A DNA stretch of 64,000 nucleotides from Leucobacter sp. L43. GTDB lineage: Bacteria > Actinomycetota > Actinomycetes > Actinomycetales > Microbacteriaceae. The translations under genes and the position numbers were made by a program. Position 1 is the stretch's first letter. Every line of letters starts with the position of its first letter. The stretch lies in NCBI RefSeq assembly GCF_016597785.1, contig NZ_JAENJG010000002.1, positions 310,001-374,000 of the forward strand, written 5' to 3'. Under the pieces are notes generated by a model, which worked only from the letters and a program-made list of their open reading frames with translations, did not search any database and was not told the DNA's origin. This document shows positions 1-64,000 of the stretch, in pieces.

Positions 1-1
1 T

Positions 2-2050
2 TTCGGAGTACCGCTCTTCTACGGCGGACCGCACGCGGCGTATCTCGCGGTGCGCTCAGGGCTCGAGCGGGCGCTGCCGGGCCGGCTCGTCGGCGTATCG
101 AAAGACGCGGCCGGCCGCACCGCCTACCGTCTCGCACTGCAGACCCGAGAGCAGCACATCCGCCGTGAGAAGGCCACGAGCAACATCTGCACCGCGCAGG
201 CACTCCTCGCCATCACCGCATCGATGTACGCCGTCTACCACGGCGCCGACGGGCTGACCGAGATCGCGACCCGAGCGCATCGACACGCGCGCACGCTCGC
301 CGCCTCGCTCGCCGCGGCGAGCATCCCGCTCGCCGCGGAGTCATTCTTCGACACGGTGCGGGCGAGCGTGCCGGGACGGGCCGACGAGATCATCGCGACC
401 GCGGCGGAGCACGGCGTCAATCTGCGTCGGGTCGACGCGGACACGGTGAGCGTCTCCACCGACGAGACGACCACTCCCGAGCATGTCGCGGCCGTGGTGC
501 GCGCCTTCGGGGCCGAGATCGTCGAGGCCCCCGAGGCCGAATCGGAGCGCTTCGGCTTCGCCGCGGAACTCACGCGCACGAGCGACTTCCTGACGCACCC
601 GATCTTCACGACCATCAACTCCGAGACCCAGATGCTGCGCTACCTGCGTCGGCTCGCAGACCGCGACCTCGCGCTCGACCGCACCATGATCCCGCTCGGT
701 TCGTGCACGATGAAGCTCAACTCCACCGCCGAGATGGAGGCGATCTCCTGGCCCGAATTCGCCGGGATCCACCCGTACGCGCCCGAAGACCAGACGCGCG
801 GCTGGCGCGAGCTCATCGCCGACCTCGAGGGGCGACTCGTCGAGATCACCGGCTACGCGGGCATCTCGTTGCAGCCGAACTCGGGCGCACAGGGCGAGTA
901 CGCGGGTCTCCTCGCGATCCGCGGATACCATCGCTCGCGCGGCGACGACCAGCGCACGGTGTGCCTCATCCCCGCTTCGGCGCACGGCACGAACGCTGCC
1001 TCCGCGGTGCTCGCGGGGATGCGCGTCATCGTCGTGCAGAACACCGAGACGGGGCACATCGACCTCGCCGATCTCTCGGCGAAGATCGACGCGCACCGCG
1101 ACGAACTCGCCGCCATCATGATCACGTACCCCTCAACCTACGGCGTGTACGACGACGACGTGCGCGAGGTGTGCGACCAAGTGCACGAGGCGGGCGGCCA
1201 GGTCTACATCGACGGCGCCAACATGAACGCGCTCGTCGGCCTGGCCCAGCCGGGGCGATTCGGGGGCGACGTGTCTCACCTGAATCTGCACAAGACCTTC
1301 GCGATTCCGCACGGCGGCGGCGGGCCCGGCGTCGGGCCCATCGGGGTGGCCGAGCACTTGCTGCCGTTCGTGCCGAACGACCCGACGGGCACGTACTCGG
1401 TGAGCGGCGGCGTTCCCGTGGTCGCAACGCTCTTCGGCTCGGCCGGCGTGCTTCCCATCTCCTACGCCTACATCTCGATGATGGGCGCTGATGGGCTCAC
1501 CCTCGCGACGAAGACGGCGCTGCTCAGCGCCAACTACATCGCCGCGAGGCTCACCGAGCATTTCCCGGTGCTCTTCACCGGGGCGACCGGGCTCGTCGCG
1601 CACGAGTGCATCCTGGACCTGCGCGCGCTCACCGCTCAGTCTGGAGTGACGGCGGAGGACGTCGCGAAGCGACTGATCGACTTCGGGTTCCACGCCCCGA
1701 CGCTGGCGTTCCCCGTCCCCGGCACACTCATGGTGGAACCGACCGAGTCCGAGGACCTCGCCGAGATCGACCGGTTCATCGAGGCGATGGTGACGATCCG
1801 TGCGGAGATCGACGCGGTCATCGCAGGCAGGATCGCCGTCACCGAATCGCCGCTCCGTCTGGCGCCGCACACCGCGGAAGCGCTGATATCCGGTGCATGG
1901 GACCGCGCCTACGGCCGGGAGCAGGGCGCCTACCCGGTCGAGGCGCTCCGCATCGACAAGTACTTCCCGCCGGTCGGGCGCATCGACGGCGCCTACGGCG
2001 ACCGGAACCTGATCTGCGCGTGCCCCGCGCCCGAAGCCTTCGAGAACTGA
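2..2050 (+). CDS. gcvP: Glycine dehydrogenase (decarboxylating), P-protein, 5'-truncated by window edge
   Basis: This is the PLP-dependent P-protein of the glycine cleavage system. It decarboxylates glycine and passes the aminomethyl group to the lipoyl arm of GcvH. The reading frame is already open at base 2 with the family sequence [11 protein letters not shown], so the first third of the gene lies upstream. The PLP lysine is in NLHKTF (codon at 1292-1294), followed by the glycine-rich GGGGPGVGP. The C-terminal half carries the expected GSCTMKLN and SAHGTNAAS motifs. It ends at TGA 2048-2050, 11 nt before gcvT, so gcvP, gcvT and gcvH read as one operon. Any glycine riboswitch would lie outside the window. 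Confidence 0.97.
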
Positions 2051-2061
2051 GGATGATGACC

Positions 2062-3174
2062 ATGAGCTCCCCGAAGCGGACCGCCCTGCACGCCGAGCAC
2101 GCCGAGCTCGGCGCGGCATTCACCGATTTCGGCGGTTGGGACATGCCGCTCAAGTACGGGTCCGAACTCGCCGAGCACCGCGCCGTGCGCAGCGCAGCCG
2201 GGCTCTTCGACCTCTCCCACATGGGGGAGATCCGCGTCGCCGGGCCCGATGCCGCCGTCTTCCTGAACACCGCCCTCGTCGGCAACCTCGGCGCCGTCAA
2301 GGTCGGACGGGCGAAGTACTCGCTGATCTGCGATGCCGACGGCGGGATCATCGACGATCTCATCAGTTACCGGCTCGCAGAAGACGTGTACCTCGTGGTG
2401 CCGAACGCCGGAAACACCGGCACCGTCGCGGCGGCCTTCGCCGAACGGGCGGACGGCTTCGACGTCGAGATCGAGGATCAGTCGGACGAACTCAGCCTCA
2501 TTGCCGTGCAGGGTCCGAACGCCGCCGCGATCGTGCAGGCGCTCGTGCCGGAGGAACAGCGCGAACTCGCGTCGGGCATGAAGTACTACGCTGCCGAGCA
2601 GGCGGTCGTGGCCGGTCACCCCGTGCTGCTGGCCCGCACCGGGTACACCGGGGAGGACGGGTTCGAGCTCTACCTCCCCAACGCTGAAGCGGCGGATCTC
2701 TGGAACGCACTGCTCGCCGCAGGGGAGCCGCAGGGTCTGATCCCCGCGGGTCTCGCCTCGCGCGACTCGCTGCGCCTCGAAGCCGGTATGCCGCTCTACG
2801 GCAACGAGCTCAGCCGCGAGGTGACGCCCTTCGAAGCGGGTCTCGGCCCGGTCGTCTCGTTCGTCAAGCCCGAGGCGTTCGTCGGCCGCGCCGCGCTCGA
2901 GACGCGCCGGGAGCAGACCCCCGAGATGCAGCTCGTCGGTCTGCGCGGCGACGGCCGCCGCGCGGCGCGCTCCGGGTACGCAGTGCACGCGGGTGACGAC
3001 GCGGTCGGGCGCGTGACCAGCGGCCAGCCGAGCCCCACGCTCGGGTACCCCGTCGCCCTCGCCTACGTCGCACCTGAGCACGCCGCTGCCGGAACGCGCC
3101 TGCAGGTCGATCTGCGCGGCAAAGCCGAGCCGTTCACCGTCGTGGACCTGCCGTTCTACCGCCGTGGCCGGTAG
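2062..3174 (+). CDS. gcvT: Aminomethyltransferase, T-protein of glycine cleavage
   Basis: GcvT moves the methylene group from aminomethyl-GcvH to tetrahydrofolate, giving 5,10-methylene-THF and ammonia. The 370-residue product has the usual family length. Family landmarks are FTDFGGWDMPLKYGS near the N-terminus, FDLSHMGEIRV, and LARTGYTGEDGFELY. In-frame ATGs occur at 2053, 2056 and 2062. I chose 2062 because the TGAGG at 2048-2052 sits about 9 nt upstream of it, whereas it abuts 2053. It is translationally close to gcvP and followed after 76 nt by gcvH. Confidence 0.96.
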   Translation: MSSPKRTALHAEHAELGAAFTDFGGWDMPLKYGSELAEHRAVRSAAGLFDLSHMGEIRVAGPDAAVFLNTALVGNLGAVKVGRAKYSLICDADGGIIDDLISYRLAEDVYLVVPNAGNTGTVAAAFAERADGFDVEIEDQSDELSLIAVQGPNAAAIVQALVPEEQRELASGMKYYAAEQAVVAGHPVLLARTGYTGEDGFELYLPNAEAADLWNALLAAGEPQGLIPAGLASRDSLRLEAGMPLYGNELSREVTPFEAGLGPVVSFVKPEAFVGRAALETRREQTPEMQLVGLRGDGRRAARSGYAVHAGDDAVGRVTSGQPSPTLGYPVALAYVAPEHAAAGTRLQVDLRGKAEPFTVVDLPFYRRGR

Positions 3175-3250
3175 CGCGCGAGCGCATTCCGCAGCAGCAT
3201 CCCGCATCATCCCGATTCCACCCGCACCCGACAGATAGGAACTTCGCATC

Positions 3251-3637
3251 ATGAGCAACGTCAAGGCCGGACTCCGGTACTCCGCAGAGCACGAGTGGGT
3301 CACGAGCGACAGCCCGGCCGTCGTCGGCATCTCCGAGGTCGCCGCCGACGCGCTCGGCGAGATCGTGTACGTCGAGCTGCCCGAGGTCGGCGCCTCGATC
3401 ACCGTGGGAGCCGTCGTCGGCGAGGTCGAATCGACGAAGTCGGTCTCCGAGATCTTCTCGCCGGTCGCCGGCGAGGTCGTCGAGGTGAACGAGGCCCTCG
3501 TCGCCGACCCGGCGCAGCTGAACGCCGATCCCTACGGCGCAGCGTGGCTGTTCAAGGTCGCCGTCACGGAGGAAGGGCCGCTGCTCGACGCCGAGCAGTA
3601 CGCCGCCGACAACGACGCCGAGGTCTCCGGCGCCTAG
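3251..3637 (+). CDS. gcvH: Glycine cleavage system H protein (lipoyl carrier)
   Basis: This is the small lipoylated shuttle between the P, T and L proteins. The product is 128 residues. The lipoyl-attachment lysine is K63 in the signature [11 protein letters not shown]. The N-terminal RYSAEHEWV is typical of the family. An AGGAAC ribosome-binding site lies 11 nt before the ATG. It is the third gene of the gcv operon. The L-protein gene (lpd) is not next to it, as is common because it is shared with the 2-oxoacid dehydrogenases. Confidence 0.97.
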
Positions 3638-3656
3638 GCGCACACGGAGCGCGCTC

Positions 3657-5084
3657 GTGGCCGTCAGCGTCTTCGACCTCTTCACGGTGGGCATCGGGCC
3701 GTCGAGTTCGCACACCGTCGGGCCGATGCGCGCCGCGAAGGAGTTCGTCGAGCGCATCGCGCGGAGCAGCGACACCGGCAGCCGCGAACTCGGCCGCATC
3801 GCCTCGCTGCGGGTCGACCTCTACGGCTCGCTCGCGGCGACCGGCCGCGGGCACGGCACGTTCACCGCGGTGCTCCTCGGGCTCGAAGGGTTCGACCCGG
3901 AGACGGTGCTCCCCGAGCAGGTGGACGCCGCGCTCGACCGCTTGGAGCGCACTGGCGAGCTGCGCGTGGGCGAGCAGTTGGGCGGAGCCCCGGCGATCCT
4001 GCGCTTCGCCGTCGGCGACATCGTGCTGCACCCCCTGACGCTGCTGCCACGGCACACCAACGGGATGCGCTTCGCCGCGGACGACGCCGCAAGCGCATCG
4101 ATCGCCGACGAGACGTACTTCTCGGTGGGCGGAGGGTTCATCGTGCGCGACGGCGCCGAAGCATCGCTGCACGACCGCCTCGAGGAGCGATCGGCGCAGC
4201 AGCCGTACCCCTTCACGACGGCGGCCGAACTGCTCGCGCACGCGGAACGGGCCGGCCTCACCATCGCCGAGGTGATGCTCGCGAATGAGCGGGTGCAGCG
4301 GCCGGAAGCCGAGATCTACGCGGGCCTCGCGCACATCTGGGACGTGATGGAGGCCTGCAAGAACTCGGCGCTCGAGCGCACGGGAGTGCTCCCGGGAGGA
4401 CTCGAAGTGCGACGCCGTGCGCCGGAGTGGCATCGTCGTCTCACCGAACGCGATCCGCATCGCGACCCCGTGTACTGGCAGGAGTGGATCAACCTCGTCG
4501 CGCTCGCCGTCAACGAGGAGAACGCGACCGGCGGGCGCGTCGTCACCGCCCCGACGAACGGGGCTGCGGGGATCATCCCGGCCGTGCTCTTCTACGCCAC
4601 GCACTACGCGCCGGGGGCTCAGACCTGGTCCGACGCGGAACGCCAGGGCGCAGTGGCCGACTTCTTGCTCGCGGCCGGCGCGGTCGGGGTGCTCTACAAG
4701 GAGCAGGCGTCGATCTCGGGAGCCGAGGTGGGGTGCCAGGGCGAGGTCGGTTCTGCCTCGTCGATGGCTGCGGCTGGCCTCGCCCAGGTGCTCGGCGGAA
4801 CGCCAGAGCAGGTGGAGAACGCCGCTGAGATCGCGATGGAGCACAACCTCGGTCTCACCTGCGATCCGATCGGCGGGCTCGTGCAGATTCCGTGCATCGA
4901 GCGCAATGCGATCGCCGCATCGAAGGCCGTCAACGCGGCGAAGATGGCGCTCATGGGCGACGGCGACCACCACGTCAGCCTCGACCAGGTCATCGCGACG
5001 ATGCGCGAGACCGGGCGCGACATGAGTGACAAGTACAAGGAAACGTCGATGGGCGGGCTCGCGGTCAACGTCATCGAGTGCTGA
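3657..5084 (+). CDS. sdaA: L-serine dehydratase (iron-sulfur, single chain)
   Basis: It deaminates L-serine to pyruvate and ammonia using a 4Fe-4S cluster. The GTG start at 3657 gives MAVSVFDLF followed by [19 protein letters not shown], the hallmark beta-domain start. The alpha domain begins around residue 195. Likely cluster-region cysteines are in [22 protein letters not shown] and [19 protein letters not shown]. At 475 residues it is the fused single-polypeptide form. Only 19 nt separate it from gcvH, so it is probably co-transcribed. With SHMT elsewhere, this would channel glycine carbon through serine to pyruvate. Confidence 0.96.
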
Positions 5085-5164
5085 GGCCGGCGCCCGGGAG
5101 CGGCGTCGCTCGACGGGTGCGCGAAGGGGGCGTGAATGTCGGTGGTTGCCGGTTGACTGGGGGC

Positions 5165-6727
5165 ATGTTCTCCCTCACGATCGGCACCATCCCGGCGGAG
5201 GTGCCAGACGCGCCCGCTGATGCGGTGGCTGATGCGAGTCTGTCGCTTGGACAGGTCGTGAACCTGCTCGAGCAGATGGAGTATCGGCAGCGCGCCCTCG
5301 ACGCGTTCAGGTACGAGCTCATGGCGGTCGCGGTGCAGATGGCGACCGGTGCCGCGCGTTCCGGCGCCGCGCGTTCCGGCTCCGCGCCCGCCGGCGAGAA
5401 CGAGCTCGCCTACCGCTCGGTGCGGGCGGAGATCGCGACCGCGTTGAACGTGAGCGAGCGCGCAGCGGAAGCCCAGATGGGCGCGGCGTGGTCGCTGCGA
5501 AACGACTACGGGATGACGCATCAGATTCTCGCGGCTGGCGAGATCTCGGCCGCGCACGCGCGCGTGATCGCGGATGCCGGGCGACGTCTCGGCGTCGGGG
5601 CCGCTCCTGAAGTCGTCGCGAGGCGGGAGGCGTATCAGGCGGAGGTGCTCGAGTACGCGCGTCGGGAGTCGGTGAACCGGCTTCGTCCGATCGCGCGCAG
5701 GATCGCCGAGCAGTACGCCGGTGACACCCTCGACGAGCGGCACCACGAGGAGGCGCGCAGGCGTCGAGTAGTCGTGCAGGAGCGCGAGGACGGGATGTCC
5801 GATCTGCTGGCGTATCTGCCCACCGCGGAGGCGTACGCGATACACGACCGGTTGACGCGGATCGCCCGCGAAGTCGAGCGCAGCGAGCGGGCCGGGTCGG
5901 CCGAGCGGGCCGGGTCGGCCGAGCGGGCTGGACGGCATGAGCGTGACGGGGGCGCCGAGCGGGGCCAGCGGGCGGCGGCGGAATCTTCGGCGCGACGCTC
6001 GCGCGATGAGATTCGGGCCGATGCATTCACCGAACTTCTCCTCGGCTCAGACGCGAGCGCTGTGACCTCGTGTGCGAGCAGCGAAGCGATACGGGCTCGG
6101 GTGCAGGTCATCGTGCCCGTCACGGCACTCGCCCCCTCCCGCCGGAGCGCTGCTCCTGTGGCAGAGCTCGTCGGAGCGGGGCCCATCCCGCTCGCCTCTG
6201 CCAGGAACCTCGCAGCGGCGACGCCGGTGTGGGAGCGGGTGACGGTGGATGCGGAATCGGGTTCGGTGCTCCAAGTCGATCGCTACCGTCCGAGCGAAGC
6301 GATGAAGCGCCGACTCGGGGCACGCGATCAGCACTGCCGGTTCCCGGGGTGCCGTGTGCCGGTCGCGCGGTGCGATCTCGACCACACGGTCGACGCGGCC
6401 TTCGGCGGCCCGACCTCGACGGCGAACCTCGCGCACCTGTGCCGTGGCCATCACGTGCTCAAGCACCACTCCGAATGGAGCGTCGGCCAGGGCGACGACG
6501 GCGAGTTGCACTGGGCCAGCCCCACGGGCAGGCGCTACGTCGATCGACCGCCGAGCCGCGTGAGGTTCGCGCAGACCTGCCCGCCGGTCCAGCCGGTCCG
6601 GCCGGTCCCGCCGGTCCAGCCAGTCCGGCCGGCCCCGCCGGTCCAGCCGGTTCCCCCGCGCTCGCAGGGCCCGCCTCGGAATATCGAGCGCAGCGACCGC
6701 GATACACCTGATCGGCAGCCGTTCTGA
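5165..6727 (+). CDS. DUF222/13E12-type HNH endonuclease family protein
   Basis: This belongs to the DUF222-HNH family that is multi-copy in many Actinobacteria; its biological role is unsettled. The N-terminal helical DUF222 region covers roughly residues 15-350. The HNH nuclease module near residue 390-440 has the zinc-type CRFPGC, DLDHT, NLAHLCRGHHVLKH pattern. Two low-complexity stretches are present: an RAGSAE tandem (about 5880-5930) and a C-terminal PVQPVRP-type tail (about 6583-6657). The frame is open from 5078, overlapping sdaA, but the ATG at 5165 follows the family N-terminus best. A TTGACT box 6 nt upstream could serve a leaderless start. Confidence 0.85.
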   Translation: MFSLTIGTIPAEVPDAPADAVADASLSLGQVVNLLEQMEYRQRALDAFRYELMAVAVQMATGAARSGAARSGSAPAGENELAYRSVRAEIATALNVSERAAEAQMGAAWSLRNDYGMTHQILAAGEISAAHARVIADAGRRLGVGAAPEVVARREAYQAEVLEYARRESVNRLRPIARRIAEQYAGDTLDERHHEEARRRRVVVQEREDGMSDLLAYLPTAEAYAIHDRLTRIAREVERSERAGSAERAGSAERAGRHERDGGAERGQRAAAESSARRSRDEIRADAFTELLLGSDASAVTSCASSEAIRARVQVIVPVTALAPSRRSAAPVAELVGAGPIPLASARNLAAATPVWERVTVDAESGSVLQVDRYRPSEAMKRRLGARDQHCRFPGCRVPVARCDLDHTVDAAFGGPTSTANLAHLCRGHHVLKHHSEWSVGQGDDGELHWASPTGRRYVDRPPSRVRFAQTCPPVQPVRPVPPVQPVRPAPPVQPVPPRSQGPPRNIERSDRDTPDRQPF

Positions 6728-6813
6728 CCATCGATCCGCCCGGGCACGACAGGCGGTGGCTCCGATGCACGCAGCAACGGAGCGCACTGTCGCGCCCTGT
6801 AGCGCCCTGCCTC

Positions 6814-6825
6814 TACGATGAGTCC
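6814..6825 (+). promoter_or_regulatory. -10 box of a probable leaderless promoter
   Basis: TACGAT (6814-6819) lies 6 nt before the ATG at 6826, and no Shine-Dalgarno sequence is present. The spacing puts the transcription start at or next to the start codon. No convincing -35 is seen. Confidence 0.5.
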
Positions 6826-8223
6826 ATGCATGGAACTCCGACGGCCGAGCGGCGCTCGCTCTCGCAGCGCCTCGACGCGCTGCCCTTCACACGCAAGCAC
6901 GGCAAGGTGCTCGGCGGATCGGGCATCGGGTGGGCACTCGATGCGATGGACGTCGGACTCATCTCGTTCATCATCGCCGCGCTGGCCCAGCAGTGGGGCA
7001 TCGACAAGGGCCAGAGCGGGCTGATCGCATCGATCGGGTTCGCCGGCATGGCGATCGGCGCCAGCCTCGGCGGCCTGCTCGCCGACCGCTTCGGACGTCG
7101 TCAGGTGTTCGCCGTCACCCTGCTCGTCTACGGCGTCGCGACCGGCGCGAGCGCCCTGGTCGGCGGCATCGGATTGCTGCTGGTGCTCCGGTTCTTCGTC
7201 GGACTGGGCCTGGGGGCCGAGCTCCCGGTGGCGTCGACGTACGTGAGCGAGTTCGCTCCGGCGCGTATCCGCGGTCGCATCATCGTGATTCTCGAAGCGT
7301 TCTGGGCCGTGGGGTGGACGGCTGCCGCGCTCATCGGCTACTTCGTGGTTCCCGCGTCCGACGACGGATGGCGCTGGGCGTTCGCCCTCGGCGCCGTTCC
7401 CGCGGTGTACGCGCTCATCGTGCGCTGGGGGCTTCCGGAATCCCCGCGCTGGCTCGCCGGCCGCGGGCGCACGGAGCAGGCCGAGACGATCGTTGCATCG
7501 TTCGAGAGCGCTGCGGCCTCCCGGGGCGGCAGAACCGCCGCGTCCGAGCCGGCACCTGCTCCGGCTCCCGCAGCGACACCCGATGCCGGTGGGCCCGCCG
7601 CCGCGCCGATCGCGATCTCCAGCGGCGGCCGCCTCGCGGCGCTGTGGTCGGCGGAGTTCCGCGGCCGTACGCTGTCGATCTGGGTCGTCTGGTTCTGCGT
7701 CAACTTCGCCTACTACGGCGCGTTCATCTGGATTCCGAGCATCCTCGTCGATGCGGGATTCAGTCTCGTGCGCTCGTTCGGCTTCACCCTGATCATCACC
7801 CTCGCGCAGCTTCCCGGCTACGCCGTCGCCGCATGGCTCATCGAGGTCTGGGGTCGGCGGCTCACACTGTCGGTCTTCCTCGTCGGCTCAGCCGTTTCGG
7901 CGATCGTGTTCGGCACCGTGCACGCCGAAGCGGCGATCATCGCATCAGGCATGGCGCTCTCGTTCTTCAACCTCGGCGCATGGGGCGCGCTGTACGCGGT
8001 GACGCCGGAGATCTACCCCACATCGCTGCGGGCGACGGGCGCGGGCTGGGCCGCCGGCGTGGGAAGGATCGCGTCCATCGTCGCTCCGCTGCTGGTGCCC
8101 GTGCTGCTCATCGCGGGCGGCTCGGGGCTGACATTCTCCGTGTTCGCCGTCTTCTTCGTCATCGCCGCGGGCGCCGCCTGGGGTCTCGTCGATCGCAGAG
8201 GCACAGCGCTCGACGACCGTTAG
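6826..8223 (+). CDS. niaP: MFS transporter, NiaP-like (nicotinate permease family)
   Basis: This is a 465-residue, 12-TM major facilitator. Remembered similarity to Bacillus NiaP is strong along the length: GWALDAMDVGLISFIIAAL in TM1, GLLADRFGRR in loop 2-3, GLGAELPVASTYVSE, LEAFWAVGW, and the C-terminal FFNLGAWGALYAVTPEIYPT. It is therefore likely to import nicotinate/niacin or a related aromatic acid; the substrate is inference. The central cytoplasmic loop (about residues 225-265) is expanded with Ala/Pro repeats. It converges on the TAXI gene with only 7 nt between stops. Confidence 0.8.
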   Translation: MHGTPTAERRSLSQRLDALPFTRKHGKVLGGSGIGWALDAMDVGLISFIIAALAQQWGIDKGQSGLIASIGFAGMAIGASLGGLLADRFGRRQVFAVTLLVYGVATGASALVGGIGLLLVLRFFVGLGLGAELPVASTYVSEFAPARIRGRIIVILEAFWAVGWTAAALIGYFVVPASDDGWRWAFALGAVPAVYALIVRWGLPESPRWLAGRGRTEQAETIVASFESAAASRGGRTAASEPAPAPAPAATPDAGGPAAAPIAISSGGRLAALWSAEFRGRTLSIWVVWFCVNFAYYGAFIWIPSILVDAGFSLVRSFGFTLIITLAQLPGYAVAAWLIEVWGRRLTLSVFLVGSAVSAIVFGTVHAEAAIIASGMALSFFNLGAWGALYAVTPEIYPTSLRATGAGWAAGVGRIASIVAPLLVPVLLIAGGSGLTFSVFAVFFVIAAGAAWGLVDRRGTALDDR

Positions 8224-8230
8224 ACCCGAC

Positions 8231-9181
8231 TCACCGATAGCGTTCGCGGTAGCGAGCCCGTGCATCGCGGTGCAGGGGCACCTCGCCCGTGTCGATGAGA
8301 GTGTCGAGGGCCAGATACTGCAGCCCGACCGACCCGGTGGGCACGAGCCTCCTGGCATCATCCACGAGCACGTCGACGAGCGCACGCGCTGCATCGCGTG
8401 CGAGGTCCGCGCGACACATCAGCAGGTTCGAGATGCCGATGGTCGCGGTCGACCCCTCCGTGCCGTACACGCCAGCAGGAATGCGGGCGTCGAGGTACTC
8501 CTGCGGGTGCGCCGCGCGGAGCGGGTCGACCACATCCCCGAGATCGATCACCCGAAGCGGAGTGACCGCCGCGACGTCGGTGATCTCCGGCGTCGGAATC
8601 CCGCCCGACCAGAACAGTGCGTCGATATCGCCCGTCGCGAGAGCGGTCAGCGCGGCGGAGAGCTCCAGTTCCGTCGCCGCCGGAGCACCGCCGCCCGATG
8701 CCCGACCGGTCGCTTCGAGCAACCGTCGTGTGGTGCGCGTGCTCCCCGAACCCGGGGCGCCGATCGACACCCGTCGTCCGGCGAGATCCGCGAACGATCG
8801 GATATCGCCGGCGTCGCGCACGAGGCACTGCAGGTAATTCTGATACACCCGCCCGATGGCTGTGAAGTCGTGCGATCTCGCGCTCTCGTTCGCCGAGTCC
8901 GCGAGCGAGAGCGCGAGATCGACATCGCCGCGGGCGAGCATCTCGAGATTCTCCCCGCTGCCATGCGTCACGCGGAGCTCGAGCGCTACCCCCGAGCGAT
9001 CCTGCAGCGCGGCACCGAGCAGCTCCCCGAATTGCAGGTAGGCGCCGCCGGGCTCGCCGCACGCCAGCGCGATCCGCTCAGTCCGGGCGGGCGCGCACCC
9101 GGCAAGCGCGAGAGTCCACGCGGCCGCGCCTCCGATGAGCACGGTCCGGCGGCTCAGACCCGCTTCAGGACGCCGGGTCAC
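8231..9181 (-). CDS. TAXI-family TRAP-type solute-binding protein (orphan, TCS-linked)
   Basis: The 316-residue exported protein has SRRTVLIGGAAAWTLALAGC, which combines a twin-arginine-like start with a lipobox. The mature part has the TAXI start LACGEPGGAYLQFGELLGAAL and the later NYLQCLVRDAGDIRSFADL and VSIGAPGSGSTRTT motifs. The GTG start (9181-9179) overlaps the histidine-kinase stop codon, so the two are translationally coupled. No TRAP membrane subunits (4TM/12TM) lie nearby. It is plausible that it works as a periplasmic co-sensor for the kinase rather than, or in addition to, a transporter component. That role is inference. Confidence 0.85.
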   Translation of the reverse strand: MTRRPEAGLSRRTVLIGGAAAWTLALAGCAPARTERIALACGEPGGAYLQFGELLGAALQDRSGVALELRVTHGSGENLEMLARGDVDLALSLADSANESARSHDFTAIGRVYQNYLQCLVRDAGDIRSFADLAGRRVSIGAPGSGSTRTTRRLLEATGRASGGGAPAATELELSAALTALATGDIDALFWSGGIPTPEITDVAAVTPLRVIDLGDVVDPLRAAHPQEYLDARIPAGVYGTEGSTATIGISNLLMCRADLARDAARALVDVLVDDARRLVPTGSVGLQYLALDTLIDTGEVPLHRDARARYRERYR

Positions 9182-10590
9182 GCCGCACCCGCGATGATCA
9201 TGATGCGGAGGCCGCCCTCGGGTGCACGATCGACGGCGACCTCTGCGTCGTTCGCCCGCGCGAGCTGCTCGACGATCGCGAGCCCGAGACCGCTGCCAGG
9301 CAATTGCGCGTGAACGGCAGCGCGCCAGAATCGCCTGCCGACGAGCGGGATCTCCGAAGAGGCGAGCCCGGGGCCGGAGTCGCTCATGACGAGCACCGTG
9401 CGCGTCCCATCGCCCTGCCCCCGCAGTTCGATGCGAAACGTCGAACCGGCGGCGTACTTCGCGGCATTGTCGGTCACGAGCTCGACCACTTCCTCGAGAT
9501 CGCTCCGGCGGAAACGGACGGGGCGCGAGTCATCGTCGGCGACCACGGAGATGCGGGCGTCGGCGAGCCGCTCGCGGTGCGGGGCGATGAGGCGGGCAGC
9601 CGACGTCGTCACCAGCGCATCATCGTTCGGCCGCGGCGATGCGTCGTTCGCCGCCCCTCCGTGCCCGCTGCCGGCGGCCGTCGCACGATGCTCGGCGTTC
9701 GCGAGCGCGAGCATGCGGGCGACGGTGTGCTCCAGGCGATCCAGATCTCGTTCGATCGCCGCCACCTCGGCATCGCTGCCCGGGTCACCGAGGCCGCGCG
9801 GCAGGCCGTCGATGCGCAACCGGATGGCTGCGAGTGGATTTCGCAACTGATGCGATGCGTCGGCGACGAGACCGTGCTGCTGGTCGAGCGCGAGCTCCAC
9901 GCTGCGCGCCATGCGCGCGAATGAGCGGGAGAGTCGGCGCAGTTCGGGCGGTCCAGCATCGGCGTCGAGGGCGTACTCGCGGTTCTCTGCGAGTGCGTTC
10001 GCCGCGGTGTCCAGCGAGGAGACCGGGCGCAGCACCCATCGCGTCCAGAACACCGAAGCGAGGAGCACCGCGAACAGGAGTGCCGCTCCGATGGCCACGA
10101 TCGACGCCCATCCCGCTCCGACATCGCGCTGCGCGACCTGTTGATCGATGCGGAGCGCCACCGCTCCTTCGGGCGTGCGGCCGTCGAGTGTCACCGGTGC
10201 GGCGAGCGTCGCGGTTCGGGAGCTCCACGGCGTGACGGTGGCGAGATCCCGCTGCGGCACTCCGCGAAGTGCGCTGGAGATGACGGCGAAGGTCTCCGGA
10301 TCGCTCGCGAAGTCGCCCGAAGCCGCGATGCGCTCGCCGGCGCCGTCGACCACGATCGCGGTTTCGCCGAACGTCTCGGTGAAGCGATCGAGGTAGCTCT
10401 CGAGCTCGCGAGCGTCTCCCGATTCGAAGGCCGGGGTCGCTCGCTGCACGATCTGCTGCAGCGCAGCGCCGCGTTGGAGCTGCAGTTCCTGCGTGCGCGA
10501 CTGCGCGATCGCGGCGCCGACGGGGATGAGGATGGCCGTGACGGCCAGCACTCCGAAGAGGAACAGGGGGAGCAGCACGCGAAATCGCAT
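9178..10590 (-). CDS. Sensor histidine kinase (TctE-like class)
   Basis: This is a 470-residue membrane kinase. TM1 is at residues 4-27, followed by an extracytoplasmic sensor of about 130 residues, and TM2 at about 162-184. A HAMP-like segment starts with VLRPVSSLDTAANAL. The phosphorylated histidine is H247 in ADASHQLRNPLAAIR, the N-box is TDNAAKYA, and the G-boxes are SDSGPGL and PGSGLGLAIVEQL. The start ATG overlaps the response-regulator stop by one base (TGATG), and its stop overlaps the TAXI start. TctE-type kinases sense tri- or dicarboxylates; here the divergent KgtP-like gene supports an organic-acid signal. Confidence 0.93.
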   Translation of the reverse strand: MRFRVLLPLFLFGVLAVTAILIPVGAAIAQSRTQELQLQRGAALQQIVQRATPAFESGDARELESYLDRFTETFGETAIVVDGAGERIAASGDFASDPETFAVISSALRGVPQRDLATVTPWSSRTATLAAPVTLDGRTPEGAVALRIDQQVAQRDVGAGWASIVAIGAALLFAVLLASVFWTRWVLRPVSSLDTAANALAENREYALDADAGPPELRRLSRSFARMARSVELALDQQHGLVADASHQLRNPLAAIRLRIDGLPRGLGDPGSDAEVAAIERDLDRLEHTVARMLALANAEHRATAAGSGHGGAANDASPRPNDDALVTTSAARLIAPHRERLADARISVVADDDSRPVRFRRSDLEEVVELVTDNAAKYAAGSTFRIELRGQGDGTRTVLVMSDSGPGLASSEIPLVGRRFWRAAVHAQLPGSGLGLAIVEQLARANDAEVAVDRAPEGGLRIMIIAGAA

Positions 10591-11240
10591 CAGGGCCTCT
10601 CGAGGCGGAACCCGCGGCCTCGGATCGTGGTGATCCGAAGCATCGGCACCTTCTGCCGGATGCCCGCGAGGTGCACATCGAAGGCGCGAGAGGTTGCCGA
10701 ATACGCTTCGCCCCACACGGCGTCGAGCAATCGCTGACGGCTGACGACCGCACCGACGTGTCGCGCCAGCATGGCGAGCAGTGCGCACTCCGTCGGGGTC
10801 AGCGCGATGGTGGCGCCGTCATGCAGCACCTGCCGCTCCGTCTCGTCGATGATGCAGTCGCCGAGCTCGATGCGATCGACGGCGAGTCCCGCGTAGCGGC
10901 GTGCAACGGCGGCGAGCCTGGCGAGGAGTTCGTGCAGGCGCACGGGCTTCACGAGGTAGTCGTCGGCGCCGAGCCTGAGTGCTTGCACCGTCGAGCGCTC
11001 ATCTCCGCGAGCCGTGACGACGATCACGGGGATCTCGCTCAGCGCGCGCAGCTGTTCGAGGGCGGTGAGACCGTCCATGTCTTCCAGGCCGAGATCGAGC
11101 AGCACGATGTCGGCGCTCCGGTACTGCTGCAGCAGCGCGGCACCGCTCGCCACCCGGTCGCACGTGTGCCCGGCTCGGGTGAGGGCGCCGGCGAGTGCAG
11201 CGGAGACCGACGGGTCGTCTTCGGTCACCAGTACGCGCAT
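10590..11240 (-). CDS. OmpR/TctD-family response regulator
   Basis: This is a 216-residue response regulator. The N-terminal receiver has acidic residues ED at 7-8, the phospho-acceptor D49 in VLLDLGLED, T in VTARGD and K in YLVKP. The C-terminal winged helix contains LTPTECALLAMLARH and a YSATSRAFDVHLAGIRQK recognition region. MRVLVTEDD at 11240 is the family start; the open frame extends further upstream without a credible start. It heads the operon RR-HK-TAXI. A direct repeat upstream (11276-11294) is a likely binding site. Confidence 0.95.
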   Translation of the reverse strand: MRVLVTEDDPSVSAALAGALTRAGHTCDRVASGAALLQQYRSADIVLLDLGLEDMDGLTALEQLRALSEIPVIVVTARGDERSTVQALRLGADDYLVKPVRLHELLARLAAVARRYAGLAVDRIELGDCIIDETERQVLHDGATIALTPTECALLAMLARHVGAVVSRQRLLDAVWGEAYSATSRAFDVHLAGIRQKVPMLRITTIRGRGFRLERP

Positions 11241-11275
11241 GCCATCCAGTATGCCGCTGCCGATACCAGCCGCGA

Positions 11276-11294
11276 GTGTTAAGGCAGTGTTAAG
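11276..11294. promoter_or_regulatory. Direct repeat GTGTTAAG, period 11 bp, likely response-regulator box
   Basis: Two identical octamers GTGTTAAG occupy 11276-11283 and 11287-11294. OmpR-type regulators bind head-to-tail repeats with about one helical turn between them, which matches. The site lies between the divergent response regulator (start 11240) and the KgtP-like permease (start 11387). Confidence 0.6.
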
Positions 11295-11386
11295 AGTTTC
11301 GCTCGCGGAGGTGTCGCCGCTCGCAGAATGGACCTGCTGCTCGAACTGAGCTTCCCCCGGTTCCTCCCATGATGATTGGACTGTCA

Positions 11387-12775
11387 ATGTCAACGTCGAC
11401 AGCGACCTCACCGACCCTGCGCAGGTCGATCTCGAACACCCTCAAGGGCTCGGCGGGCAACCTCGTCGAGTGGTACGACGTCTACGTCTACTCGGTATTC
11501 GCAACGTACTTCGAGTCGCAGTTCTTCGCGGCGGACGAGAAGAACTCGTCGATCTACATCTGGGCGATCTTCGCCGTCACCTTCCTCATGCGCCCGATCG
11601 GCTCGTGGTTCTTCGGCCGCTTCGCCGATCGCCACGGGCGCCGACTGTCGCTCACCGTCTCGGTCTCGCTCATGGCTGCGTGCTCGATCCTGATCGCGCT
11701 CGCGCCGACAGCCGAATCGATCGGCGTCGGCGCGGTCGTGATCCTCGTCTTCGCACGTCTGCTGCAGGGCTTCGCGACCGGTGGGGAATACGGCACGAGC
11801 GCGACGTACATGTCCGAGACCGCCATCTCCGGTCACCGCGGGTTCCTGTCGTCCTTCCACTACGTCACGCTCGTCGGCGGGCACGTGCTCGCGCAGCTCA
11901 CGCTCATGATCATGGTGCTCACGCTGCCCGAAGCAGCGATCGCCTCATGGGGATGGCGCGTCGCCTTCGTGATCGGCGGTGCGGGAGCGCTCGTGGTGAT
12001 CTGGCTGCGTCGCACCATGGACGAGACCCTGGAGACCGCGACGCTCGAAGCGGTGCGCTCGGGAGCGTCCCGCGAATCCGGCTCCATGCGCGAACTGCTC
12101 GTGCACCAGTGGCGTCCGCTGCTCACCTGCTTCCTCGTCACCGCTGGCGGTACGGTGGCGTTCTACACCTACTCCGTGACCGGCCCGTCGATCGTGAAGA
12201 GCGCGTTCGCGGGGAGCGACGTGCTGGCCGGAACCGTCATCAATCTCATCGCCCTGACGATCCTCATGCTGCTCCAGCCCCTCGGCGGCTGGATCTCGGA
12301 CCGCGTCGGCCGCAAGTCGCTGCTCGTCTTCTTCGGGATCGGGGGAGTGCTCTACACCTGGGTGCTCCTCACCCAGCTGCCGCAGCAGCAGAACCCGATC
12401 ATCGCGTTCACGCTCCTCGTCGTCGGCTTCATCATTCTGACGGGGTACACCTCAATCAACGCGGTGGTGAAGGCGGAGCTCTTCCCGACGCACATTCGCG
12501 CGCTCGGCGTCGGGTTCGGGTACGCCCTCGCCAACTCGGCATTCGGCGGGACCGCGCCGCTGCTGTACCAAGCGGCCGGCGAGACGGATCGCGTGACCTG
12601 GTTCATCGTGTACGTGACCGCGGTGATCGCCGTGTCGCTGCTCGTGTACATCTTCGTGCTGAAGAACAAGAGCTCGAACTGGCTGGATGACGAGGCCGGG
12701 ATGCGCTCTCGTGTCCGCGGTGCATCCGCCGCTCGCGCGGGCGAGATCGCAGACACCGCTTCCGCCCGCGCGTAG
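11387..12775 (+). CDS. MFS metabolite:H+ symporter, KgtP-like (2-oxoglutarate/dicarboxylate permease)
   Basis: This 462-residue transporter belongs to the metabolite:H+ symporter family and resembles E. coli KgtP in detail: GNLVEWYDVYVYS in TM1, LMRPIGSWFFGRFADRHGRR, GEYGTSATYMSE, SFHYVTLVGG, WGWRVAF, and INAVVKAELFPTHIRALGVG near the end. It likely imports 2-oxoglutarate or a related di/tricarboxylate with protons. ATGs occur at 11369, 11372 and 11387; TTGGA 8 nt upstream favours 11387. It is divergent from the two-component operon and is probably its regulatory target. Confidence 0.87.
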   Translation: MSTSTATSPTLRRSISNTLKGSAGNLVEWYDVYVYSVFATYFESQFFAADEKNSSIYIWAIFAVTFLMRPIGSWFFGRFADRHGRRLSLTVSVSLMAACSILIALAPTAESIGVGAVVILVFARLLQGFATGGEYGTSATYMSETAISGHRGFLSSFHYVTLVGGHVLAQLTLMIMVLTLPEAAIASWGWRVAFVIGGAGALVVIWLRRTMDETLETATLEAVRSGASRESGSMRELLVHQWRPLLTCFLVTAGGTVAFYTYSVTGPSIVKSAFAGSDVLAGTVINLIALTILMLLQPLGGWISDRVGRKSLLVFFGIGGVLYTWVLLTQLPQQQNPIIAFTLLVVGFIILTGYTSINAVVKAELFPTHIRALGVGFGYALANSAFGGTAPLLYQAAGETDRVTWFIVYVTAVIAVSLLVYIFVLKNKSSNWLDDEAGMRSRVRGASAARAGEIADTASARA

Positions 12776-12810
12776 ACTGGCCGCCTCACTCGCTGGGGAA
12801 GGAGTCGATC

Positions 12811-13476
12811 ATGCAGCTGGCGCGCGTGCACAATCTCGCCGTCTCGCTCGACGGGTTCGGTGCGGGGGCGGACCCTTCGCTGGACGCGCCGTTCGGCCAT
12901 GCTGGGATGCGACTGATGGAGTGGTTCTTTCCGACGCAGACCTTCCAGGCGCAGACCGGGCAGCGGGAACGCGTGGACGTGCAGGGGGCGAGCGATCCCG
13001 ATGATCGGTATGCGAGGCTATCGTTCGTCGGGATCGGCTCCGAGATCATGGGCGCCGGTAAATTCGGCCCGCCCGGCTGGCAGCACGACCCGGCCTGGAC
13101 GGGGTGGTGGGGCGATGAGCCGCCCTTCCACTCACCGGTCTTCGTCTTGACGCACACGCCTCGGCCGTCCGTGACCCGCGGCGACACCACGTTTCACTTC
13201 ATGAGCGCTTCGCCCGCCGAGGCTCTGGAAGCCGCACGCCAGGCCGCCGGCGGCCTCGACGTGCGCATCGGCGGCGGCCCCACGACAGTGCGCGAGTTCC
13301 TCGCCGCCGGCCTCATCGACCACCTGCACGTGGTCCAGGTGCCGATCCTGCTCGGGCGAGGGGCGCATCTCTGGCGCGGCCTCGAAGGGTGGGAGCGCGA
13401 GTACGATGCTGTCTCGGAGACCACGCCGAGCGGGGTCACGCACCTCACGTTCACGCGGAAAGACGCCGCTCGTTAG
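12811..13476 (+). CDS. Dihydrofolate reductase family protein (RibD-C-like)
   Basis: This 221-residue protein has the DHFR/RibD C-terminal fold. It starts with ARVHNLAVSLDGFGAG (the family NxSLDG motif) and has VRIGGGPTTVREFLAAGLIDHLHVVQVPILLGRG, the typical NADPH-binding and C-terminal signature. Members are usually NADPH-dependent reductases of unknown substrate rather than true folate reductases. A clear GAAGGAG ribosome-binding site lies before the ATG. It faces the SDR fusion gene across a repeat-rich hairpin. Confidence 0.88.
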   Translation: MQLARVHNLAVSLDGFGAGADPSLDAPFGHAGMRLMEWFFPTQTFQAQTGQRERVDVQGASDPDDRYARLSFVGIGSEIMGAGKFGPPGWQHDPAWTGWWGDEPPFHSPVFVLTHTPRPSVTRGDTTFHFMSASPAEALEAARQAAGGLDVRIGGGPTTVREFLAAGLIDHLHVVQVPILLGRGAHLWRGLEGWEREYDAVSETTPSGVTHLTFTRKDAAR

Positions 13477-13489
13477 CTATCGCCTGCGT

Positions 13490-13552
13490 CCCTGTCTCTC
13501 ACCGCTCGCGCGCGGGGAGAGACGGGGAGAGACAGGGAGAGACGGGGAACCC
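13490..13552. terminator. Repeat-rich inverted repeat between convergent genes
   Basis: CCCTGTCTCTC is mirrored by GAGAGACAGGG downstream, with a GC-rich centre, and the right side is a 10-bp tandem (GGGGAGAGAC, about 3.5 copies, 13515-13550) so several hairpins can form. It sits between the DHFR-family stop (13476) and the SDR-fusion stop (13566), consistent with a bidirectional terminator. No U-tract is present. Confidence 0.55.
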
Positions 13553-13565
13553 AGAGCAGGTCTCG

Positions 13566-15611
13566 TCAGTAGTTGGAGGGCGGATCGCTTCCCGGGAACG
13601 ACTCCTCGCCCCATTCGTCGGCCAGAGCGTCGTCATGCTCCCCGCGCAACCGCCGCGCCGCGCTCGATGCGCTCTCAGGCGCCTCGGAACCACCCTCCGC
13701 TGCAGCATCGGGATCGGCGGGAATGGCCGGCGTCTCATCGACGGCATCCGCGTCGGCGCCGAGCGGTGTAGCGCCGGACGGGACTGCGGCGTCCGCATCG
13801 CTGTCCTCGCCGAACACATCCCGGTCCTCCCGGAACGCGCGACTGCGGGCGTAGGCGTGCGCGGCACCGAGCATTTCGGCTTGCGCCAGCGCGCGCTCCC
13901 CGAGCTCGTCGAACACCGCGGCGTCGAGGTCGAGGTCGGCGGCGTGCTCGCTGAGCACCTGCCACAGGCCGAGCTTCCCGATCACCGCACTGCGCAGCAG
14001 TTCGAGCTCCAAGATGAGGGAGAGCGGCGAGCGCGTGAACGTGCGTCCGTTCAGCTTCAGCCTCCCGACGCGCTCACCCACCCACGACGCGGCCTGACGG
14101 TAGAAACGGCGCCGCACCTCGAGGTCGTCGATGAGGTGAGCGAGGAAGGCGCGCTCGAGCCGGAGCTCTTCGGCGAGTTCTGAGAGCCCGGCGTAGACAG
14201 GAGTGTCGATGTACGCAGCAGACATGCGCTCCATGCGCTCAGCCCCTGCGGTCGCCCCGGTCAGATGGTCGGAGAGATAGAGGCCGAACAACTCCCAGTC
14301 GAGTTCGCCGGCCTCGTTCGAGACGCCTGCGGAGGGGTCGTCCGCGGTCGCCGACGGCTCGTCGGACGTCGAGGCAGCCTCGGCGCCCGCTCCCACACGT
14401 CCGTCGAGTGACGAGAGACGCGCCTCGTCGACATCCCGAGCTCGAAGCGGCAGCGATCCCGTCCCTCGACCGTCGATCATGCCCTCGAGCAGCTCTCGCA
14501 GGGCATCCGCAGCCGAGTGCTTCGGCTGCCAGCCGAGCTCGCTCTTGGCGCGACCGTTGTCCATGTGCGGCGCCCCCAGCGCGAGGTCGAACCAGCCCGC
14601 GTCGACCGACACGATTCCGGCGCGGTACGCAGCAGTGACGAACCCGCGCACCACCGCTGTCGGAAGCTCGAAGAAGCGTCCGTGGTCGATGATGTCGGCC
14701 AGTTGTTGCGCTCCGAGCACGTCGTCGGCGCAGATGTTGAAGGCCCCAGGAGCGCGCTGCACGATCGCGGCGAGGTACGCGTCCGCCGCGTCATCGGCGT
14801 GGATCGCCTGGACGCCGCGCAAGCCCTTCGGCAATGGGAGGGCTGGCGGTTTCGCCCGACCGAGTGCCTGCACCGGGACGGCGCTTCCGAGGAAGTACCT
14901 CTGAATGGACGATGCAGCATCGCCCTGGAAGGTGAGCGCCGGTCGCATCCGCGTGATGGTGAGAGCAGGGAACTCGCGGGCGAACTCGTCGAGCACCTCC
15001 TCCTGCGCGGCCTTGTCGACGCTGTACTGCGACGACTCGATCCCGCCCCGTTCCCAATCCTCGGTGCGGAGGGACCGTGACGGATCGGCGGCATAGACGC
15101 CGACCGACGACGCGACCACGACGTGGCCGACCCCCGCCTCGGCCGCCGCGCGCAGCACGCGGCGGCTCCCATCGACGTTGACGCGGCGCAGGAGTTCGCG
15201 TTCGGCGATGGGTTGGATGAGCCATGCCAGGTGGACGACAGTGTCGACTCCGGAGAACGCCTCCCGGAGGGCTTCGACAGCCGACTCCTCTGACGAGGCC
15301 GCAGCGATGTCGATGGAAGACCATTCGCACGACGCATACGGATCCACCGTGAGATCGGGCATGCGCCGAGCGATGCCGAGCACCGACCCGACGTCCGGGG
15401 AAGCGGCGAGTGCGCGCAGCAGAGCGGTACCCGCGTTGCCCGTGGCTCCGACGACCGCTACGCGGAGCGGCTCGCTCGCGTCGTCCGCGCGGCCGGCATC
15501 GGCGGCGCTCGCCTTCGAGGGTCGCGCTCCGTTGACGGGTACTGCAGGAGTGGCCGGCACCGCGTGCGCGGCTCCGGCCGATGCATCTTGAGACTGGGGT
15601 CGTTCGGGCAT
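13566..15611 (-). CDS. NAD-dependent epimerase/dehydratase fused to a C-terminal helical (ferritin-like?) domain
   Basis: The 681-residue protein starts at ATG 15611, preceded by AGGAGG. Residues 50-380 form an extended SDR with VVGATGNAG (G55, G58, G61), SSVGVYAAD and catalytic Y196-K200. After a Ser/Asp/Ala-rich linker (about 400-435), residues 436-600 form a charged helical domain: LDWELFGLYLSDHLTGATAG, then ELRLERAFL and RSPLSLILELELLRSAVIGK. The pattern suggests a four-helix bundle, perhaps ferritin-like. The protein ends with EESFPGSDPPSNY, a C-terminal motif seen in many otherwise unrelated bacterial proteins. The substrate is unknown, and the fusion is unusual. Confidence 0.8.
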   Translation of the reverse strand: MPERPQSQDASAGAAHAVPATPAVPVNGARPSKASAADAGRADDASEPLRVAVVGATGNAGTALLRALAASPDVGSVLGIARRMPDLTVDPYASCEWSSIDIAAASSEESAVEALREAFSGVDTVVHLAWLIQPIAERELLRRVNVDGSRRVLRAAAEAGVGHVVVASSVGVYAADPSRSLRTEDWERGGIESSQYSVDKAAQEEVLDEFAREFPALTITRMRPALTFQGDAASSIQRYFLGSAVPVQALGRAKPPALPLPKGLRGVQAIHADDAADAYLAAIVQRAPGAFNICADDVLGAQQLADIIDHGRFFELPTAVVRGFVTAAYRAGIVSVDAGWFDLALGAPHMDNGRAKSELGWQPKHSAADALRELLEGMIDGRGTGSLPLRARDVDEARLSSLDGRVGAGAEAASTSDEPSATADDPSAGVSNEAGELDWELFGLYLSDHLTGATAGAERMERMSAAYIDTPVYAGLSELAEELRLERAFLAHLIDDLEVRRRFYRQAASWVGERVGRLKLNGRTFTRSPLSLILELELLRSAVIGKLGLWQVLSEHAADLDLDAAVFDELGERALAQAEMLGAAHAYARSRAFREDRDVFGEDSDADAAVPSGATPLGADADAVDETPAIPADPDAAAEGGSEAPESASSAARRLRGEHDDALADEWGEESFPGSDPPSNY

Positions 15612-15782
15612 TGCTGTCCTCCTCGAATCGCTCGTGTCTTCAGAATGCCTCGTCGACGACGTGGTCGACAGGGGGTTGCGTGCTCTCGTCGGAGGCGTCA
15701 AGGCCCCTGCGGCGACGATTCTCCCCCCGTAACGTCGGCAATTGCGCCGTAGATCTCATCGGCGCGGAAGGAGCGAAACTCG

Positions 15783-16274
15783 ATGGTTGAATCCGCTATT
15801 CAGGGCCGCGTCGACGACCTCGTCGAGCGCATCGCCGAGCGTGCGTCGGATGCAGGTCGGTCTGTCGCAGTCGCCGAGTCGTTGACGGGGGGTCAACTGA
15901 GCGCGGCGTTGTCCGCGGCGCCCGACTCCGGCACCTGGTTCCACGGAGGGATCACGGCATACCATCCGGAGGTGAAGTACTCCCTCCTGGGGGCTCCGAG
16001 GGGGCCGGTGGTGACGGAACCGACGGCGGTGGCGATGGCGGAATCCGCCGTACGTCTGCTGCTGGCCGATGTCGTGGTCGCAGTGACCGGAGTCGGGGGA
16101 CCGGAACCCGACGAGGGCAAGCCTGCGGGGACGGTCGTGCTCGCGATCACCGGAGGGGACTCGCCGACGAGCGTCGAGCACCTCTCGTTCTCGGGCGATC
16201 CGATCGAGGTGATGCAGAAAACCGTCGAGGCCGCCCTCGAAGCGGTACTCGGGCGCCTCGCCCCGACGGACTGA
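15783..16274 (+). CDS. CinA-family protein (nicotinamide-nucleotide amidohydrolase domain)
   Basis: This 163-residue protein is the stand-alone C-terminal CinA/PncC domain, which deamidates NMN to nicotinate mononucleotide in pyridine-nucleotide recycling. Signatures are VAVAESLTGGQLSAAL, the GGITAYHPEVK segment, and VAVTGVGGPEPDEGKPAGTV. An AAGGAG lies 11 nt before the ATG. It is divergent from the SDR fusion. No competence-linked recA follows here. Confidence 0.92.
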   Translation: MVESAIQGRVDDLVERIAERASDAGRSVAVAESLTGGQLSAALSAAPDSGTWFHGGITAYHPEVKYSLLGAPRGPVVTEPTAVAMAESAVRLLLADVVVAVTGVGGPEPDEGKPAGTVVLAITGGDSPTSVEHLSFSGDPIEVMQKTVEAALEAVLGRLAPTD

Positions 16275-16365
16275 ACCGGGGTCTCGCCCGTCTCGGTGCG
16301 TCGGGCACGCGGACCGCACGAGCACCGATCCAGAGCAAGAGCAACAGCGATGAGCAGAGGAGCAC

Positions 16366-17580
16366 ATGATGCGCGCAGTGACGTGGCAGGGCAAGCGGAA
16401 GATCTCGGTCGAGCAGGTGCCCGATCCGGTGATCCAGGAACCAGGGGACGCGATCGTTCGAGTGACTTCGACGGCGATCTGCGGTTCGGACCTCCACCTC
16501 TACGAGCTGTTCGGGCCGTTTCTCGACGCCGGCGACATTCTGGGCCACGAGACGATGGGCGTCGTCGAGGAGGTGGGCCCGGGCGTGACCTCATTGCAGG
16601 TGGGGCAACGGGTGGTGATCCCGTTCAACATCTCGTGCGGAGCATGCTGGATGTGCACGCGCGGCCTGCAGTCGCAGTGCGAGCGCACGCAGGTGACCGA
16701 GTACGGTTCGGGGGCGGCGCTCTTCGGCTACACGAAACTCTACGGTCAGGTGCCCGGCGGGCAGGCCGAGCTGCTTCGGGTGCCCATCGCGGACTACAAC
16801 ACCATCCCCGTCGGCGAGACCCTCCCGGATGAGCGCTATCTCTTCCTCAGCGACATCCTCCCGACAGCTGCGCAGGGCGTGGCCTACGCAGGAGTCGGGC
16901 GCGGAGACACGGCACTGGTGCTCGGACTCGGCCCGGTCGGTCAGTTCGCAGCGCGTCTCGCCGCGCATCGCGGGGCGCGGGTGCTCGCCGTCGACCCGGT
17001 GCCGGAACGCCGGGAGATGGCTGCACGCCACGGCATCGCCGTATGCGAGCCCGGTGACGTCGACGAGGCCGCCGTCGACTTCTCCGACGGGCGCGGGCCC
17101 GACGCCGTGATCGATGCCGTCGGCATGGAGGCGCACGGGAGCCCAGGCGTGCACGCAGCGCACACGGCCATCGGTGCACTGCCCGACGTGCTCGCGAAGC
17201 CGATGATGGAGCACGCCGGCGTCGATCGCACAGCCGCCCTGCTGCAGGGGATCGATCTGGTGCGCCGCGGCGGGACCGTCTCGATCAGCGGAGTCTACGT
17301 CGGCAACGCCGACCCGCTGCCCATGAAGACGCTGTTCGACAAGCAGATCACGATCAAGATGGGCCAGTGCAACGTGAAGCGGTGGATCGACGATCTACTG
17401 CCCCTCGTCGAACAGCACGACGACCCGCTCGGCACGGCCGATCTCACCACCCATCGGGTTCCGCTCGCGAGTGCCCCGGAGATGTACGAGCTCTTCCAGA
17501 AGAAGGAGGACGGGTGCATCAAGGTGGTGCTCGATCCGGCGGCGGACTCCGCCGATACCGGCTCGGCGCCGGGTCGTTAG
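16366..17580 (+). CDS. Zinc-dependent alcohol dehydrogenase, formaldehyde-dehydrogenase-like
   Basis: This 404-residue medium-chain dehydrogenase has catalytic zinc ligands in AICGSDLH and GHETMG. The structural zinc cysteines are in CGACWMCTRGLQSQC. The Rossmann motif is GLGPVGQFAARLA, with an acidic D after the second strand (AVDPVPER), suggesting NAD. The long insert and the VIDAVGMEAHGSP segment match glutathione-independent formaldehyde dehydrogenase-like enzymes. A GAGGAG precedes the start. The stop overlaps the stop of the convergent DUF1206 gene by 3 nt. Confidence 0.9.
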   Translation: MMRAVTWQGKRKISVEQVPDPVIQEPGDAIVRVTSTAICGSDLHLYELFGPFLDAGDILGHETMGVVEEVGPGVTSLQVGQRVVIPFNISCGACWMCTRGLQSQCERTQVTEYGSGAALFGYTKLYGQVPGGQAELLRVPIADYNTIPVGETLPDERYLFLSDILPTAAQGVAYAGVGRGDTALVLGLGPVGQFAARLAAHRGARVLAVDPVPERREMAARHGIAVCEPGDVDEAAVDFSDGRGPDAVIDAVGMEAHGSPGVHAAHTAIGALPDVLAKPMMEHAGVDRTAALLQGIDLVRRGGTVSISGVYVGNADPLPMKTLFDKQITIKMGQCNVKRWIDDLLPLVEQHDDPLGTADLTTHRVPLASAPEMYELFQKKEDGCIKVVLDPAADSADTGSAPGR

Positions 17581-18383
17581 AGCTTCGCGAACCGCGCGCG
17601 GAAGAAGCAGAACACCCCGTATGCCAAGAACCCTGCACCGATGAGCACGATCCAGACGGGCCCGCCCGGCAGGTCGTAGAGCGAGGTGATGGCCGAGTCG
17701 AGGGCTCCGGCCGAGCTCGAATCTCCCCGGACGCCGGCGGCGGCCAGGAGCACGGCGACGACGAGCAGGGCTCCGCCCTTGGACACGAACCCCACCGCGC
17801 CCAGGGCAGCGATCGCGTGACCGGCGCGGCCGGACGGGAGCTCCATCTGCTTCCGGAAGCTCCGGGACACGCCCATCCAGATCCAGGCGATTCCAACACC
17901 GGCCACCCCGAGGCCGACCAGGACGAGCAGGACCGTTCCGCCCGGAAGGGTGAGCAGCCCGCGGCTCGCATCGCGAGTGGTGCGGTCGGGATCGGGGCGT
18001 GCGCCGACGGCGATCGCCGTCGCGATCCCGCCCATGACGCAGAACGCGATTCCCTGCCCCCACTCGGCGAGCCGGCGCCCCCAGCGCTGCTTCCGAGAGT
18101 TGCGGCTGAGGGCGAAGCCGTCGACGATGTGGAAGATGCCGAGGGCGAAGAGGAGCAGTGCGACCGCCCAGAGGCCCGCGAGACCGAACGGAGCCTCGGC
18201 GATGGATGTGAGAGCTCCCACCTGATCGGCTTCCGCGCGGCCCTGGCGCACGACGAGGGCGATTGCGAGGACCCCGATCAGCCCGTGCACGATGCCGGTC
18301 GCCACGTACCCTCCCCGCGCCAGTGCGCGAAAGGTCGTGGTGCTCTCGGTTCTGCGAGCAGCAGATTGCAATCGGTCGTCCAT
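17577..18383 (-). CDS. DUF1206 membrane protein
   Basis: This is a 268-residue integral membrane protein with about six TM helices arranged as three repeated two-helix units (near residues 20-95, 105-180 and 200-265), each beginning with a G(Y/F)xxxGxxH/W-type turn. That is the DUF1206 architecture. Function is unknown. A TAGCCT box lies 6 nt before the ATG (18390-18395 on the minus strand), suggesting a leaderless transcript. It is divergent from the GNAT gene. Confidence 0.85.
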   Translation of the reverse strand: MDDRLQSAARRTESTTTFRALARGGYVATGIVHGLIGVLAIALVVRQGRAEADQVGALTSIAEAPFGLAGLWAVALLLFALGIFHIVDGFALSRNSRKQRWGRRLAEWGQGIAFCVMGGIATAIAVGARPDPDRTTRDASRGLLTLPGGTVLLVLVGLGVAGVGIAWIWMGVSRSFRKQMELPSGRAGHAIAALGAVGFVSKGGALLVVAVLLAAAGVRGDSSSAGALDSAITSLYDLPGGPVWIVLIGAGFLAYGVFCFFRARFAKL

Positions 18384-18451
18384 GGGTCGAGGCTAACGGA
18401 TCAGAGCGCACGGACCTGCGCTGCGCCGTTCGCCGCGCGTATCGTGGTCTC

Positions 18452-18871
18452 ATGGACCATCGCATACTCGATCGCGTACCCACCGCTGCCGAACACGCTG
18501 CCCTCGCAGCAGCGGTCGGATGGCAGTCCCACTTCGATGACGAGGTGCGCGGTGCCTCGCTCGCCGCGTCCCTGGCCGGTGTTGTGTGCGTCGACGAGCA
18601 CGGGTCGGTGATCGGCATGGCGCGAGCCGTGGGCGACGGACTGCAGTACGCGTACGTGCAAGACGTCGTCGTCGATCCGGAGCACGAGGGAGCGGGGATC
18701 GCGACCGATCTCGTCTCACGTCTGATCGAACTGCTGCAGCCGGAGGGTGACATCGAGCTCTTCGTCGGTCTCTTCGCGAGCGATGCCGCGGTCGGCGTGT
18801 ACGAATCACTCGGATTCACCACCGATGACGCGACCGGCATGCATCGGAAGCTCCGAGGCTCCGGTTCGTGA
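18452..18871 (+). CDS. GNAT-family N-acetyltransferase
   Basis: This is a 139-residue GNAT. The core acetyl-CoA site is YVQDVVVDPEHEGAGIATDLVSRLIE, with the Q/R-x-x-G-x-G/A loop, followed by FASDAAVGVYESLGF. The acceptor cannot be named. TATCGT at 18440-18445 lies 6 nt before the ATG with no ribosome-binding site, so it is probably leaderless. Confidence 0.9.
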   Translation: MDHRILDRVPTAAEHAALAAAVGWQSHFDDEVRGASLAASLAGVVCVDEHGSVIGMARAVGDGLQYAYVQDVVVDPEHEGAGIATDLVSRLIELLQPEGDIELFVGLFASDAAVGVYESLGFTTDDATGMHRKLRGSGS

Positions 18872-18920
18872 GGAGCGCAACCCCCTCGTCCGAAATGGAA
18901 GCGTTTCCTAGGCTCGACGC

Positions 18921-19328
18921 ATGTCAGTGAACAAGCTCAAGCTCGTAGCCACCGGTGCCATCTCGCTCGCGCTCCTCGGCGGAACCGCCGGGTGCGGCGG
19001 AGTCTCCCCGACCGAGGGCTCAGGGGAAGTGCGCGACCAGCACGACGCACCGAACGGACTCGCGGACGAAGTCGAGGAGCAGATCGATGATCGTCTCTCG
19101 AACGGCGACCCCGAAGGCGTCAGCGCGGACGAGACCGACCTTCTCGAGCAGATCGACGAGTACGAGAACGTCTCGACGGACACCATTCGCGTGCTCGTCG
19201 AGGGCGAGCTCAGCGAGGCCCAACGCGACGACCTCGCCTCCGCCGTGTTCGCCGCTACGGAGAACGACGCGCTCGGCACCGTGCTGATCGTGGATGCGAC
19301 CGGTGATGAGACCGAGCACACGAGCTAA
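18921..19328 (+). CDS. Small acidic lipoprotein of unknown function
   Basis: This is a 135-residue protein with an N-terminal signal peptide ending in a lipobox, LLGGTAGC, so it should be anchored to the outer face of the membrane. The mature part is strongly acidic and low in aromatic residues, with no recognised domain. TAGGCT (18909-18914) lies 6 nt before the ATG, suggesting a leaderless start. Confidence 0.7.
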   Translation: MSVNKLKLVATGAISLALLGGTAGCGGVSPTEGSGEVRDQHDAPNGLADEVEEQIDDRLSNGDPEGVSADETDLLEQIDEYENVSTDTIRVLVEGELSEAQRDDLASAVFAATENDALGTVLIVDATGDETEHTS

Positions 19329-19392
19329 CGAACAGGGACCGCGGGTGTCAAGGGGCGTGCGGGTGACTTCTGCGCGACTCTAGGCTGGCGGG

Positions 19393-20751
19393 ATGACGCG
19401 TGAACCCGAGGCTGCCTCGCAGCCCCTCGATACGAAGCTGCGCCGCTCGGTCTCCGGCCTGCTCCTCTTCGCCTTCATCCTCGGAGATGTGCTCGGAGCC
19501 GGCATCTACGCACTCATGGGGGTGCTGTCTGCAGAGGTCGGCGGCATGCTGTGGGCACCGCTCCTGCTGGCTCTGCTGCTCGCGCTCCTCACGGCGGGCT
19601 CGTACGCGGAACTCGTCACGAAGTATCCGAAAGCGGGAGGCGCTGCCGTCTTCGCGGAGCGGGCCTTCCAGAAGCCCGTCATCTCATTCCTCGTCGGGTT
19701 CTGCATGCTCGCGGCGGGCGTCACGAGCGCTGCCGGCCTGTCCATCGCCTTCGCAGGGGAGTACCTGCACACGTTCGTGGAACTGCCGACGACGCTCGTC
19801 GCGATCCTGTTCCTGGTCGTCGTGGCCCTGCTCAACGCTCGAGGCATTCGCGAATCCCTCGGCGCCAACCTCGTGATGACGGCGATCGAGGTCAGCGGCC
19901 TCGTCATCGTCATCGTGGTGGTCGGCCTGCTCGTCGGGAACGGCGGAGGCGATCTCTCGCGAGTGGTCGAAGGGCCGGAGGGCGTCGGCACGGCGGCCGC
20001 GGTGCTCGGTGGTGCCATCATCGCGTTCTACTCCTTCGTGGGTTTCGAGACCTCGGCGAACATGATCGAGGAAGTGCGCAACCCGTCTCGAACCTACCCG
20101 AGGGCGCTCTTCGCCTCCCTCGCAGTCGCCGGGATCGTCTATGTGCTCGTCGGGCTCGCGAGCGCGATCGCCCTGCCCGCCGATGAACTCGCCGAGTCGA
20201 GCGGCCCCCTGCTCGACGTAGTGGAAGCCTCCGGCTCGCACGTGCCGTCGTGGGTGTTCAGCGCGATCGCGCTGATCGCCGTAGCGAATGGTGCATTGCT
20301 GACGATGATCATGACGAGCCGACTCGCCTTCGGGATGGCCGAGCAGGGGCTGCTCCCCGCCCAGCTGGGGCGGGTGCTGCCGAAGCGGAAGACGCCGTGG
20401 GTGGCGATCATGGCGACCACCCTCGTCGCGGCGCTGCTCACGCTGGTCGGTGACCTCGCCACGCTTGCGGAGACGGTCGTGCTGCTGCTGCTCTTCGTGT
20501 TCTTGAGCGCCAACGTGTCAGTGCTCGTCCTGCGCCGCGACCGCGTCGAGCATCAGCATTTCCGAGTGTGGACCTTCGTGCCCGTGCTCGGCATCGCCTC
20601 GTGCATCATGCTGATGACGCAGCAGAGCGGAACGGTCTGGCTCTTCGGGGCCGCCCTCGTCGGGGTCGGTGTTGTACTGCACCTGCTCGCACGCTGGAAT
20701 GCACGTCGGAACGCGAGTCGGAGCGACGAAACTCCTGAGGTCAAGGCATGA
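19393..20751 (+). CDS. APC-superfamily amino-acid permease
   Basis: This 452-residue transporter has about 12 TM helices. TM1 has LGDVLGAGIYALMG, the APC unwound-helix signature, and a later segment reads FYSFVGFETSANMIEEVRNPSRTYPRA, the classic substrate-gate region. The substrate is probably an amino acid but cannot be read from sequence. TAGGCT (19381-19386) lies 6 nt before the ATG, suggesting a leaderless promoter. The next gene starts 36 nt downstream. Confidence 0.88.
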   Translation: MTREPEAASQPLDTKLRRSVSGLLLFAFILGDVLGAGIYALMGVLSAEVGGMLWAPLLLALLLALLTAGSYAELVTKYPKAGGAAVFAERAFQKPVISFLVGFCMLAAGVTSAAGLSIAFAGEYLHTFVELPTTLVAILFLVVVALLNARGIRESLGANLVMTAIEVSGLVIVIVVVGLLVGNGGGDLSRVVEGPEGVGTAAAVLGGAIIAFYSFVGFETSANMIEEVRNPSRTYPRALFASLAVAGIVYVLVGLASAIALPADELAESSGPLLDVVEASGSHVPSWVFSAIALIAVANGALLTMIMTSRLAFGMAEQGLLPAQLGRVLPKRKTPWVAIMATTLVAALLTLVGDLATLAETVVLLLLFVFLSANVSVLVLRRDRVEHQHFRVWTFVPVLGIASCIMLMTQQSGTVWLFGAALVGVGVVLHLLARWNARRNASRSDETPEVKA

Positions 20752-20787
20752 TGGGGTGACCGCGAACGCCGATGGAGGGGGCCGAAG

Positions 20788-21462
20788 ATGACGTCGACGA
20801 AGAGCGCGGCTCGCGCCCCAGTCGTATCGGTGGGCCGCAGATTCGCCGTATGCGCCGCCTCCGCGGCAGTGCTGATCGCCGCCGCTGTGATCGGACAACT
20901 GGTGTTCAGTCTGAGTTTCGAACCCGATGAGCCGCTGTTCTTCTTCACGAACTTCTTCAGTTTCTTCACGATCCTGTCGAATGTGCTCGCGGTCATCGTC
21001 CTGACGGCGTCGGCCGTTGTCATATCCCTCGGGAAACGTCCCCCGCTCTGGTTCTGGGCGGTGTTCACGGCGATGTCCACCTACATGGTGACGACGGGGA
21101 TCGTGTACAACGCCTTGTTGCGGGGCGTGTCGCTCGACCAGGAGTCGACTCTCGGATGGTCGAACGAGGTGCTGCACCTCATCGGGCCGCTCTTCGTTGC
21201 AGCGCTGTGGTGGTTCGCGCCAGCGCGCGCGGGGCTCTCTTGGAGGCATCTGCGCCTCGCGGCCGTATTCCCCCTTGCGTGGGGGGTCTACACGGTGCTG
21301 CGCGGCGTCGTCGTCGGCTGGTATCCCTACCCATTCATGAATCCCGCTCAGCCCGGCGGGTACGGCGCCGTACTCGGTTACATGGCTGCCATCGCCGCGG
21401 TGATCATCGGCGTCGACGCGCTGCTCGTCGGGCTGAGCCGCAGGACGCGCGAGCGCGCCTGA
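20788..21462 (+). CDS. Pr6Pr family membrane protein
   Basis: This 224-residue protein has about six TM helices. It matches the Pr6Pr/FAR-17a-like layout: FFTNFFSFFTILSNVLAVI in an early helix, NEVLHLIGPLFVAALWW, and WYPYPFMNPAQPGGYG before the last helix. The function of bacterial members is not established. A GGAGGGGG ribosome-binding site precedes the ATG. Confidence 0.85.
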   Translation: MTSTKSAARAPVVSVGRRFAVCAASAAVLIAAAVIGQLVFSLSFEPDEPLFFFTNFFSFFTILSNVLAVIVLTASAVVISLGKRPPLWFWAVFTAMSTYMVTTGIVYNALLRGVSLDQESTLGWSNEVLHLIGPLFVAALWWFAPARAGLSWRHLRLAAVFPLAWGVYTVLRGVVVGWYPYPFMNPAQPGGYGAVLGYMAAIAAVIIGVDALLVGLSRRTRERA

Positions 21463-21477
21463 AGCTCAGCCCGACGA
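21425..21477. terminator. 14-bp inverted repeat at the convergent Pr6Pr/Mn-catalase ends
   Basis: The arms are 21425-21438 and 21464-21477, a perfect 14-bp match. The left arm lies inside the last codons of the Pr6Pr gene. There is no U-tract. It probably acts as a terminator in both directions. Confidence 0.6.
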
Positions 21478-21485
21478 CGGAGCAG

Positions 21486-22367
21486 TTACTCCTTCCTCAG
21501 GACATCCTGAGCCCGGCCGGCGATCTTCTCGGCCAGGTTCGGCACGTCGGTCGTGCCGTAGAAGCGCGCGTCCGGGTGCGTGGGCGGCGGCATCGGCACT
21601 CCGGCCTCCGGGGCCTCGTGGTAGCTGAACTCGCCGAGTCCATCGGGAGTCGGTCCCGATGCCCAGCTGCCCTCGCTCGCGGCCGCTCCGTCGGAGAAGT
21701 TGATGTACTGGTACGACACGTCGCGCTCCTCCTTGCTGATCGGGAAGTTGCTCGGAACCGGAAGCGATTCGACGCCCTCTTCCTGCAGTTCCGCGGCTGC
21801 CGCGAGCCACTGATTCTGGTGCATGGTGTCGCGGGCGAGCAGGAAGCCGAGCAGATCGCGCACTCCGTGGTCGTCGGTCATGTGGTAGAGCCGCGCGACC
21901 TGCACGCGCCCCTGCATCTCGGCGTTCGCATTGGCCTGGAAATCGGCGAGCAGGTTGCCGCTGCTCGTGATGAAACTGCCCTGCCACGGATTCCCGTTGC
22001 TGTCGACCGGGCGCGCGCCTGCACCGGCGACGATGCCCTGCTGCACGTCGGTGCCGCCGATGATCGCGGCCACGGTCGGATCGCTCTGCACCGCCTCATC
22101 CGTGATGCCGAGCGGCGACTTCTCGAGGAGCTGCGCGATCATCACGGCGAGCATCTCGACGTGTCCCATCTCCTCCGCGCCGATGCCGAAGACCAGGTCG
22201 CGGTACTTCCCCGGGATGTGCATGTTCCATGCCTGGAATTGATACTGCAGAGCGACCGTGATCTCGCCGTACTGCCCGCCGAGCACCTCCTGCAGCTTGC
22301 GTGCGTACACCGCGTCCGGCTTGTCCGGGCTGGCCTTGTGCTGGAGTTCCTGCCGGTGAAAATACAT
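21486..22367 (-). CDS. Manganese (non-haem) catalase
   Basis: It destroys hydrogen peroxide with a dimanganese centre. The 293-residue protein has the ferritin-like ligand motifs: a GGQYGEITVALQYQFQAW helix, then GIGAEEMGHVEML, and LARDTMHQNQWLAA later. The C-terminal YQYINFSDG and FYGTTDVP segments are typical of the family. The MYFHRQELQ start at 22367 has a GGAGAGGA ribosome-binding site upstream. Confidence 0.93.
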   Translation of the reverse strand: MYFHRQELQHKASPDKPDAVYARKLQEVLGGQYGEITVALQYQFQAWNMHIPGKYRDLVFGIGAEEMGHVEMLAVMIAQLLEKSPLGITDEAVQSDPTVAAIIGGTDVQQGIVAGAGARPVDSNGNPWQGSFITSSGNLLADFQANANAEMQGRVQVARLYHMTDDHGVRDLLGFLLARDTMHQNQWLAAAAELQEEGVESLPVPSNFPISKEERDVSYQYINFSDGAAASEGSWASGPTPDGLGEFSYHEAPEAGVPMPPPTHPDARFYGTTDVPNLAEKIAGRAQDVLRKE

Positions 22368-22506
22368 CGTCCGTTTCCTCTCCGTCGCCGGTCGGAGGGC
22401 CGCGGCTCGGCTCTGCTGCGACCGACGATGCCACCCAGCCCACACCGGATGCGGCGTGATCACGACGGGGTTGCAATCGGGAGAAGCGTGACGTAAACGC
22501 GGGGGC

Positions 22507-23442
22507 TCAGGGCGAGACGTCGAAAGCGTGCAGCCGGAGATCGTCGCTCAGTCGCGCACTCGCCAGATGACCGCGGACGCTCGTCCCTTGTTCGTCGAGC
22601 GGTGGGCTGAAGACTGCGGCGCCGAGGGCGCCGGGAGCCGAGAGCACGATGGCGCCCGAGACGCTCGACTTCGCCGGAACACCCACTTCGCGCATCCAGC
22701 GCCCGGAACCGTCGTACACGCCGCACGTCGCCATGACGGAGATGACGTCGCGCGCGACCTCTCGGGAGATGACGCGTTCGCCGGTGCACGGATTGACGCC
22801 TCCCGCTGCGAGTGTCGCTCCCATGACCGCGAGGGCTTCTGCGTCGACGAGCGTGGCGCACGCGCGGGCGTACACGGTGATCGCATCGTCCGCTTCGACA
22901 CGCAGCGTCCCCTCCGAGCGCATGAGATGCGCCAGGGCGAGATTGCGGTCCCCGAGTCGCTGCTCCGCCTCGGCGATCTCCTCGTCGACGCGCAGCGACC
23001 GCCCCGCGAAGGCCGAGAGCCCCGCGGCAATGCGCTCGGCGCGGGCAGCGGCATCGTCGCCGTCGACGATCGAGCTCGTGAGGAGCGCGCCGGCGTTCAC
23101 CATCGGATTCGGCGGCCGGCCGGTGCCGCTCTCGAGTTTGATCGCATCGAAGGCCTCACCCGTCGGCTCGATGCCCACCCGCTCAAGGGCGGCGCGATTC
23201 GTGTCGTGCAGCGCCAGCGCGAACACGAACGGTTTCACCGCCGACTGGATGCTGAACACCACGTCGGACTGCGCGCTCGAGCGAAGGTCGCCGTCCAGGG
23301 TGACCAGGGCGACGCCGCAGAGCCCGGGGTCGGCTTCGGCGAGCTGGGGGATGCTCTCGGTCACGGCACCGCCCCGATGGGGAAGCATCTGCTCGCGCAG
23401 TGCGTCGAGGTCGTAGCTGCGGGCGTCCGGGGCTCGGTTCAT
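22507..23442 (-). CDS. glsA: Glutaminase
   Basis: It hydrolyses glutamine to glutamate and ammonia. The 311-residue protein has the serine-hydrolase-like site FSIQSAVKPFVFALAL (SxxK), NPMVNAGALLTSS, MRSEGTLR and the C-terminal CGVYDGSGRWMREVGVPAKSSVSG that closes the active site. Length and motifs match bacterial GlsA. The chosen ATG at 23442 starts MNRAPDARSYDL; the longer open frame upstream does not resemble the family. Confidence 0.93.
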   Translation of the reverse strand: MNRAPDARSYDLDALREQMLPHRGGAVTESIPQLAEADPGLCGVALVTLDGDLRSSAQSDVVFSIQSAVKPFVFALALHDTNRAALERVGIEPTGEAFDAIKLESGTGRPPNPMVNAGALLTSSIVDGDDAAARAERIAAGLSAFAGRSLRVDEEIAEAEQRLGDRNLALAHLMRSEGTLRVEADDAITVYARACATLVDAEALAVMGATLAAGGVNPCTGERVISREVARDVISVMATCGVYDGSGRWMREVGVPAKSSVSGAIVLSAPGALGAAVFSPPLDEQGTSVRGHLASARLSDDLRLHAFDVSP

Positions 23443-23532
23443 TCCTCTAGCTTGCGGGAGAGCCGGGCTCCGGAGGCTCGATCGTGCGGCGCGGCGTTGA
23501 AGCCGGTCACGGCGCCGGCGCCTGCATGCAGA

Positions 23533-23571
23533 AGCGTCGCTCCTCCCAGGAGAATCAGGAGGAGCGACGCT
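23533..23571 (-). terminator. 14-bp perfect hairpin downstream of the DUF7882 pair
   Basis: The arms are 23533-23546 and 23558-23571 with an 11-nt loop. It lies 20 nt past the stop of the minus-strand DUF7882 gene and before the glutaminase gene. The U-tract is weak. Confidence 0.6.
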
Positions 23572-23590
23572 CCGGTGATGTGCGACCGCG

Positions 23591-23920
23591 TCAGAGCAGA
23601 TCAGGATTCTTCTTGACGAACTTCTCCGCTTCTTCCTCCGTGATCGCGATGAGACCGCGCGGTGTATGCGCGAGCGAGTTGAGCGCCCGCACCCACGCTT
23701 TGCTGAGTTCCGGCTCGCGGCTCCCTGAGAAATGGAAACCGATCGAGACGTACGGCGACAACCAGACCGACAAGCGCCCATCGCCCTGGTCGTGCGGCTT
23801 GTGCCAGCTGAGGAAGAAGCACTCCTGCTTCTTCAGTTTCTGCCCGATGACGAACTGCAGGTGGGCCAGCAGTCGATCCTCGAACTCGTATTCCCGTTCC
23901 CCGTGTTTCAAATACCCCAT
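23591..23920 (-). CDS. DUF7882 family protein, copy A
   Basis: This 109-residue protein belongs to a family common in Microbacteriaceae (DUF7882; some entries carry a mistaken DNA-ligase label). Hallmarks are YEFEDRLLAHLQFVIGQKL, FFLSWHK, GDGRLSVWLSP and FSGSREPELSKAWVRAL. It has no signal peptide or TM segment and is probably cytosolic; function is unknown. It lies directly downstream of its paralogue (copy B). A frameshifted relative is at 47830-48158. Confidence 0.75.
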   Translation of the reverse strand: MGYLKHGEREYEFEDRLLAHLQFVIGQKLKKQECFFLSWHKPHDQGDGRLSVWLSPYVSIGFHFSGSREPELSKAWVRALNSLAHTPRGLIAITEEEAEKFVKKNPDLL

Positions 23921-24004
23921 GATCAGCAGTTTGCCAGTGGAAACAATTCACGGCAGGGCTGTCTTTGCGGCGTTGAATGTGGTACCCCGGTTCGGTCGAG
24001 CCGG

Positions 24005-24364
24005 CTACTTCACGGGTTCTGCGCGGAGGTTTCCGGGATAGCTGTTTCCAGTGGCTTCGGCGACGGCCAGGGTGCCGTCCTCTTTCGTCACGATCAACCC
24101 AGTCGTCGAACTCGCCGATTCCCCGAGTCGCTGCAACCACTCTTTATTGATCTCCGGTACACGGCTCCCCAGGAACTTGAACGTGAGCGTCGTCTGGGGC
24201 GAGACCCAGATCGCCGTGCGACCGTCGCCCACGCTCATGCTGTCCTTCCACGACATCAAGAACGCCTCGTCGCGCATCAGCTTCTGCACGATGATGATCT
24301 GGAGGTGCGCGAGCAGTCGGTCCTCGAAGTGGGTGGTGAGGCCGTCGTATCGAATGAATCCCAT
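24005..24364 (-). CDS. DUF7882 family protein, copy B
   Basis: This 119-residue paralogue of copy A shares THFEDRLLAHLQIIIVQKL, FLMSWKD, GDGRTAIWVSP and FLGSRVPEINKEWLQRL. The C-terminal 20 residues are unlike copy A. An AAAGGA lies upstream of the ATG. It is the first gene of the tandem pair. A 3'-truncated relative is at 48250-48399. Confidence 0.75.
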   Translation of the reverse strand: MGFIRYDGLTTHFEDRLLAHLQIIIVQKLMRDEAFLMSWKDSMSVGDGRTAIWVSPQTTLTFKFLGSRVPEINKEWLQRLGESASSTTGLIVTKEDGTLAVAEATGNSYPGNLRAEPVK

Positions 24365-24464
24365 GAGCTTCTGATCCTTTCATTCCGCGACATTCGAGTG
24401 GTCGCGGGGAAGCTCGTCAAGTGTCTCAGGAAATCTGGTGCACGAAGAGCCGCGGAAGAGAAGA

Positions 24465-25118
24465 TTACCGCTTCTCGTCCGACGTCGCGCGCGTCTGGGA
24501 TCGCTCGAGTGCTCCACCGGTTCGATGAGGCGGCGGAAGGGCGAGCTCGTCGAGATGATGCGTGACCGTGTCGAGGGCATGCTGCGGCGCTTCCGCATCT
24601 CCGTCCCAGAGCCCGAGCATCGCGACTCCGTCGAGGAGTGCCCGCAATCGCCGCGCTTCGAACGCGGCGTCGCGATGAGCGTGGAACAAGCGCGCATCGA
24701 CGAGGATCCCGATGGCGGCGACGCACGCGCGGTCGACCGCGGCGCTGAGCCGTTGCGCCGCGGGACGCAGCGCCTGGTCGGTGAGCGCGAGCACGCCGAG
24801 TTGCACCTGCGCGACGAACTCGAGGCGGCGCACTCCGTCCAGGGGGAGGAGCTGCGCGAGCAGCGCCTCCGCGAGCTCACGGCCCGAGAGGTCGAGGGCG
24901 GCGATTCTGGCCGTCGCGCGCTCCTCGATCAGTTCGAAGCAGTACTCGCGGAGGTCTTGCTGCGTCGGGAAGATCCTGCGCAGCGACGCGGGTGCGAGTC
25001 CGGTTTCGGCGGCGACTCCTCGTACTGAGAGGCTCGCGAGACCGTCGCGCTCGAGGATTCGCAGTGCAGCTCCGGCGATCTCCGCGGTACGCGCCTCAGT
25101 GTCGATTCTGCGGGGCAT
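24465..25118 (-). CDS. TetR-family transcriptional regulator
   Basis: This is a 217-residue regulator. The N-terminal HTH covers about residues 10-55, with LSVRGVAAETGLAPASLRRIFPTQQDL as helix-turn-helix and helix 4 (quoted in parts: LSVRGVAAETGL, APASLRRIF). The rest is a helical ligand domain. Its start overlaps the end of the upstream membrane-protein gene by 23 nt, so the two are one operon. The 32-bp palindrome at 25698-25729, ahead of the operon, is the likely operator, giving autoregulation. Confidence 0.9.
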   Translation of the reverse strand: MPRRIDTEARTAEIAGAALRILERDGLASLSVRGVAAETGLAPASLRRIFPTQQDLREYCFELIEERATARIAALDLSGRELAEALLAQLLPLDGVRRLEFVAQVQLGVLALTDQALRPAAQRLSAAVDRACVAAIGILVDARLFHAHRDAAFEARRLRALLDGVAMLGLWDGDAEAPQHALDTVTHHLDELALPPPHRTGGALERSQTRATSDEKR

Positions 25119-25671
25119 GGGTGTCAGCGTAGTGCGGTGGCAGCGTTGCGGGCGCTTTCGGCCAGAACGTGTAGCTCACCGCCCACACGAGATCGATCGC
25201 GAAGATGATGCCGAGGATGCTGAAATACCCGGAGAGCGCCTCGGTGCGTCGAGGGTCGTCGACGAGCGCGATGATCGCTCCGAGGATCACGGCGGCGACG
25301 GTCACGGCTGCGGCGGTCGTCAGCACGTCTCTCCAGCATTTGAGCGTGTAACGCAGCCCGCTCAGCTTCTCGGGGGGCGGGCCGCCGGCGAACCGGTGCT
25401 TGAATCGCGCGTCGGCCCAGACGACCATGCGCTTGCCGTAAGCGACCGAGATGCCGATGTAGATCGCTGCGAGCCCGTGCTGCCACGAGGCGGTGCCCCC
25501 GCCGAGGAGGTCGAAAGTGACCAGGGCGAGCAGGATCACGTCGATGACAGGAGCGACGATCAGCAACGCCGCACCGAGCCCCGGGCGGCGGAAGAGATAG
25601 CGTGCCGAGAGACCGGCGATGATCGCCAGCCAGAAAGCGACCTCGCAGATCACGATCGCGATCAGGATCAT
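25096..25671 (-). CDS. Integral membrane protein in a TetR operon
   Basis: This is a 191-residue membrane protein with about five TM segments: residues 1-20, 32-50, 60-78 (interrupted), 105-128 and 140-165. ATG at 25671 is preceded by GGAGGAG. The frame stays open to a TTG inside the palindrome, which I reject as a start. I do not recognise a family with confidence. Co-transcription with a TetR regulator suggests an inducible membrane function such as efflux or stress response, but it lacks a known transporter signature. Confidence 0.7.
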   Translation of the reverse strand: MILIAIVICEVAFWLAIIAGLSARYLFRRPGLGAALLIVAPVIDVILLALVTFDLLGGGTASWQHGLAAIYIGISVAYGKRMVVWADARFKHRFAGGPPPEKLSGLRYTLKCWRDVLTTAAAVTVAAVILGAIIALVDDPRRTEALSGYFSILGIIFAIDLVWAVSYTFWPKAPATLPPHYADTHAPQNRH

Positions 25672-25697
25672 TCGTCTCCTCCATCTGTAGCGCTGTT

Positions 25698-25729
25698 CTT
25701 TGTTTGAGTACAACTGTACTCAAACAAAG
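25698..25729. promoter_or_regulatory. 32-bp perfect palindrome, probable TetR operator
   Basis: Two 15-bp arms (25698-25712 and 25715-25729) are perfectly inverted around a 2-bp centre; each contains the core TTTGAGTACA. It lies 27 bp upstream of the membrane protein-TetR operon. Length and symmetry fit a TetR dimer-pair operator. Confidence 0.8.
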
Positions 25730-25841
25730 GCCATCGCGTCGGGCCCTATCGCAGGTGCTGAGAAACGGTCTGCGCGGCAGGCGCAGCATGCACAGGGGAA
25801 GGCGCTCGAGGAGACCATTGCGAGGCGCCTCTCCGGCAGCT

Positions 25842-26270
25842 ATGAATGAGCGCATGAACGACATGCACCTGCTCACATTGGCGAGCCTCACCGACCTCGT
25901 GCGTTCGCACCCGGGCCTGCACGTGCGCTACTCGGAAGGACCGGAGCATGACGCAGCGCAGCGCAGCATCGACACCGAGAGCGGGCTCGAACTCCCCGGC
26001 CTCTCAGTGAACCCGCTCGATGCCGAGCAGTGGTGGACCCGGCCCCTGGAGGACTGGCTGTCGAGGCAGCTCTGTCAGTACAGCCACCTCGCCGAGAAGA
26101 ACCCCGACCGCTACGCCTGGATTCTGCGCGGAACCCACGTAGGGCGAGGCCCTGACTGCGAGCCGTTGCTCCGCGACGTTCACGCGGTCGCCACCCTCGA
26201 CGACGAGCTCATCAGAGAAGCTCACGCCCACTACCGCACCCGTTTCGATGCGGGGCGCGGTCCGGAGTGA
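25842..26270 (+). CDS. DUF6098 family protein
   Basis: This is a soluble protein of about 142 residues. It has the family core LPGLSVNPLDAEQWWTRPLEDWLSRQL followed by CQYSHLAEKNPDRYAWIL (named here in shorter parts: LPGLSVNPLD, WWTRPLEDWL). Function is unknown. ATGs occur at 25842, 25854 and 25863; the best start is unclear. It is divergent from the TetR operon and could share its operator. Confidence 0.7.
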   Translation: MNERMNDMHLLTLASLTDLVRSHPGLHVRYSEGPEHDAAQRSIDTESGLELPGLSVNPLDAEQWWTRPLEDWLSRQLCQYSHLAEKNPDRYAWILRGTHVGRGPDCEPLLRDVHAVATLDDELIREAHAHYRTRFDAGRGPE

Positions 26271-26342
26271 GGGCCGGTCGCACTGGCCCGGCATCGGCGG
26301 CGTCTGCGCACCATCGCTTCGATGATCTGAGAGAATCGATGC

Positions 26343-26966
26343 ATGTCGTCGACTCGCTCCCGCATCGCCGCGCGCGGCGTCGCAGCGGCGGCGGTGTCGA
26401 CCTTCGTCGCCCTGCTCTCCCACGTCGTCGGCGGTGGTGCCGTGCCTGGCGCGATGGGAATCCTCGCGCCGCTCGTGCTCTCCACGTTGGTCTGCGTCGC
26501 ACTCGCGGGGCGCACGCTCTCCCTCCCTCGTCTCTCGGTTTCAGTCGCCGCGAGCCAATTCCTGTTCCACGCACTGTTCGTGCTGGGCGCATCGCGGACG
26601 AGTGAGACGACGACGAATGCTCTGCCGCATCACGCCCACGGCTTGACCGGCTCCGCCGCTGCACCCGTGATGCCCAGCGCTCATCTGGCGCACGCGGGCA
26701 CGAGCATGTGGATCGCGCACGTGTGCGCTGGAGCGCTCACGGTGGCAGCGTTGTACTGCGCGGAGTCGGTGCTCGCGTCGATGGCGGTGCTCACCCGTCT
26801 GATCGTGTCGCGACTGCTTCCCGTAGCTCCCGCCACCGGCAGCCGAATCTCCGCAGCTCCGTCGCTTGCCGTCGTTCCGGACATCGCGTCGACGCTGCTT
26901 CCGCTCGGCGTGTACCCCTCGGTGACCGCCCGTCGTGGCCCACCCGTTCCCGTGCTGTTCCGCTGA
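26343..26966 (+). CDS. Membrane protein with His-rich loop, upstream of copper genes
   Basis: This 207-residue protein has four likely TM segments (about 10-28, 36-54, 62-80, 118-140). Between TM3 and TM4 an external loop is rich in histidine (HHAHG, AHLAHAG). The C-terminal third is hydrophilic. No family is recognised. The His-rich loop and the position 248 nt before copC suggest metal binding at the membrane; this is inference. GAGAAT (26331-26336) lies 6 nt before the ATG, a possible leaderless promoter. The 26967-27214 gap shows no clear feature. Confidence 0.6.
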   Translation: MSSTRSRIAARGVAAAAVSTFVALLSHVVGGGAVPGAMGILAPLVLSTLVCVALAGRTLSLPRLSVSVAASQFLFHALFVLGASRTSETTTNALPHHAHGLTGSAAAPVMPSAHLAHAGTSMWIAHVCAGALTVAALYCAESVLASMAVLTRLIVSRLLPVAPATGSRISAAPSLAVVPDIASTLLPLGVYPSVTARRGPPVPVLFR

Positions 26967-27214
26967 TCCACTCCGCCGACGCTCCGCCGCTGTGCTTCGC
27001 GCGCCTCATCGCTGCGCTGGGAGACCGCAGCCGCAGCGAATCGGGGAGTACCGTGCACCCGGAATCGTCGCGTCCGCCGCTGTGACGGCTCGCCTTCGAA
27101 CGAACCGGTGCACGCGTTCCTGAACGCGCTGCTGTCTCAGACCGCACCATCGTGCGGTCGAGAACGGTGCCGCCTTCTTCGATGACCCCTGCCATCACCC
27201 GATGAGGCTCAGCC

Positions 27215-27913
27215 ATGACCCCTACACCGTCCACTCGCCTGCCGACCACCCCGGCCCGTTCACCCCGCCGAATGCTCACGCGCCTCACGACGCTGGCGTT
27301 CGCAGCGCTGGTGATGATGCTGGGGAGTGCGAACCCCGCGTTCGCGCACGACCAATTGCTCTCCAGCGAGCCCGCCCAAGCAGCCGTGCTCGCTTCGTCC
27401 CCCGCGCAGGTCGCGCTCGAGTTCTCGGACAACGTTCTGACCGTCGGCGCCGTCATTCTGGTCGTCGATCAGGGCGGCAAGGATTGGGCGGGCGGTGCGC
27501 CGACGTTGGATGGGCCCATGGTGAGCGTGCCGATCGACGGCTCGCTCCCCGACGGCGCGTACGAAGCGCGCTGGCGAGTGGTGTCTTCCGACGGGCACCC
27601 GATCAGCGGCATCGTTCCGTTCACCGTCGGCGATGCGAAGACGGCGGAACAGACGCAGCCGGAAGAGCTTGACTCGCTCGATGCGCGCGAACCTGCGCTT
27701 CCAGCCGGCTCGGATGCGTCGGCGTCGACGAGTCTTCCGAACGAGGCATCCGAACCATCGGACTTCGGGCGGACCATCGCAATCGGAGCGGCGGGAGCCG
27801 CAAGCGCGCTGCTCGTCTTCATCGTCTGGTCACTCAGGAAACGCGGCAAGAACACTCCGTCGGATCCGTCCTCGCGACGATCCGAATCTGCAGAAACACA
27901 TGAAGCACTGTGA
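27215..27913 (+). CDS. copC: CopC-domain copper resistance protein with C-terminal TM anchor
   Basis: This is a 232-residue exported protein. The signal peptide ends AFA/H, so the mature protein begins with H45, the N-terminal copper ligand of CopC. The second ligand is H128 in SSDGHPISG. The domain covers about 45-140. A disordered Glu/Ser/Asp-rich linker leads to one TM helix (about 190-208) and a basic tail, so it is anchored outside the cell. A GAGG site precedes the ATG. It starts the copC-PCuAC-DyP operon. Confidence 0.93.
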   Translation: MTPTPSTRLPTTPARSPRRMLTRLTTLAFAALVMMLGSANPAFAHDQLLSSEPAQAAVLASSPAQVALEFSDNVLTVGAVILVVDQGGKDWAGGAPTLDGPMVSVPIDGSLPDGAYEARWRVVSSDGHPISGIVPFTVGDAKTAEQTQPEELDSLDAREPALPAGSDASASTSLPNEASEPSDFGRTIAIGAAGAASALLVFIVWSLRKRGKNTPSDPSSRRSESAETHEAL

Positions 27914-27924
27914 AAGGCACTCGT

Positions 27925-28497
27925 ATGTATACACGCACCACTCAGAACTCTCTTCTCGCACTCACTGCCGTCGCGCTCGTCGCGCTCACGGGGTGCAGTA
28001 CCGCCGCATCCAACGCTCCAGAGACCTCGGCTCCTGCGGCCGGCGAGGCCGTCGTCATGGAGGACGGCTGGGTCAAAGCCGCCGATAGCGGCATGTCGGC
28101 CGCGTTCGGCGAGCTGGAGAACACCGGCTCCGATGACGTCACCGTCGTTTCGGCGAGCACGGAAGCCTCGAGCGCTCTCGAACTGCACGAAACCATCGAG
28201 AACGAGGCCGGAGAGATGATCATGCGCGAGAAGACCGACGGCTTCACCATCGAAGCAGGTGACAGCCTGTCGCTCGAACCCGGCGGCAACCATCTGATGC
28301 TCATGGATCTCACCGACCCCATCGCGGCCGGAGACGAGATCACGTTCACGCTCACCTTCTCCGACGAGTCGACGTACGAGTTCACCGTTCCGGCGAAGGA
28401 CTACGCGGGCGCCAACGAGAACTACGAGGGCGACGATGCGGACGAGCACGACATGGAGATGAGCGGGGACATGGAGATGGGCGGACACTCGGAATGA
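27925..28497 (+). CDS. PCu(A)C copper chaperone lipoprotein
   Basis: This is a 190-residue lipoprotein with lipobox ALTGC (C24). The periplasmic PCu(A)C domain binds Cu(I) through H88, M98 and the HLM pair H123/M125, matching the family motif H-M-HxM. The tail (about 165-190) is rich in Met, His, Asp and Glu (DMEMSG, GGHSE) and may hold extra copper. In Streptomyces the homologue passes copper toward cuproenzyme assembly. GTG 27910 overlaps copC, but AAAGG supports ATG 27925. Confidence 0.92.
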   Translation: MYTRTTQNSLLALTAVALVALTGCSTAASNAPETSAPAAGEAVVMEDGWVKAADSGMSAAFGELENTGSDDVTVVSASTEASSALELHETIENEAGEMIMREKTDGFTIEAGDSLSLEPGGNHLMLMDLTDPIAAGDEITFTLTFSDESTYEFTVPAKDYAGANENYEGDDADEHDMEMSGDMEMGGHSE

Positions 28498-29741
28498 CCT
28501 CGGACCGTACCCCCGACACCGGGCGGACGGGCGTCAGCCGGCGGGGGCTCCTCTTCGGAGGAGCCGTCGCCGGCCTCGGCGCGGCCGCCGCCGTCGGCGC
28601 CGACGCACTGCTCAGCCGGGCGAAGCCCGGCCACGCGCCCGGGGTCGCGAGCGATACTGCGGCGTCGATCCACGGAGGCCACACAGTCGATTTCCATGGC
28701 GCTCACCAAGCAGGGATCACGACGACGCCTCAAGCGCACGCCACCTTCGTGGCGCTCGACCTGCACGACGGGACCGACCGGGATGCACTGCGACGGATGA
28801 TGCAGATTCTCACCGAGGACGCGGCCAGGCTCACCCAGGGCGGGCCTGCTCTCGCTGACTCCGAACCGGAGCTCGGTGCAGTGCCGGCACGGCTCACGGT
28901 CACCTTCGGATTCGGGCCGGCGCTCGTCGCACGCGCAGCGGGACCGTCCGCGATTCCCGAGTGGCTCCGCCCCCTGCCAGCATTCACCATTGACCGTCTC
29001 GAACCGGGTTGGAGCGACGGGGACCTCCTCCTGCAGATCGCTTCCGACGATGCACTCACTGTCGCCCACGCAACGCGCATGCTCCTGAAAGACGCGCGGA
29101 GCTTCGCGTCAGTGCGGTGGACGCAAGTCGGCTTTCGTCGAGCGTTCGGTGCTGAGAAGCCGGGTACCACGATGCGGAACCTCTTCGGCCAGGTCGACGG
29201 CACCGCCAACCCCTCGCCCGAAGATCAAGACTTCGACCGTCTCGTATGGGCGACCGACGGATGGTTGGCGGGCGGTACCGGATTCGTGCTGCGGCGCACG
29301 CACATGGATCTCGACAAGTGGGATCGTCTCGATCGGAGCGGGCGGGAGCAATCGATGGGTCGCACGCTCGCGAACGGAGCCCCACTGACGGGCGTGCACG
29401 AACACGATGAGCCCGATTTCGACGCGAAGACGAACGTCGGGTTCCCCGTGATCCCGGAGTTCTCGCACATCCGACGAGCGCGCTCGGAGAACGCGGATGA
29501 ACGGATCTTTCGTCGCGCCTACAACTACGATCATGCTCCATCCGGCGGCGAGATATCGGACAGCGGGTTGCTCTTCGTCTCGTTCCAAGCCGACGTGACC
29601 AAGCAGTTCGTGCCCATTCAGCGTCGTCTCGACGAACTCGACCTGTTGAACGAATGGACCACCCCAGTGGGTTCAGCCGTGTTCGCGATTCCTCCAGGGT
29701 GCAGCGAAGGCGGATATATCGGCGAGACGCTCCTCGGGTGA
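28494..29741 (+). CDS. Tat-exported Dyp-type haem peroxidase
   Basis: This is a 415-residue Dyp peroxidase. The signal has the twin-arginine motif SRRGLLFGG. The core shows the GxxDG motif (GQVDGTANP), the distal Arg in FRRAYNYDH region, and the C-terminal FVSFQADVTKQFVPIQRRL typical of EfeB/DtpA. The start ATG overlaps the PCu(A)C stop (ATGA). In Streptomyces lividans, genes for CopC, PCu(A)C and the Dyp DtpA are clustered and act in copper-enzyme maturation; a similar role is plausible here. An EfeB-like iron role is the alternative. Confidence 0.9.
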   Translation: MTSDRTPDTGRTGVSRRGLLFGGAVAGLGAAAAVGADALLSRAKPGHAPGVASDTAASIHGGHTVDFHGAHQAGITTTPQAHATFVALDLHDGTDRDALRRMMQILTEDAARLTQGGPALADSEPELGAVPARLTVTFGFGPALVARAAGPSAIPEWLRPLPAFTIDRLEPGWSDGDLLLQIASDDALTVAHATRMLLKDARSFASVRWTQVGFRRAFGAEKPGTTMRNLFGQVDGTANPSPEDQDFDRLVWATDGWLAGGTGFVLRRTHMDLDKWDRLDRSGREQSMGRTLANGAPLTGVHEHDEPDFDAKTNVGFPVIPEFSHIRRARSENADERIFRRAYNYDHAPSGGEISDSGLLFVSFQADVTKQFVPIQRRLDELDLLNEWTTPVGSAVFAIPPGCSEGGYIGETLLG

Positions 29742-29904
29742 GGGGAGCCTGGTCGCGTTGCAAGTTCGTTCGGGCCGGAGCCCGCGGCGTAGGAATGCAG
29801 AGGCGTCCCTACTGCAACTGACCAGACCACTACTGCAGCACTCACCAGCGCTCCCGCCCATCGTGCAGCAGGCCGTAGGTTCTCAGCTGTTGTTGCCGTG
29901 CGCC

Positions 29905-30393
29905 ATGGGAAAGGTCGATGCAGTGGATTCAGCGGTGTTGTGGAGTGAATTCGGTCCGATGGCCCTGTGGTTGGGAATCGGGTATGTCGTCGTGACCGTG
30001 ATCGGCATCGGGCATACGTGCTTCAACGGGTTCGTGCTCGGCATGCACATGCCAGACGGCGTCGAGAAGAAGTCCGAGTACGACGTTCCGGCATATACGG
30101 CAACGCTTCCCTTTCATCCCTTGTACAACATCGTGGTGTGGCCGTTCATCGCGTGGGGGTACTTCCACGCTGCTCAGCCGTCAAGTATGTGGACGGCGGC
30201 GATAGGCGTCGGAATTGTCTGGACAACAGTGATTATTCTGGTCGACATTCCGGGGTGGATCTTGATCAAGCATCCGTGGTCGCTCACGTGGCGCGAGTTC
30301 TACGTCGACTACCAGCCGTGGATCACGCTGGTGTACCTGGCCATCCTCGTGAGCCCCGTGATCACAGCTTCGGTCATGACAATCGCAGCGTGA
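29905..30393 (+). CDS. Four-TM membrane protein, unknown function
   Basis: This 162-residue protein has four TM segments (about 18-40, 62-85, 92-112, 132-155). Internal motifs are IGHTCFNGFVLGMH and FHPLYNIVVWPFIAWGYFH. I do not recognise the family. The start is uncertain: ATG 29905 lacks a ribosome-binding site and the frame is open further upstream. It follows the DyP gene by 163 nt that shows no clear feature. Confidence 0.6.
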   Translation: MGKVDAVDSAVLWSEFGPMALWLGIGYVVVTVIGIGHTCFNGFVLGMHMPDGVEKKSEYDVPAYTATLPFHPLYNIVVWPFIAWGYFHAAQPSSMWTAAIGVGIVWTTVIILVDIPGWILIKHPWSLTWREFYVDYQPWITLVYLAILVSPVITASVMTIAA

Positions 30394-30449
30394 GATGAGA
30401 CAGTGAGTACCTATCGCAGAAGCCTGGTCCGTGCGGAGGCGCCAAAACG

Positions 30450-31019
30450 ATGATGGAGACGGCTTCGGCCCCGCGACGCCCCGAATTGACCCCCGATCTG
30501 AGCGGGGACGAGCTCTTGCGCTGGTACTGGCTCAAGAACGAACTGGCGGCGCTCGCGCGCACTCTCGGCATCAGCGCCAGCGGAAGCAAGGAAGTCCTGA
30601 CACGGCGTCTCGTCGCCGCGCTCGACGGTGACGGCTTCACCGAGCCGACGCCGAGGAATACGGCGGGTGGCGCGCAGCTTTCGGACCCGGTCGATGCCTC
30701 GAGCATCATCCCTCGCGGTCAACGATGCAGTCAGGTCGTTCGGCGATGGTTCGTCCGGCAGGTTGGAGTGAGCTTCCACTTTGATGCGACGATGCGCGAG
30801 TTCTTCGCGCAGGGCGACGGAACTCGGACGCTGCAGGATGCGCTCGATCATTACACGGCGACTCGAGACTCGCAGCAGACGGAGATCGACCCGCAATTCG
30901 AGTACAACCGATTCACGCGCAAATGGCACACGGATCACCCGGAGACGACACGGGAGGATCTCCTGGCAGCGTGGCAGCTGTACCGCAGCCAATCGGTGGA
31001 TGAGCGCGGTCGTGTCTGA
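30450..31019 (+). CDS. SAP-like/DUF6434 domain protein
   Basis: This is a 189-residue soluble protein. Residues about 10-60 form a SAP-like helix-extended loop-helix (LARTLGISASGSKEVLTRRL), a DNA-binding-type fold. Residues about 105-185 match DUF6434: FHFDATMREFFAQGDG and FTRKWHTDHPETTREDLLAAW. Function is unknown. Its closeness to an integrase remnant suggests an accessory region. Confidence 0.72.
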   Translation: MMETASAPRRPELTPDLSGDELLRWYWLKNELAALARTLGISASGSKEVLTRRLVAALDGDGFTEPTPRNTAGGAQLSDPVDASSIIPRGQRCSQVVRRWFVRQVGVSFHFDATMREFFAQGDGTRTLQDALDHYTATRDSQQTEIDPQFEYNRFTRKWHTDHPETTREDLLAAWQLYRSQSVDERGRV

Positions 31020-31134
31020 GGCGTGGTGCATTATGCGCAACCGCATCCCTCGGGTACCGAATTCTCGGTGGGGGACTACTCGCCGTGTTCCGTGCGTGAG
31101 ACTGGGCTCGCGGAGGCGTCGAAAATTGGTCGGC

Positions 31135-31875
31135 ATGAGCACCGCGCCTTCGAAACCCTCGGCAGTCCCCGACACATGGAACCGCCTCCTGCAACCGTAT
31201 CTGACGCATCTCGGCACGCAGGGGTCCCGAACATCGACGATCGAGACCCGGCGCCAACACCTCGAATGCCTGGCTCGCGGCATCGAAGCCGATCCGCTCG
31301 ACGTGACCGAGACGCGACTCGCGCAGTGGTGCGCAGCGCAGACCTGGCGTCCCGAATCCCGTCGAGCGAGACTGACGAGCTTTCGGCTGTTCTGGCGCTG
31401 GGCGGGGAACGAGGGGCTGCTCGACGACGTCGCCATGGGGATGCCTCAGGAGCTCTGCCGAAGCTCCCCTCCCGAGCCGACACCCGATCTCGTGTACCTG
31501 CACGCGCTGCGTCGTTCAGATGCGCGAAGCCGCATGATCCTCCGTCTTGCTGCTGAAGTGGGGTTGGGCCGCAATGAGATCGCGCGCATCCACAGTGAAC
31601 GCGACCTGCTGCTGCATGCCGACGGGTGCGCGCTCGCCGTCGGTGGCGTCGGAAACGGTGCTCGATACCGTCCGTTGCCGGAGGAGCTGTCGTCCGAGCT
31701 CTTCGACTCGGGGCCGGGGTGGGTGTTTCCCGGCAAGGACGGAGGCCACCTCTCGCCGCGCTGGATCAGTGCCCTCGCGACGCGAGCACTGGGGGCAGAA
31801 TGGACTCTGCGATCGCTGCAGCATCGATTCGCCGTTCGCACCTGCGCAGTCGACCGCGTCGCGTTCGCACTATGA
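31135..31875 (+). pseudogene. Tyrosine recombinase remnant, catalytically dead and truncated
   Basis: The 246-residue product keeps an N-terminal core-binding domain (about 10-90) and most of a tyrosine-recombinase catalytic domain. The box-I arginine is a Gly (EVGLGRNEIARI). The beta-hairpin lysine of GKG is a Val (GGVGNGAR). The expected H and R before HRF are Arg and Gln (TLRSLQHRFAVR). The frame stops before the box with the second His/Trp and the Tyr. It could not recombine DNA. It may be an integration relic or an exapted DNA-binding protein. Confidence 0.7.
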
Positions 31876-31908
31876 CAGCTGGAGAACATCCATGAACTTC
31901 ACGGTCCG

Positions 31909-32424
31909 TTGGCGCTCCTGGTGGCGTGGGTGGTGCACGACATCGAAGAAGCCGTCGCTTTTCCTGCCGAATGCGACAGGCTCGCGGATCGTGCCGGCAT
32001 CGAGTTCCTGCGCATGGGCCGACGCCAATCCTGGGCTGCGGTCGGATTCATGGGGCTCCTCGTGGCGCCGATATGCGCGGCGGGCGTCCGCACCACTGGC
32101 CGGTCGGGGCAGTACCGGGCGGTGGTTGCGGGACTCGAGGGGCACGTGGTCACCCATGCGCTCTCGGCCGTGGCACAGCGCCGATATACGGCGGGCGTCA
32201 TCACAGCTCTAACGGTGATGTGGCCCGGCGCGAGGCTCGCGCGGCGCGAACTCAGTCGCAGTGGACACCCGTTGCGGCCGCGCGACTACTTCGCGGGTGC
32301 GGCACTCTTGCTTCCGGCCGCCTTCACCAGCCAAGTGCTGGCGCGGCTCGTGCAGGAGGGGGCGCGTGCGCCACGACGACATCGTCGGAGCTCGACGAAG
32401 CGCTTCAGCGGAAGGCGTGGGTGA
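31909..32424 (+). CDS. HXXEE domain membrane protein
   Basis: The protein (about 171 residues from TTG 31909) has the family motif HDIEE at residues 10-14 in the first helix, then three further hydrophobic segments (about 45-62, 92-108, 125-148). HXXEE proteins are membrane proteins of unknown function; the His/Glu pair suggests a metal or active site. No ATG lies in frame. The open frame is contiguous with the integrase frame, and the native N-terminus may have been lost at that junction. Its end overlaps the convergent CPBP gene by 20 nt. Confidence 0.6.
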   Translation: MALLVAWVVHDIEEAVAFPAECDRLADRAGIEFLRMGRRQSWAAVGFMGLLVAPICAAGVRTTGRSGQYRAVVAGLEGHVVTHALSAVAQRRYTAGVITALTVMWPGARLARRELSRSGHPLRPRDYFAGAALLLPAAFTSQVLARLVQEGARAPRRHRRSSTKRFSGRRG

Positions 32425-33112
32425 GGAGTTGGAAAGCGGTGCCCGTGCCGTTCCAGAGCACATGCACGGCAACCGGAACGAGGATATTGCGATTGGATAC
32501 CAGGTAGGCGATCGAGAACGCCACGGCGCTTCCGACGTAGAACACCGCGAGCGGCCACTCCTGAACTGACGTCACATGCATGAGGCTGAACGGAAGGGTC
32601 GACAGTACGAACGCAAGCGGGGTGGGGAGGTGCTGCTGCAGAGACCCGAAGGGGATCTGGCGAAACACGAGCTCCTCGACGATCGGAGCGAAGAGGCCGA
32701 CGACCCCGAGCAACAGCAGCGCCTGAGGGAGCGACGAGGTCGATGCGAGGAGTTCCGCGTCGATCGCCGCCTGGTTGCCGCCCGGTTCGATCCTCCCGAT
32801 GATGAGTACAACGATCCCATACAGCGCTGAAGCGATGCCCATCATCCCGAGTCCGGCGAGCACCCATGCCGCAGCTCTACCCGGGCGTGCTTGTACTTCG
32901 CGCCACCCGCGTCTCCCTTCTCGTCGGAATACCCAGGTTCCGAAAGCGGCGAGCGCAATATAGAGAGCGTTCTTCACGCCGTTGAATACCTCGACCGTGA
33001 CGAGAGCCTGGGCAACCTCCATCCAGATGAATAAGGCAACGTATGCGGTGAGAAAGGCCGCAATCCCTCGGGCCTGCAGCGTCGGCGGTGATCCACGGTG
33101 AGCAAGCTGCAT
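32405..33112 (-). CDS. CPBP-family intramembrane metalloprotease
   Basis: This 235-residue membrane protein has about seven TM helices. Catalytic motifs are EELVFRQ (EExxxR), FSLMHV and the final HVLWN, typical of Abi/CPBP proteases related to Rce1. Such proteins act in prenyl-protein-like processing, bacteriocin immunity or envelope signalling; the substrate here is unknown. It stands alone between convergent HXXEE and the DUF4188 gene. Confidence 0.88.
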   Translation of the reverse strand: MQLAHRGSPPTLQARGIAAFLTAYVALFIWMEVAQALVTVEVFNGVKNALYIALAAFGTWVFRREGRRGWREVQARPGRAAAWVLAGLGMMGIASALYGIVVLIIGRIEPGGNQAAIDAELLASTSSLPQALLLLGVVGLFAPIVEELVFRQIPFGSLQQHLPTPLAFVLSTLPFSLMHVTSVQEWPLAVFYVGSAVAFSIAYLVSNRNILVPVAVHVLWNGTGTAFQLLTHAFR

Positions 33113-33256
33113 GGAAGACCCCCGATTCTCAGTCCGTAGGACGCCCTGATTTCGCCCGCGAGAATGACGATAGTGCTGCGACCGTCGATGTTCGGCCGGA
33201 CGATGGTTGTTGCGCAGATGTTCGTCATATTTGGGTATTCGACGAAGCGAAGTCGT

Positions 33257-33793
33257 TCACGCTGCGGGTGCGGGTGCGGGGGCGGGCTCGGCGGTCGGGT
33301 GCGGGGGTCTGCGGGTGGTGCGCCCTGCGGCGAGCCGATCCCTCGCCTGATGGGTCGCCCGACCGACTTCGACGAGTTGCGTCGCCTTCGCGAGGCCTCT
33401 GGGCTTCGTCGATACGTACATACTCTCCGCTCGATCGACGACGAACGTCTCGTGCCAGATGCCCACAGCGCCCGGTGCTTTTCGGGCCATCCGGTTGAAG
33501 CGGGTCCAGGCAGGGCGGTGCTCATGAGACGATACAGACGCGTAGGCGTAGAGCTTCTCGACCGACGACCAATACTGGATCACGGTCGGCCCGCCCTCAC
33601 CGAGCAGGAGGTGGAAGCCGAGCAGCCCTGAATCGGGGTCCGCGCTGAGTTCTCGCAGCATGCGAGGCATGGCGCCGAAGACCGGCACCCAGAGGTCAGG
33701 TCGCCACCATCGGTTGATCTGCATCCCAATGTGAAAGATGACGAGTTCGCCCTCGTAGCTGTGGGTCATTCGCCCTGATGCAATTCGTGACAT
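33257..33793 (-). CDS. DUF4188 domain protein
   Basis: This 178-residue protein has the family core IGMQINRWWRPDLWVPVFGAM and LGFHLLLGEGGPTVIQYW (quoted in parts: IGMQINRWWRP, GPTVIQYW). The fold is probably a haem-monooxygenase-like ferredoxin fold. Its last 20 residues are Pro/Ala-rich. A GGGAGAA precedes the start. It is divergent from a MerR regulator and is likely its target; homologues are often MerR- or TetR-controlled. Confidence 0.8.
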   Translation of the reverse strand: MSRIASGRMTHSYEGELVIFHIGMQINRWWRPDLWVPVFGAMPRMLRELSADPDSGLLGFHLLLGEGGPTVIQYWSSVEKLYAYASVSSHEHRPAWTRFNRMARKAPGAVGIWHETFVVDRAESMYVSTKPRGLAKATQLVEVGRATHQARDRLAAGRTTRRPPHPTAEPAPAPAPAA

Positions 33794-33810
33794 TCACGTT
33801 CTCCCGTCTG

Positions 33811-33847
33811 GATAGAGGAACTATCTATACTGGATAGCGATACTATC
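33811..33847. promoter_or_regulatory. Two tandem GATAG-N5-CTATC sites, probable MerR operator
   Basis: GATAG-N5-CTATC occurs at 33811-33825 and again at 33833-33847, a 22-bp period. A -10-like TATACT lies between them (33826-33831). The pair fills the gap between the DUF4188 and MerR starts, so it probably controls both. Confidence 0.7.
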
Positions 33848-33864
33848 TCAATCAAGAGGTGAGT

Positions 33865-34476
33865 ATGAGAATTTCGGAACTATCAGCGCGCACCGGCGTC
33901 ACCGTCCCCACGATCAAGTTCTATCTGCGTGAAGGGCTCTTGCCCGAAGGGGAACGGAGTGCCCCGACGCAGTCCTCCTACGGAGAGAAGCACGTGGATC
34001 GGCTGGGCGTGATCCGCGCACTACTCGATTCTGGGGTGAGCGTCGCCGAAACCCGGCGGGTCGTCACCGTGCTCGATGCTGCACCTGCGCGTCCCGAAGC
34101 CGTTCTCGGGCAGGCACATGCTGCGGTCACGCCTCCCGGGGACGAACAACTGGACCTCGCTGAGGCCGAGCGTCTCGTCGAGGGGCTCGGCTGGGTGCCG
34201 GGGGCGTGCGACGCCGCGGTCTTGCGCGCCGTGGCGCAAGCGCTGCGAGGATTGGAGAAGGTGGGATTCGCGGTGCCCGACGCGGTGATGGCGGAGTATC
34301 TCGTAAGCATGCGAAGGATCGCGGATACCGAGATCGCTCACGTTCCCACCGAGTCTGCCGACGCTGCCGTGCGCTACGTGGTGCTCGGGTCAGTGCTGGT
34401 GGAACCATTGCTGCTGGCGCTGCGCCGCGTCGCGCAGCAGGTGAGTTCGGGGGAGCGCTTCGCTTCGGAGTCGTAG
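33865..34476 (+). CDS. MerR-family transcriptional regulator
   Basis: This 203-residue regulator has the MerR N-terminal winged helix: MRISELSARTGVTVPTIKFYLREGLLP, then SYGEKHVDRLGVIRALLDSG (given here as start and wing). The dimer helix follows near residue 75-110. The long C-terminal half is helical and has no metal-binding cysteines, so the effector is unlikely to be a metal. AGAGG precedes ATG 33865. It probably represses or activates the divergent DUF4188 gene. Confidence 0.9.
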   Translation: MRISELSARTGVTVPTIKFYLREGLLPEGERSAPTQSSYGEKHVDRLGVIRALLDSGVSVAETRRVVTVLDAAPARPEAVLGQAHAAVTPPGDEQLDLAEAERLVEGLGWVPGACDAAVLRAVAQALRGLEKVGFAVPDAVMAEYLVSMRRIADTEIAHVPTESADAAVRYVVLGSVLVEPLLLALRRVAQQVSSGERFASES

Positions 34477-34523
34477 CGCGCTCATGTCGAACCGTGTGAA
34501 TCGAGGCGCCCCGGCACCTGAAT

Positions 34524-34556
34524 GGCGTGCGCTCACCGAATCGGTGGGCCCACGCC
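34524..34556. terminator. Hairpin between convergent MerR and ice-binding genes
   Basis: The arms 34524-34538 and 34542-34556 form a 15-bp stem with two mismatches and a 3-nt loop. It sits between two convergent stops, consistent with bidirectional termination. No U-tract is present. Confidence 0.55.
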
Positions 34557-34566
34557 ACGGCGACGG

Positions 34567-35703
34567 CTAGCGGCGAATGCGGCGCCTTCCGGCTACGAGG
34601 GCGCTTGCGCCGAACCCCACGGTGACAAGCGTTCCGAGAATCCAGGCGGTCATGTCGGGAGCTCCGGTCTGAGCGAGGCGCGCATCGCCCGCGTTCAGCA
34701 TCGACCCATCTGCGCTACCGTCCTTCGAGTACATCGCGGGACCCTCGGCTGGCGGTGCTGCGGGCGGGGGCGCAGGTGACTCACCGGGAGGGGAGACCGG
34801 CGGGCCATTGGGCGCGTCGACCGGCGGCTCAACTGGCGGGCCCACGGGTGGATCGACGGGCGGGGTCACCGGCGGGTCCACAGGCGGGTCCACCGGCGGG
34901 TCTACCGGCGGGTCCACTGGTGGGTCTACCGGTGGGTCGACTGGCACGTCGGCCGTGCACGGGCCTCCGGTGAACGTGTTGGTGTCGAGGGACACCGTTC
35001 CGGTTCGAGCCAGGGCGCGACCTTCAATGGTCGCTCCAGTGTCAACGGTCACGGATGCCATGGCGAGAATGCTCCCGACAAAGGTGGTGTCGGTGCCGAG
35101 CGTGGCTGAGCTGCCGATCTGCCAGACGACATTGCAACTGGTAGCACCGTTGAGGAGCACGACACTGCTCGATGATGCTGTTGTGAGCGCGGAGCCAATC
35201 TGGAACACGAAGACAGCATCAGGGTCGCCTTGAGCATCCAACGTCAGCGGACCGGTGAGGCCGATGGAACTCGCGGCGTTGTACACGCCGGGAAGCAACG
35301 TGAGCCCACCGATATCGTCTGCGATGCTCACGTCTGGCGCCTGATCGGCAGCCGCATTGTAAGCAGTGACGAGGTCCTTCTGAGCTTGCGCGGAGTGCGC
35401 GTCAGCAACGTGCGGTTCGCCCGGAGCGATGCCGGGCGGGAAGCCACTGATTGCGGTTCCAGGGCTTACTCCGAGGTTCGCGTCGAGCACGCTCGGGCCA
35501 GTGTTCGTGACTGATTCCCCTCCCAGCACGGAGTAGGCGCCCGCTGTGCCGAGGTTCACCGGCGTTCCGATGGCGTATGCGGGGAGCGCGAAGCCGAGCA
35601 TCCCAAGGGAACCGACGAGGGCAATTGTCGATCCCGCCCAGAGGCGAGAACCGCGACGGCGGATACGAGTAGACGTTCGATGAGCGTGTGGTCGGCTTCT
35701 CAT
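34567..35703 (-). CDS. Ice-binding (DUF3494) surface protein with Pro-rich stalk and sortase-like signal
   Basis: This is a 378-residue exported protein. A signal peptide (residues 1-44, ending AYA) leads to a DUF3494 ice-binding beta-solenoid (about 45-250): GTAGAYSVLGGESVTNTG, LGVSPGTAISGFPPG. A stalk of about ten PPVDP units follows (DNA about 34799-34950), then LAQTG (34662-34676), a TM helix and RRRIRR, a cell-wall sorting layout with a non-canonical LPXTG. GGGAG precedes ATG 35703. It may bind ice or act as a surface adhesin. Confidence 0.88.
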   Translation of the reverse strand: MRSRPHAHRTSTRIRRRGSRLWAGSTIALVGSLGMLGFALPAYAIGTPVNLGTAGAYSVLGGESVTNTGPSVLDANLGVSPGTAISGFPPGIAPGEPHVADAHSAQAQKDLVTAYNAAADQAPDVSIADDIGGLTLLPGVYNAASSIGLTGPLTLDAQGDPDAVFVFQIGSALTTASSSSVVLLNGATSCNVVWQIGSSATLGTDTTFVGSILAMASVTVDTGATIEGRALARTGTVSLDTNTFTGGPCTADVPVDPPVDPPVDPPVDPPVDPPVDPPVTPPVDPPVGPPVEPPVDAPNGPPVSPPGESPAPPPAAPPAEGPAMYSKDGSADGSMLNAGDARLAQTGAPDMTAWILGTLVTVGFGASALVAGRRRIRR

Positions 35704-35890
35704 GGAAGCTCCCAAAATTTCCTCGTATCGCGAGGCATTATCACAAAGTGTGATGCTCCTCAAGTTACAGTACGGATATCCCTTTGTATACCTCGGCGCG
35801 TAGGTGCCTGTGCAGCTGCGGTTACCGACGCGTCGTCGAGTCCTGCATGCCTCGTGCGAGCCCGCGCTTCACTTCGTGGTCGTAGCGCGC

Positions 35891-36346
35891 TCATGCAGCG
35901 GGGGTATCGGAGCCGCGATGCAGCTCCTGGGCGAGCATGACGATGATGCCGCTCGGGCCCCGCACGTATGTCAGCTTGTAGGTATCGGCGTAGTTCGCGA
36001 CACCTCTGAGCGGATAGCAGTCATGCGTCGCCGCGATGGCCAGGGCTTCATCGATGTCATCGACGGCGAAGGCGACGCGATGCATCCCGACCTCATTCGG
36101 CAGCGTCGGCTCTGTCTCGATCGCCTGCGGGTGCAGATACTCGAAGAGTTCGAGTTGCCCGTGGCCGTCGGGCACGTCGAGGACCGCGATGCGTGCGCGG
36201 TTTCCGTCGAGGCCGACCGCAGTGTCGGCCCAGTCTCCGCTGATCGTGTCGCGACCGGCGAGCACGAGGCCGAGGTCCGTGAAGAACGAGATCGCCTCCT
36301 CGATGTCACGCACCGCGATCCCGATGTTCGCCAGTGTGATCGCCAT
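35891..36346 (-). CDS. VOC (glyoxalase/bleomycin-resistance) family protein
   Basis: This is a 151-residue two-module VOC-fold protein: LANIGIAVRDIEEAISFFTDLG at the start and GMHRVAFAVDDIDEALAIA in the second module, ending with the glyoxalase-like GPSGIIVMLAQEL. Metal-binding H and E positions are present, but the substrate is unknown. TAGACT lies 6 nt before the ATG on the minus strand (36353-36358), suggesting a leaderless start. Confidence 0.9.
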   Translation of the reverse strand: MAITLANIGIAVRDIEEAISFFTDLGLVLAGRDTISGDWADTAVGLDGNRARIAVLDVPDGHGQLELFEYLHPQAIETEPTLPNEVGMHRVAFAVDDIDEALAIAATHDCYPLRGVANYADTYKLTYVRGPSGIIVMLAQELHRGSDTPAA

Positions 36347-36489
36347 GAACCGCAGTCTACGGAGAAGGATCGCAAGCGGAAAGCATGTCCTCCGAATTGA
36401 AGCCGCTGTGCGTCTGTACGTGAGCGAACCGAGCGGGCATGATGGGAAAACACCCATGGCGCTTGCCGCGGGCTCACGAAGGAGGACTC

Positions 36490-36699
36490 ATGGGCATCGA
36501 AGATCTCACCGCGAAGGCAAAGGAATTCCTCGGTGACAGCCGCGTTTCGGAGGCGCTGCAGAGCGAGCAGGCCGAGAACGCGAGCGATAAGTTGCTCGAA
36601 AGCGTTGCCGATGCAGCGAACAAGGTCACGGGAGGCAAGTTCGAAGACCAGATCGAGAGCGCTCGCGAGTCGGCGGACAAAGCAATCGGCAACGAGTAG
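36490..36699 (+). CDS. Rv0909/MT0933-like antitoxin, orphan
   Basis: This 69-residue acidic helical protein has the PF14013-type layout: MGIEDLTAKAKEFLGD, a middle amphipathic helix, then TGGKFEDQIESARESADKAIG. Family members are paired antitoxins in Mycobacterium, but no toxin gene lies on either side here, so it may be a lone stress-type protein. AAGGAGG directly upstream fixes the start. Confidence 0.75.
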   Translation: MGIEDLTAKAKEFLGDSRVSEALQSEQAENASDKLLESVADAANKVTGGKFEDQIESARESADKAIGNE

Positions 36700-36778
36700 A
36701 GGCTCTTTCAGGCGGTCCGCTCTGCGAACCGGGCGGATCCCTGAACTGAGACGTGCCTCGCCTGCCTCGACGCGTTCG

Positions 36779-36988
36779 TCAGTCGTGCGAGGTGTCGGGG
36801 CTGGGTGAGAAGACATCCTCAATCGCGCACTCGAATGTCTCTGCGATTCGAAAGGCGAGAGGAAGGGACGGATCGAAGCGTTCCTTCTCGATCGAGATCA
36901 CGGTCTGCCGCGACACCCCCAAGGCTTCGGCGAGGGTGTGCTGCGACCAGCCGCGATCAGAGCGGAGTACTGACAGCCGGTTCTTCAT
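36779..36988 (-). CDS. Small XRE/Cro-type HTH regulator
   Basis: This 69-residue protein is a single HTH: LAEALGVSRQTVISIEKERFDPSL (quoted as ALGVSRQTVISIEKERF), typical of short Cro-like regulators coupled to a membrane partner. Its start overlaps the stop of the upstream membrane-protein gene (ATGA, 36985-36988), so the two are translationally coupled. TGTAAA-N6-TTTACA upstream of the operon is the probable operator. Confidence 0.88.
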   Translation of the reverse strand: MKNRLSVLRSDRGWSQHTLAEALGVSRQTVISIEKERFDPSLPLAFRIAETFECAIEDVFSPSPDTSHD

Positions 36989-37464
36989 GCGCGTCCGCGA
37001 CTCCGGGCGACGGTGTAGCGGATACTCGTGCTGAGGAAGGCGAGGATCAGCACGCCGGTGAGTGCCAGTACACCATCGATGCGCGTTCCGGTGACCGCAA
37101 GGAACGTCAGTGCGAGTCCAGTGATGGCAATGGTGTCGTGGAATGCGCCGCGCGCCGCCTCGTCGTACCACTGCGACTCCACGGACTCCTCTGGCCGCTC
37201 CAGTGCCCCCGAGAGGGTGGTGCGATCGATGATGAGCGCCCACACGAGCAGAACGTTCGGTACGAGCACGCACGCCGAGAAGATGGTCGCGAGAAGCGGC
37301 GCGGGCAGAGGGCCGCCCACGAAGCGTGCGAAGAGGAGCGCTTCGGCGACCGCCATGACGAGCCCGATCGGGGTGGCGACTGCGAGCGCCGGCAGCCGAC
37401 GTGAGCCGAACCTCGTTCTGCCCCATGCGGTGCGGCGGGTGGTCGAGGACGTGCTCTCGCTCAT
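36985..37464 (-). CDS. Membrane protein paired with the XRE regulator
   Basis: This 159-residue protein has four likely TM segments (about 24-45, 55-78, 112-130, 136-150). An AAGGAG lies just before ATG 37464. No named family is recognised. Small membrane protein plus Cro-like HTH is a recurrent two-gene layout in Gram-positive bacteria; the membrane partner often modulates the regulator. That function is inferred by analogy. Confidence 0.72.
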   Translation of the reverse strand: MSESTSSTTRRTAWGRTRFGSRRLPALAVATPIGLVMAVAEALLFARFVGGPLPAPLLATIFSACVLVPNVLLVWALIIDRTTLSGALERPEESVESQWYDEAARGAFHDTIAITGLALTFLAVTGTRIDGVLALTGVLILAFLSTSIRYTVARSRGRA

Positions 37465-37491
37465 GGGGCTCCTTCGTGGCGCGTGACCTGA

Positions 37492-37509
37492 TGTAAAGTA
37501 AGTTTTACA
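37492..37509. promoter_or_regulatory. Inverted repeat TGTAAA-N6-TTTACA, likely XRE operator
   Basis: The arms are 37492-37497 and 37504-37509, 28 bp upstream of the membrane-protein/XRE operon start. A further GTAAAGC at 37511-37517 may be a half-site. Confidence 0.55.
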
Positions 37510-37591
37510 GGTAAAGCTCACTTGACACAAGTGGAGTGCCTACGCGGGCGCCGTCGAACTGACGCGCTCTGAGCGCTGTACCGGCCGGGGG

Positions 37592-37852
37592 TCAGTAACC
37601 CCGCACAGAGACAGAGAACTTCCAGTCGATGACTCCGCGATCCGTCATGATGAAGCACTGACTCGCGCGGGTCCACGAGGAGTTCATCGTGACGCGCTTC
37701 GTGTCGCACGCCGCCTTCGAGGTGAAGTTCGTCGGGTACAGGTACGAGTACCCCGCTGCCTGTGCGGGTGTGGCGGCGGCGAACAGGCCTCCGGCCGCGA
37801 GTGCGATTGTGGCCGCAACACCGGCCAGCGTCTTCCGAGGCTTCGTAGTCAT
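37592..37852 (-). CDS. Small secreted protein with one possible disulfide
   Basis: This is an 86-residue preprotein. The signal peptide (about 1-32) ends AQA. The mature domain has aromatic-rich YSYLYP and cysteines in ACDTKR and QCFIM, likely forming a disulfide. AAGGAG lies upstream of the ATG. Small secreted domains of this form are common in Actinobacteria, and the function is unknown. Confidence 0.65.
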   Translation of the reverse strand: MTTKPRKTLAGVAATIALAAGGLFAAATPAQAAGYSYLYPTNFTSKAACDTKRVTMNSSWTRASQCFIMTDRGVIDWKFSVSVRGY

Positions 37853-37966
37853 GTGATCCAGCTCCTTCGCTCGAGTACGGTGGACAGCCAGTGTATGCAC
37901 GTCGATCGCATTGGCACCAGCGCGCGAGTGCGGAACCGGGGTGCAGCGGGGGACGACGGCTGCGAC

Positions 37967-38314
37967 TCAGTGGCGCTGCGACTCGGGCTGATGCTCGAGG
38001 GCGAGCGCGGGGTTTCCGTAGATCGACTGCACCTCGGAGATCACGACGCGGTACTCGCCGAGCCACTCGCCGTAGCGCTGCTTCGCGAGGCGGTGCGTGT
38101 CCATGCCCATGAGCTGCTTGAGCGCATCCATGTCCGTCCAGTAATAGACCTCTGCGTGCAGTCCGGTGTCCTCGTTGTGCCAGGTCTCCTCTCCGAGAAA
38201 TCCGGGGATCTCGCGGGCCCGGGAGGCGATCTCGCTGTCGATGCGGTGGAATTCATCGGTCAGGTTGGTCGTCTCGAAGATGAAGGTGGAACTGTATTTC
38301 GGCGTGACGGTCAT
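37967..38314 (-). CDS. Antibiotic biosynthesis monooxygenase (ABM)-like protein
   Basis: This 115-residue protein is a ferredoxin-like ABM/heme-degrading-type fold: FIFETTNLTDEFHRIDSEIASRAREIPGF is the first helix pair (quoted in part: SEIASRAREIPGFLGEE), then VYYWTDMDALKQL. The W/Y-rich core and length are typical. Its start overlaps the exporter stop (ATGA), so it ends a four-gene operon. AGGAG precedes it. Confidence 0.82.
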   Translation of the reverse strand: MTVTPKYSSTFIFETTNLTDEFHRIDSEIASRAREIPGFLGEETWHNEDTGLHAEVYYWTDMDALKQLMGMDTHRLAKQRYGEWLGEYRVVISEVQSIYGNPALALEHQPESQRH

Positions 38315-39216
38315 GGTGTCTCCTGAGCAGTCGTCGGGGAATGATGGGTCGCAACCGGTGCGGTGTCTCGTCGGCCGTTCCGCTGCGATGCGGCGCCCGC
38401 GATGATGACGATCGCGATGCCGACCAGCTGCATGGGCGTCGGCGATTGCGCCAGCACGAGGAGGCCGATGAGAATGCCGAACGCGGGCTCGATGGAGAGC
38501 AGCGTGCCGAATGCGGTGTGGGTCATGCGTTTGAGGGCGAGCATTTCGAGACCGAATGCGATGACCGGTGTGATGAGCGCGATCCCGGCCGCTGCTGCCA
38601 GCACCCACCAGGAGAACTCGCCACCGACCACCTGCGGGAGACCGATCGGCAGTGTCGCGAGTGCCGCGATCGGAATGGTGAGCGACAGCCCGGAGATTCC
38701 GGAGAAACGGTCCCCGACGTGCTGAGTGAGCACGTTGTACAGTGCCCAGCATGCTCCGGCTGCCGCGGCGAAACCGACACCGGCGAGGTCGATGCTTCCG
38801 TGCCAGGGCTCAGTCAGCAGCACCACGCCGATGAGCGCCAGGAGTGGCCAGGCGAGGGCCTTGCGCTGCGTGCTCATGACGCCGGCGACAGTAAGCGGTC
38901 CGAGGAACTCGATGGCGACGGCGGTGCCAAGGGGAATGCGGTCGACGGCGGCGAGGAAGAACGCAGTCATGAACCCGGTCACCACACCGAGGGCGACGAG
39001 GGCGGGAAGATCGCGGGCGCGGAGCGAACGGATCGCCGGGCGGGCGATCATCCAGAGGAATGCCGCACCGAAACACATGCGGAGCCACGCGGTGCCGGCC
39101 GGGCCGACCTGATCGATCACCGGCACGGACAGAGCATTCGACAGCTGCACGGCCAGCATGGCTGCGACGGCCATCGACCACGCCGGAATGCCCTTGGGTG
39201 TGCGGAGCGCATTCAT
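38311..39216 (-). CDS. RhtA-like EamA-family amino-acid exporter
   Basis: This 301-residue protein has ten TM helices in two EamA repeats. Detailed resemblance to E. coli RhtA is visible: PLGTAVAIEFLGPLTVAGV, AAAAGACWALYNVLTQ, and the C-terminal LEMLALKRMTHTAFGTLLSIEPAFG. RhtA exports threonine and homoserine; a similar amino-acid or analogue export is likely here. It shares ATGA overlaps with both neighbours and so is co-translated with the B3/B4 protein and the ABM protein. Confidence 0.85.
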   Translation of the reverse strand: MNALRTPKGIPAWSMAVAAMLAVQLSNALSVPVIDQVGPAGTAWLRMCFGAAFLWMIARPAIRSLRARDLPALVALGVVTGFMTAFFLAAVDRIPLGTAVAIEFLGPLTVAGVMSTQRKALAWPLLALIGVVLLTEPWHGSIDLAGVGFAAAAGACWALYNVLTQHVGDRFSGISGLSLTIPIAALATLPIGLPQVVGGEFSWWVLAAAAGIALITPVIAFGLEMLALKRMTHTAFGTLLSIEPAFGILIGLLVLAQSPTPMQLVGIAIVIIAGAASQRNGRRDTAPVATHHSPTTAQETP

Positions 39217-39938
39217 GCAGCCACCAGCCGTTTCGAGACCTGCACGTTCCCCGTACCGCTCGACAGGGCCTCGACGAGGGCGTCGCCGGCGGCATGCAGC
39301 GCCTCGTCGGAGACGGGCGCGAGGGCGTCGAGGATGAAGAGTGCCGTGCGGGTGTCGTTGGAGAGGCTCGTGCGTCGGCCCTGTCGCCAGTTCCAGCGAC
39401 GGCAGGTCACACCAGCGGTGTCGCACCACACGACCTCGCCCGGATCCGGGTGTTCGAGGATCGTCTCGCCATTCACGACGGTGTCGAACGTTTCCGTGCC
39501 CGCGGCGCGCATCAGCCTCGCCGGCCCCTGGTAACGGTCGAGATCCTCTCCGCCGAGCGGAATCTGATGCAAGACCGAGATCGCGTTGGAGATGTCGGTG
39601 AGTGCATTCACGCGAGGCAGGGCGAGCTCGGCGCGGCGTGTGAGTGCCTCGAGGCTGTTTCTGGTGCGCTGCGGTTTCGCACCGAAGGCGCGGTACGCGT
39701 CTCTCCAGGACGCGACGTGCGGCAGCTCATCTGCCGAGCGTTCTGCGAGCAGATCCCGCGCACGCATCTCGGCCGCAGACACGAGTGCGTCGACGGCATC
39801 AGCGTTGTGGTCGAACGCGTCTGCGGCACTGCCGTCGACCACGAGCAGCAGCGCACGGTAGTCCGGCCGCAGGAGAAGCACGTCGGGATCGACGGCGCAC
39901 GCGTGCAGGAATGCGGCGGCGTTCGTCGTCTCAGTCAT
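39213..39938 (-). CDS. B3/B4 tRNA-binding domain protein (stand-alone PheRS-beta editing-like domain)
   Basis: This 241-residue protein contains a B3/B4 domain, the module that in phenylalanyl-tRNA synthetase beta edits tyrosyl-tRNA(Phe). Landmarks are WRDAYRAFGAKPQRTRNSLEAL, LPRVNALTDISNAISV, and VVWCDTAGVTCRRWNWRQG near the C-terminus. Stand-alone versions may hydrolyse mischarged aminoacyl-tRNA or bind amino acids; which is unknown. AGGAG precedes the ATG; it overlaps the regulator stop by 8 nt. Confidence 0.85.
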   Translation of the reverse strand: MTETTNAAAFLHACAVDPDVLLLRPDYRALLLVVDGSAADAFDHNADAVDALVSAAEMRARDLLAERSADELPHVASWRDAYRAFGAKPQRTRNSLEALTRRAELALPRVNALTDISNAISVLHQIPLGGEDLDRYQGPARLMRAAGTETFDTVVNGETILEHPDPGEVVWCDTAGVTCRRWNWRQGRRTSLSNDTRTALFILDALAPVSDEALHAAGDALVEALSSGTGNVQVSKRLVAA

Positions 39939-40536
39939 GAGCGGACTCCTCTCGGTGTGCGGATCCGACACCTGGTTCGAATACCGTGAGCGAGAACCGG
40001 GTGGTAGCGCTCGTCGAATTCACGTAGGCGTGGACCACGTCACCTCGGAAGGTCAGAGCATCCCCTGTCGCCAGGTCGTACGTGATCCCCTCCGCTTCGA
40101 CGGCGAGTGCACCTTCTTGCACGTGCAGCAACTCGCGGGTTCCCGCCGTGTGGGCTTCGCTGTCGTGGCGCTCATGCGGCGCCAGCGTCCAATCCCAGAG
40201 TTCGATGACGTCCGGCGGCTCCGTGCCGGCGACGAGCACCGCCCGGCCGCCGGATTCGCCGTTCCACAGCACCGCGCCCTGGCCGTTGCGCGTGTGTCTC
40301 GCCGTGCGCGGAGACGGGGGTTCGACGAGGTCTGGCAGGCCAACGCCGAGCGCGTCCGACAAGCGCAGCAGTGTGCCGATACTGGGGTTCACCGCACCCT
40401 GTTCGACGTTCACGAGCATACGACGGCTCACTCCGGCGAACTCGGCGAGCTGATCGAGGGTCCAGCTCCGACCGTTTCGCTCCTGCTTGACGCGCGCACC
40501 GATCGCCCGCGCCAAGGACTCTGCAGTCACATCCAT
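39931..40536 (-). CDS. XRE regulator with C-terminal cupin sensor
   Basis: This 201-residue regulator has an N-terminal HTH (TLDQLAEFAGVSRRMLVNVEQGAVNPS) given in part as EFAGVSRRMLVNVEQG, and a C-terminal cupin (about 105-195) with HERHDSEAHTAG and GDALTFRGDVVHAY. Cupin-XRE proteins sense small metabolites, often amino acids. It leads the operon. TAAGAT lies 7 nt before ATG 40536, and TGCCC-N5-GGGCA lies further upstream. Confidence 0.9.
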   Translation of the reverse strand: MDVTAESLARAIGARVKQERNGRSWTLDQLAEFAGVSRRMLVNVEQGAVNPSIGTLLRLSDALGVGLPDLVEPPSPRTARHTRNGQGAVLWNGESGGRAVLVAGTEPPDVIELWDWTLAPHERHDSEAHTAGTRELLHVQEGALAVEAEGITYDLATGDALTFRGDVVHAYVNSTSATTRFSLTVFEPGVGSAHREESAHD

Positions 40537-40550
40537 ACAGTGCATCTTAG

Positions 40551-40565
40551 TGCCCTAGTCGGGCA
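40551..40565. promoter_or_regulatory. TGCCC-N5-GGGCA inverted repeat upstream of the XRE-cupin operon
   Basis: The arms are 40551-40555 and 40561-40565. The site lies 15 nt ahead of the XRE-cupin start, next to its -10-like box, and is a candidate autoregulatory operator. Confidence 0.5.
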
Positions 40566-40693
40566 AAAATGCGACCTGGGCCCATCAGTGTCCCGGATCA
40601 GTCGACCTTGGCGTATCGGACACATCGACTAGACCGAACCGGCGCGCGGCGCAACGAGTTGAGACCGCGGGAGGAATCTGAATATGGTCAGGT

Positions 40694-41167
40694 ATGCGCA
40701 GATTTCTGAGCCTGGCGGCGGTCGCCTGCCTGGCACTCCTCACGGGCTGTTCATCCACGATCCCCGCCGATCCGGAGGGGACGCTCGAGCGCGCCACCAA
40801 CGGAACGCTCCGCGTCGGCGTCTCCGACAGTCCGCCCTGGGTCGAGACGTTCGACGATGCGAGCCCGGCCGGCACCGAACCGAAACTTGTGCAGAAGTTC
40901 GCCGAGCGCATCGATGCCGATATCGAATGGACGGAGAACGGCGAGGAGCAGCTGTTCAAGGCCCTCGAACGCGGCGAACTCGATATCGTCATCGGTGGAC
41001 TGACCGACGAAACTCCGTGGATCGATTTCGGGGCTCTCACGGTTCCCTATGCTGAGCAAGAGCGCGACGGCATCGCTGAGAAGCACGTGATGGCCGTTCG
41101 CATGGGGGAGAACGCGCTGCTCGTGGCGCTCGAGGAGTTCCTGCTGGTCGAGGGGGCGACATCGTGA
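40694..41167 (+). CDS. One-lobe SBP-family lipoprotein linked to a CDF transporter
   Basis: This 157-residue protein resembles lobe I of amino-acid-type solute-binding proteins. The lipobox is LLTGC (C19). After LRVGVSDSPPW and GELDIVIGGLTDETPW it runs directly from TVPYAEQERD to a KHVMAVRMGENALLVALEEFL segment, which looks like the return strand from lobe II. About 90 residues of lobe II are missing, with no frameshift. TATGGT (40683-40688) lies 5 nt before the ATG. Its stop overlaps the CDF start. Confidence 0.75.
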   Translation: MRRFLSLAAVACLALLTGCSSTIPADPEGTLERATNGTLRVGVSDSPPWVETFDDASPAGTEPKLVQKFAERIDADIEWTENGEEQLFKALERGELDIVIGGLTDETPWIDFGALTVPYAEQERDGIAEKHVMAVRMGENALLVALEEFLLVEGATS

Positions 41168-42162
41168 CGACGCACTTCGGGCGCACCGAGCTTCCTCCGG
41201 CGCAGGAGGCCGCACTTCGTCGTGCGATCCGCTTCGAGTGGTACACGCTGGCATTCCTCGTGGTCGCGATCACCCTCGTGTTCCTCGTCATGGGGAGCTC
41301 GCAGGCGATGAAGGCGGCCTGGATCGAAGATCTCCTATCGCTCGCTCCACCCATCGCGTTTCTGCTCGCAGTGCGCATCGTGAACAAGCGCCCGACGGAG
41401 AAGTACCCGTACGGATTCCACCGCAGCGTCGGCGTCGCCCATCTCGTCGCCGGCGTCGCGCTGTTCGCGATGGGAGCCTTTCTCATCGTCGACTCGCTGA
41501 CCGGCCTGGTCAGCGGGGAGCATCCTCCCATCGGCACGATCGTGCTGTTCGGCCAGCCGATCTGGCTCGGATGGCTCATGATGGCCGTGATGGCGCTCAC
41601 CATTCCGCTTCCGATCTACTTCGGCCGCGTGAAAATGAAGCTCGCCCGAGAACTGCACGACAAAGTGCTCTACGCCGATGCCGACATGAACAAGGCGGAT
41701 TGGATGACCGCTGCGGGGTCCATCGTGGGGGTCGCCGGCATCGGGATCGGCCTATGGTGGGCGGACGCGGCGGCCGCGCTCTTCATCGCCGGCAGCATTC
41801 TCTGGGACGGCATGAAGAACCTGCGGGCCGCGATCACCGACTTGATGGACACGCGGGCGACCACCTTCGACGACGACGAGCCGCATCCGGTCGCCCAGAA
41901 AGTCGACGCGTACCTGCGAGGCCTTCCGTGGACGAGCGAGGTGGGGTCCCGAGTGCGCGATCAGGGACATGTGTTCCACGTCGAAGCATTCATCGTGCCC
42001 CAGCCGGACGAGTCGCCCACGCTGCGCCAGCTGATGGAGGCGCGGGACGGGTGCATCGACATCGACTGGAAGGTGCAAGACATCGTGCTCGTTCCCATCG
42101 ACGAGCTCCCCGAAGAAGTCGGCGGTTCGCGCGACGTGCGCCAATCCGAGCGCAACAAGTGA
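41164..42162 (+). CDS. Cation diffusion facilitator-family transporter, atypical metal site
   Basis: This is a 332-residue CDF protein with about six TM helices and a C-terminal cytoplasmic domain (DQGHVFHVEAFIVP). The GTG start overlaps the lipoprotein stop. At the canonical metal-site positions, TM2 reads IEDLLSL and TM5 reads DMNKAD, where YiiP-type proteins have D-x3-D and H-x3-D. By eye this suggests Glu/Ser and Met/Asp instead. The transported ion therefore cannot be predicted. Its stop overlaps the pentapeptide gene (GTGA). Confidence 0.85.
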   Translation: MTTHFGRTELPPAQEAALRRAIRFEWYTLAFLVVAITLVFLVMGSSQAMKAAWIEDLLSLAPPIAFLLAVRIVNKRPTEKYPYGFHRSVGVAHLVAGVALFAMGAFLIVDSLTGLVSGEHPPIGTIVLFGQPIWLGWLMMAVMALTIPLPIYFGRVKMKLARELHDKVLYADADMNKADWMTAAGSIVGVAGIGIGLWWADAAAALFIAGSILWDGMKNLRAAITDLMDTRATTFDDDEPHPVAQKVDAYLRGLPWTSEVGSRVRDQGHVFHVEAFIVPQPDESPTLRQLMEARDGCIDIDWKVQDIVLVPIDELPEEVGGSRDVRQSERNK

Positions 42163-42851
42163 GCGCGCGTCGAGGGCCGGGTGAGCGGCCCGCACGTCGC
42201 TCCCAGACCGCCTCACCTCGAATCGCCGACGTCGTACTGAGTCATCTCGTCGACGCCGATGCGGAGCACATCGTCGCTCGGGGTGCATACGAGGCCAGCC
42301 GCTACGAGCGCGCTGATCTCTCGGGTCGCGACCTCACCGGTGTCACGTTCACCGAGTGCGAGTTCGACGGGCTCGAAGCTCACGAGACCCAGTTGCTGGG
42401 AGCGCGCGTCATCGAGTCCCGAATTCAGCGCGCGAATGCGCCGGTGCTGCGGGCCGGACGCACGACGTGGCGTGAGGTTCGCATTTCGAACTCACGGTTC
42501 GGCGCGGTCGAGATGTTCGACTCTGATCTCGAGAGCTTGCACATCTCGGAGAGCAAGCTCTCGTTCGTCAATCTGCGGGCCTCGAGGTTGCGCGACGTGC
42601 AGTTCGAGCAGTGCGTCATCGACGAACTCGACCTGGCGGAAGCGCGGGCCGAGCGCATTGCGTTCACGGGATGCTCGGTGCGCTCCCTCTGCCTCGACCA
42701 CGCGCAACTGCGCGATGTCGACCTTCGCGAACTCGATCTCAGCAGTGTCAGCGGCGTCGAATCGATGCGCGGCACCATCATCTCCTTCACCCAGGCGGTC
42801 GACCTGACGAGCGCATTCGCTCAGCACCTCGGCATCACCATCGCAGACTGA
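42159..42851 (+). CDS. Pentapeptide-repeat protein
   Basis: This 230-residue protein starts at GTG 42159, overlapping the CDF stop. After a basic N-terminal segment, about residues 50-200 are pentapeptide-like repeats (A/S-D-L/F-x-x type: ERADLSGRDLTGVTFTECEF; then SFVNLRASRLRDVQFEQC), predicting a right-handed quadrilateral beta-helix. Such proteins can mimic DNA or scaffold partners. Its role beside the CDF transporter is unknown. Confidence 0.85.
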   Translation: MSARRGPGERPARRSQTASPRIADVVLSHLVDADAEHIVARGAYEASRYERADLSGRDLTGVTFTECEFDGLEAHETQLLGARVIESRIQRANAPVLRAGRTTWREVRISNSRFGAVEMFDSDLESLHISESKLSFVNLRASRLRDVQFEQCVIDELDLAEARAERIAFTGCSVRSLCLDHAQLRDVDLRELDLSSVSGVESMRGTIISFTQAVDLTSAFAQHLGITIAD

Positions 42852-42871
42852 AGAAGCCGTACGCTGGGCCC

Positions 42872-43405
42872 ATGGCCTTCAGTATCCGCTTCGCGCATGC
42901 TCCGGATCTGTCTGAGATCGAGAAGGTCGAGAACGCGGCGGATCAGCTCCTCATCGATCTGCTGCGACCCGAACGCTGGGAACCGGCGCCAACGGGGGAG
43001 AGCCGGATTCGCGAGCCGGGGTACATACTGGTGGCCGAAACCGGACACGCAGCGGTCGCCGGGTTCGTGCACGTGCTGGAGACCGAGGACGGCTGCCATC
43101 TGGAGCAGCTCTCAGTCGCTCCTGCGCACATGAGGCAGGGCATCGGGCGGGCGCTCGTCACCGCTGCGATGCGCGAGGCGGCCGAACGGGGCTGCCCCAC
43201 GATGTCGCTGCGCACGTACTCCGACGTACCTTGGAACGCGCCGTTCTACCAAACGATGGGATTCGCCGAGCGAGATCCCGCGACACCGTTTCAGCGGGCA
43301 CTTGTCGCCGTCGAAGAGTCGCTCGACCTCGACCGCTACGGTCGGCGGGTGCTCATGATCGCGGTGCCCTCCGAAGACTCGGAGGGCACCGCGCATCGAA
43401 CTTAG
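42872..43405 (+). CDS. GNAT-family N-acetyltransferase
   Basis: This 177-residue GNAT has the acetyl-CoA loop MRQGIGRALVTAAMREAAERG and the C-terminal WNAPFYQTMGFAERDP. The acceptor is unknown. TACGCT (42860-42865) lies 6 nt before the ATG, so it is probably leaderless. Its last 15 codons hold a strong 14-bp hairpin, shared with the convergent SDR end. Confidence 0.9.
   Translation: MAFSIRFAHAPDLSEIEKVENAADQLLIDLLRPERWEPAPTGESRIREPGYILVAETGHAAVAGFVHVLETEDGCHLEQLSVAPAHMRQGIGRALVTAAMREAAERGCPTMSLRTYSDVPWNAPFYQTMGFAERDPATPFQRALVAVEESLDLDRYGRRVLMIAVPSEDSEGTAHRT
43361..43392. terminator. 14-bp perfect hairpin inside the GNAT 3' coding end
   Basis: The arms are 43361-43374 and 43379-43392 with a 4-nt AGAC loop. 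It encodes the end of the GNAT protein and lies 10 nt before the convergent SDR stop. No U-tract is present, so it is probably a bidirectional terminator. Confidence 0.6.
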
Positions 43406-44154
43406 ACGGCCGTGTATCCGCCGTCGATGAGGTAGTAGGCCCCCGTGACGAACGAGGCGTCGTCTGAGAGCAGGAACCGCACGACCTTCGCGATCTCCTC
43501 GGAGCGACCGAGCCGTCCGAGGGGGTGCTTGGCGATGAGGCCGTCCTTCACCTCGGACGGGGCTCCGGCGAGGAGCGGCGTGTCGATGTAGCCGGGGCCG
43601 ACGGCGTTGATGCGGAGGCCGGCCGGGCCGTACTCGGCTGCAGCGTTCTTCGTCAGTCCGACAACCGCATGCTTCGTAGCGGTGTACGCGGAGTTGCCGG
43701 GTGCCGCGACGGCGCCGTGGATGGACGCCATGTTGACGATCGCACCCTCGCTCGCTCCTGCCTCCAGAATGGCCGGGATCTGGTAGCGCAGACCGTACGC
43801 GACTCCGCTGAGGTTGATCCCCACCACGGTGTCCCACCCGTCGATGTCGAGTTCGCCAGTCGGTGCCGAGGGTCCGCCGATGCCCGCGTTGTTGAACGCG
43901 TAGTTGAGCTTGCCGTATGTCTCGACGGCGAACTCCACCGCCTTGCGGCTGTCCTCAGCGTTCGCGGTGTCGCCCTGGATCGCCACCGCGGTCCCGTCAG
44001 CGGCCGTGATCTCGTCGGCGACGCGCTGAGCCGCGTCGAGCTTGATGTCCGTGATGACGACCTTTACGCCGTGCGCGGCAAGCTCCTTCGCGGTGGCCTC
44101 TCCAATGCCGGATCCGCCGCCCGTAACGATCGCAACCTTGTCTGCAAATGCCAT
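43402..44154 (-). CDS. Short-chain dehydrogenase/reductase (3-oxoacyl-ACP reductase-like)
   Basis: This is a 250-residue classical SDR: VTGGGSGIG (nucleotide binding), NNAGIG, catalytic S-Y-K in MASIHG, YTATKHAVVG, and the C-terminal FVTGAYYLIDGGYTAV. The D in ITDIKLD after strand 2 suggests NAD preference. GAGGAG precedes the ATG. The substrate is unknown. Confidence 0.92.
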   Translation of the reverse strand: MAFADKVAIVTGGGSGIGEATAKELAAHGVKVVITDIKLDAAQRVADEITAADGTAVAIQGDTANAEDSRKAVEFAVETYGKLNYAFNNAGIGGPSAPTGELDIDGWDTVVGINLSGVAYGLRYQIPAILEAGASEGAIVNMASIHGAVAAPGNSAYTATKHAVVGLTKNAAAEYGPAGLRINAVGPGYIDTPLLAGAPSEVKDGLIAKHPLGRLGRSEEIAKVVRFLLSDDASFVTGAYYLIDGGYTAV

Positions 44155-44332
44155 GTGTTGCTCCTCTACGTCCCGATCCACGGACCGCCTGCGCGTCGGA
44201 TCGCGAGACTGCGTTCGCCCGCGTGGATCGCTGCCTCCAGCTTAATGAAGAACGCGAATGTTCAGGACCCTCACCGCTTCGGCATGGGGCGTGAGGTACG
44301 TTCGAAGTGGGGGGAAGGAAAGGACTTCACTC

Positions 44333-44686
44333 GTGGTTTCTCACCCCAATTGCGACACCTGCACCGGCACGTGTCAGTCGCTCGACCGGACGCCCTGGTT
44401 CGGGAACCGGACACCATCGGTCGGGAAATGGGCTCTGCGGACTCTGGTGATCGGCTGGCCCATTTTCATCGCGGCTTGGTTCATCGGCGTCCCGGGCGTT
44501 GTTGCATATGCAGTATTCTTGGCGGCGTTGCTCGCCGGGCTCGTTCTGGCAGTGGTGTCGCTGGCACGCCGCGAGCGGCCGAGCTGGGCGGCTTGGACGA
44601 TGGGCCTCATTGCCGCGACCCCGATCCTGCTTGCAGCTTTGGCCGCTACGTTCATGAGCATCGCCGCCGCGATGGCCGGGTATTAG
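44333..44686 (+). CDS. Small membrane protein with CxxC motifs
   Basis: This 117-residue protein starts at GTG 44333, with GGAAAGGA upstream. The N-terminus has CDTCTGTC, a possible zinc or redox motif, followed by three hydrophobic segments (about 37-60, 65-80, 95-115). No family is recognised. The next gene starts 172 nt downstream; the gap shows no clear feature. Confidence 0.6.
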   Translation: MVSHPNCDTCTGTCQSLDRTPWFGNRTPSVGKWALRTLVIGWPIFIAAWFIGVPGVVAYAVFLAALLAGLVLAVVSLARRERPSWAAWTMGLIAATPILLAALAATFMSIAAAMAGY

Positions 44687-44858
44687 CGACGGTCGCACCG
44701 ATCGGGTGGCCCATCAGGGAGGGCACGGGCTCGTTCCTGCATGAGCGAACGGTATCGTCATCAGGCGCCGTGCCAGATCGCGGGGGCCCGATCCTCGTCG
44801 CTCGCGATCCCGCACGCCCCATCTAGTCAGCTGACAACCGCGGGGATACCCTGGGCAC

Positions 44859-45956
44859 ATGACCGCCAGTGATCTCGATCTCATCCCGGCCGGCACCGTG
44901 TACACGTCGGAGCAGATCACCCACTACGCCGACCCCGACACCCGAACCCTGGAACAGGCGGTCGTCGAAGCCGATGTGCTGGTGAGCGCTCCGCATGCGG
45001 GCGCGGCGATCCCCGAGGAGGTCGCCGAGTTCCTCTCACCGGAGCTCACGCGTCGCCTCCAGTACGACTTCAGCGACGTGTCGACGGCGGCGGTGGTGCG
45101 GCGATGGGCCGAGATCGATCCGCGAATCGTCGCTGTGGTGAACCCGCATCCGAGACTCGTGCGGGATCCGAATCGCCCGAAGCCCTCAGACATCCGCGCG
45201 GACCTCACAACGGCGATCGAGCGCGTGCGCAAGGCGGGACCGTGGCAGCGGGTCGACCTCACGGGTGTCGACGCGATACGACCCGTCACCTTCTCGTTCT
45301 TTCCGATTCTTCAGATTCCCGAGACCGATGCCGGGGTGCAGCGCCTGGTCGAGGCGTTCGACTCGGCTGCTGAGCAGGGACTCGGCGTCTACGAGCGCAC
45401 CCGCGACGAGCTCACCGACCTGTTCCTGGCCCACGGGCTCGCGCACGGCGGATCCTTCACCCGATTGTCGTTCCACGACACGATGAACACGACGACGACG
45501 CGGGAGGGCGCCGTGTCGGTGCCGCGCGCTGAGCAGGACCGCCTCCCGGCCATCGTCGCCCTCTCGAATCGGGGAGACCATGACGGAGAGGAGCGCGATC
45601 CTGAAGATCCGCCCACGATGCGGCCCGAGGCGCTGCGAGATCTCGCTGCTGCCCATCGCGAAGGCTTCGAGAGTGCTGACCCGGCTGCCGTGCTCTTGAA
45701 TCAGCCGTACCTCGGCAGCCAGGAGATCCGTGCCGACGGTGCGAAGTTCCGTCTGCTCGCGCAGGATGCGGGGGAGGCGGGCTTGCAGCTGGGAGCGGTG
45801 CAGGCGGAGTTTCTGCGGGAGTTCTTACTCGGCGCCGCGGCGACGGAGATCTTGCACGAGCCGGGAACCGAGTGGGTCACCGAGAACCGGGAGCACATCG
45901 ACGCCCTCGCCTACGCGTGCAAGCGCTCCTGGGACGCGTTCCGAGACGTGCAATAG
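44859..45956 (+). CDS. N-formylglutamate amidohydrolase family protein
   Basis: This 365-residue protein has the family start SAPHAGAAIPEE and later SFHDTMNTTTTREG and HGGSFTRLS segments. The family hydrolyses N-formyl-amino acids in histidine degradation, or other N-acyl bonds. No hut genes lie nearby, so the substrate is open. TACCCT (44847-44852) lies 6 nt before the ATG, a leaderless promoter. Confidence 0.83.
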   Translation: MTASDLDLIPAGTVYTSEQITHYADPDTRTLEQAVVEADVLVSAPHAGAAIPEEVAEFLSPELTRRLQYDFSDVSTAAVVRRWAEIDPRIVAVVNPHPRLVRDPNRPKPSDIRADLTTAIERVRKAGPWQRVDLTGVDAIRPVTFSFFPILQIPETDAGVQRLVEAFDSAAEQGLGVYERTRDELTDLFLAHGLAHGGSFTRLSFHDTMNTTTTREGAVSVPRAEQDRLPAIVALSNRGDHDGEERDPEDPPTMRPEALRDLAAAHREGFESADPAAVLLNQPYLGSQEIRADGAKFRLLAQDAGEAGLQLGAVQAEFLREFLLGAAATEILHEPGTEWVTENREHIDALAYACKRSWDAFRDVQ

Positions 45957-45980
45957 CGCGCTCTGGTCATTGAATCGCCG

Positions 45981-47324
45981 CTACCCACCCCACAGCGCCC
46001 CGAAGGCGGCTCCCGCAGCGATCGTCGTGGCCGCGAGCACGAGTGTCGGGACGAAGAACGAGTGGTCGACCAGCTTTGAGCCGAGCTTCGTGCTGCCGGA
46101 AGCATCGAAGTTCGCAGCCGCGATCTGCGAACCGTTCGTCGGGAGCAGATAGATGCCGGCAAATGCTCCTGCCCACATGCCTGAGAGCAGCCCCAGTGGA
46201 ATGCCGGCTGCGAGGCCGATCGGCACGATGGTCCGTGTCGCCGTCGACTGGCTCGTCGTGAGGACGCATACGAGGAAGACGCCGAGCGCGAAGATCCAGG
46301 GGACGGCCGTCACGAGACCGCCGACCCCACCGGCGATGAGCTCGGTGTGCGCTCCGAGGAATGTGTCCGTCAGCCACGCGAGACCGAACAGGGCGATCGC
46401 CGACACCATGCCCGCCTTGAAGACCGTCATCGTCGGAATCTCCGACACCTTCGGGCGTGAGATCAGCAGGATCAACGTGCCAGCGACGAACATGACGATC
46501 TCGATGATCGGTGTCATCGCGATCGGATCACCCGCCGCGTCGAGCGGGCGAAGTCCTTTGAAGAGGCCGAAGACGACGATCGCTGCGACTCCCAGCAGGA
46601 AGATGGTCGCCGCGTTGCGGCCGGCGGTGGTCACCGTCACCTCGGCGCGCACCGCCTGAGCGTTGGCATGGGGAGCCGCGATGTCGCCCGCTGCGATCTT
46701 CGCCTGGATCTCGGGATCGTCGGCGATGTCCTTGCCGAGTCGATTCACCACGATGCTGGAGAGCACGATGCCCACGACAGCAGCGGGAATGGTCACCTTC
46801 AGGATGTCGACGAGTTCGAAGTTCCAAGGCGCAGTATCGGTGAGGGTGACCATCGCCGCCATCGCCGCGGAGACCGGGCTGCAGGCGAGTGCCACGCCGG
46901 TGGCCACCACCGACAACGACAACGGCCGTGATGGCCGAATTCCGTTGCGATATGCGAGATCCTGAATCACCGGAAGCAACGGGTAGAGGATGTTCGATGT
47001 GCCGGCGCCCACTGAGAAGAGGAATGAGACGAGCGGTGCGACGAGCGTGATTTGCTTCGGGTTCTTCTCGATGAGTTTCGCCGCGATTGAGACCATCCAG
47101 TCGATGCCGCCCGCCGACTGCATCATGGATGACGCGAGCACGACGACGAGCACGATCAGCAGTGCATCGACGGGCGGGTTGCCGGGTGCGAGCCGGAAGA
47201 CGAAGACGAGGATCGCGACCCCCGTGCCACCCCACAGTCCGAGACCGACGCCGCTGGAGCGGGTGCCCATCACGATGCAGCCGAGCACCACCAAGAGTTG
47301 GGAGATGAACAGCACGGTTTCCAT
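45981..47324 (-). CDS. Dcu-family C4-dicarboxylate transporter
   Basis: This is a 447-residue transporter with about 12 hydrophobic segments. Landmarks are VLASSMMQSAGGIDWMV, VGAGTSNILYPLLPVI, and near the C-terminus TTSQSTATRTIVPIGLAAGIP, the DcuA/DcuB signature. It exchanges or takes up C4-dicarboxylates such as fumarate and malate. It converges on the amidohydrolase gene with 24 nt between stops. AGGGG precedes the ATG. Confidence 0.9.
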   Translation of the reverse strand: METVLFISQLLVVLGCIVMGTRSSGVGLGLWGGTGVAILVFVFRLAPGNPPVDALLIVLVVVLASSMMQSAGGIDWMVSIAAKLIEKNPKQITLVAPLVSFLFSVGAGTSNILYPLLPVIQDLAYRNGIRPSRPLSLSVVATGVALACSPVSAAMAAMVTLTDTAPWNFELVDILKVTIPAAVVGIVLSSIVVNRLGKDIADDPEIQAKIAAGDIAAPHANAQAVRAEVTVTTAGRNAATIFLLGVAAIVVFGLFKGLRPLDAAGDPIAMTPIIEIVMFVAGTLILLISRPKVSEIPTMTVFKAGMVSAIALFGLAWLTDTFLGAHTELIAGGVGGLVTAVPWIFALGVFLVCVLTTSQSTATRTIVPIGLAAGIPLGLLSGMWAGAFAGIYLLPTNGSQIAAANFDASGSTKLGSKLVDHSFFVPTLVLAATTIAAGAAFGALWGG

Positions 47325-47788
47325 CGCAACCCCTACCTCGGCGCGCGGGTACGCGCCCTTGTGGGTCAGCGTACTGAGCGGGGAGGGAGTCTGGCCAGAC
47401 TCTCACTCAAAACTCGCGAAGACCGCCCGGGGACTCGAGAACGTTCGCGCCGAGCTCTGAGCGATGATCCTCGCCGCCAACGCCGAAGGGCTGAAGCCGA
47501 CCGCGATTGGCGCATCAGGGGGATTACACGCGTTCAGGTGTACCGGATCACAGCAGCCATGGAGAACCGCGAGAGCAAGCTCGAAAAGGATGCGCTCAGG
47601 GATACGTTGACCAGTACGCGCGTGGCAGCATTCCTCGTCGTGTGACTCGAATCCCCTAGCACCTCGAGTGCCTAACGCACCCTCTATCGAGAGGTCAGCC
47701 CCCTTCGTGGACGAAGTCCACTGTTCAAGAATGATGGCGTCGCCCCGGACCTCCGTGGACGCCATACATAAGCCTGGGAACGACAAGG
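47325..47788. other. Gene-poor gap between the Dcu gene and the DUF7882 relics
   Basis: No convincing coding region was found. Short open stretches on both strands (including one to 47645) lack ribosome-binding sites and homologies I recognise. The stretch ends in a strong plus-strand terminator, which has no assigned plus-strand gene. Confidence 0.4.
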
Positions 47789-47822
47789 CCACCCCTCCGA
47801 GAACGTCGGGAGGGGTGGTTTT
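47789..47822 (+). terminator. Intrinsic terminator with no assigned gene
   Basis: A 10-bp perfect GC-rich stem (47789-47798 and 47809-47818) is followed by TTTT on the plus strand. The minus strand lacks a U-tract. No plus-strand gene precedes it. Confidence 0.75.
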
Positions 47823-47829
47823 CTGCTGC

Positions 47830-48158
47830 TTAGACCAGGTCAGGATTGTTCTTCGCGAACCGCTCGGCCTCTTCCTCGCTGATGGCGATCAGCCCGCGCG
47901 GAGTGTGCGCGAGCGCGTTGAGCGAACGGACCCACACTTTGCTGAGCTCTGGTTCTTTGCTCCCCGAAAAATGGAATGCCATCGTCGTATATGGGGAGAT
48001 CACACGGACACGCGTCCTTCACCCTGATCGTGTGGCTTACTCCAACTGAGAAAGAAGCTTTCCTGCTTCTTGAGTTTCTGTCCGATGACCAGCTGCAAGT
48101 GCGCCAGCAGCCGGTCTTCGAACTCGTAGTCGCGTCCCCCGTGTTTGATATACCCCAT
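47830..48158 (-). pseudogene. Frameshifted DUF7882 copy A relic
   Basis: The minus strand translates in parts to match copy A (23591-23920). The start MGYIKHGGRDYEFEDRLLAH and the end RFAKNNPDLV are intact. Near the FLSW position a +1 insertion causes an in-frame TAA; about 45 nt later a -1 deletion restores the frame, and FHFSGSKEPELSKVWVRSL continues. The internal stop makes it a pseudogene. It was probably copied together with copy B' and then decayed. Confidence 0.8.
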
Positions 48159-48249
48159 GAGCGCCATTCTCGCACTCGATGCAATATTTAGCAGAAACTG
48201 TTATACCCGGGGGATCACGGGCGCGCAGACGCAAGCTCTGATCTGTCCT

Positions 48250-48399
48250 GGCCCGCCCGTCGCCCGCGCTCACGCTGTCCTTCCACGACATCAGAAACGC
48301 TTCCTCGCGCATGAGCTTCTGCACGATCACGATCTGCAGATGTGAGAGTAAGCGATCTTCGAAGTGCGTAATCAGGCCGTCGTACTGAATCGATCTCAT
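48250..48399 (-). pseudogene. 3'-truncated DUF7882 copy B relic
   Basis: Fifty codons from ATG 48399 match the first half of copy B (24005-24364): DGLITHFEDRLLSHL, QKLMREEAFLMSWKDS, then GDGR. Similarity ends at about 48250, and the frame continues into unrelated sequence. It lies next to the copy A relic in the same order and orientation as the intact pair. Confidence 0.8.
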
Positions 48400-48547
48400 A
48401 GGGGCACTGTCCATTCGTCGACGAGCGAGGGCGCGAACCATAGGCCTTGACTCCGGGCGCAGACTCTCTGCCTATTACGTACCTCACCTCTTCTAAGAAT
48501 GGGGGCGTGGAGGATTCCAAGGCAGAAGACGAAAAACTCTTCCTCAT

Positions 48548-48589
48548 GGGTGTGGCCCGGTACAACTCGCGTTGTACCGGGCCACACCC
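48548..48589 (-). terminator. 18-bp perfect hairpin downstream of the adhesin gene
   Basis: The arms are 48548-48565 and 48572-48589 with a 6-nt loop. It lies 47 nt past the adhesin stop (minus strand). A run of T occurs about 12 nt after the hairpin on that strand. It is the strongest hairpin in the window. Confidence 0.7.
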
Positions 48590-48636
48590 TCGCTTCTGAG
48601 AAGAGGGATCACATCCCTTCAATCAAAAGTCGTTCA

Positions 48637-51600
48637 TTATACAGTGACCTCTGCACCACGCTGCTGACGACGACGCAGCACCAGGAACGTGCCGCCCACT
48701 GCCATCAACAAAGCCGCAAGCCCCAGGCCCGCACCGTCAGAACCCGTGACAGGCAGGCCACCCGGGTTGCGCGGGGTACCGGGCTGGCCCGGATTCGCGG
48801 GATCAACCGGAACATCGGTGGAGATCGAGATCGTCGAAGGATCCGAGGTCAGCGTCCCACCATCAGGGGTTGCGCCCGATGCGGTCGCAGTATTGGACAA
48901 TTCAGCACCAACAACGAAATCTGCTGCGACCACGGTGTACGTGGCCGAGCAGGTCACGCTCTCACCTGGAGCGAGCGCGGTCTGATCTGCCGGGCAGACC
49001 ACTGCGGAGAGCTCACCGTTACCCGAGAACTCGCCCTCGTTGACCGTCACGTCCGAGATGTTCACGTTGCCCGTGTTGGTCACACGGAACGAGTAGGTGA
49101 CTTCCTGGCCCACGGTCGAGATCGTGGTCACGTCGGCGGTCTTCTCAATGGCGAGAGCCGGCATCGGATCCGTCTCCACGGTCACGGTCGACGGGGGAGT
49201 GGGCGGCAGCTCCGTGCCCGGGGGTACGTCACCGGTTGCGGTTGCCGTGTTCGTCAGCTCGCCTGAGTCGATGTCAGCCTGCGTGAGGGTGTAGGTCGCC
49301 ATGTAGGTGACGTTCTCGCCCGGCTGCAGGACAACGTCTTCTGCGGGGTACTCGATCTCGGAGAGCTCGCCGGTGCCCGAGAACTCGGTCTCGTTCACCT
49401 GCGGGTTCGTGACCGTCACGTTGCCGGTGTTCGTAATGAGGAACGAGTACGTGATCGTCTGTCCCACAGCAGCAGCTTCAGCGTCTGCAGTCTTCACGAT
49501 CTCGAGACCCGGGGTGCGCACGATCTCAACGTTCGACGTCGACGGATCCGACACGACCGGGTCGCCCGTGGGCGGGGTTCCGCCAGCGGTCGCCGTGTTG
49601 GTCAGGACCCCGCCATTGTTGACGTCATCCTGCGTGACCGTGTACTCAGCCGTGCAGATGATGAACTGACCGGCGAGCACCGTGCTGGTGGGGCAGTCGA
49701 TCGGTCCGAGTTCACCTGTCCCAGAGAACTCACCTTCAGCGATCGCGACATCGTTCAGGGTGACGTTGCCGGTGTTCGTGACCAGGAAGGAATATGTCAT
49801 GGTCTCGCCAGCGGTCGAGATCGTGGAGGCGTCCGCGGTCTTCGCGATGGTGAGGCCGGGGGCTGAGTCGATCGGAACTGCAGTCTCCGAGGGATCGGAT
49901 GTGATCGGGTCATCGCTGCCGGGGACAGTTCCCGAGGCGGTAGCGATATTGGACACGGATCCCGCGTCGACGTCTGCTTCGGTGAGGGTGTAGCTCGCTT
50001 CGCAGAGGAGCTGTTCACCTACCGGGATGGTGGTTGCCGGACAGTCGATTGCGGACAGCTCCCCGGTGCCAGTGAAGTCGTCATCGGTGATGGTGACATC
50101 GCTGAGGGGGAGATTGCCGGTGTTGGTGACCACGAAATGATAGGTGATCTCTTGGCCGGGGGTGTAGCTGGCCGGATCGGAAGGATCGGCGGACTTCACG
50201 ATCGTGATCCCGGGGACTGCCACCTCGGCGGGGGTGTTCGTCGAGGAGGGATCAGAGGTCACGGTGCCTCCCGCAGGGGAGGTGCCGGAGGAGGTCGCGG
50301 TATTGAGTACTTCGCCTGCTTCAGCCTCCGCGGAAGTGACCGTGTACACCTCATCTGCAGCACACATCGTCGATGCGCCCGGTGCGAGAGTGGTGACTGG
50401 GCAGGTGACCGCGCCGAGCTTGGCGTCGGTGATCGCGAGCTCGGTGATATCGACGTCGCCTGAGTTGGTGACGTCGAAGGTGTACTGGATCGTGTCGCCC
50501 GCGTCGGTGACGCCGTTCTCGTTCACGTCGACGGGATCGCCTGCGTTTTTCTGCAGGTACAGAGCCGGGCTTTCGAACACGACGTTTGCCTCGCCGGGCG
50601 CATTCAGCCCCGTGGTCGTGACGTTGTCAGGGCCGTTCGTGAAGGATCCCGCTTCCTCGGAGGTCACATTGACGGTGACCGTGCACGACGCCTGGCCAGC
50701 GTCAAGGTCGCCGGTGACACCGATCGACGTGGCACCAGCTGCTGCAGTCACGACACCCTCGGTGCAGGTCGTGGTCGCTGCAGAAGGCTCGGCGACGGTC
50801 AACCCTTCGGGCAGGGCGTCAGTGAACGACCAGCCCTCCTTCCCTGCCAGTTCATCGGTGTTCGTAACGGTGAACGTCAACGCAGAGGTGCCACCGGTCG
50901 GGACAACCCCGGGAGAGAAGCTCTTATCGAGCTGCGGGGTGACATCGAGGATGCGGACGTTATCGAATGCGGCATCGTTGCCGTTTCCGGATCCGTTCGC
51001 GTTGCGCATCTGAATGCCGAGGGTGGAACCCGTGAACAAGACCGAGCCGTTGGACGTGTACGTACCGACGTTGACATCGCGCGCGGCAAGCGTCCCGTAC
51101 GCCGGGGCTCGCACAGTGATTCCGGAATCACACGCGTTGATGAGACCGCCAACGTTCGTAGCTGCGGCATCGGCGTCGATGAAAGCGAACTGATACAGCG
51201 GGGCCGAGACCTGGCAGTTCACGGCTGCCGTATCGACGCTCAGTGTGAGAAACCGGCCGGAGGTGGATGCGAGCGGGACGTTGTTCACAGTCTGGAACTG
51301 GACCGTGTTCTCGCCCGGGTTATTTGATGTGTAGGCCGTGACCGCGTTATTTGCTGCAGGGTCTGCGGCACCGTCGTGCGAGCCCAATGCCCATGCGAGC
51401 TGACCCAGGTTGGAGGTGAACTGCGTAGAAGCACAGTTCCCCAAAGACTGGAACGGAGCGTTCATGCTGCGGACCTGGCCGTTGCAGGCCGTCAGCCATG
51501 CAGGGTCAGCGGTGTAGCGCTCACCGTTGACACCAATGTAGTTGGCGAGGCCCAGGACGAAACGCGGGGGGATGTTCTCAAAGCGCTCCTCGAACACCAC

Positions 51601-51798
51601 AGACGACGCCTGAGGATCACCAGGAGTACCAGGAACAGCGGCGGCAGGCGCGGTGGTAGTGGTCACCGCGGCGGCGCCAATACCGGACACCAGGAGTGCT
51701 ACAGCGCCAATCGATGCCAGTGCTCGCGTTCCCCTCGGTCGCGCACCTGCCGAATGTTCAACGGAACGCTTACGCACTCCCGGCCAACGAAAACTCAT
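48637..51798 (-). CDS. LPXTG cell-wall adhesin with five DUF7507/DUF11-like repeats
   Basis: This 1053-residue surface protein has a signal region (about 1-54), an N-terminal head (about 65-285) and a DUF11-type domain (about 285-410). Five beta-sandwich repeats follow, at about 412-528, 530-643, 648-758, 764-876 and 880-993. It ends with LPVTG (1015-1019), a TM helix and RRRQQR. Each repeat has a VTNTGNV-type strand and two Cys likely to pair, except repeat four, which has two Tyr instead. ATG 51798 has GGGG upstream. No sortase lies in the window. Confidence 0.9.
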   Translation of the reverse strand: MSFRWPGVRKRSVEHSAGARPRGTRALASIGAVALLVSGIGAAAVTTTTAPAAAVPGTPGDPQASSVVFEERFENIPPRFVLGLANYIGVNGERYTADPAWLTACNGQVRSMNAPFQSLGNCASTQFTSNLGQLAWALGSHDGAADPAANNAVTAYTSNNPGENTVQFQTVNNVPLASTSGRFLTLSVDTAAVNCQVSAPLYQFAFIDADAAATNVGGLINACDSGITVRAPAYGTLAARDVNVGTYTSNGSVLFTGSTLGIQMRNANGSGNGNDAAFDNVRILDVTPQLDKSFSPGVVPTGGTSALTFTVTNTDELAGKEGWSFTDALPEGLTVAEPSAATTTCTEGVVTAAAGATSIGVTGDLDAGQASCTVTVNVTSEEAGSFTNGPDNVTTTGLNAPGEANVVFESPALYLQKNAGDPVDVNENGVTDAGDTIQYTFDVTNSGDVDITELAITDAKLGAVTCPVTTLAPGASTMCAADEVYTVTSAEAEAGEVLNTATSSGTSPAGGTVTSDPSSTNTPAEVAVPGITIVKSADPSDPASYTPGQEITYHFVVTNTGNLPLSDVTITDDDFTGTGELSAIDCPATTIPVGEQLLCEASYTLTEADVDAGSVSNIATASGTVPGSDDPITSDPSETAVPIDSAPGLTIAKTADASTISTAGETMTYSFLVTNTGNVTLNDVAIAEGEFSGTGELGPIDCPTSTVLAGQFIICTAEYTVTQDDVNNGGVLTNTATAGGTPPTGDPVVSDPSTSNVEIVRTPGLEIVKTADAEAAAVGQTITYSFLITNTGNVTVTNPQVNETEFSGTGELSEIEYPAEDVVLQPGENVTYMATYTLTQADIDSGELTNTATATGDVPPGTELPPTPPSTVTVETDPMPALAIEKTADVTTISTVGQEVTYSFRVTNTGNVNISDVTVNEGEFSGNGELSAVVCPADQTALAPGESVTCSATYTVVAADFVVGAELSNTATASGATPDGGTLTSDPSTISISTDVPVDPANPGQPGTPRNPGGLPVTGSDGAGLGLAALLMAVGGTFLVLRRRQQRGAEVTV

Positions 51799-52090
51799 TC
51801 TTGCCCCTAGCTCTTCCTCGCGCATAACAGCGATTCACGGATGAACCGCAAACGAACCGATCCTACGCGGTGGGGTCATGCGAGGGGCAGGTTGGGGCGC
51901 GATTGTTCATTTCGATGCAACATCTGTTCGTGCGCGGAAGCGGCACCCCTCGGGTATCGTGCGACCTGACGACCAGGAACACCGCGACGAACTTGGATGG
52001 TTCGCCTCGCGCGATGACTGCCGATGCCCGAGCGTCTCCGGAGCATGAAAAAGGCTCCCACCGCTGATGCGATGGAAGCCAGTGTTGCAG

Positions 52091-52163
52091 TGCCCCCGGA
52101 GGGAATCGAACCCCCGACCTACGGTACCGGAAACCGGCGCTCTATCCCCTGAGCTACGGAGGC
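52091..52163 (-). tRNA. tRNA-Arg (anticodon CCG)
   Basis: The 73-nt minus-strand sequence folds as a cloverleaf. The acceptor GCCTCCG pairs with CGGGGGC, the D-arm is GCTC/GAGC, the anticodon loop is TTCCGGT with CCG, and the T-loop is GGTTCGATTCC. The anticodon stem has one C-T mismatch (27-43). The gene is divergent from argS. Confidence 0.95.
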
Positions 52164-52261
52164 GAGCATGTGCAACCCCACCAGCCTAGCGCAATTATCG
52201 GGCCGCTTCGCACCGGTGCCGTGGACTGGGCACCCCGGTGCGCCGAGTAGAATCGATCTCT

Positions 52262-53932
52262 GTGACGCCTCAAGAACTCTCCCAAGCTCTCGCTGATATT
52301 CTCGCCGACCTCGTCGCCGCTCGCGGTTCCGACATCTCGGTCACGGTGCAAGACACGCAGGTGGAGCGACCGAAGAATCGGGACCACGGAGACTGGGCGT
52401 CGAACGTCGCGATGAAGTTTGCGAAGCGCGTTGGGGCGAACCCGCGCGAGCTCGCTGAGGAGATCGTGGGGCGCGCCCTCGAGATCGACGGCATCGCGAA
52501 GGCCGAGGTCGCGGGCCCCGGTTTCATCAACCTCACGCTGGACGCGGCGAGCGCGGGCGAGACGGCTCGCCGCGTCGTCGAGCAGGGCGAGAACTACGGC
52601 CGCACCGATACCCTCGCGGGTCAGAACATCAATCTCGAGTTCGTCTCGGCGAATCCGACCGGCCCCCTCCATATGGGCCATACCCGCTGGGCAGCACTCG
52701 GCGATTCGACCGCTCGCGTGCTGCGCGCGGCCGGTGCACGGGTGACGAGCGAGTACTACATCAACGATGCCGGATCGCAGATGAACAAGTTCGGGCGTTC
52801 GGTCTTCGCTGCGGTGCTCGGCGAGCCGGCCCCGGAAGACGCGTACCCCGGCGCCTACATCCAGGAGCTCGGGCGCAAGGTGCGCGAGCAGCTGCCGCAC
52901 ATCGTGGAGCTCGCCACGAGCGATCGCGCGCGCGCTCTCGAGGAGGTGCAGGAGGCCGCCTACCAGATCCAGCTCGCGGAGATCAAGGATTCGCTCGAGC
53001 GCTTCAACGTGCACTTCGACGTCTTCTTCTCGGAGCGGTCGCTGCACGAGGACGGGCCTGACGGATCGCCGAGCCCGATCTCCTCCGCCGTCGACCGGCT
53101 GCGCGAGCAGGGGTACGTCTTCGAGGAAGACGATGCGATCTGGGTGCGCACGACCGCCTTCGGCGATGACAAGGACCGAGTCTTCACGCGCGGCAACGGG
53201 ATCTACACGTACTTCGCCGCCGACGCCGCCTACTACCTGTCGAAGATGGACCGCGGGTTCGGCGAGAAGATCTATCTGCTCGGCGCAGATCACCACGGGT
53301 ACATCGGTCGCTTGACCGCGATCGCGGGTGCGGCGGGCGATAACATCGAGACCGACATCTCGGTGCTCATCGGTCAGCTGGTCAACCTCGACGGAGCCCG
53401 GCTCTCGAAGCGAGCCGGCAACATCATCGAGCTCGACGACCTGCTCGAGTGGCTCGGCTCCGACGCCCTGCGCTACTGGCTCGCGCGATACCCGGCTGAT
53501 TCGCCACTGTCGCTCGACGGCGAGAAGGTGCGGAGCCGCACGAACGACAACCCCGTGTTCTATGTGCAGTACGCCCATGCGCGCACGTGCGCCGTCGATC
53601 GCAACGCCGAAGCGGCGGGCATCGACCGGAGCGCCTTCGCGCCGGAGCTCCTGACGCACGCGACCGAGACCGACCTGCTCGGCAAACTGCAGCAGTACCC
53701 GGGCATCGTCGCCGGTGCCGCAGAGCTGCGCGAACCGCATCGCGTCGCCCGCTACCTCGAAGAGCTCGCCGCCGCCTACCACCGCTGGTACGACAACTGC
53801 CGCGTGATCCCGCTCGGAGACGAGCCGGTCGAAGATCTGCACCGCACCCGTCTATGGCTGAACGATGCCGCCGGCCAGGTGCTCCGCAACGGCCTCGACC
53901 TCTTGGGCGTCTCTGCGCCCGAGCGGCTCTGA
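52262..53932 (+). CDS. argS: Arginyl-tRNA synthetase
   Basis: It charges tRNA-Arg with arginine. The 556-residue class I synthetase starts at GTG 52262 and has an N-terminal additional domain. The HIGH-type motif is PTGPLHMGHTRWAALGD (about residue 138), the KMSKS-like loop ARLSKRAGN, and the C-terminal anticodon-binding domain ends NGLDLLGVSAPERL. TAGAAT (52248-52253) lies 8 nt before the start. It is divergent from a tRNA-Arg(CCG) gene. Confidence 0.97.
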   Translation: MTPQELSQALADILADLVAARGSDISVTVQDTQVERPKNRDHGDWASNVAMKFAKRVGANPRELAEEIVGRALEIDGIAKAEVAGPGFINLTLDAASAGETARRVVEQGENYGRTDTLAGQNINLEFVSANPTGPLHMGHTRWAALGDSTARVLRAAGARVTSEYYINDAGSQMNKFGRSVFAAVLGEPAPEDAYPGAYIQELGRKVREQLPHIVELATSDRARALEEVQEAAYQIQLAEIKDSLERFNVHFDVFFSERSLHEDGPDGSPSPISSAVDRLREQGYVFEEDDAIWVRTTAFGDDKDRVFTRGNGIYTYFAADAAYYLSKMDRGFGEKIYLLGADHHGYIGRLTAIAGAAGDNIETDISVLIGQLVNLDGARLSKRAGNIIELDDLLEWLGSDALRYWLARYPADSPLSLDGEKVRSRTNDNPVFYVQYAHARTCAVDRNAEAAGIDRSAFAPELLTHATETDLLGKLQQYPGIVAGAAELREPHRVARYLEELAAAYHRWYDNCRVIPLGDEPVEDLHRTRLWLNDAAGQVLRNGLDLLGVSAPERL

Positions 53933-53945
53933 CCCAGGAGCCGTC

Positions 53946-54713
53946 GTGAGTGCGGAGCGGAACGGGTCCCGCTGGTGGACCAAGCTGATCATCGTGATCG
54001 TCGTCGTCGGGCTGCTCGCAGGTGCGGCCGAGCTGGCGCTCCGGCTGATCATTCCGGGAGTGGTCGCCGGCGCAGTGCGCTCGCAGCTGGACCTCACCGA
54101 CGACCATCCGGTCGACGTGGCGCTGGGGGGATCCGCCCTGCTCAACGCGTTCCGCGGCGGAGTGGGTGATGTGACCGTCGACGTGCCGGACGCCCCGCTC
54201 GTCGAAGGGGTGCAGGCCGATGCCGCGCTGCACGCGGATCTGGTACCGTTCAACCCGACTTCGGGTGAGATCTCGGATGGGGTGGTCGAGCTTCGCCTCG
54301 ACAAGGAGCAGCTCGGACCGGTCATCGAGACCGTCACTCAGGGGGTCGCTCAGTCGGGCGAGGTGCGCGACGGCGAACTCGTCGTCGGGCGCGCGCTCGA
54401 AGCATTCGGGCAGCAGGTCAATCTCTCCGCGAGATTGAGCGTTGAGGCCGTCGACGGTGCGGTCGAGATCAACCCGCTCGGGCTGCAGGCGGCGGGATTC
54501 GATTTCTCGGCGGAGCAACTCGCGCAGGCGACGGGAACACTGCTCGACCCGATTCTGCAGCCGCAGACCGTCTGCATCGCCGACCAACTCCCAGCCGGAG
54601 TCACGCTGACCGATATCGTGCTCTCGAGCACGGGAACGGTGACGATACGAGCGGACCTCGCGCCCGGCATCCTGTCGGATCCCGATCAGCGGGAGAAGGG
54701 CACCTGCGGCTGA
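53946..54713 (+). CDS. LmeA-family (DUF2993) phospholipid-binding membrane protein
   Basis: This is a 255-residue protein: one N-terminal TM helix (about 15-40) and a DUF2993 domain outside, with GGSALLNAFRGGVGDVTVDVPD and FDFSAEQLAQATG. Mycobacterial LmeA supports lipoglycan mannan elongation; a similar lipid-binding role is inferred. GTG 53946 has AGGAG upstream, 13 nt after argS, so the two may be co-transcribed. Confidence 0.83.
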   Translation: MSAERNGSRWWTKLIIVIVVVGLLAGAAELALRLIIPGVVAGAVRSQLDLTDDHPVDVALGGSALLNAFRGGVGDVTVDVPDAPLVEGVQADAALHADLVPFNPTSGEISDGVVELRLDKEQLGPVIETVTQGVAQSGEVRDGELVVGRALEAFGQQVNLSARLSVEAVDGAVEINPLGLQAAGFDFSAEQLAQATGTLLDPILQPQTVCIADQLPAGVTLTDIVLSSTGTVTIRADLAPGILSDPDQREKGTCG

Positions 54714-54714
54714 G

Positions 54715-56151
54715 TCAGAGCCCGTATTCGCGCAGCGCGAGCCACGCGACGGCGCGATCGTCGGCGCGTTCGAGCGCGAGGCCGGTGAGGGCCTCGACGC
54801 GCCGAATGCGCGCGACCAGTGTCTGTCGGTGAATGCCGAGACGTGCAGCGCTGGCGCGGTGGGCGCCGTTCTCTGCGAGGAATACGCGGAGGGTGCGGGC
54901 GAGATCGCCGCTCTCGCCCGAGGGCTGGACGAGCGGTTCGAGGAGTCCGGCGAGCTGCCCCTGTGCTGCGGCTCCGAGTGCGGAGAGGACGAGTTCGACG
55001 GATGGCAGTTCGGCGTATCTCACCCCGGGCCGGCCGTCTTCGAGCGCGGCATCGAGCGCTTGATGAGCTTGCGTCGCGGTGCGCGACAGCGCGCCAACCG
55101 GAGCGGGGTCTCCGACGCCGATGTGCACGCGCATCCCCGCCACCGGGCTGAACGAACGAACTCGGTCGAGCAGTCCGGCCGCGAGATCATCGCGCACGAA
55201 CCCGCGTATGTGCCCGTGGTCGGCTGCGAACACGTGCTCGGCGCCCAGCTCGTCGAACCAGCGGCGGAGCAGTCGCTCGAGGTCGATCGTGCGCGTTCGC
55301 GTACCCACCTCGAACGCTGTGAGCGTGCGCTCGTGCACGCCCCATCGATGGAGCAGCGCCTCGGCGCGCTGGCCGCCGTCGACGAGGATGTCGATGAGCG
55401 CGCCGCGGCCCAGGTGCTCGGTCAGCGTGGGATCGTGACTGCGCAACAGCAGATCGAAGAGCGCCGCTGCGAGCGACGAGAGATCGCGTGCGTGGCTCGT
55501 TCGGCTCGAACGGGTCGCGATCACGAGCGATCCTGCGAGATCCTGCTCCGAACCCACGCGGTGCAGTTGCAGCCCGTCGTGACGCACGCGTACGGGGCGC
55601 CCGAGCGCGAACGCCGCCGCGTCCGACACGTGGAGTCTTCCGGCTCCGGCACTCGCGATGACCTGGCCGTGCGCATCGAGGAGCACCGCCCACCCGTCGA
55701 TGCGGCGCGCGAGTTCGGCGATGACCGCCGTCACGCCGCCACGCCGGGCGACCTGCGTGAGTACGTTCATTCCCGCCGTCACGAGACGGTCGGCTGCAGC
55801 GCGGTCATCCGCGATGAGCGCGAGCAGGCTGCTGTGCAGTGCGGTGCCGGAGAGGCGGGTCCCGAGGATCGCCGTCATGCGGTGACGAGCGAGGGCCGAC
55901 CGGAGCTCGGCGTCGTCCTCCGGTGAGACGAACACCGCGCCCGGCAGCGCGATCGAGGCCGGACCCGGTGTCGTGAGAGCGGTGAGGAGGACCTCGCGGT
56001 CACCCGTCACGAGTGTCGCGTAATCGGGATTGCCGATCACGACCAACGCCTCGACATGGGCGACGCCGTCGACGGGGGTGCGCTCCGGCAGACGGGCCGT
56101 CACGCAGGTGCCGCCGACGGCGCGCCTGACGGCGGAGAGATCAAGAGCCAT
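54715..56151 (-). CDS. PucR-family transcriptional regulator
   Basis: This is a 478-residue regulator with a PucR C-terminal HTH near residues 430-470: VFLAENGAHRASAARLGIHRQTLVARIRRVEAL (quoted in part as ARLGIHRQTLVARIRRVE). Its N-terminal region is a GAF-like sensor with a PucR signature. TACGCT lies 6 nt before the ATG (56158-56163 on the minus strand), with no ribosome-binding site, so it is probably leaderless. It is divergent from the alcohol dehydrogenase-permease pair, its likely target. Confidence 0.88.
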   Translation of the reverse strand: MALDLSAVRRAVGGTCVTARLPERTPVDGVAHVEALVVIGNPDYATLVTGDREVLLTALTTPGPASIALPGAVFVSPEDDAELRSALARHRMTAILGTRLSGTALHSSLLALIADDRAAADRLVTAGMNVLTQVARRGGVTAVIAELARRIDGWAVLLDAHGQVIASAGAGRLHVSDAAAFALGRPVRVRHDGLQLHRVGSEQDLAGSLVIATRSSRTSHARDLSSLAAALFDLLLRSHDPTLTEHLGRGALIDILVDGGQRAEALLHRWGVHERTLTAFEVGTRTRTIDLERLLRRWFDELGAEHVFAADHGHIRGFVRDDLAAGLLDRVRSFSPVAGMRVHIGVGDPAPVGALSRTATQAHQALDAALEDGRPGVRYAELPSVELVLSALGAAAQGQLAGLLEPLVQPSGESGDLARTLRVFLAENGAHRASAARLGIHRQTLVARIRRVEALTGLALERADDRAVAWLALREYGL

Positions 56152-56313
56152 AGGAGGAGCGTACCAAGTGTCGGTGATGCGATCTCGAAATCGACACCTG
56201 GTGCGATGACAGGCACCCGATCGGGTCCGTAGCATCCTTACGTCGCCGGCGTGGTCGAACCTGTGCACCGCGCCCCGGCGATCCGACGAAGCGAACGAAC
56301 GAAGGAGTGCAGC

Positions 56314-57417
56314 ATGCAGGCTGTCGTGTTCCGTAACCCCGAGACCCGCGCAGAGGTCACCGAAGTCACCCTGGACGCCCCCAAGCAGGGCGAGGTCCGC
56401 GTGAAGATCGCCGCCGCAGGCGTATGCCATTCCGATCTCCATGTGAAGCGCGGTGAGTGGGATGCGCCCGCGCCGATGGTCATGGGGCACGAGGGCGCTG
56501 GCACCGTCGTCGAGCTCGGAGAAGGCGTCACATCGCTCGCCGTGGGAGACCACGTCGTGCTCAGCTGGGTGCCGCCGTGCGGAGAGTGCCGGTACTGCCT
56601 GCAGGGGCATGAGGCCCGCTGCCAGAAGGTGGTCGAGATCAACAACGCGCACGGGTCGCTGTTCGACGGCACCTCCCGCCTCAGCCGCACCGAGGACGGC
56701 GAGCCTCTGCGCCACTACCTGAGCGTCTCCTCGTTCGCCGAAGAGGTCGTCGTGCCCGTCTCCGGAGCCATCAAGGTGCGCGACGACGCACCGCTCGACG
56801 TCATCGCGGTCGTCGGGTGCGCGGTCGCCACCGGTGTGGGCGCGGTGCTCAACACCGCTGGCGTCGAGCCGGGCGCGACCGTCGCCGTCATCGGGTGCGG
56901 AGGCGTCGGCCTGAACGTCGTGCAGGGCGCGAAACTGGCGGGGGCAGAACGGATCATCGCGATCGACATCGTTCCAGAGAAGACCGCGATGGCCCTGCAA
57001 TTCGGTGCAACGGACCGCATCGACGGATCACAGCGCGACGCCGTCGAGCAGCTCTTCGAGCTCCTTCCGGACGGCGCCGACTACGTGTTCGACGCGATCG
57101 GCCGCACCTCGACGACTGAGCAGGCGATCCGCATGCTCGGCCTCGGCGGCGCCGCCGTGATCGTCGGACTGCCGCCGACCGGTGCGAAAGCCTCGTTCGA
57201 GCCGCTCGTGCTCGCCGAAGCCGATCAGCGCATCCTCGGTTCGAACTACGGGTCGGTGCGCCCCTCGATCGACATCCCGGCACTCGTCGACCGGTACATG
57301 GACGGCCAGCTGAAGCTCGATCCGCTGATCTCGGGCCGTCGCCCCCTGGCCGAAGCTGCCGAGGCGCTCGACGACCTCGAGACCGGCGGCGTGCTGCGCA
57401 CACTGCTCATTCCGTAA
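56314..57417 (+). CDS. Zinc-dependent alcohol dehydrogenase (class III-like)
   Basis: This 367-residue MDR enzyme has catalytic zinc ligands in AGVCHSDLH and GHEGAG, and structural zinc cysteines CGECRYCLQGHEARC. The nucleotide site is IGCGGVGLNVVQGA, with an acidic D (AIDIVPEK) favouring NAD. It resembles aryl/class III alcohol dehydrogenases. AAGGAG precedes ATG 56314. It is followed by an APC permease, a plausible uptake-oxidation pair controlled by PucR. Confidence 0.9.
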   Translation: MQAVVFRNPETRAEVTEVTLDAPKQGEVRVKIAAAGVCHSDLHVKRGEWDAPAPMVMGHEGAGTVVELGEGVTSLAVGDHVVLSWVPPCGECRYCLQGHEARCQKVVEINNAHGSLFDGTSRLSRTEDGEPLRHYLSVSSFAEEVVVPVSGAIKVRDDAPLDVIAVVGCAVATGVGAVLNTAGVEPGATVAVIGCGGVGLNVVQGAKLAGAERIIAIDIVPEKTAMALQFGATDRIDGSQRDAVEQLFELLPDGADYVFDAIGRTSTTEQAIRMLGLGGAAVIVGLPPTGAKASFEPLVLAEADQRILGSNYGSVRPSIDIPALVDRYMDGQLKLDPLISGRRPLAEAAEALDDLETGGVLRTLLIP

Positions 57418-57461
57418 GCACCTGTTCACCCTTCGTACCACGCACTCATAGGAGAGTACTC

Positions 57462-58886
57462 ATGACCCAAACCGCAGCACGGAAGGCCGACGCCGGCCTT
57501 CGAGAAGGGGTGATGTCTGGGCCCGAACTGGCGGCACAAGCCATCGCCAGCATCGCCCCGAGCGCCGTCATCGCCTTCACCGCCGCCTCTATCTTCCTCG
57601 GAGCCGGCAGCGGCACGATCTTCGCATTCCTGCTCGCCACCATCGTCATCCTGTGCGTGGGCTACATCGTGTCGATGTTCGCCCGCCAGCACGCTTCCGC
57701 CGGCTCGCTCTACACGTACGTGGCGAAGGGGCTCGGTCCCACTGGCGCCTTCGCAGCCGGCGTCGCCCTGCTCATCGGATCCTGGGGCATCGCCGCCGGT
57801 TCGCTCGGCGGCGCGGTTTCGTACGCCTCCGACCTGCTCCAGCTGTTCGGCGTTCCCGCGACCGGCACCGTCTGGCTGGTCGCGCTCGCCGTCGTGATCG
57901 GCGGCCTCGCGACGTTCTTCACGATCCGCGGCATTCGCATCTCGGCACGCATCTCTCTCGTGCTCGAACTGCTCTCGGTCTTCATCATTCTGGTGCTGCT
58001 CATCGCCGCGCTCGTCTGGCTCGGTCCCGAGGCGTGGGATCCGACGCAGTTCTCGTTCGAGGGCGTGCCGTTCCAGGGCGTCGCAGCCGGCATGGTGCTC
58101 GGCATTCTGGGGTTCGTCGGCTTCTCCTCCGCCGATGCGCTCGGGCGCGAGGCGCGCAATCCGCACACCGCCATTCCCCGTGCCATCATGTGGAGCGCCG
58201 TCGCCGTCGGCGTGCTCTACGTATTCGCGGCGTACACCCAGATCGCCGTCCTCGGCGACGAGCTCGGTGAGGTCGCCAGCCCGTTGCAGGCGATCAACGA
58301 TCGCATCGGAATGCCCGTCTGGTTCGCACCCGTGCTCGTGTTCGGCGTCGCGGCATCGTTCTTCGCGGTCGTCGTCGCGCCGCTGAACGTCGTCGGCCGC
58401 ATCCTGTACGTGATGGGGAAGGAGGGCGTCGTCGCCGAGCGGTTCGGTCGCACCCACGAGACGCATCTCACCCCGCACCGCGTCCTGCTGATCGCGGGCC
58501 CCGCGGCGATCGCGCTCGACGTCATCCTGCTCATCTCGGGCACCCATCCGATGGACATCGTGGTGTGGGTCGACACCTATGCGACCTACGGCTACATGGT
58601 GGCGTACGCGCTCGTCGCCGTCGCGGGCGTCGTCTACACCCGCCGCCGCGGAATGCGGAGCGGAATGATCACGGTGACGGCGGTCGTCGCCGTCGTCGCC
58701 ATGGCGTACGTGTTCTTCGCGAACGTGTGGCCGATCCCGGCGTTCCCGATCAACGTGCTGCCATACCTGTTCGCTGCGACGATGCTGCTCGCGTTCATCC
58801 GCTTCTGGTGGCTGCGCGCGAAGCGCCCCGAGGTGCTGCAGCGGATCGGGAACACGCACACCGACATGCTCGAGGGCGTCGGCTGA
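57462..58886 (+). CDS. APC-superfamily permease
   Basis: This 474-residue transporter has about 12 TM helices. It shows the APC signatures ASIFLGAGSGT (TM1), GFVGFSSADALGREARNPHTAIPRAI and a central FFAVVVAPLNVVGRI. The substrate is probably an amine or amino acid whose alcohol or aldehyde product the neighbouring dehydrogenase handles; this is inferred from context. AGGAG precedes the ATG. Confidence 0.87.
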   Translation: MTQTAARKADAGLREGVMSGPELAAQAIASIAPSAVIAFTAASIFLGAGSGTIFAFLLATIVILCVGYIVSMFARQHASAGSLYTYVAKGLGPTGAFAAGVALLIGSWGIAAGSLGGAVSYASDLLQLFGVPATGTVWLVALAVVIGGLATFFTIRGIRISARISLVLELLSVFIILVLLIAALVWLGPEAWDPTQFSFEGVPFQGVAAGMVLGILGFVGFSSADALGREARNPHTAIPRAIMWSAVAVGVLYVFAAYTQIAVLGDELGEVASPLQAINDRIGMPVWFAPVLVFGVAASFFAVVVAPLNVVGRILYVMGKEGVVAERFGRTHETHLTPHRVLLIAGPAAIALDVILLISGTHPMDIVVWVDTYATYGYMVAYALVAVAGVVYTRRRGMRSGMITVTAVVAVVAMAYVFFANVWPIPAFPINVLPYLFAATMLLAFIRFWWLRAKRPEVLQRIGNTHTDMLEGVG

Positions 58887-58994
58887 TCGGCTGAGCATGT
58901 ATCGCGGGATGGTGCTCGAGCGCGAAAGCGGTGGGGGCACCATCCCGGTTCGCGTTCCCGGCATGCGACGGCATGGATACGTTTCAAATAGTCG

Positions 58995-59026
58995 ACGAAA
59001 ATCGCCCTCACGGGTAACATTTTCGT
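58995..59026 (+). promoter_or_regulatory. Leaderless promoter with overlapping inverted repeat before pepC
   Basis: TAACAT (59015-59020) lies 6 nt before the ATG at 59027. ACGAAAAT (58995-59002) and ATTTTCGT (59019-59026) form an 8-bp inverted repeat that overlaps the -10 box, so a regulator bound there could block transcription. Confidence 0.6.
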
Positions 59027-60385
59027 ATGAGTACCAGTGTTGATACGAAACGTATACGTCAGTCCTTGACTTCCGATCAACTGCGAGCGTGGTCCGCCGC
59101 GCTCGCGGCCGATCCCGCAGCCCGACTGGCGATGAATGCGGTGGCGCGAACCTCGGTCGACGCGGTCGCCGTCGACCGAGCTCGGCTGCTCGCGGTGCAG
59201 CCGAGCATGTCGAATCGGCTCGACGACTGGGACGCGGCAGATCAGAAGCGGTCGGGCCGGTGCTGGTTGTTCGCGGCCCTCAACCTCCTCCGAGCCGATG
59301 CCCGCAAGCACCTTGGCGTGAAGAACTTCGAGTTCAGTCAGAATCACGCGATGTACTGGGACAAGATCGAGCGCGCGAACTTCTTCCTCGAAGACATGAT
59401 CGAGCTCGCCGGGGCGGAACCGGACGACCGCGTGACCGCGTTCCTTCTCGGTAACGTGCTCGATGACGGCGGCCAGTGGAATATGGAGGTGGCGATCTTC
59501 GAGAAGCACGGCGTGGTGCCGAAGACGCTTATGCCAGAGACTGAGTCCTCCTCGAACACCTCCCGCATGAATGCGTCGCTCCGCACGCTGCTCCGCAAGG
59601 GCGCACGCCTCCTCCGCGACGCGATCGCCGACGGTGCGGTGCATGACGACATCGACGAGCTCAAACGCTCGATCCTGGCAGATGCGCACCGCATCCTGAC
59701 CATTCACCTGGGCGTGCCGCCCGCGCGGTTCGAATGGCGCTGGAACGACGACGACGGCGCCTTCCACGACGGCGGTCACTTCACGCCCCGGGAGTTCCTT
59801 ACGAAGTACACCGACGTCTCCCTCGCCGACTACGTATGCCTCGTCGACGATCCCCGGTCCGAGCACCCGAAGAACCACGCGCTCACCGTCGCGCATCTCG
59901 GCAACGTCGTCGGTGCTGAACCCGTGCTCTATCTCAACACCGACACCGCGACGATGAAGCGCCTCGCGGCCGAGGCGATCGTCGAGGAGGAGCCGGTGTG
60001 GTTCGGCTGCGATGTCGATCCTCATATGGAGGATAAGCAGGGCATCTGGTCGGCGGATCTCATCGACTACTCGGCGGTCTACGGTGTAGATCTCGCTACG
60101 ACGAAAGAAGAGCGTGTGCGCTACGGCGATTCCGCGATGACGCATGCGATGCTCTTCACCGGTGTCGATCTCGTGGCCGGTGCACCGCGTCGTTGGCGCG
60201 TCGAGAACAGCTGGGGTACCGAGAAGTTCGACAAGGGCTTCTGCACCATGGACGACTCGTGGTTCGACGAGTACGTCTTCGAGGTCGTGGTGAGGAAAGA
60301 CCGGCTTCCCGAGGAGCTTCGGGCCGCGCTCTCGGCAGCACCCATCGTGCTCGATCCATGGGACCCGATGGGTGCGCTGGCATAA
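59027..60385 (+). CDS. pepC: C1-family aminopeptidase (PepC/bleomycin hydrolase-like)
   Basis: This 452-residue papain-family aminopeptidase has Q73 and catalytic C79 in QKRSGRCWLFAALN, the His in MTHAMLFTGV and the Asn in RVENSWG. The C-terminal end LDPWDPMGALA resembles PepC, whose tail helps confer aminopeptidase activity. No signal peptide: cytosolic. It cleaves N-terminal residues from peptides. It converges on the peptide-scavenging operon and may process the same peptides. Confidence 0.93.
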   Translation: MSTSVDTKRIRQSLTSDQLRAWSAALAADPAARLAMNAVARTSVDAVAVDRARLLAVQPSMSNRLDDWDAADQKRSGRCWLFAALNLLRADARKHLGVKNFEFSQNHAMYWDKIERANFFLEDMIELAGAEPDDRVTAFLLGNVLDDGGQWNMEVAIFEKHGVVPKTLMPETESSSNTSRMNASLRTLLRKGARLLRDAIADGAVHDDIDELKRSILADAHRILTIHLGVPPARFEWRWNDDDGAFHDGGHFTPREFLTKYTDVSLADYVCLVDDPRSEHPKNHALTVAHLGNVVGAEPVLYLNTDTATMKRLAAEAIVEEEPVWFGCDVDPHMEDKQGIWSADLIDYSAVYGVDLATTKEERVRYGDSAMTHAMLFTGVDLVAGAPRRWRVENSWGTEKFDKGFCTMDDSWFDEYVFEVVVRKDRLPEELRAALSAAPIVLDPWDPMGALA

Positions 60386-60397
60386 ACGGGCCGGTTC

Positions 60398-60430
60398 GGG
60401 CGGGGCTCGCGGAAGCCGCGAGTCCCACCC
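60398..60430. terminator. Near-perfect 15-bp hairpin between convergent pepC and hydrolase genes
   Basis: The arms 60398-60412 and 60416-60430 pair with one G-U and one mismatch around a 3-nt loop. It lies between the two convergent stops and probably terminates both. No U-tract is present. Confidence 0.6.
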
Positions 60431-60432
60431 GA

Positions 60433-61236
60433 TCAAGCTTGCAGCGACGCCCGGATGCGGTCGCCCACCTCGCGCATCGAGGCCAGCACCCCGTCGCGCG
60501 CATCTGCCCCGCGTCGCCAGTTCGCGAGGACGGCGTAGGCGATCCTGCGTTCCCCACTCATGACGAGACCCGCATCGGCGCGCACGTTGGAGACAGTGCC
60601 CGTCTTGTTCCACAGCCAGATTCCGCGATCGAAGAAGTAATGGGCGAGCGGGTCGAGGCCGAACGCGGAGGCGACCATCGAGAGATCCATCCCGGCCCCG
60701 AGCCAGCGCTGCAGCGTGTCAGCGGAGGCGGGGGAGAGGTCCTCGGCACGGGCGGTGCGCATGACGAACCGCACGAGTTCTTCGGCGCTCGCGTGTGAGA
60801 GCGTTCGAGGCGCCCCTGGCGGAAGCGGCCAGCGCACGACGTCGTCGAGCGCTGAGTCCACGTATCCGAGCGATCTGGTGTGCTCCTGCACCGTGTCGAG
60901 TCCGATCACCCGGCAGAGGGTGTTCGTCGCGGCGTTGTCGCTCACTGCACCGACGAGTGCGGCTGCGTCGTAGAGCGAGAGCGAATCGGCCTGGAGTAGA
61001 TACCAGAGGCCGGAGTTGTCCATCCATTCGACCGGACGTCTCGTCACACGGTCCTCGAGTGACCGCGTGCCGGCGTCGGCCTCGGCGAGAAGACGATGCA
61101 GCAGGAAGACCTTGCCGATGCTTGCGGTGTCGAGCACGCGCGCCGCGTCGTGCCGGAGGAGTTCCTCTCCGGAGTCGACGTCGACTGCGAGCACCGACCA
61201 TCTCGTGCCATGGGCATCAGGAAACAGGCCGCTCAT
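60433..61236 (-). CDS. Cytosolic SxxK serine hydrolase 1 (class A beta-lactamase fold)
   Basis: This is a protein of about 267 residues with all three class A motifs: TASIGK (SxxK, about residue 39), SDN in VGAVSDNAATN (about 99), and KTG in WNKTGTVSN (about 211). No signal peptide is present, so it is cytosolic. ATGs exist at 61245 and 61236. It overlaps its paralogue upstream and ends the peptide operon. A peptidase or amidohydrolase role is inferred. Confidence 0.85.
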   Translation of the reverse strand: MSGLFPDAHGTRWSVLAVDVDSGEELLRHDAARVLDTASIGKVFLLHRLLAEADAGTRSLEDRVTRRPVEWMDNSGLWYLLQADSLSLYDAAALVGAVSDNAATNTLCRVIGLDTVQEHTRSLGYVDSALDDVVRWPLPPGAPRTLSHASAEELVRFVMRTARAEDLSPASADTLQRWLGAGMDLSMVASAFGLDPLAHYFFDRGIWLWNKTGTVSNVRADAGLVMSGERRIAYAVLANWRRGADARDGVLASMREVGDRIRASLQA

Positions 61237-62075
61237 CGCTTCCATTCCTCTCGGGGAAGACCTGTGACGCGCAGCCGGATCTGCTCGCCGATGTCACGCA
61301 TCGCATCGAGCACCGGCGCGCGCAGATCGGAGCGCACGCCCTTCCAGTTCGCTGCAACCGCATAGGCGACCGAGCCGGCCGCGCCGCGCGCGTGACCGAC
61401 GTCGACGCGCGCGAAGTCGGTGGTGCCGGTCTTGTGTCTGAGCACGATGCCCTGGTACTCCGCGTCCACATGGGCGAGCGGATCGAGCAGGAACGAGTCG
61501 GCGACCATGGAGGTGTCCGCGTTCGAAGCCAGCCAACCGAGCACCCGTTCGCTGACGGCCGCCGAATGCACGTCGCCAGCATCGAGGCGTCGCATCACGT
61601 CGGAGAGCTCGCGCGCCGTGCCGAAGGAGGGCGTCCACGGCATCTCCGGCGAGCGGTGATCGCGGATGTAATCGTGGAGGGAGGTCCGCTCGTACCCGAG
61701 AGCTGGCGCGACCGCCCGAACTCTGTCGAGTCCGCACAGGTGGATGAGCGCGTTCGTCGCCAGATTGTCACTGAAAGCGCCGACGAGGAGGGCCAAATCC
61801 TCGACTCCCAACCGTTGCGCGCACATGCGATAGAGGATTCCCGAGTCCGCCACCGCGAGGTGCGGAGGAATCTCCACAGACTCGTCGGGATCGAGAACCG
61901 CGGATTCGATGCGCCGCGCGACCTCGATGAGGAGGAAGATCTTTCCGATGCTCGCGGTCTCGCACTGCACATCGGGATCGTGCTCGAGCAGGGGGTCACC
62001 AGTAGAGGCGTCGACCACGCGGATACTCCACGTCGCCCGCGGGTCCAGTCGGGGCAGCCGCAGGGACGGGGTCAT
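61233..62075 (-). CDS. Cytosolic SxxK serine hydrolase 2 (class A beta-lactamase fold)
   Basis: This 280-residue paralogue of hydrolase 1 keeps SxxK in ETASIGKIFLL, SDN in VGAFSDNLATN, and KTG in LRHKTGTTDF. It lacks a signal peptide. Its ATG overlaps the S66 gene stop, and its stop overlaps hydrolase 1. The tandem arose by duplication. The substrate may be a peptide or amide brought in by the neighbouring ABC system. Confidence 0.85.
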   Translation of the reverse strand: MTPSLRLPRLDPRATWSIRVVDASTGDPLLEHDPDVQCETASIGKIFLLIEVARRIESAVLDPDESVEIPPHLAVADSGILYRMCAQRLGVEDLALLVGAFSDNLATNALIHLCGLDRVRAVAPALGYERTSLHDYIRDHRSPEMPWTPSFGTARELSDVMRRLDAGDVHSAAVSERVLGWLASNADTSMVADSFLLDPLAHVDAEYQGIVLRHKTGTTDFARVDVGHARGAAGSVAYAVAANWKGVRSDLRAPVLDAMRDIGEQIRLRVTGLPREEWKR

Positions 62076-63028
62076 CGTTCTCGTCCGTCGACGACGAGCC
62101 GAGCAGTAGCTCCCGTCGCGTCGAGGGTGGCGTCGACGTTCAGCGGAACACTCAGAGCTTCGGGGTCGTGCCCGAACCCCTGCTCCCAGAGCACAGGAAC
62201 GCCGAGGCCGCCGAGATACTCGTGCATGAGGTCGCGCACTTCATCGGGGTCGCCGCACTCGTGCCAGGAGCCGAGCACGATCCCTTCAGCCGCAGCGAGG
62301 CGCCCCGCACGCTGCAGCTGCAGCAGAAGATTATCGAGACGGTACAGGTCTTCATCGATGTCTTCGAGGAACAGAATGCCGCCTGGAGAACGTTCTGTTT
62401 CCGGCGATCCCAGCGCTGCCGCGAGCAGGCTCAGATTTCCGCCGGTGCAGCGTCCCGATGCCGCGCCAGCGACGAGCACGTCGGTCTTCGGACCCGTGAG
62501 TTCGCGATCGGCCCACGGCTCGAAGAGCCAGCGGCGGACGTCCGACCGAATGAACTCCGAATCGCGGAAGACGCCGTTGCCCGGCATCGGGCAGAAGAGA
62601 CTCGGAACATCGAGGTGGACCCTGAACGCCTCGTGGAGGGCGGTGATGTCGGACGAGCCGGTGAGCAGTTTCGGTCGGCCATCGGCTCGCGCTCTGGCGG
62701 CTCGCATCTGCGTCCAGTCGATGCCGTCGAGCAGGCGCATGGCGCCGTATCCGCCGCGGAGGCAGACGACAGCGTCGACCTCTGGGTCGCACCATCCGTT
62801 GACGAGATCATCGCGGCGCGCATCGTCTTCTCCCGCGAGGTATCGGGATCGCGAGTGCCTGTCGAGCACGTGCTCGCCGACGCGAACGGTGAGCCCCCAC
62901 GCCTCGTAGTAGGAGACGGCTCGTGCAAGGCTGGTTCTCGTGCTCGGCCCTGCGGGTGCGACGATCGCGACGGTGTCGCCCGGGGCGAGGGGAGCCCTGT
63001 CGAGATACGCGGTGCGAAGTTCGGTCAT
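62072..63028 (-). CDS. S66-family peptidase (LD-carboxypeptidase/MccF-like)
   Basis: This 318-residue serine peptidase has the nucleophile in LTGSSDITALHEAF, the Glu region in LEDIDEDLYRLDN and the His in QGFGHDPEA. S66 enzymes are cytosolic LD-carboxypeptidases that recycle murein peptides, or MccF-like amidases that cleave aminoacyl-nucleotide antibiotics such as microcin C. Its start overlaps the ABC stop (ATGA). The context favours uptake and processing of a peptide substrate. Confidence 0.9.
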   Translation of the reverse strand: MTELRTAYLDRAPLAPGDTVAIVAPAGPSTRTSLARAVSYYEAWGLTVRVGEHVLDRHSRSRYLAGEDDARRDDLVNGWCDPEVDAVVCLRGGYGAMRLLDGIDWTQMRAARARADGRPKLLTGSSDITALHEAFRVHLDVPSLFCPMPGNGVFRDSEFIRSDVRRWLFEPWADRELTGPKTDVLVAGAASGRCTGGNLSLLAAALGSPETERSPGGILFLEDIDEDLYRLDNLLLQLQRAGRLAAAEGIVLGSWHECGDPDEVRDLMHEYLGGLGVPVLWEQGFGHDPEALSVPLNVDATLDATGATARLVVDGRER

Positions 63029-63999
63029 GCGGTTTTCTCCCTGACACTCGGCGCCGCCGCGAGCAGTTCCTTCGTGTACTCGTGCTTCGGGCGCAGGAGT
63101 ACCTCCTCAGTGGGTCCTTGCTCGACGATCTCGCCGTGGTACATCACGGCGACGCGATCGGCGATGTTCCACGCCAAGCCGAGATCGTGAGTGATGACGA
63201 GAGCGGAGAGTCCGAGCCGTTGCTTCAGCGAAAGCATGAGTCCGAGGATCTCGCCGCGCACCGAGGCGTCGAGCGAAGCAACCGGCTCGTCGGCGATGAG
63301 CATCTCCGGGTGCAGAGCGAGTGCGCCGGCGATGACGACCCGCTGACGTTGACCCCCCGAGAGTTCCTGCGGGATCGCGCCGAAGAACCGCTCGGGAGGC
63401 GAGAGCTCGGCATCCACGAGGCTCTGGGCCACGCGCTCCCGTTCGTCACCCGAGATGCCCTGCACACGCAGTCCTTCCGCCACAGATTCGTACACGCTGA
63501 GCTTCGGGTTCAGCGCTGCGGATGGATCCTGCAGCACGAGCTGCACCCGTCTGCGGAAGCGTCGCAGTTGCTTTCCCTTGTCGGGCAGGGGCTCACCCGC
63601 AAAGCGGATGTCGCTTCCCTCGTCCGTCGGTTGCAGCCCCATGAGCGCTCGAGCAAGAGTGGTCTTGCCCGATCCCGATTGCCCGACAAGGGCGACGATC
63701 TCGCCGCGGTGTACGTCGAGGTCGACATCTCGTACTGCGCGCGTACCTCCGGCGCCGTGGTACGTCACATTGACTCCGCGCGCCGAGAGGAGCACCTCGT
63801 TGCTCGGCTCCGAACGGCCCGGCTCATGCGCTCCGGCGCCGTGACGAGTAACCGGTCGCATGCGCGATGCCGGGTCACCGATGACCGGGAACGCATCTGC
63901 GAGCTTGCGGGTGTACGGCTCGTTGGGCTCGGAGCAGATCATGCGCGCTTCGCCGATTTCGACGAGCTCACCATTGCGCATGATCGCGATCTGCTCGCA
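63025..63999 (-). CDS. Dual-ATPase peptide ABC transporter subunit, 5'-truncated by window edge
   Basis: The frame is open to the window end and its first residues (about 63999-63890) are the tail of one ATPase unit (VEIGEARMI, PYTRKLADAFP). The second unit starts near residue 65 and has Walker A GQSGSGKTT, Q-loop LQDPSAALNP, signature LSGGQRQR and Walker B LIADEP. This is the fused Dpp/Opp-type dual ATPase. ATG 63981 is not a real start. Permease and binding-protein genes lie outside the window. Confidence 0.93.
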   Translation of the reverse strand, partial: CEQIAIMRNGELVEIGEARMICSEPNEPYTRKLADAFPVIGDPASRMRPVTRHGAGAHEPGRSEPSNEVLLSARGVNVTYHGAGGTRAVRDVDLDVHRGEIVALVGQSGSGKTTLARALMGLQPTDEGSDIRFAGEPLPDKGKQLRRFRRRVQLVLQDPSAALNPKLSVYESVAEGLRVQGISGDERERVAQSLVDAELSPPERFFGAIPQELSGGQRQRVVIAGALALHPEMLIADEPVASLDASVRGEILGLMLSLKQRLGLSALVITHDLGLAWNIADRVAVMYHGEIVEQGPTEEVLLRPKHEYTKELLAAAPSVREKTA

Positions 64000-64000
64000 T

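Follow-up and report, generated by a model that had tools for sequence, protein, structure and literature searches.

Transporters of the CDF family, among them YiiP/FieF and the ZnT proteins, have in common a six-helix fold and a cytoplasmic ferredoxin-like domain. To our knowledge, CDF proteins are stand-alone homodimers, and the literature that we searched, which covers only a minority of subscription journals, yielded no description of a CDF with a binding protein as its partner. In the excerpts available from a survey of the family, which do not list all 18 clades, the named clade quartets are HD-HD, ND-DD, DD-DD, DD-HD, EN-HD and HH-DH (PMC5703985), none of which contains the Met that is present in the site described below.

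Family-3 binding proteins (SBPs), such as HisJ, LAO, ArgBP and cyclohexadienyl dehydratase, share their lobe I fold and close on a ligand with two lobes. Lobe I is capable of folding alone when cut at the same place as in the protein reported here, as in domain 1 of TmArgBP (7a99, 6y16, 6gpc) and domain A of LAO (6xks), which are laboratory dissections. A natural single-domain SBP is also on record, RmSBP of Rhodothermus marinus; as far as the accessible part of its description goes, its function is open, it is similar to the C-terminal domain of a different class of SBPs, and its gene lies near that of a chemotaxis receptor (PMC10805632).

Here, we describe a natural single-lobe SBP that differs from the dissected domains in having a lipid anchor and a transporter partner, and from RmSBP, as partially described, in domain type and context, since it corresponds to the N-terminal lobe I and its neighbor is a CDF. 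It is encoded in Leucobacter sp. L43, within a stretch of 64,000 nucleotides that was analyzed as a whole (hereafter the window; positions count from its first letter). Three genes follow each other:

40694..41167, + strand: gene 1, one-lobe SBP lipoprotein; 157 aa, 139 aa when mature, lipobox Cys codon at 40748
41164..42162, + strand: gene 2, CDF-fold transporter with a non-canonical substrate site; 332 aa, 4-nt overlap with gene 1
42159..42851, + strand: gene 3, pentapeptide-repeat protein; 230 aa, overlaps the CDF stop, not counted in the module

An earlier note on this DNA had described the three genes as overlapping end to start through ATGA and GTGA. The overlaps are there, each 4 nt long; both junctions read GTGA in the window sequence and neither reads ATGA. 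With moderate confidence, we propose a two-gene module made up of genes 1 and 2, in which a CDF-fold exporter is served by a dedicated lipoprotein acting as an accessory or gating subunit.

The Lipoprotein Is a Half-Size Binding Protein

The product of gene 1 matches Pfam SBP_bac_3 (PF00497) with 37.5 bits against a cut-off of 26.4, and it displays a lipobox, LTGC, that ends at Cys19 (read from the sequence). Lobe II is absent, the mature protein having 139 residues vs. 212-217 in two-lobe homologues. The lobe-I-only lipoprotein recognized in the earlier note is thus confirmed, although the missing part amounts to about 73-78 residues and not to the 90 or so given there. The direct passage to the return segment without a frameshift, also claimed, is equally clear, as the chain resumes in frame at HVMAVxxGEN. 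When 24 relatives were combined into a profile, it matched lobe I of cyclohexadienyl dehydratases and amino-acid SBPs, as well as the isolated domain 1 of TmArgBP. Prediction of the lipoprotein alone, which the note had recommended, yields what is predicted to be an autonomous fold: the AlphaFold2 model of the mature protein (64 sequences) has a pLDDT of 90.6 and a pTM of 0.84. The top four Foldseek matches of this model are all structures of TmArgBP domain 1 that was isolated by engineering, with 7a99_B (E 6.7e-10) in the lead. When superposed with VIA-align, the model is as close to TmArgBP 4prs_B (Z 17.7, rmsd 2.3, 126 residues) as to 7a99_A (Z 17.4, rmsd 2.7, 127 residues), the two being tied. 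By these profile and fold matches, the lipoprotein consists of lobe I alone, with its two crossing segments joined directly.

Two short patches of the protein are almost unchanging:

40748..40789, + strand: juxtamembrane segment C-x4-PxDP-x2-TL, mature residues 1-14
41105..41113, + strand: GEN motif on the return segment, mature residues 120-122

In alignments that begin at the start codon, the juxtamembrane segment has the same Cys, first Pro and Asp in 24/24 and 18/18 rows, the 18 rows including both one-lobe and two-lobe forms. We cite these alignments since our 71-row SBP alignment was cut at the juxtamembrane motif, where invariance of the three residues would be by construction. In the GEN motif, G120-E121 is found in all 71 rows and N122 in 70 (60/60 one-lobe and 10/11 two-lobe).

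In contrast to family-3 SBPs, the lipoprotein has no lobe II, no carboxylate-binding Arg and no recurrent ABC permease/ATPase neighbor. Because lobe II is gone, it cannot close on a ligand, and it is best read as no longer being a Venus flytrap. As the chief alternative, which we regard as possible but unlikely, the single lobe would still bind a small ligand, at modest affinity and releasing it quickly, and would serve the transporter as a sensor or by supplying or accepting its substrate. In favor of this, many type II SBPs make almost all of their ligand contacts with one lobe, mostly the discontinuous one, according to the portion available of one study (PMC10601554), and an excerpt of another reports that a Trp variant of isolated TmArgBP domain 1, the closest solved structure to the lipoprotein by Foldseek, binds arginine at about 3 uM (PMC7589609). 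Two alignment columns, however, speak against a ligand site of this kind. W31 is relaxed in the one-lobe forms, being Trp in 11/11 two-lobe vs. 33/60 one-lobe rows (Fisher p 0.005, uncorrected for kinship), with an aromatic residue in 44 of the 60. The segment around it lies at the edge of the cleft and is the one that bears the ligand-stacking aromatics in family-3 SBPs. At the second column, identified by profile alignment to AncCDT-1, the lipoprotein has Trp91 in place of an Arg that binds the α-carboxylate of the ligand in family-3 SBPs; this column is Trp in 59/60 one-lobe and 6/11 two-lobe rows, and Arg in 0/71.

The Lipoprotein and CDF Genes Are Kept Together

A threshold of E < 1e-90 defines a CDF subfamily that is present in 30 of 199 related genomes, window included. 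A one-lobe SBP gene is found upstream of the CDF in 26 of these 30 relative loci (it is absent at L031, L032, L035 and L036). When named genomes were scanned, at least 485 relatives were detected, of which we kept the best 80, these being the nearest and hence biased to the window's kind. As many as 78 of these best 80 of at least 485 loci have a one-lobe SBP just before the CDF (exceptions, L057 and L076), and the linkage is therefore far beyond chance. Adding ten loci from a phylum search and nine from plasmids to the 30 relative and 80 named loci gave a pool of 129, with 127 distinct CDFs: 106 accompanied by a one-lobe SBP, 11 by a two-lobe SBP and eight by none, while the remaining two are interrupted frames with a one-lobe SBP. 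In 118 of the 121 SBP-bearing loci, the CDF has an in-frame start available with a 4-nt overlap onto the SBP stop; overlaps of 4 nt are common between bacterial genes.

For 10 distinct one-lobe pairs, dN/dS ranges from 0.03 to 0.31 (one further pair is saturated and one identical). The one-lobe SBP is under purifying selection where measured, and this, together with the linkage in 78 of the best 80 loci, makes it a stable, selected state rather than a product of decay. Many soil and marine bacteria have retained the pair, suggesting that the half protein is dedicated to this transporter as its partner. Some lineages nevertheless do without the partner: for eight of the 127 distinct CDFs, the stretch examined contains no SBP gene. 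Distribution is patchy: the SBP profile, scored alone, is found in 23/198 genomes of the order, and the CDF subfamily in at least 11/396 genomes of a phylum sample and at least 15/394 of a class sample, which are lower bounds because five candidates per genome were scored.

Within 4 kb on each side of the pair in the 80 named loci there is no conserved third gene, nor any gene family beyond the pair, ABC permeases and ATPases included, that exceeds 10 of the 80; the top cluster, leaving aside the pair and antisense frames, occurs in 10. In 16 of the 80 named loci, a set apart from the window, Rfam at gathering thresholds detected two tRNAs and no other family, riboswitches included, and no shared motif in 105 upstream regions rose above five shuffles.

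The earlier note had counted the pentapeptide gene as the third member of an operon. While relatives of its product are present in 79 of the 199 related genomes, window included, none is beside the CDF in the other 29 of the 30 relative loci (flanks ≤1.5 kb) or near it in the 80 named loci (flanks up to 4 kb). Hence, in the survey of linkage that the note had called for, the lipoprotein-CDF pair is kept and the pentapeptide gene is not kept alongside. Being adjacent to the CDF in this genome only among the loci examined, it is ruled out as a third operon member, and we left it out of the module because its linkage is not conserved. Among about 53 genomes of the window's genus, the pentapeptide protein is found in 21 and the CDF in 16, and the window's genome is the only one with both (Fisher p 0.0016, uncorrected for kinship). 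On the other side of the pair, an XRE-cupin regulator gene (39931-40545 of the window) is divergent to the operon and has no match in the 80 named loci.

A CDF Fold with an Altered Substrate Site

The product of gene 2 matches PF01545 (Cation_efflux) with 72.3 bits against a cut-off of 26.6; three other PF01545 proteins are encoded in the window's genome. Its model (pLDDT 90.4) displays a YiiP-like fold, with six TM helices and a cytoplasmic domain, and can be superposed on YiiP 5vrf_A (VIA-align Z 20.0, rmsd 3.9, 270 residues) and on human ZnT7 8j7v_B (Z 21.6). MamM and MamB are matched by the CDF C-terminal domain at a Z of about 10. CdfX of Cupriavidus, compared by its description in the part of the source at hand, was rejected as a relative because it lacks the cytoplasmic domain (PMC11580412). 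Three features set the window's protein apart:

41326..41340, + strand: TM2 site E55/S59, at the TM2 Asp pair of YiiP (profile alignment)
41686..41700, + strand: TM5 site M175/D179, at the TM5 His/Asp pair of YiiP (profile alignment)
41515..41565, + strand: TM3-TM4 loop, residues 118-134, predicted β-hairpin, longer than that of YiiP

The profile alignment to YiiP PDB chains, in which the second TM2 Asp of YiiP is D51, mutated in 8f6f, thus returns exactly the E/S and M/D positions that had been read by eye in the earlier note. The canonical site A quartet, (D or H)-x3-D in TM2 and H-x3-D in TM5, is absent from the CDF. Where YiiP and the CDF family have D or H/D plus H/D, the window's subfamily has E/S(G,A,T) plus M/D(N), together with the longer TM3-TM4 hairpin and the linked lipoprotein. 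Across 74 rows, E55 and M175 are invariant, whereas positions 59 (66 S, five G, two A, one T) and 179 (70 D, four N) vary. D56, R87, D172, W180, D201 and D215 are invariant too. Judging by these alignments, the putative substrate site is altered but constrained, since E55, M175 and the other residues are invariant although non-canonical. As a default guess, the substrate is a cation of a kind that the Zn-type quartet does not hold, with export as the presumed direction of transport.

Absence of the canonical quartet in all 74 rows, the drift at positions 59 and 179, and a score of 78.5 bits, below the superfamily cut-off of 82.35 for NCBIfam TIGR01297, might alternatively mean that the CDF no longer transports and is a receptor or signaling membrane protein, with the SBP lobe as its sensor part. 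We find this improbable. E55, D56, D172, M175, D201 and D215 are invariant in or at membrane helices, as expected of a working site, while conservation is poor (0.60) in the cytoplasmic domain, the part that a receptor would need, and none of the gene families beyond the pair, which are limited to 10 of the 80 named loci at most, offers a recurrent partner.

The CDF of Leucobacter chromiiresistens is the closest to that of the window among the named matches listed (88% identity). Within the genus, 16 genomes have the CDF. Those of the window, L008 and L009 are 87-88% identical and close to Agrococcus and Microbacterium forms; L008 and L009 were left out of the CDF tree. The window's CDF shares 49-56% identity with the other 13, and the 11 of these that were included in the tree fall on a separate branch with few others.

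A Possible Accessory Subunit

If genes 1 and 2 do encode transporter and subunit, the lipoprotein would sit on the outer face of the same membrane, beside the CDF with its altered substrate site. It would most likely dock on the transporter via the juxtamembrane PxDP segment and the GEN edge, and most likely act as an accessory or gating subunit rather than as a ligand-trapping receptor. This reading accommodates the 118/121 overlaps, the low dN/dS, two discrete length groups (see below), the pLDDT of 90.6 and the invariant patches of the lipoprotein. On the CDF, loops 43-50 and 195-199 and the TM3-TM4 loop are presumably outside, by the usual CDF topology. The first two are among the most conserved parts of the protein (0.88 and 0.82, compared with 0.84 for TM5 and 0.60 for the cytoplasmic domain). 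Conservation of the PxDP and GEN patches and of the outer loops, as opposed to the relaxed W31, fits docking better than ligand trapping, but does not prove contact. There are also arguments against a subunit. The conserved outer loops are short and may only reflect the CDF fold, the TM3-TM4 loop is only average (0.70), the SBP is absent with 8/127 CDFs, 4-nt overlaps are commonplace, and 44/60 one-lobe rows are still aromatic at W31. The TM3-TM4 loop includes an EHP motif, and its H120 is present in 109 of the 117 SBP-associated CDFs and in four of the eight that lack an SBP. Three of the latter (L031, L032 and L035, related to one another) have a four-residue TM3-TM4 insertion. Loss of the EHP motif upon loss of the SBP is suggestive only, as the eight SBP-less CDFs include near relatives.

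The lipoprotein might instead be a chaperone for assembly or stability of the CDF dimer, with no role in transport. The overlapping linkage and the small invariant patches that have been retained would suit a chaperone, nothing speaks directly against it, and all present evidence is common to chaperone and subunit; we consider it rather unlikely, a little more so than a receptor. A decayed or mis-assembled SBP linked by chance is very improbable: two-lobe homologues exist and the gene has been lost at some loci, but the same length and linkage recur in more than 100 distinct loci, with dN/dS well below 1 and a confidently predicted autonomous fold. Truncation or a pseudogene can be ruled out by the 78/80 linkage, the grouping of lengths and the dN/dS values, an error common to all relatives not being credible. 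For the subunit, a role in gating or in assembly, and physical docking on the CDF, are what we infer.

Two-Lobe, One-Lobe and SBP-Less Forms

The mature lengths of the SBPs, set by the juxtamembrane motif, fall into two groups with none between: 110 values of 129-158 residues and 11 of 212-217 (the window is counted twice; L186 and the contig-edge fragment L029, which have no motif, were left out). Nine loci from other classes of the phylum have a two-lobe SBP (212-217 mature residues) with the same CDF. A search for more two-lobe members in the classes of three two-lobe genomes yielded 4/24, 1/39 and 1/149 genomes, none of them new to the set. Within the window's class, L186, from another family, is two-lobed as read from its sequence, where no lipobox Cys is seen, and L178 and L182, from a third family, are one-lobed. 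Outside Actinomycetota, where we sampled plasmid records and one viral-contig scan, all three states are found. Two loci on Sulfitobacter plasmids are two-lobed; three Sphingobium loci and one of S. pontiacus, all on plasmids, are one-lobed, their SBPs being annotated as hypothetical or enoyl-CoA hydratase where annotated; and the CDF has no SBP on a Variovorax plasmid and on the Sphingobium plasmid L164. Homologues with a second lobe, which the earlier note had considered a sign that the window's protein is truncated, do therefore exist in distant loci, but they do not make it a clear truncation, since the one-lobe form is stable and selected.

Because canonical-CDF outgroups were saturated, what can be said of changes in lobe number rests on unrooted ingroup trees. 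In these, a branch with 100/93 support separates the seven alphaproteobacterial rows from all others, and one-lobe and two-lobe forms are found on both sides of it. Changes between one and two lobes number at least two (bootstrap range 2-2), and a grouping of all two-lobe rows is weakly rejected (AU p 0.032 with 65 rows, 0.030 with 70). The SBP-less rows require at least five changes on well-supported branches. Family-3 SBPs ordinarily have two lobes, so that two losses of lobe II would be the simplest account, although the root is not fixed and the alphaproteobacterial branches are long. We infer that lobe II was lost rather than gained. The ancestor would then be a two-lobe family-3 SBP linked by then to this CDF, and lobe II would have been lost in Actinomycetes and again in some Alphaproteobacteria, and Venus-flytrap closure with it.

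In a more general form, which we put forward tentatively, a CDF subfamily in at least two phyla depends on an ABC-derived lipoprotein subunit that was cut to one lobe at least twice and dropped several times, making up a series from flytrap to non-closing regulator. Such a series, with two lobes, one or none on one transporter, would be a natural experiment on what the lobes of binding proteins are for. A conserved CDF partner would give access to how CDF activity is gated from outside, and the Glu/Met site is a new test of how CDFs choose their cation.

The module may have moved between lineages. The plasmid CDFs of L150 (Variovorax from linuron-contaminated soil) and L154 (Arthrobacter) cluster on the window's branch, which points towards horizontal transfer. 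In the IMG/VR contig L189 (2366-6872), the SBP-CDF pair is about 1.3 kb from a frame that by eye resembles a large serine recombinase, so that the pair can apparently border a prophage or another kind of mobile element. In Sulfitobacter indolifex (L149, 476-7915), the pair is preceded by genes for a response regulator and an ATP-binding protein, perhaps a sensor kinase, and followed by an MFS gene, a metal-sensing repressor gene and a HupE/UreJ gene. On two Sphingobium plasmids (L163, 3418-4979; L164, 3375-4936), a second annotated CDF gene and a gene for an NAD(P)H-dependent oxidoreductase are convergent to the odd CDF.
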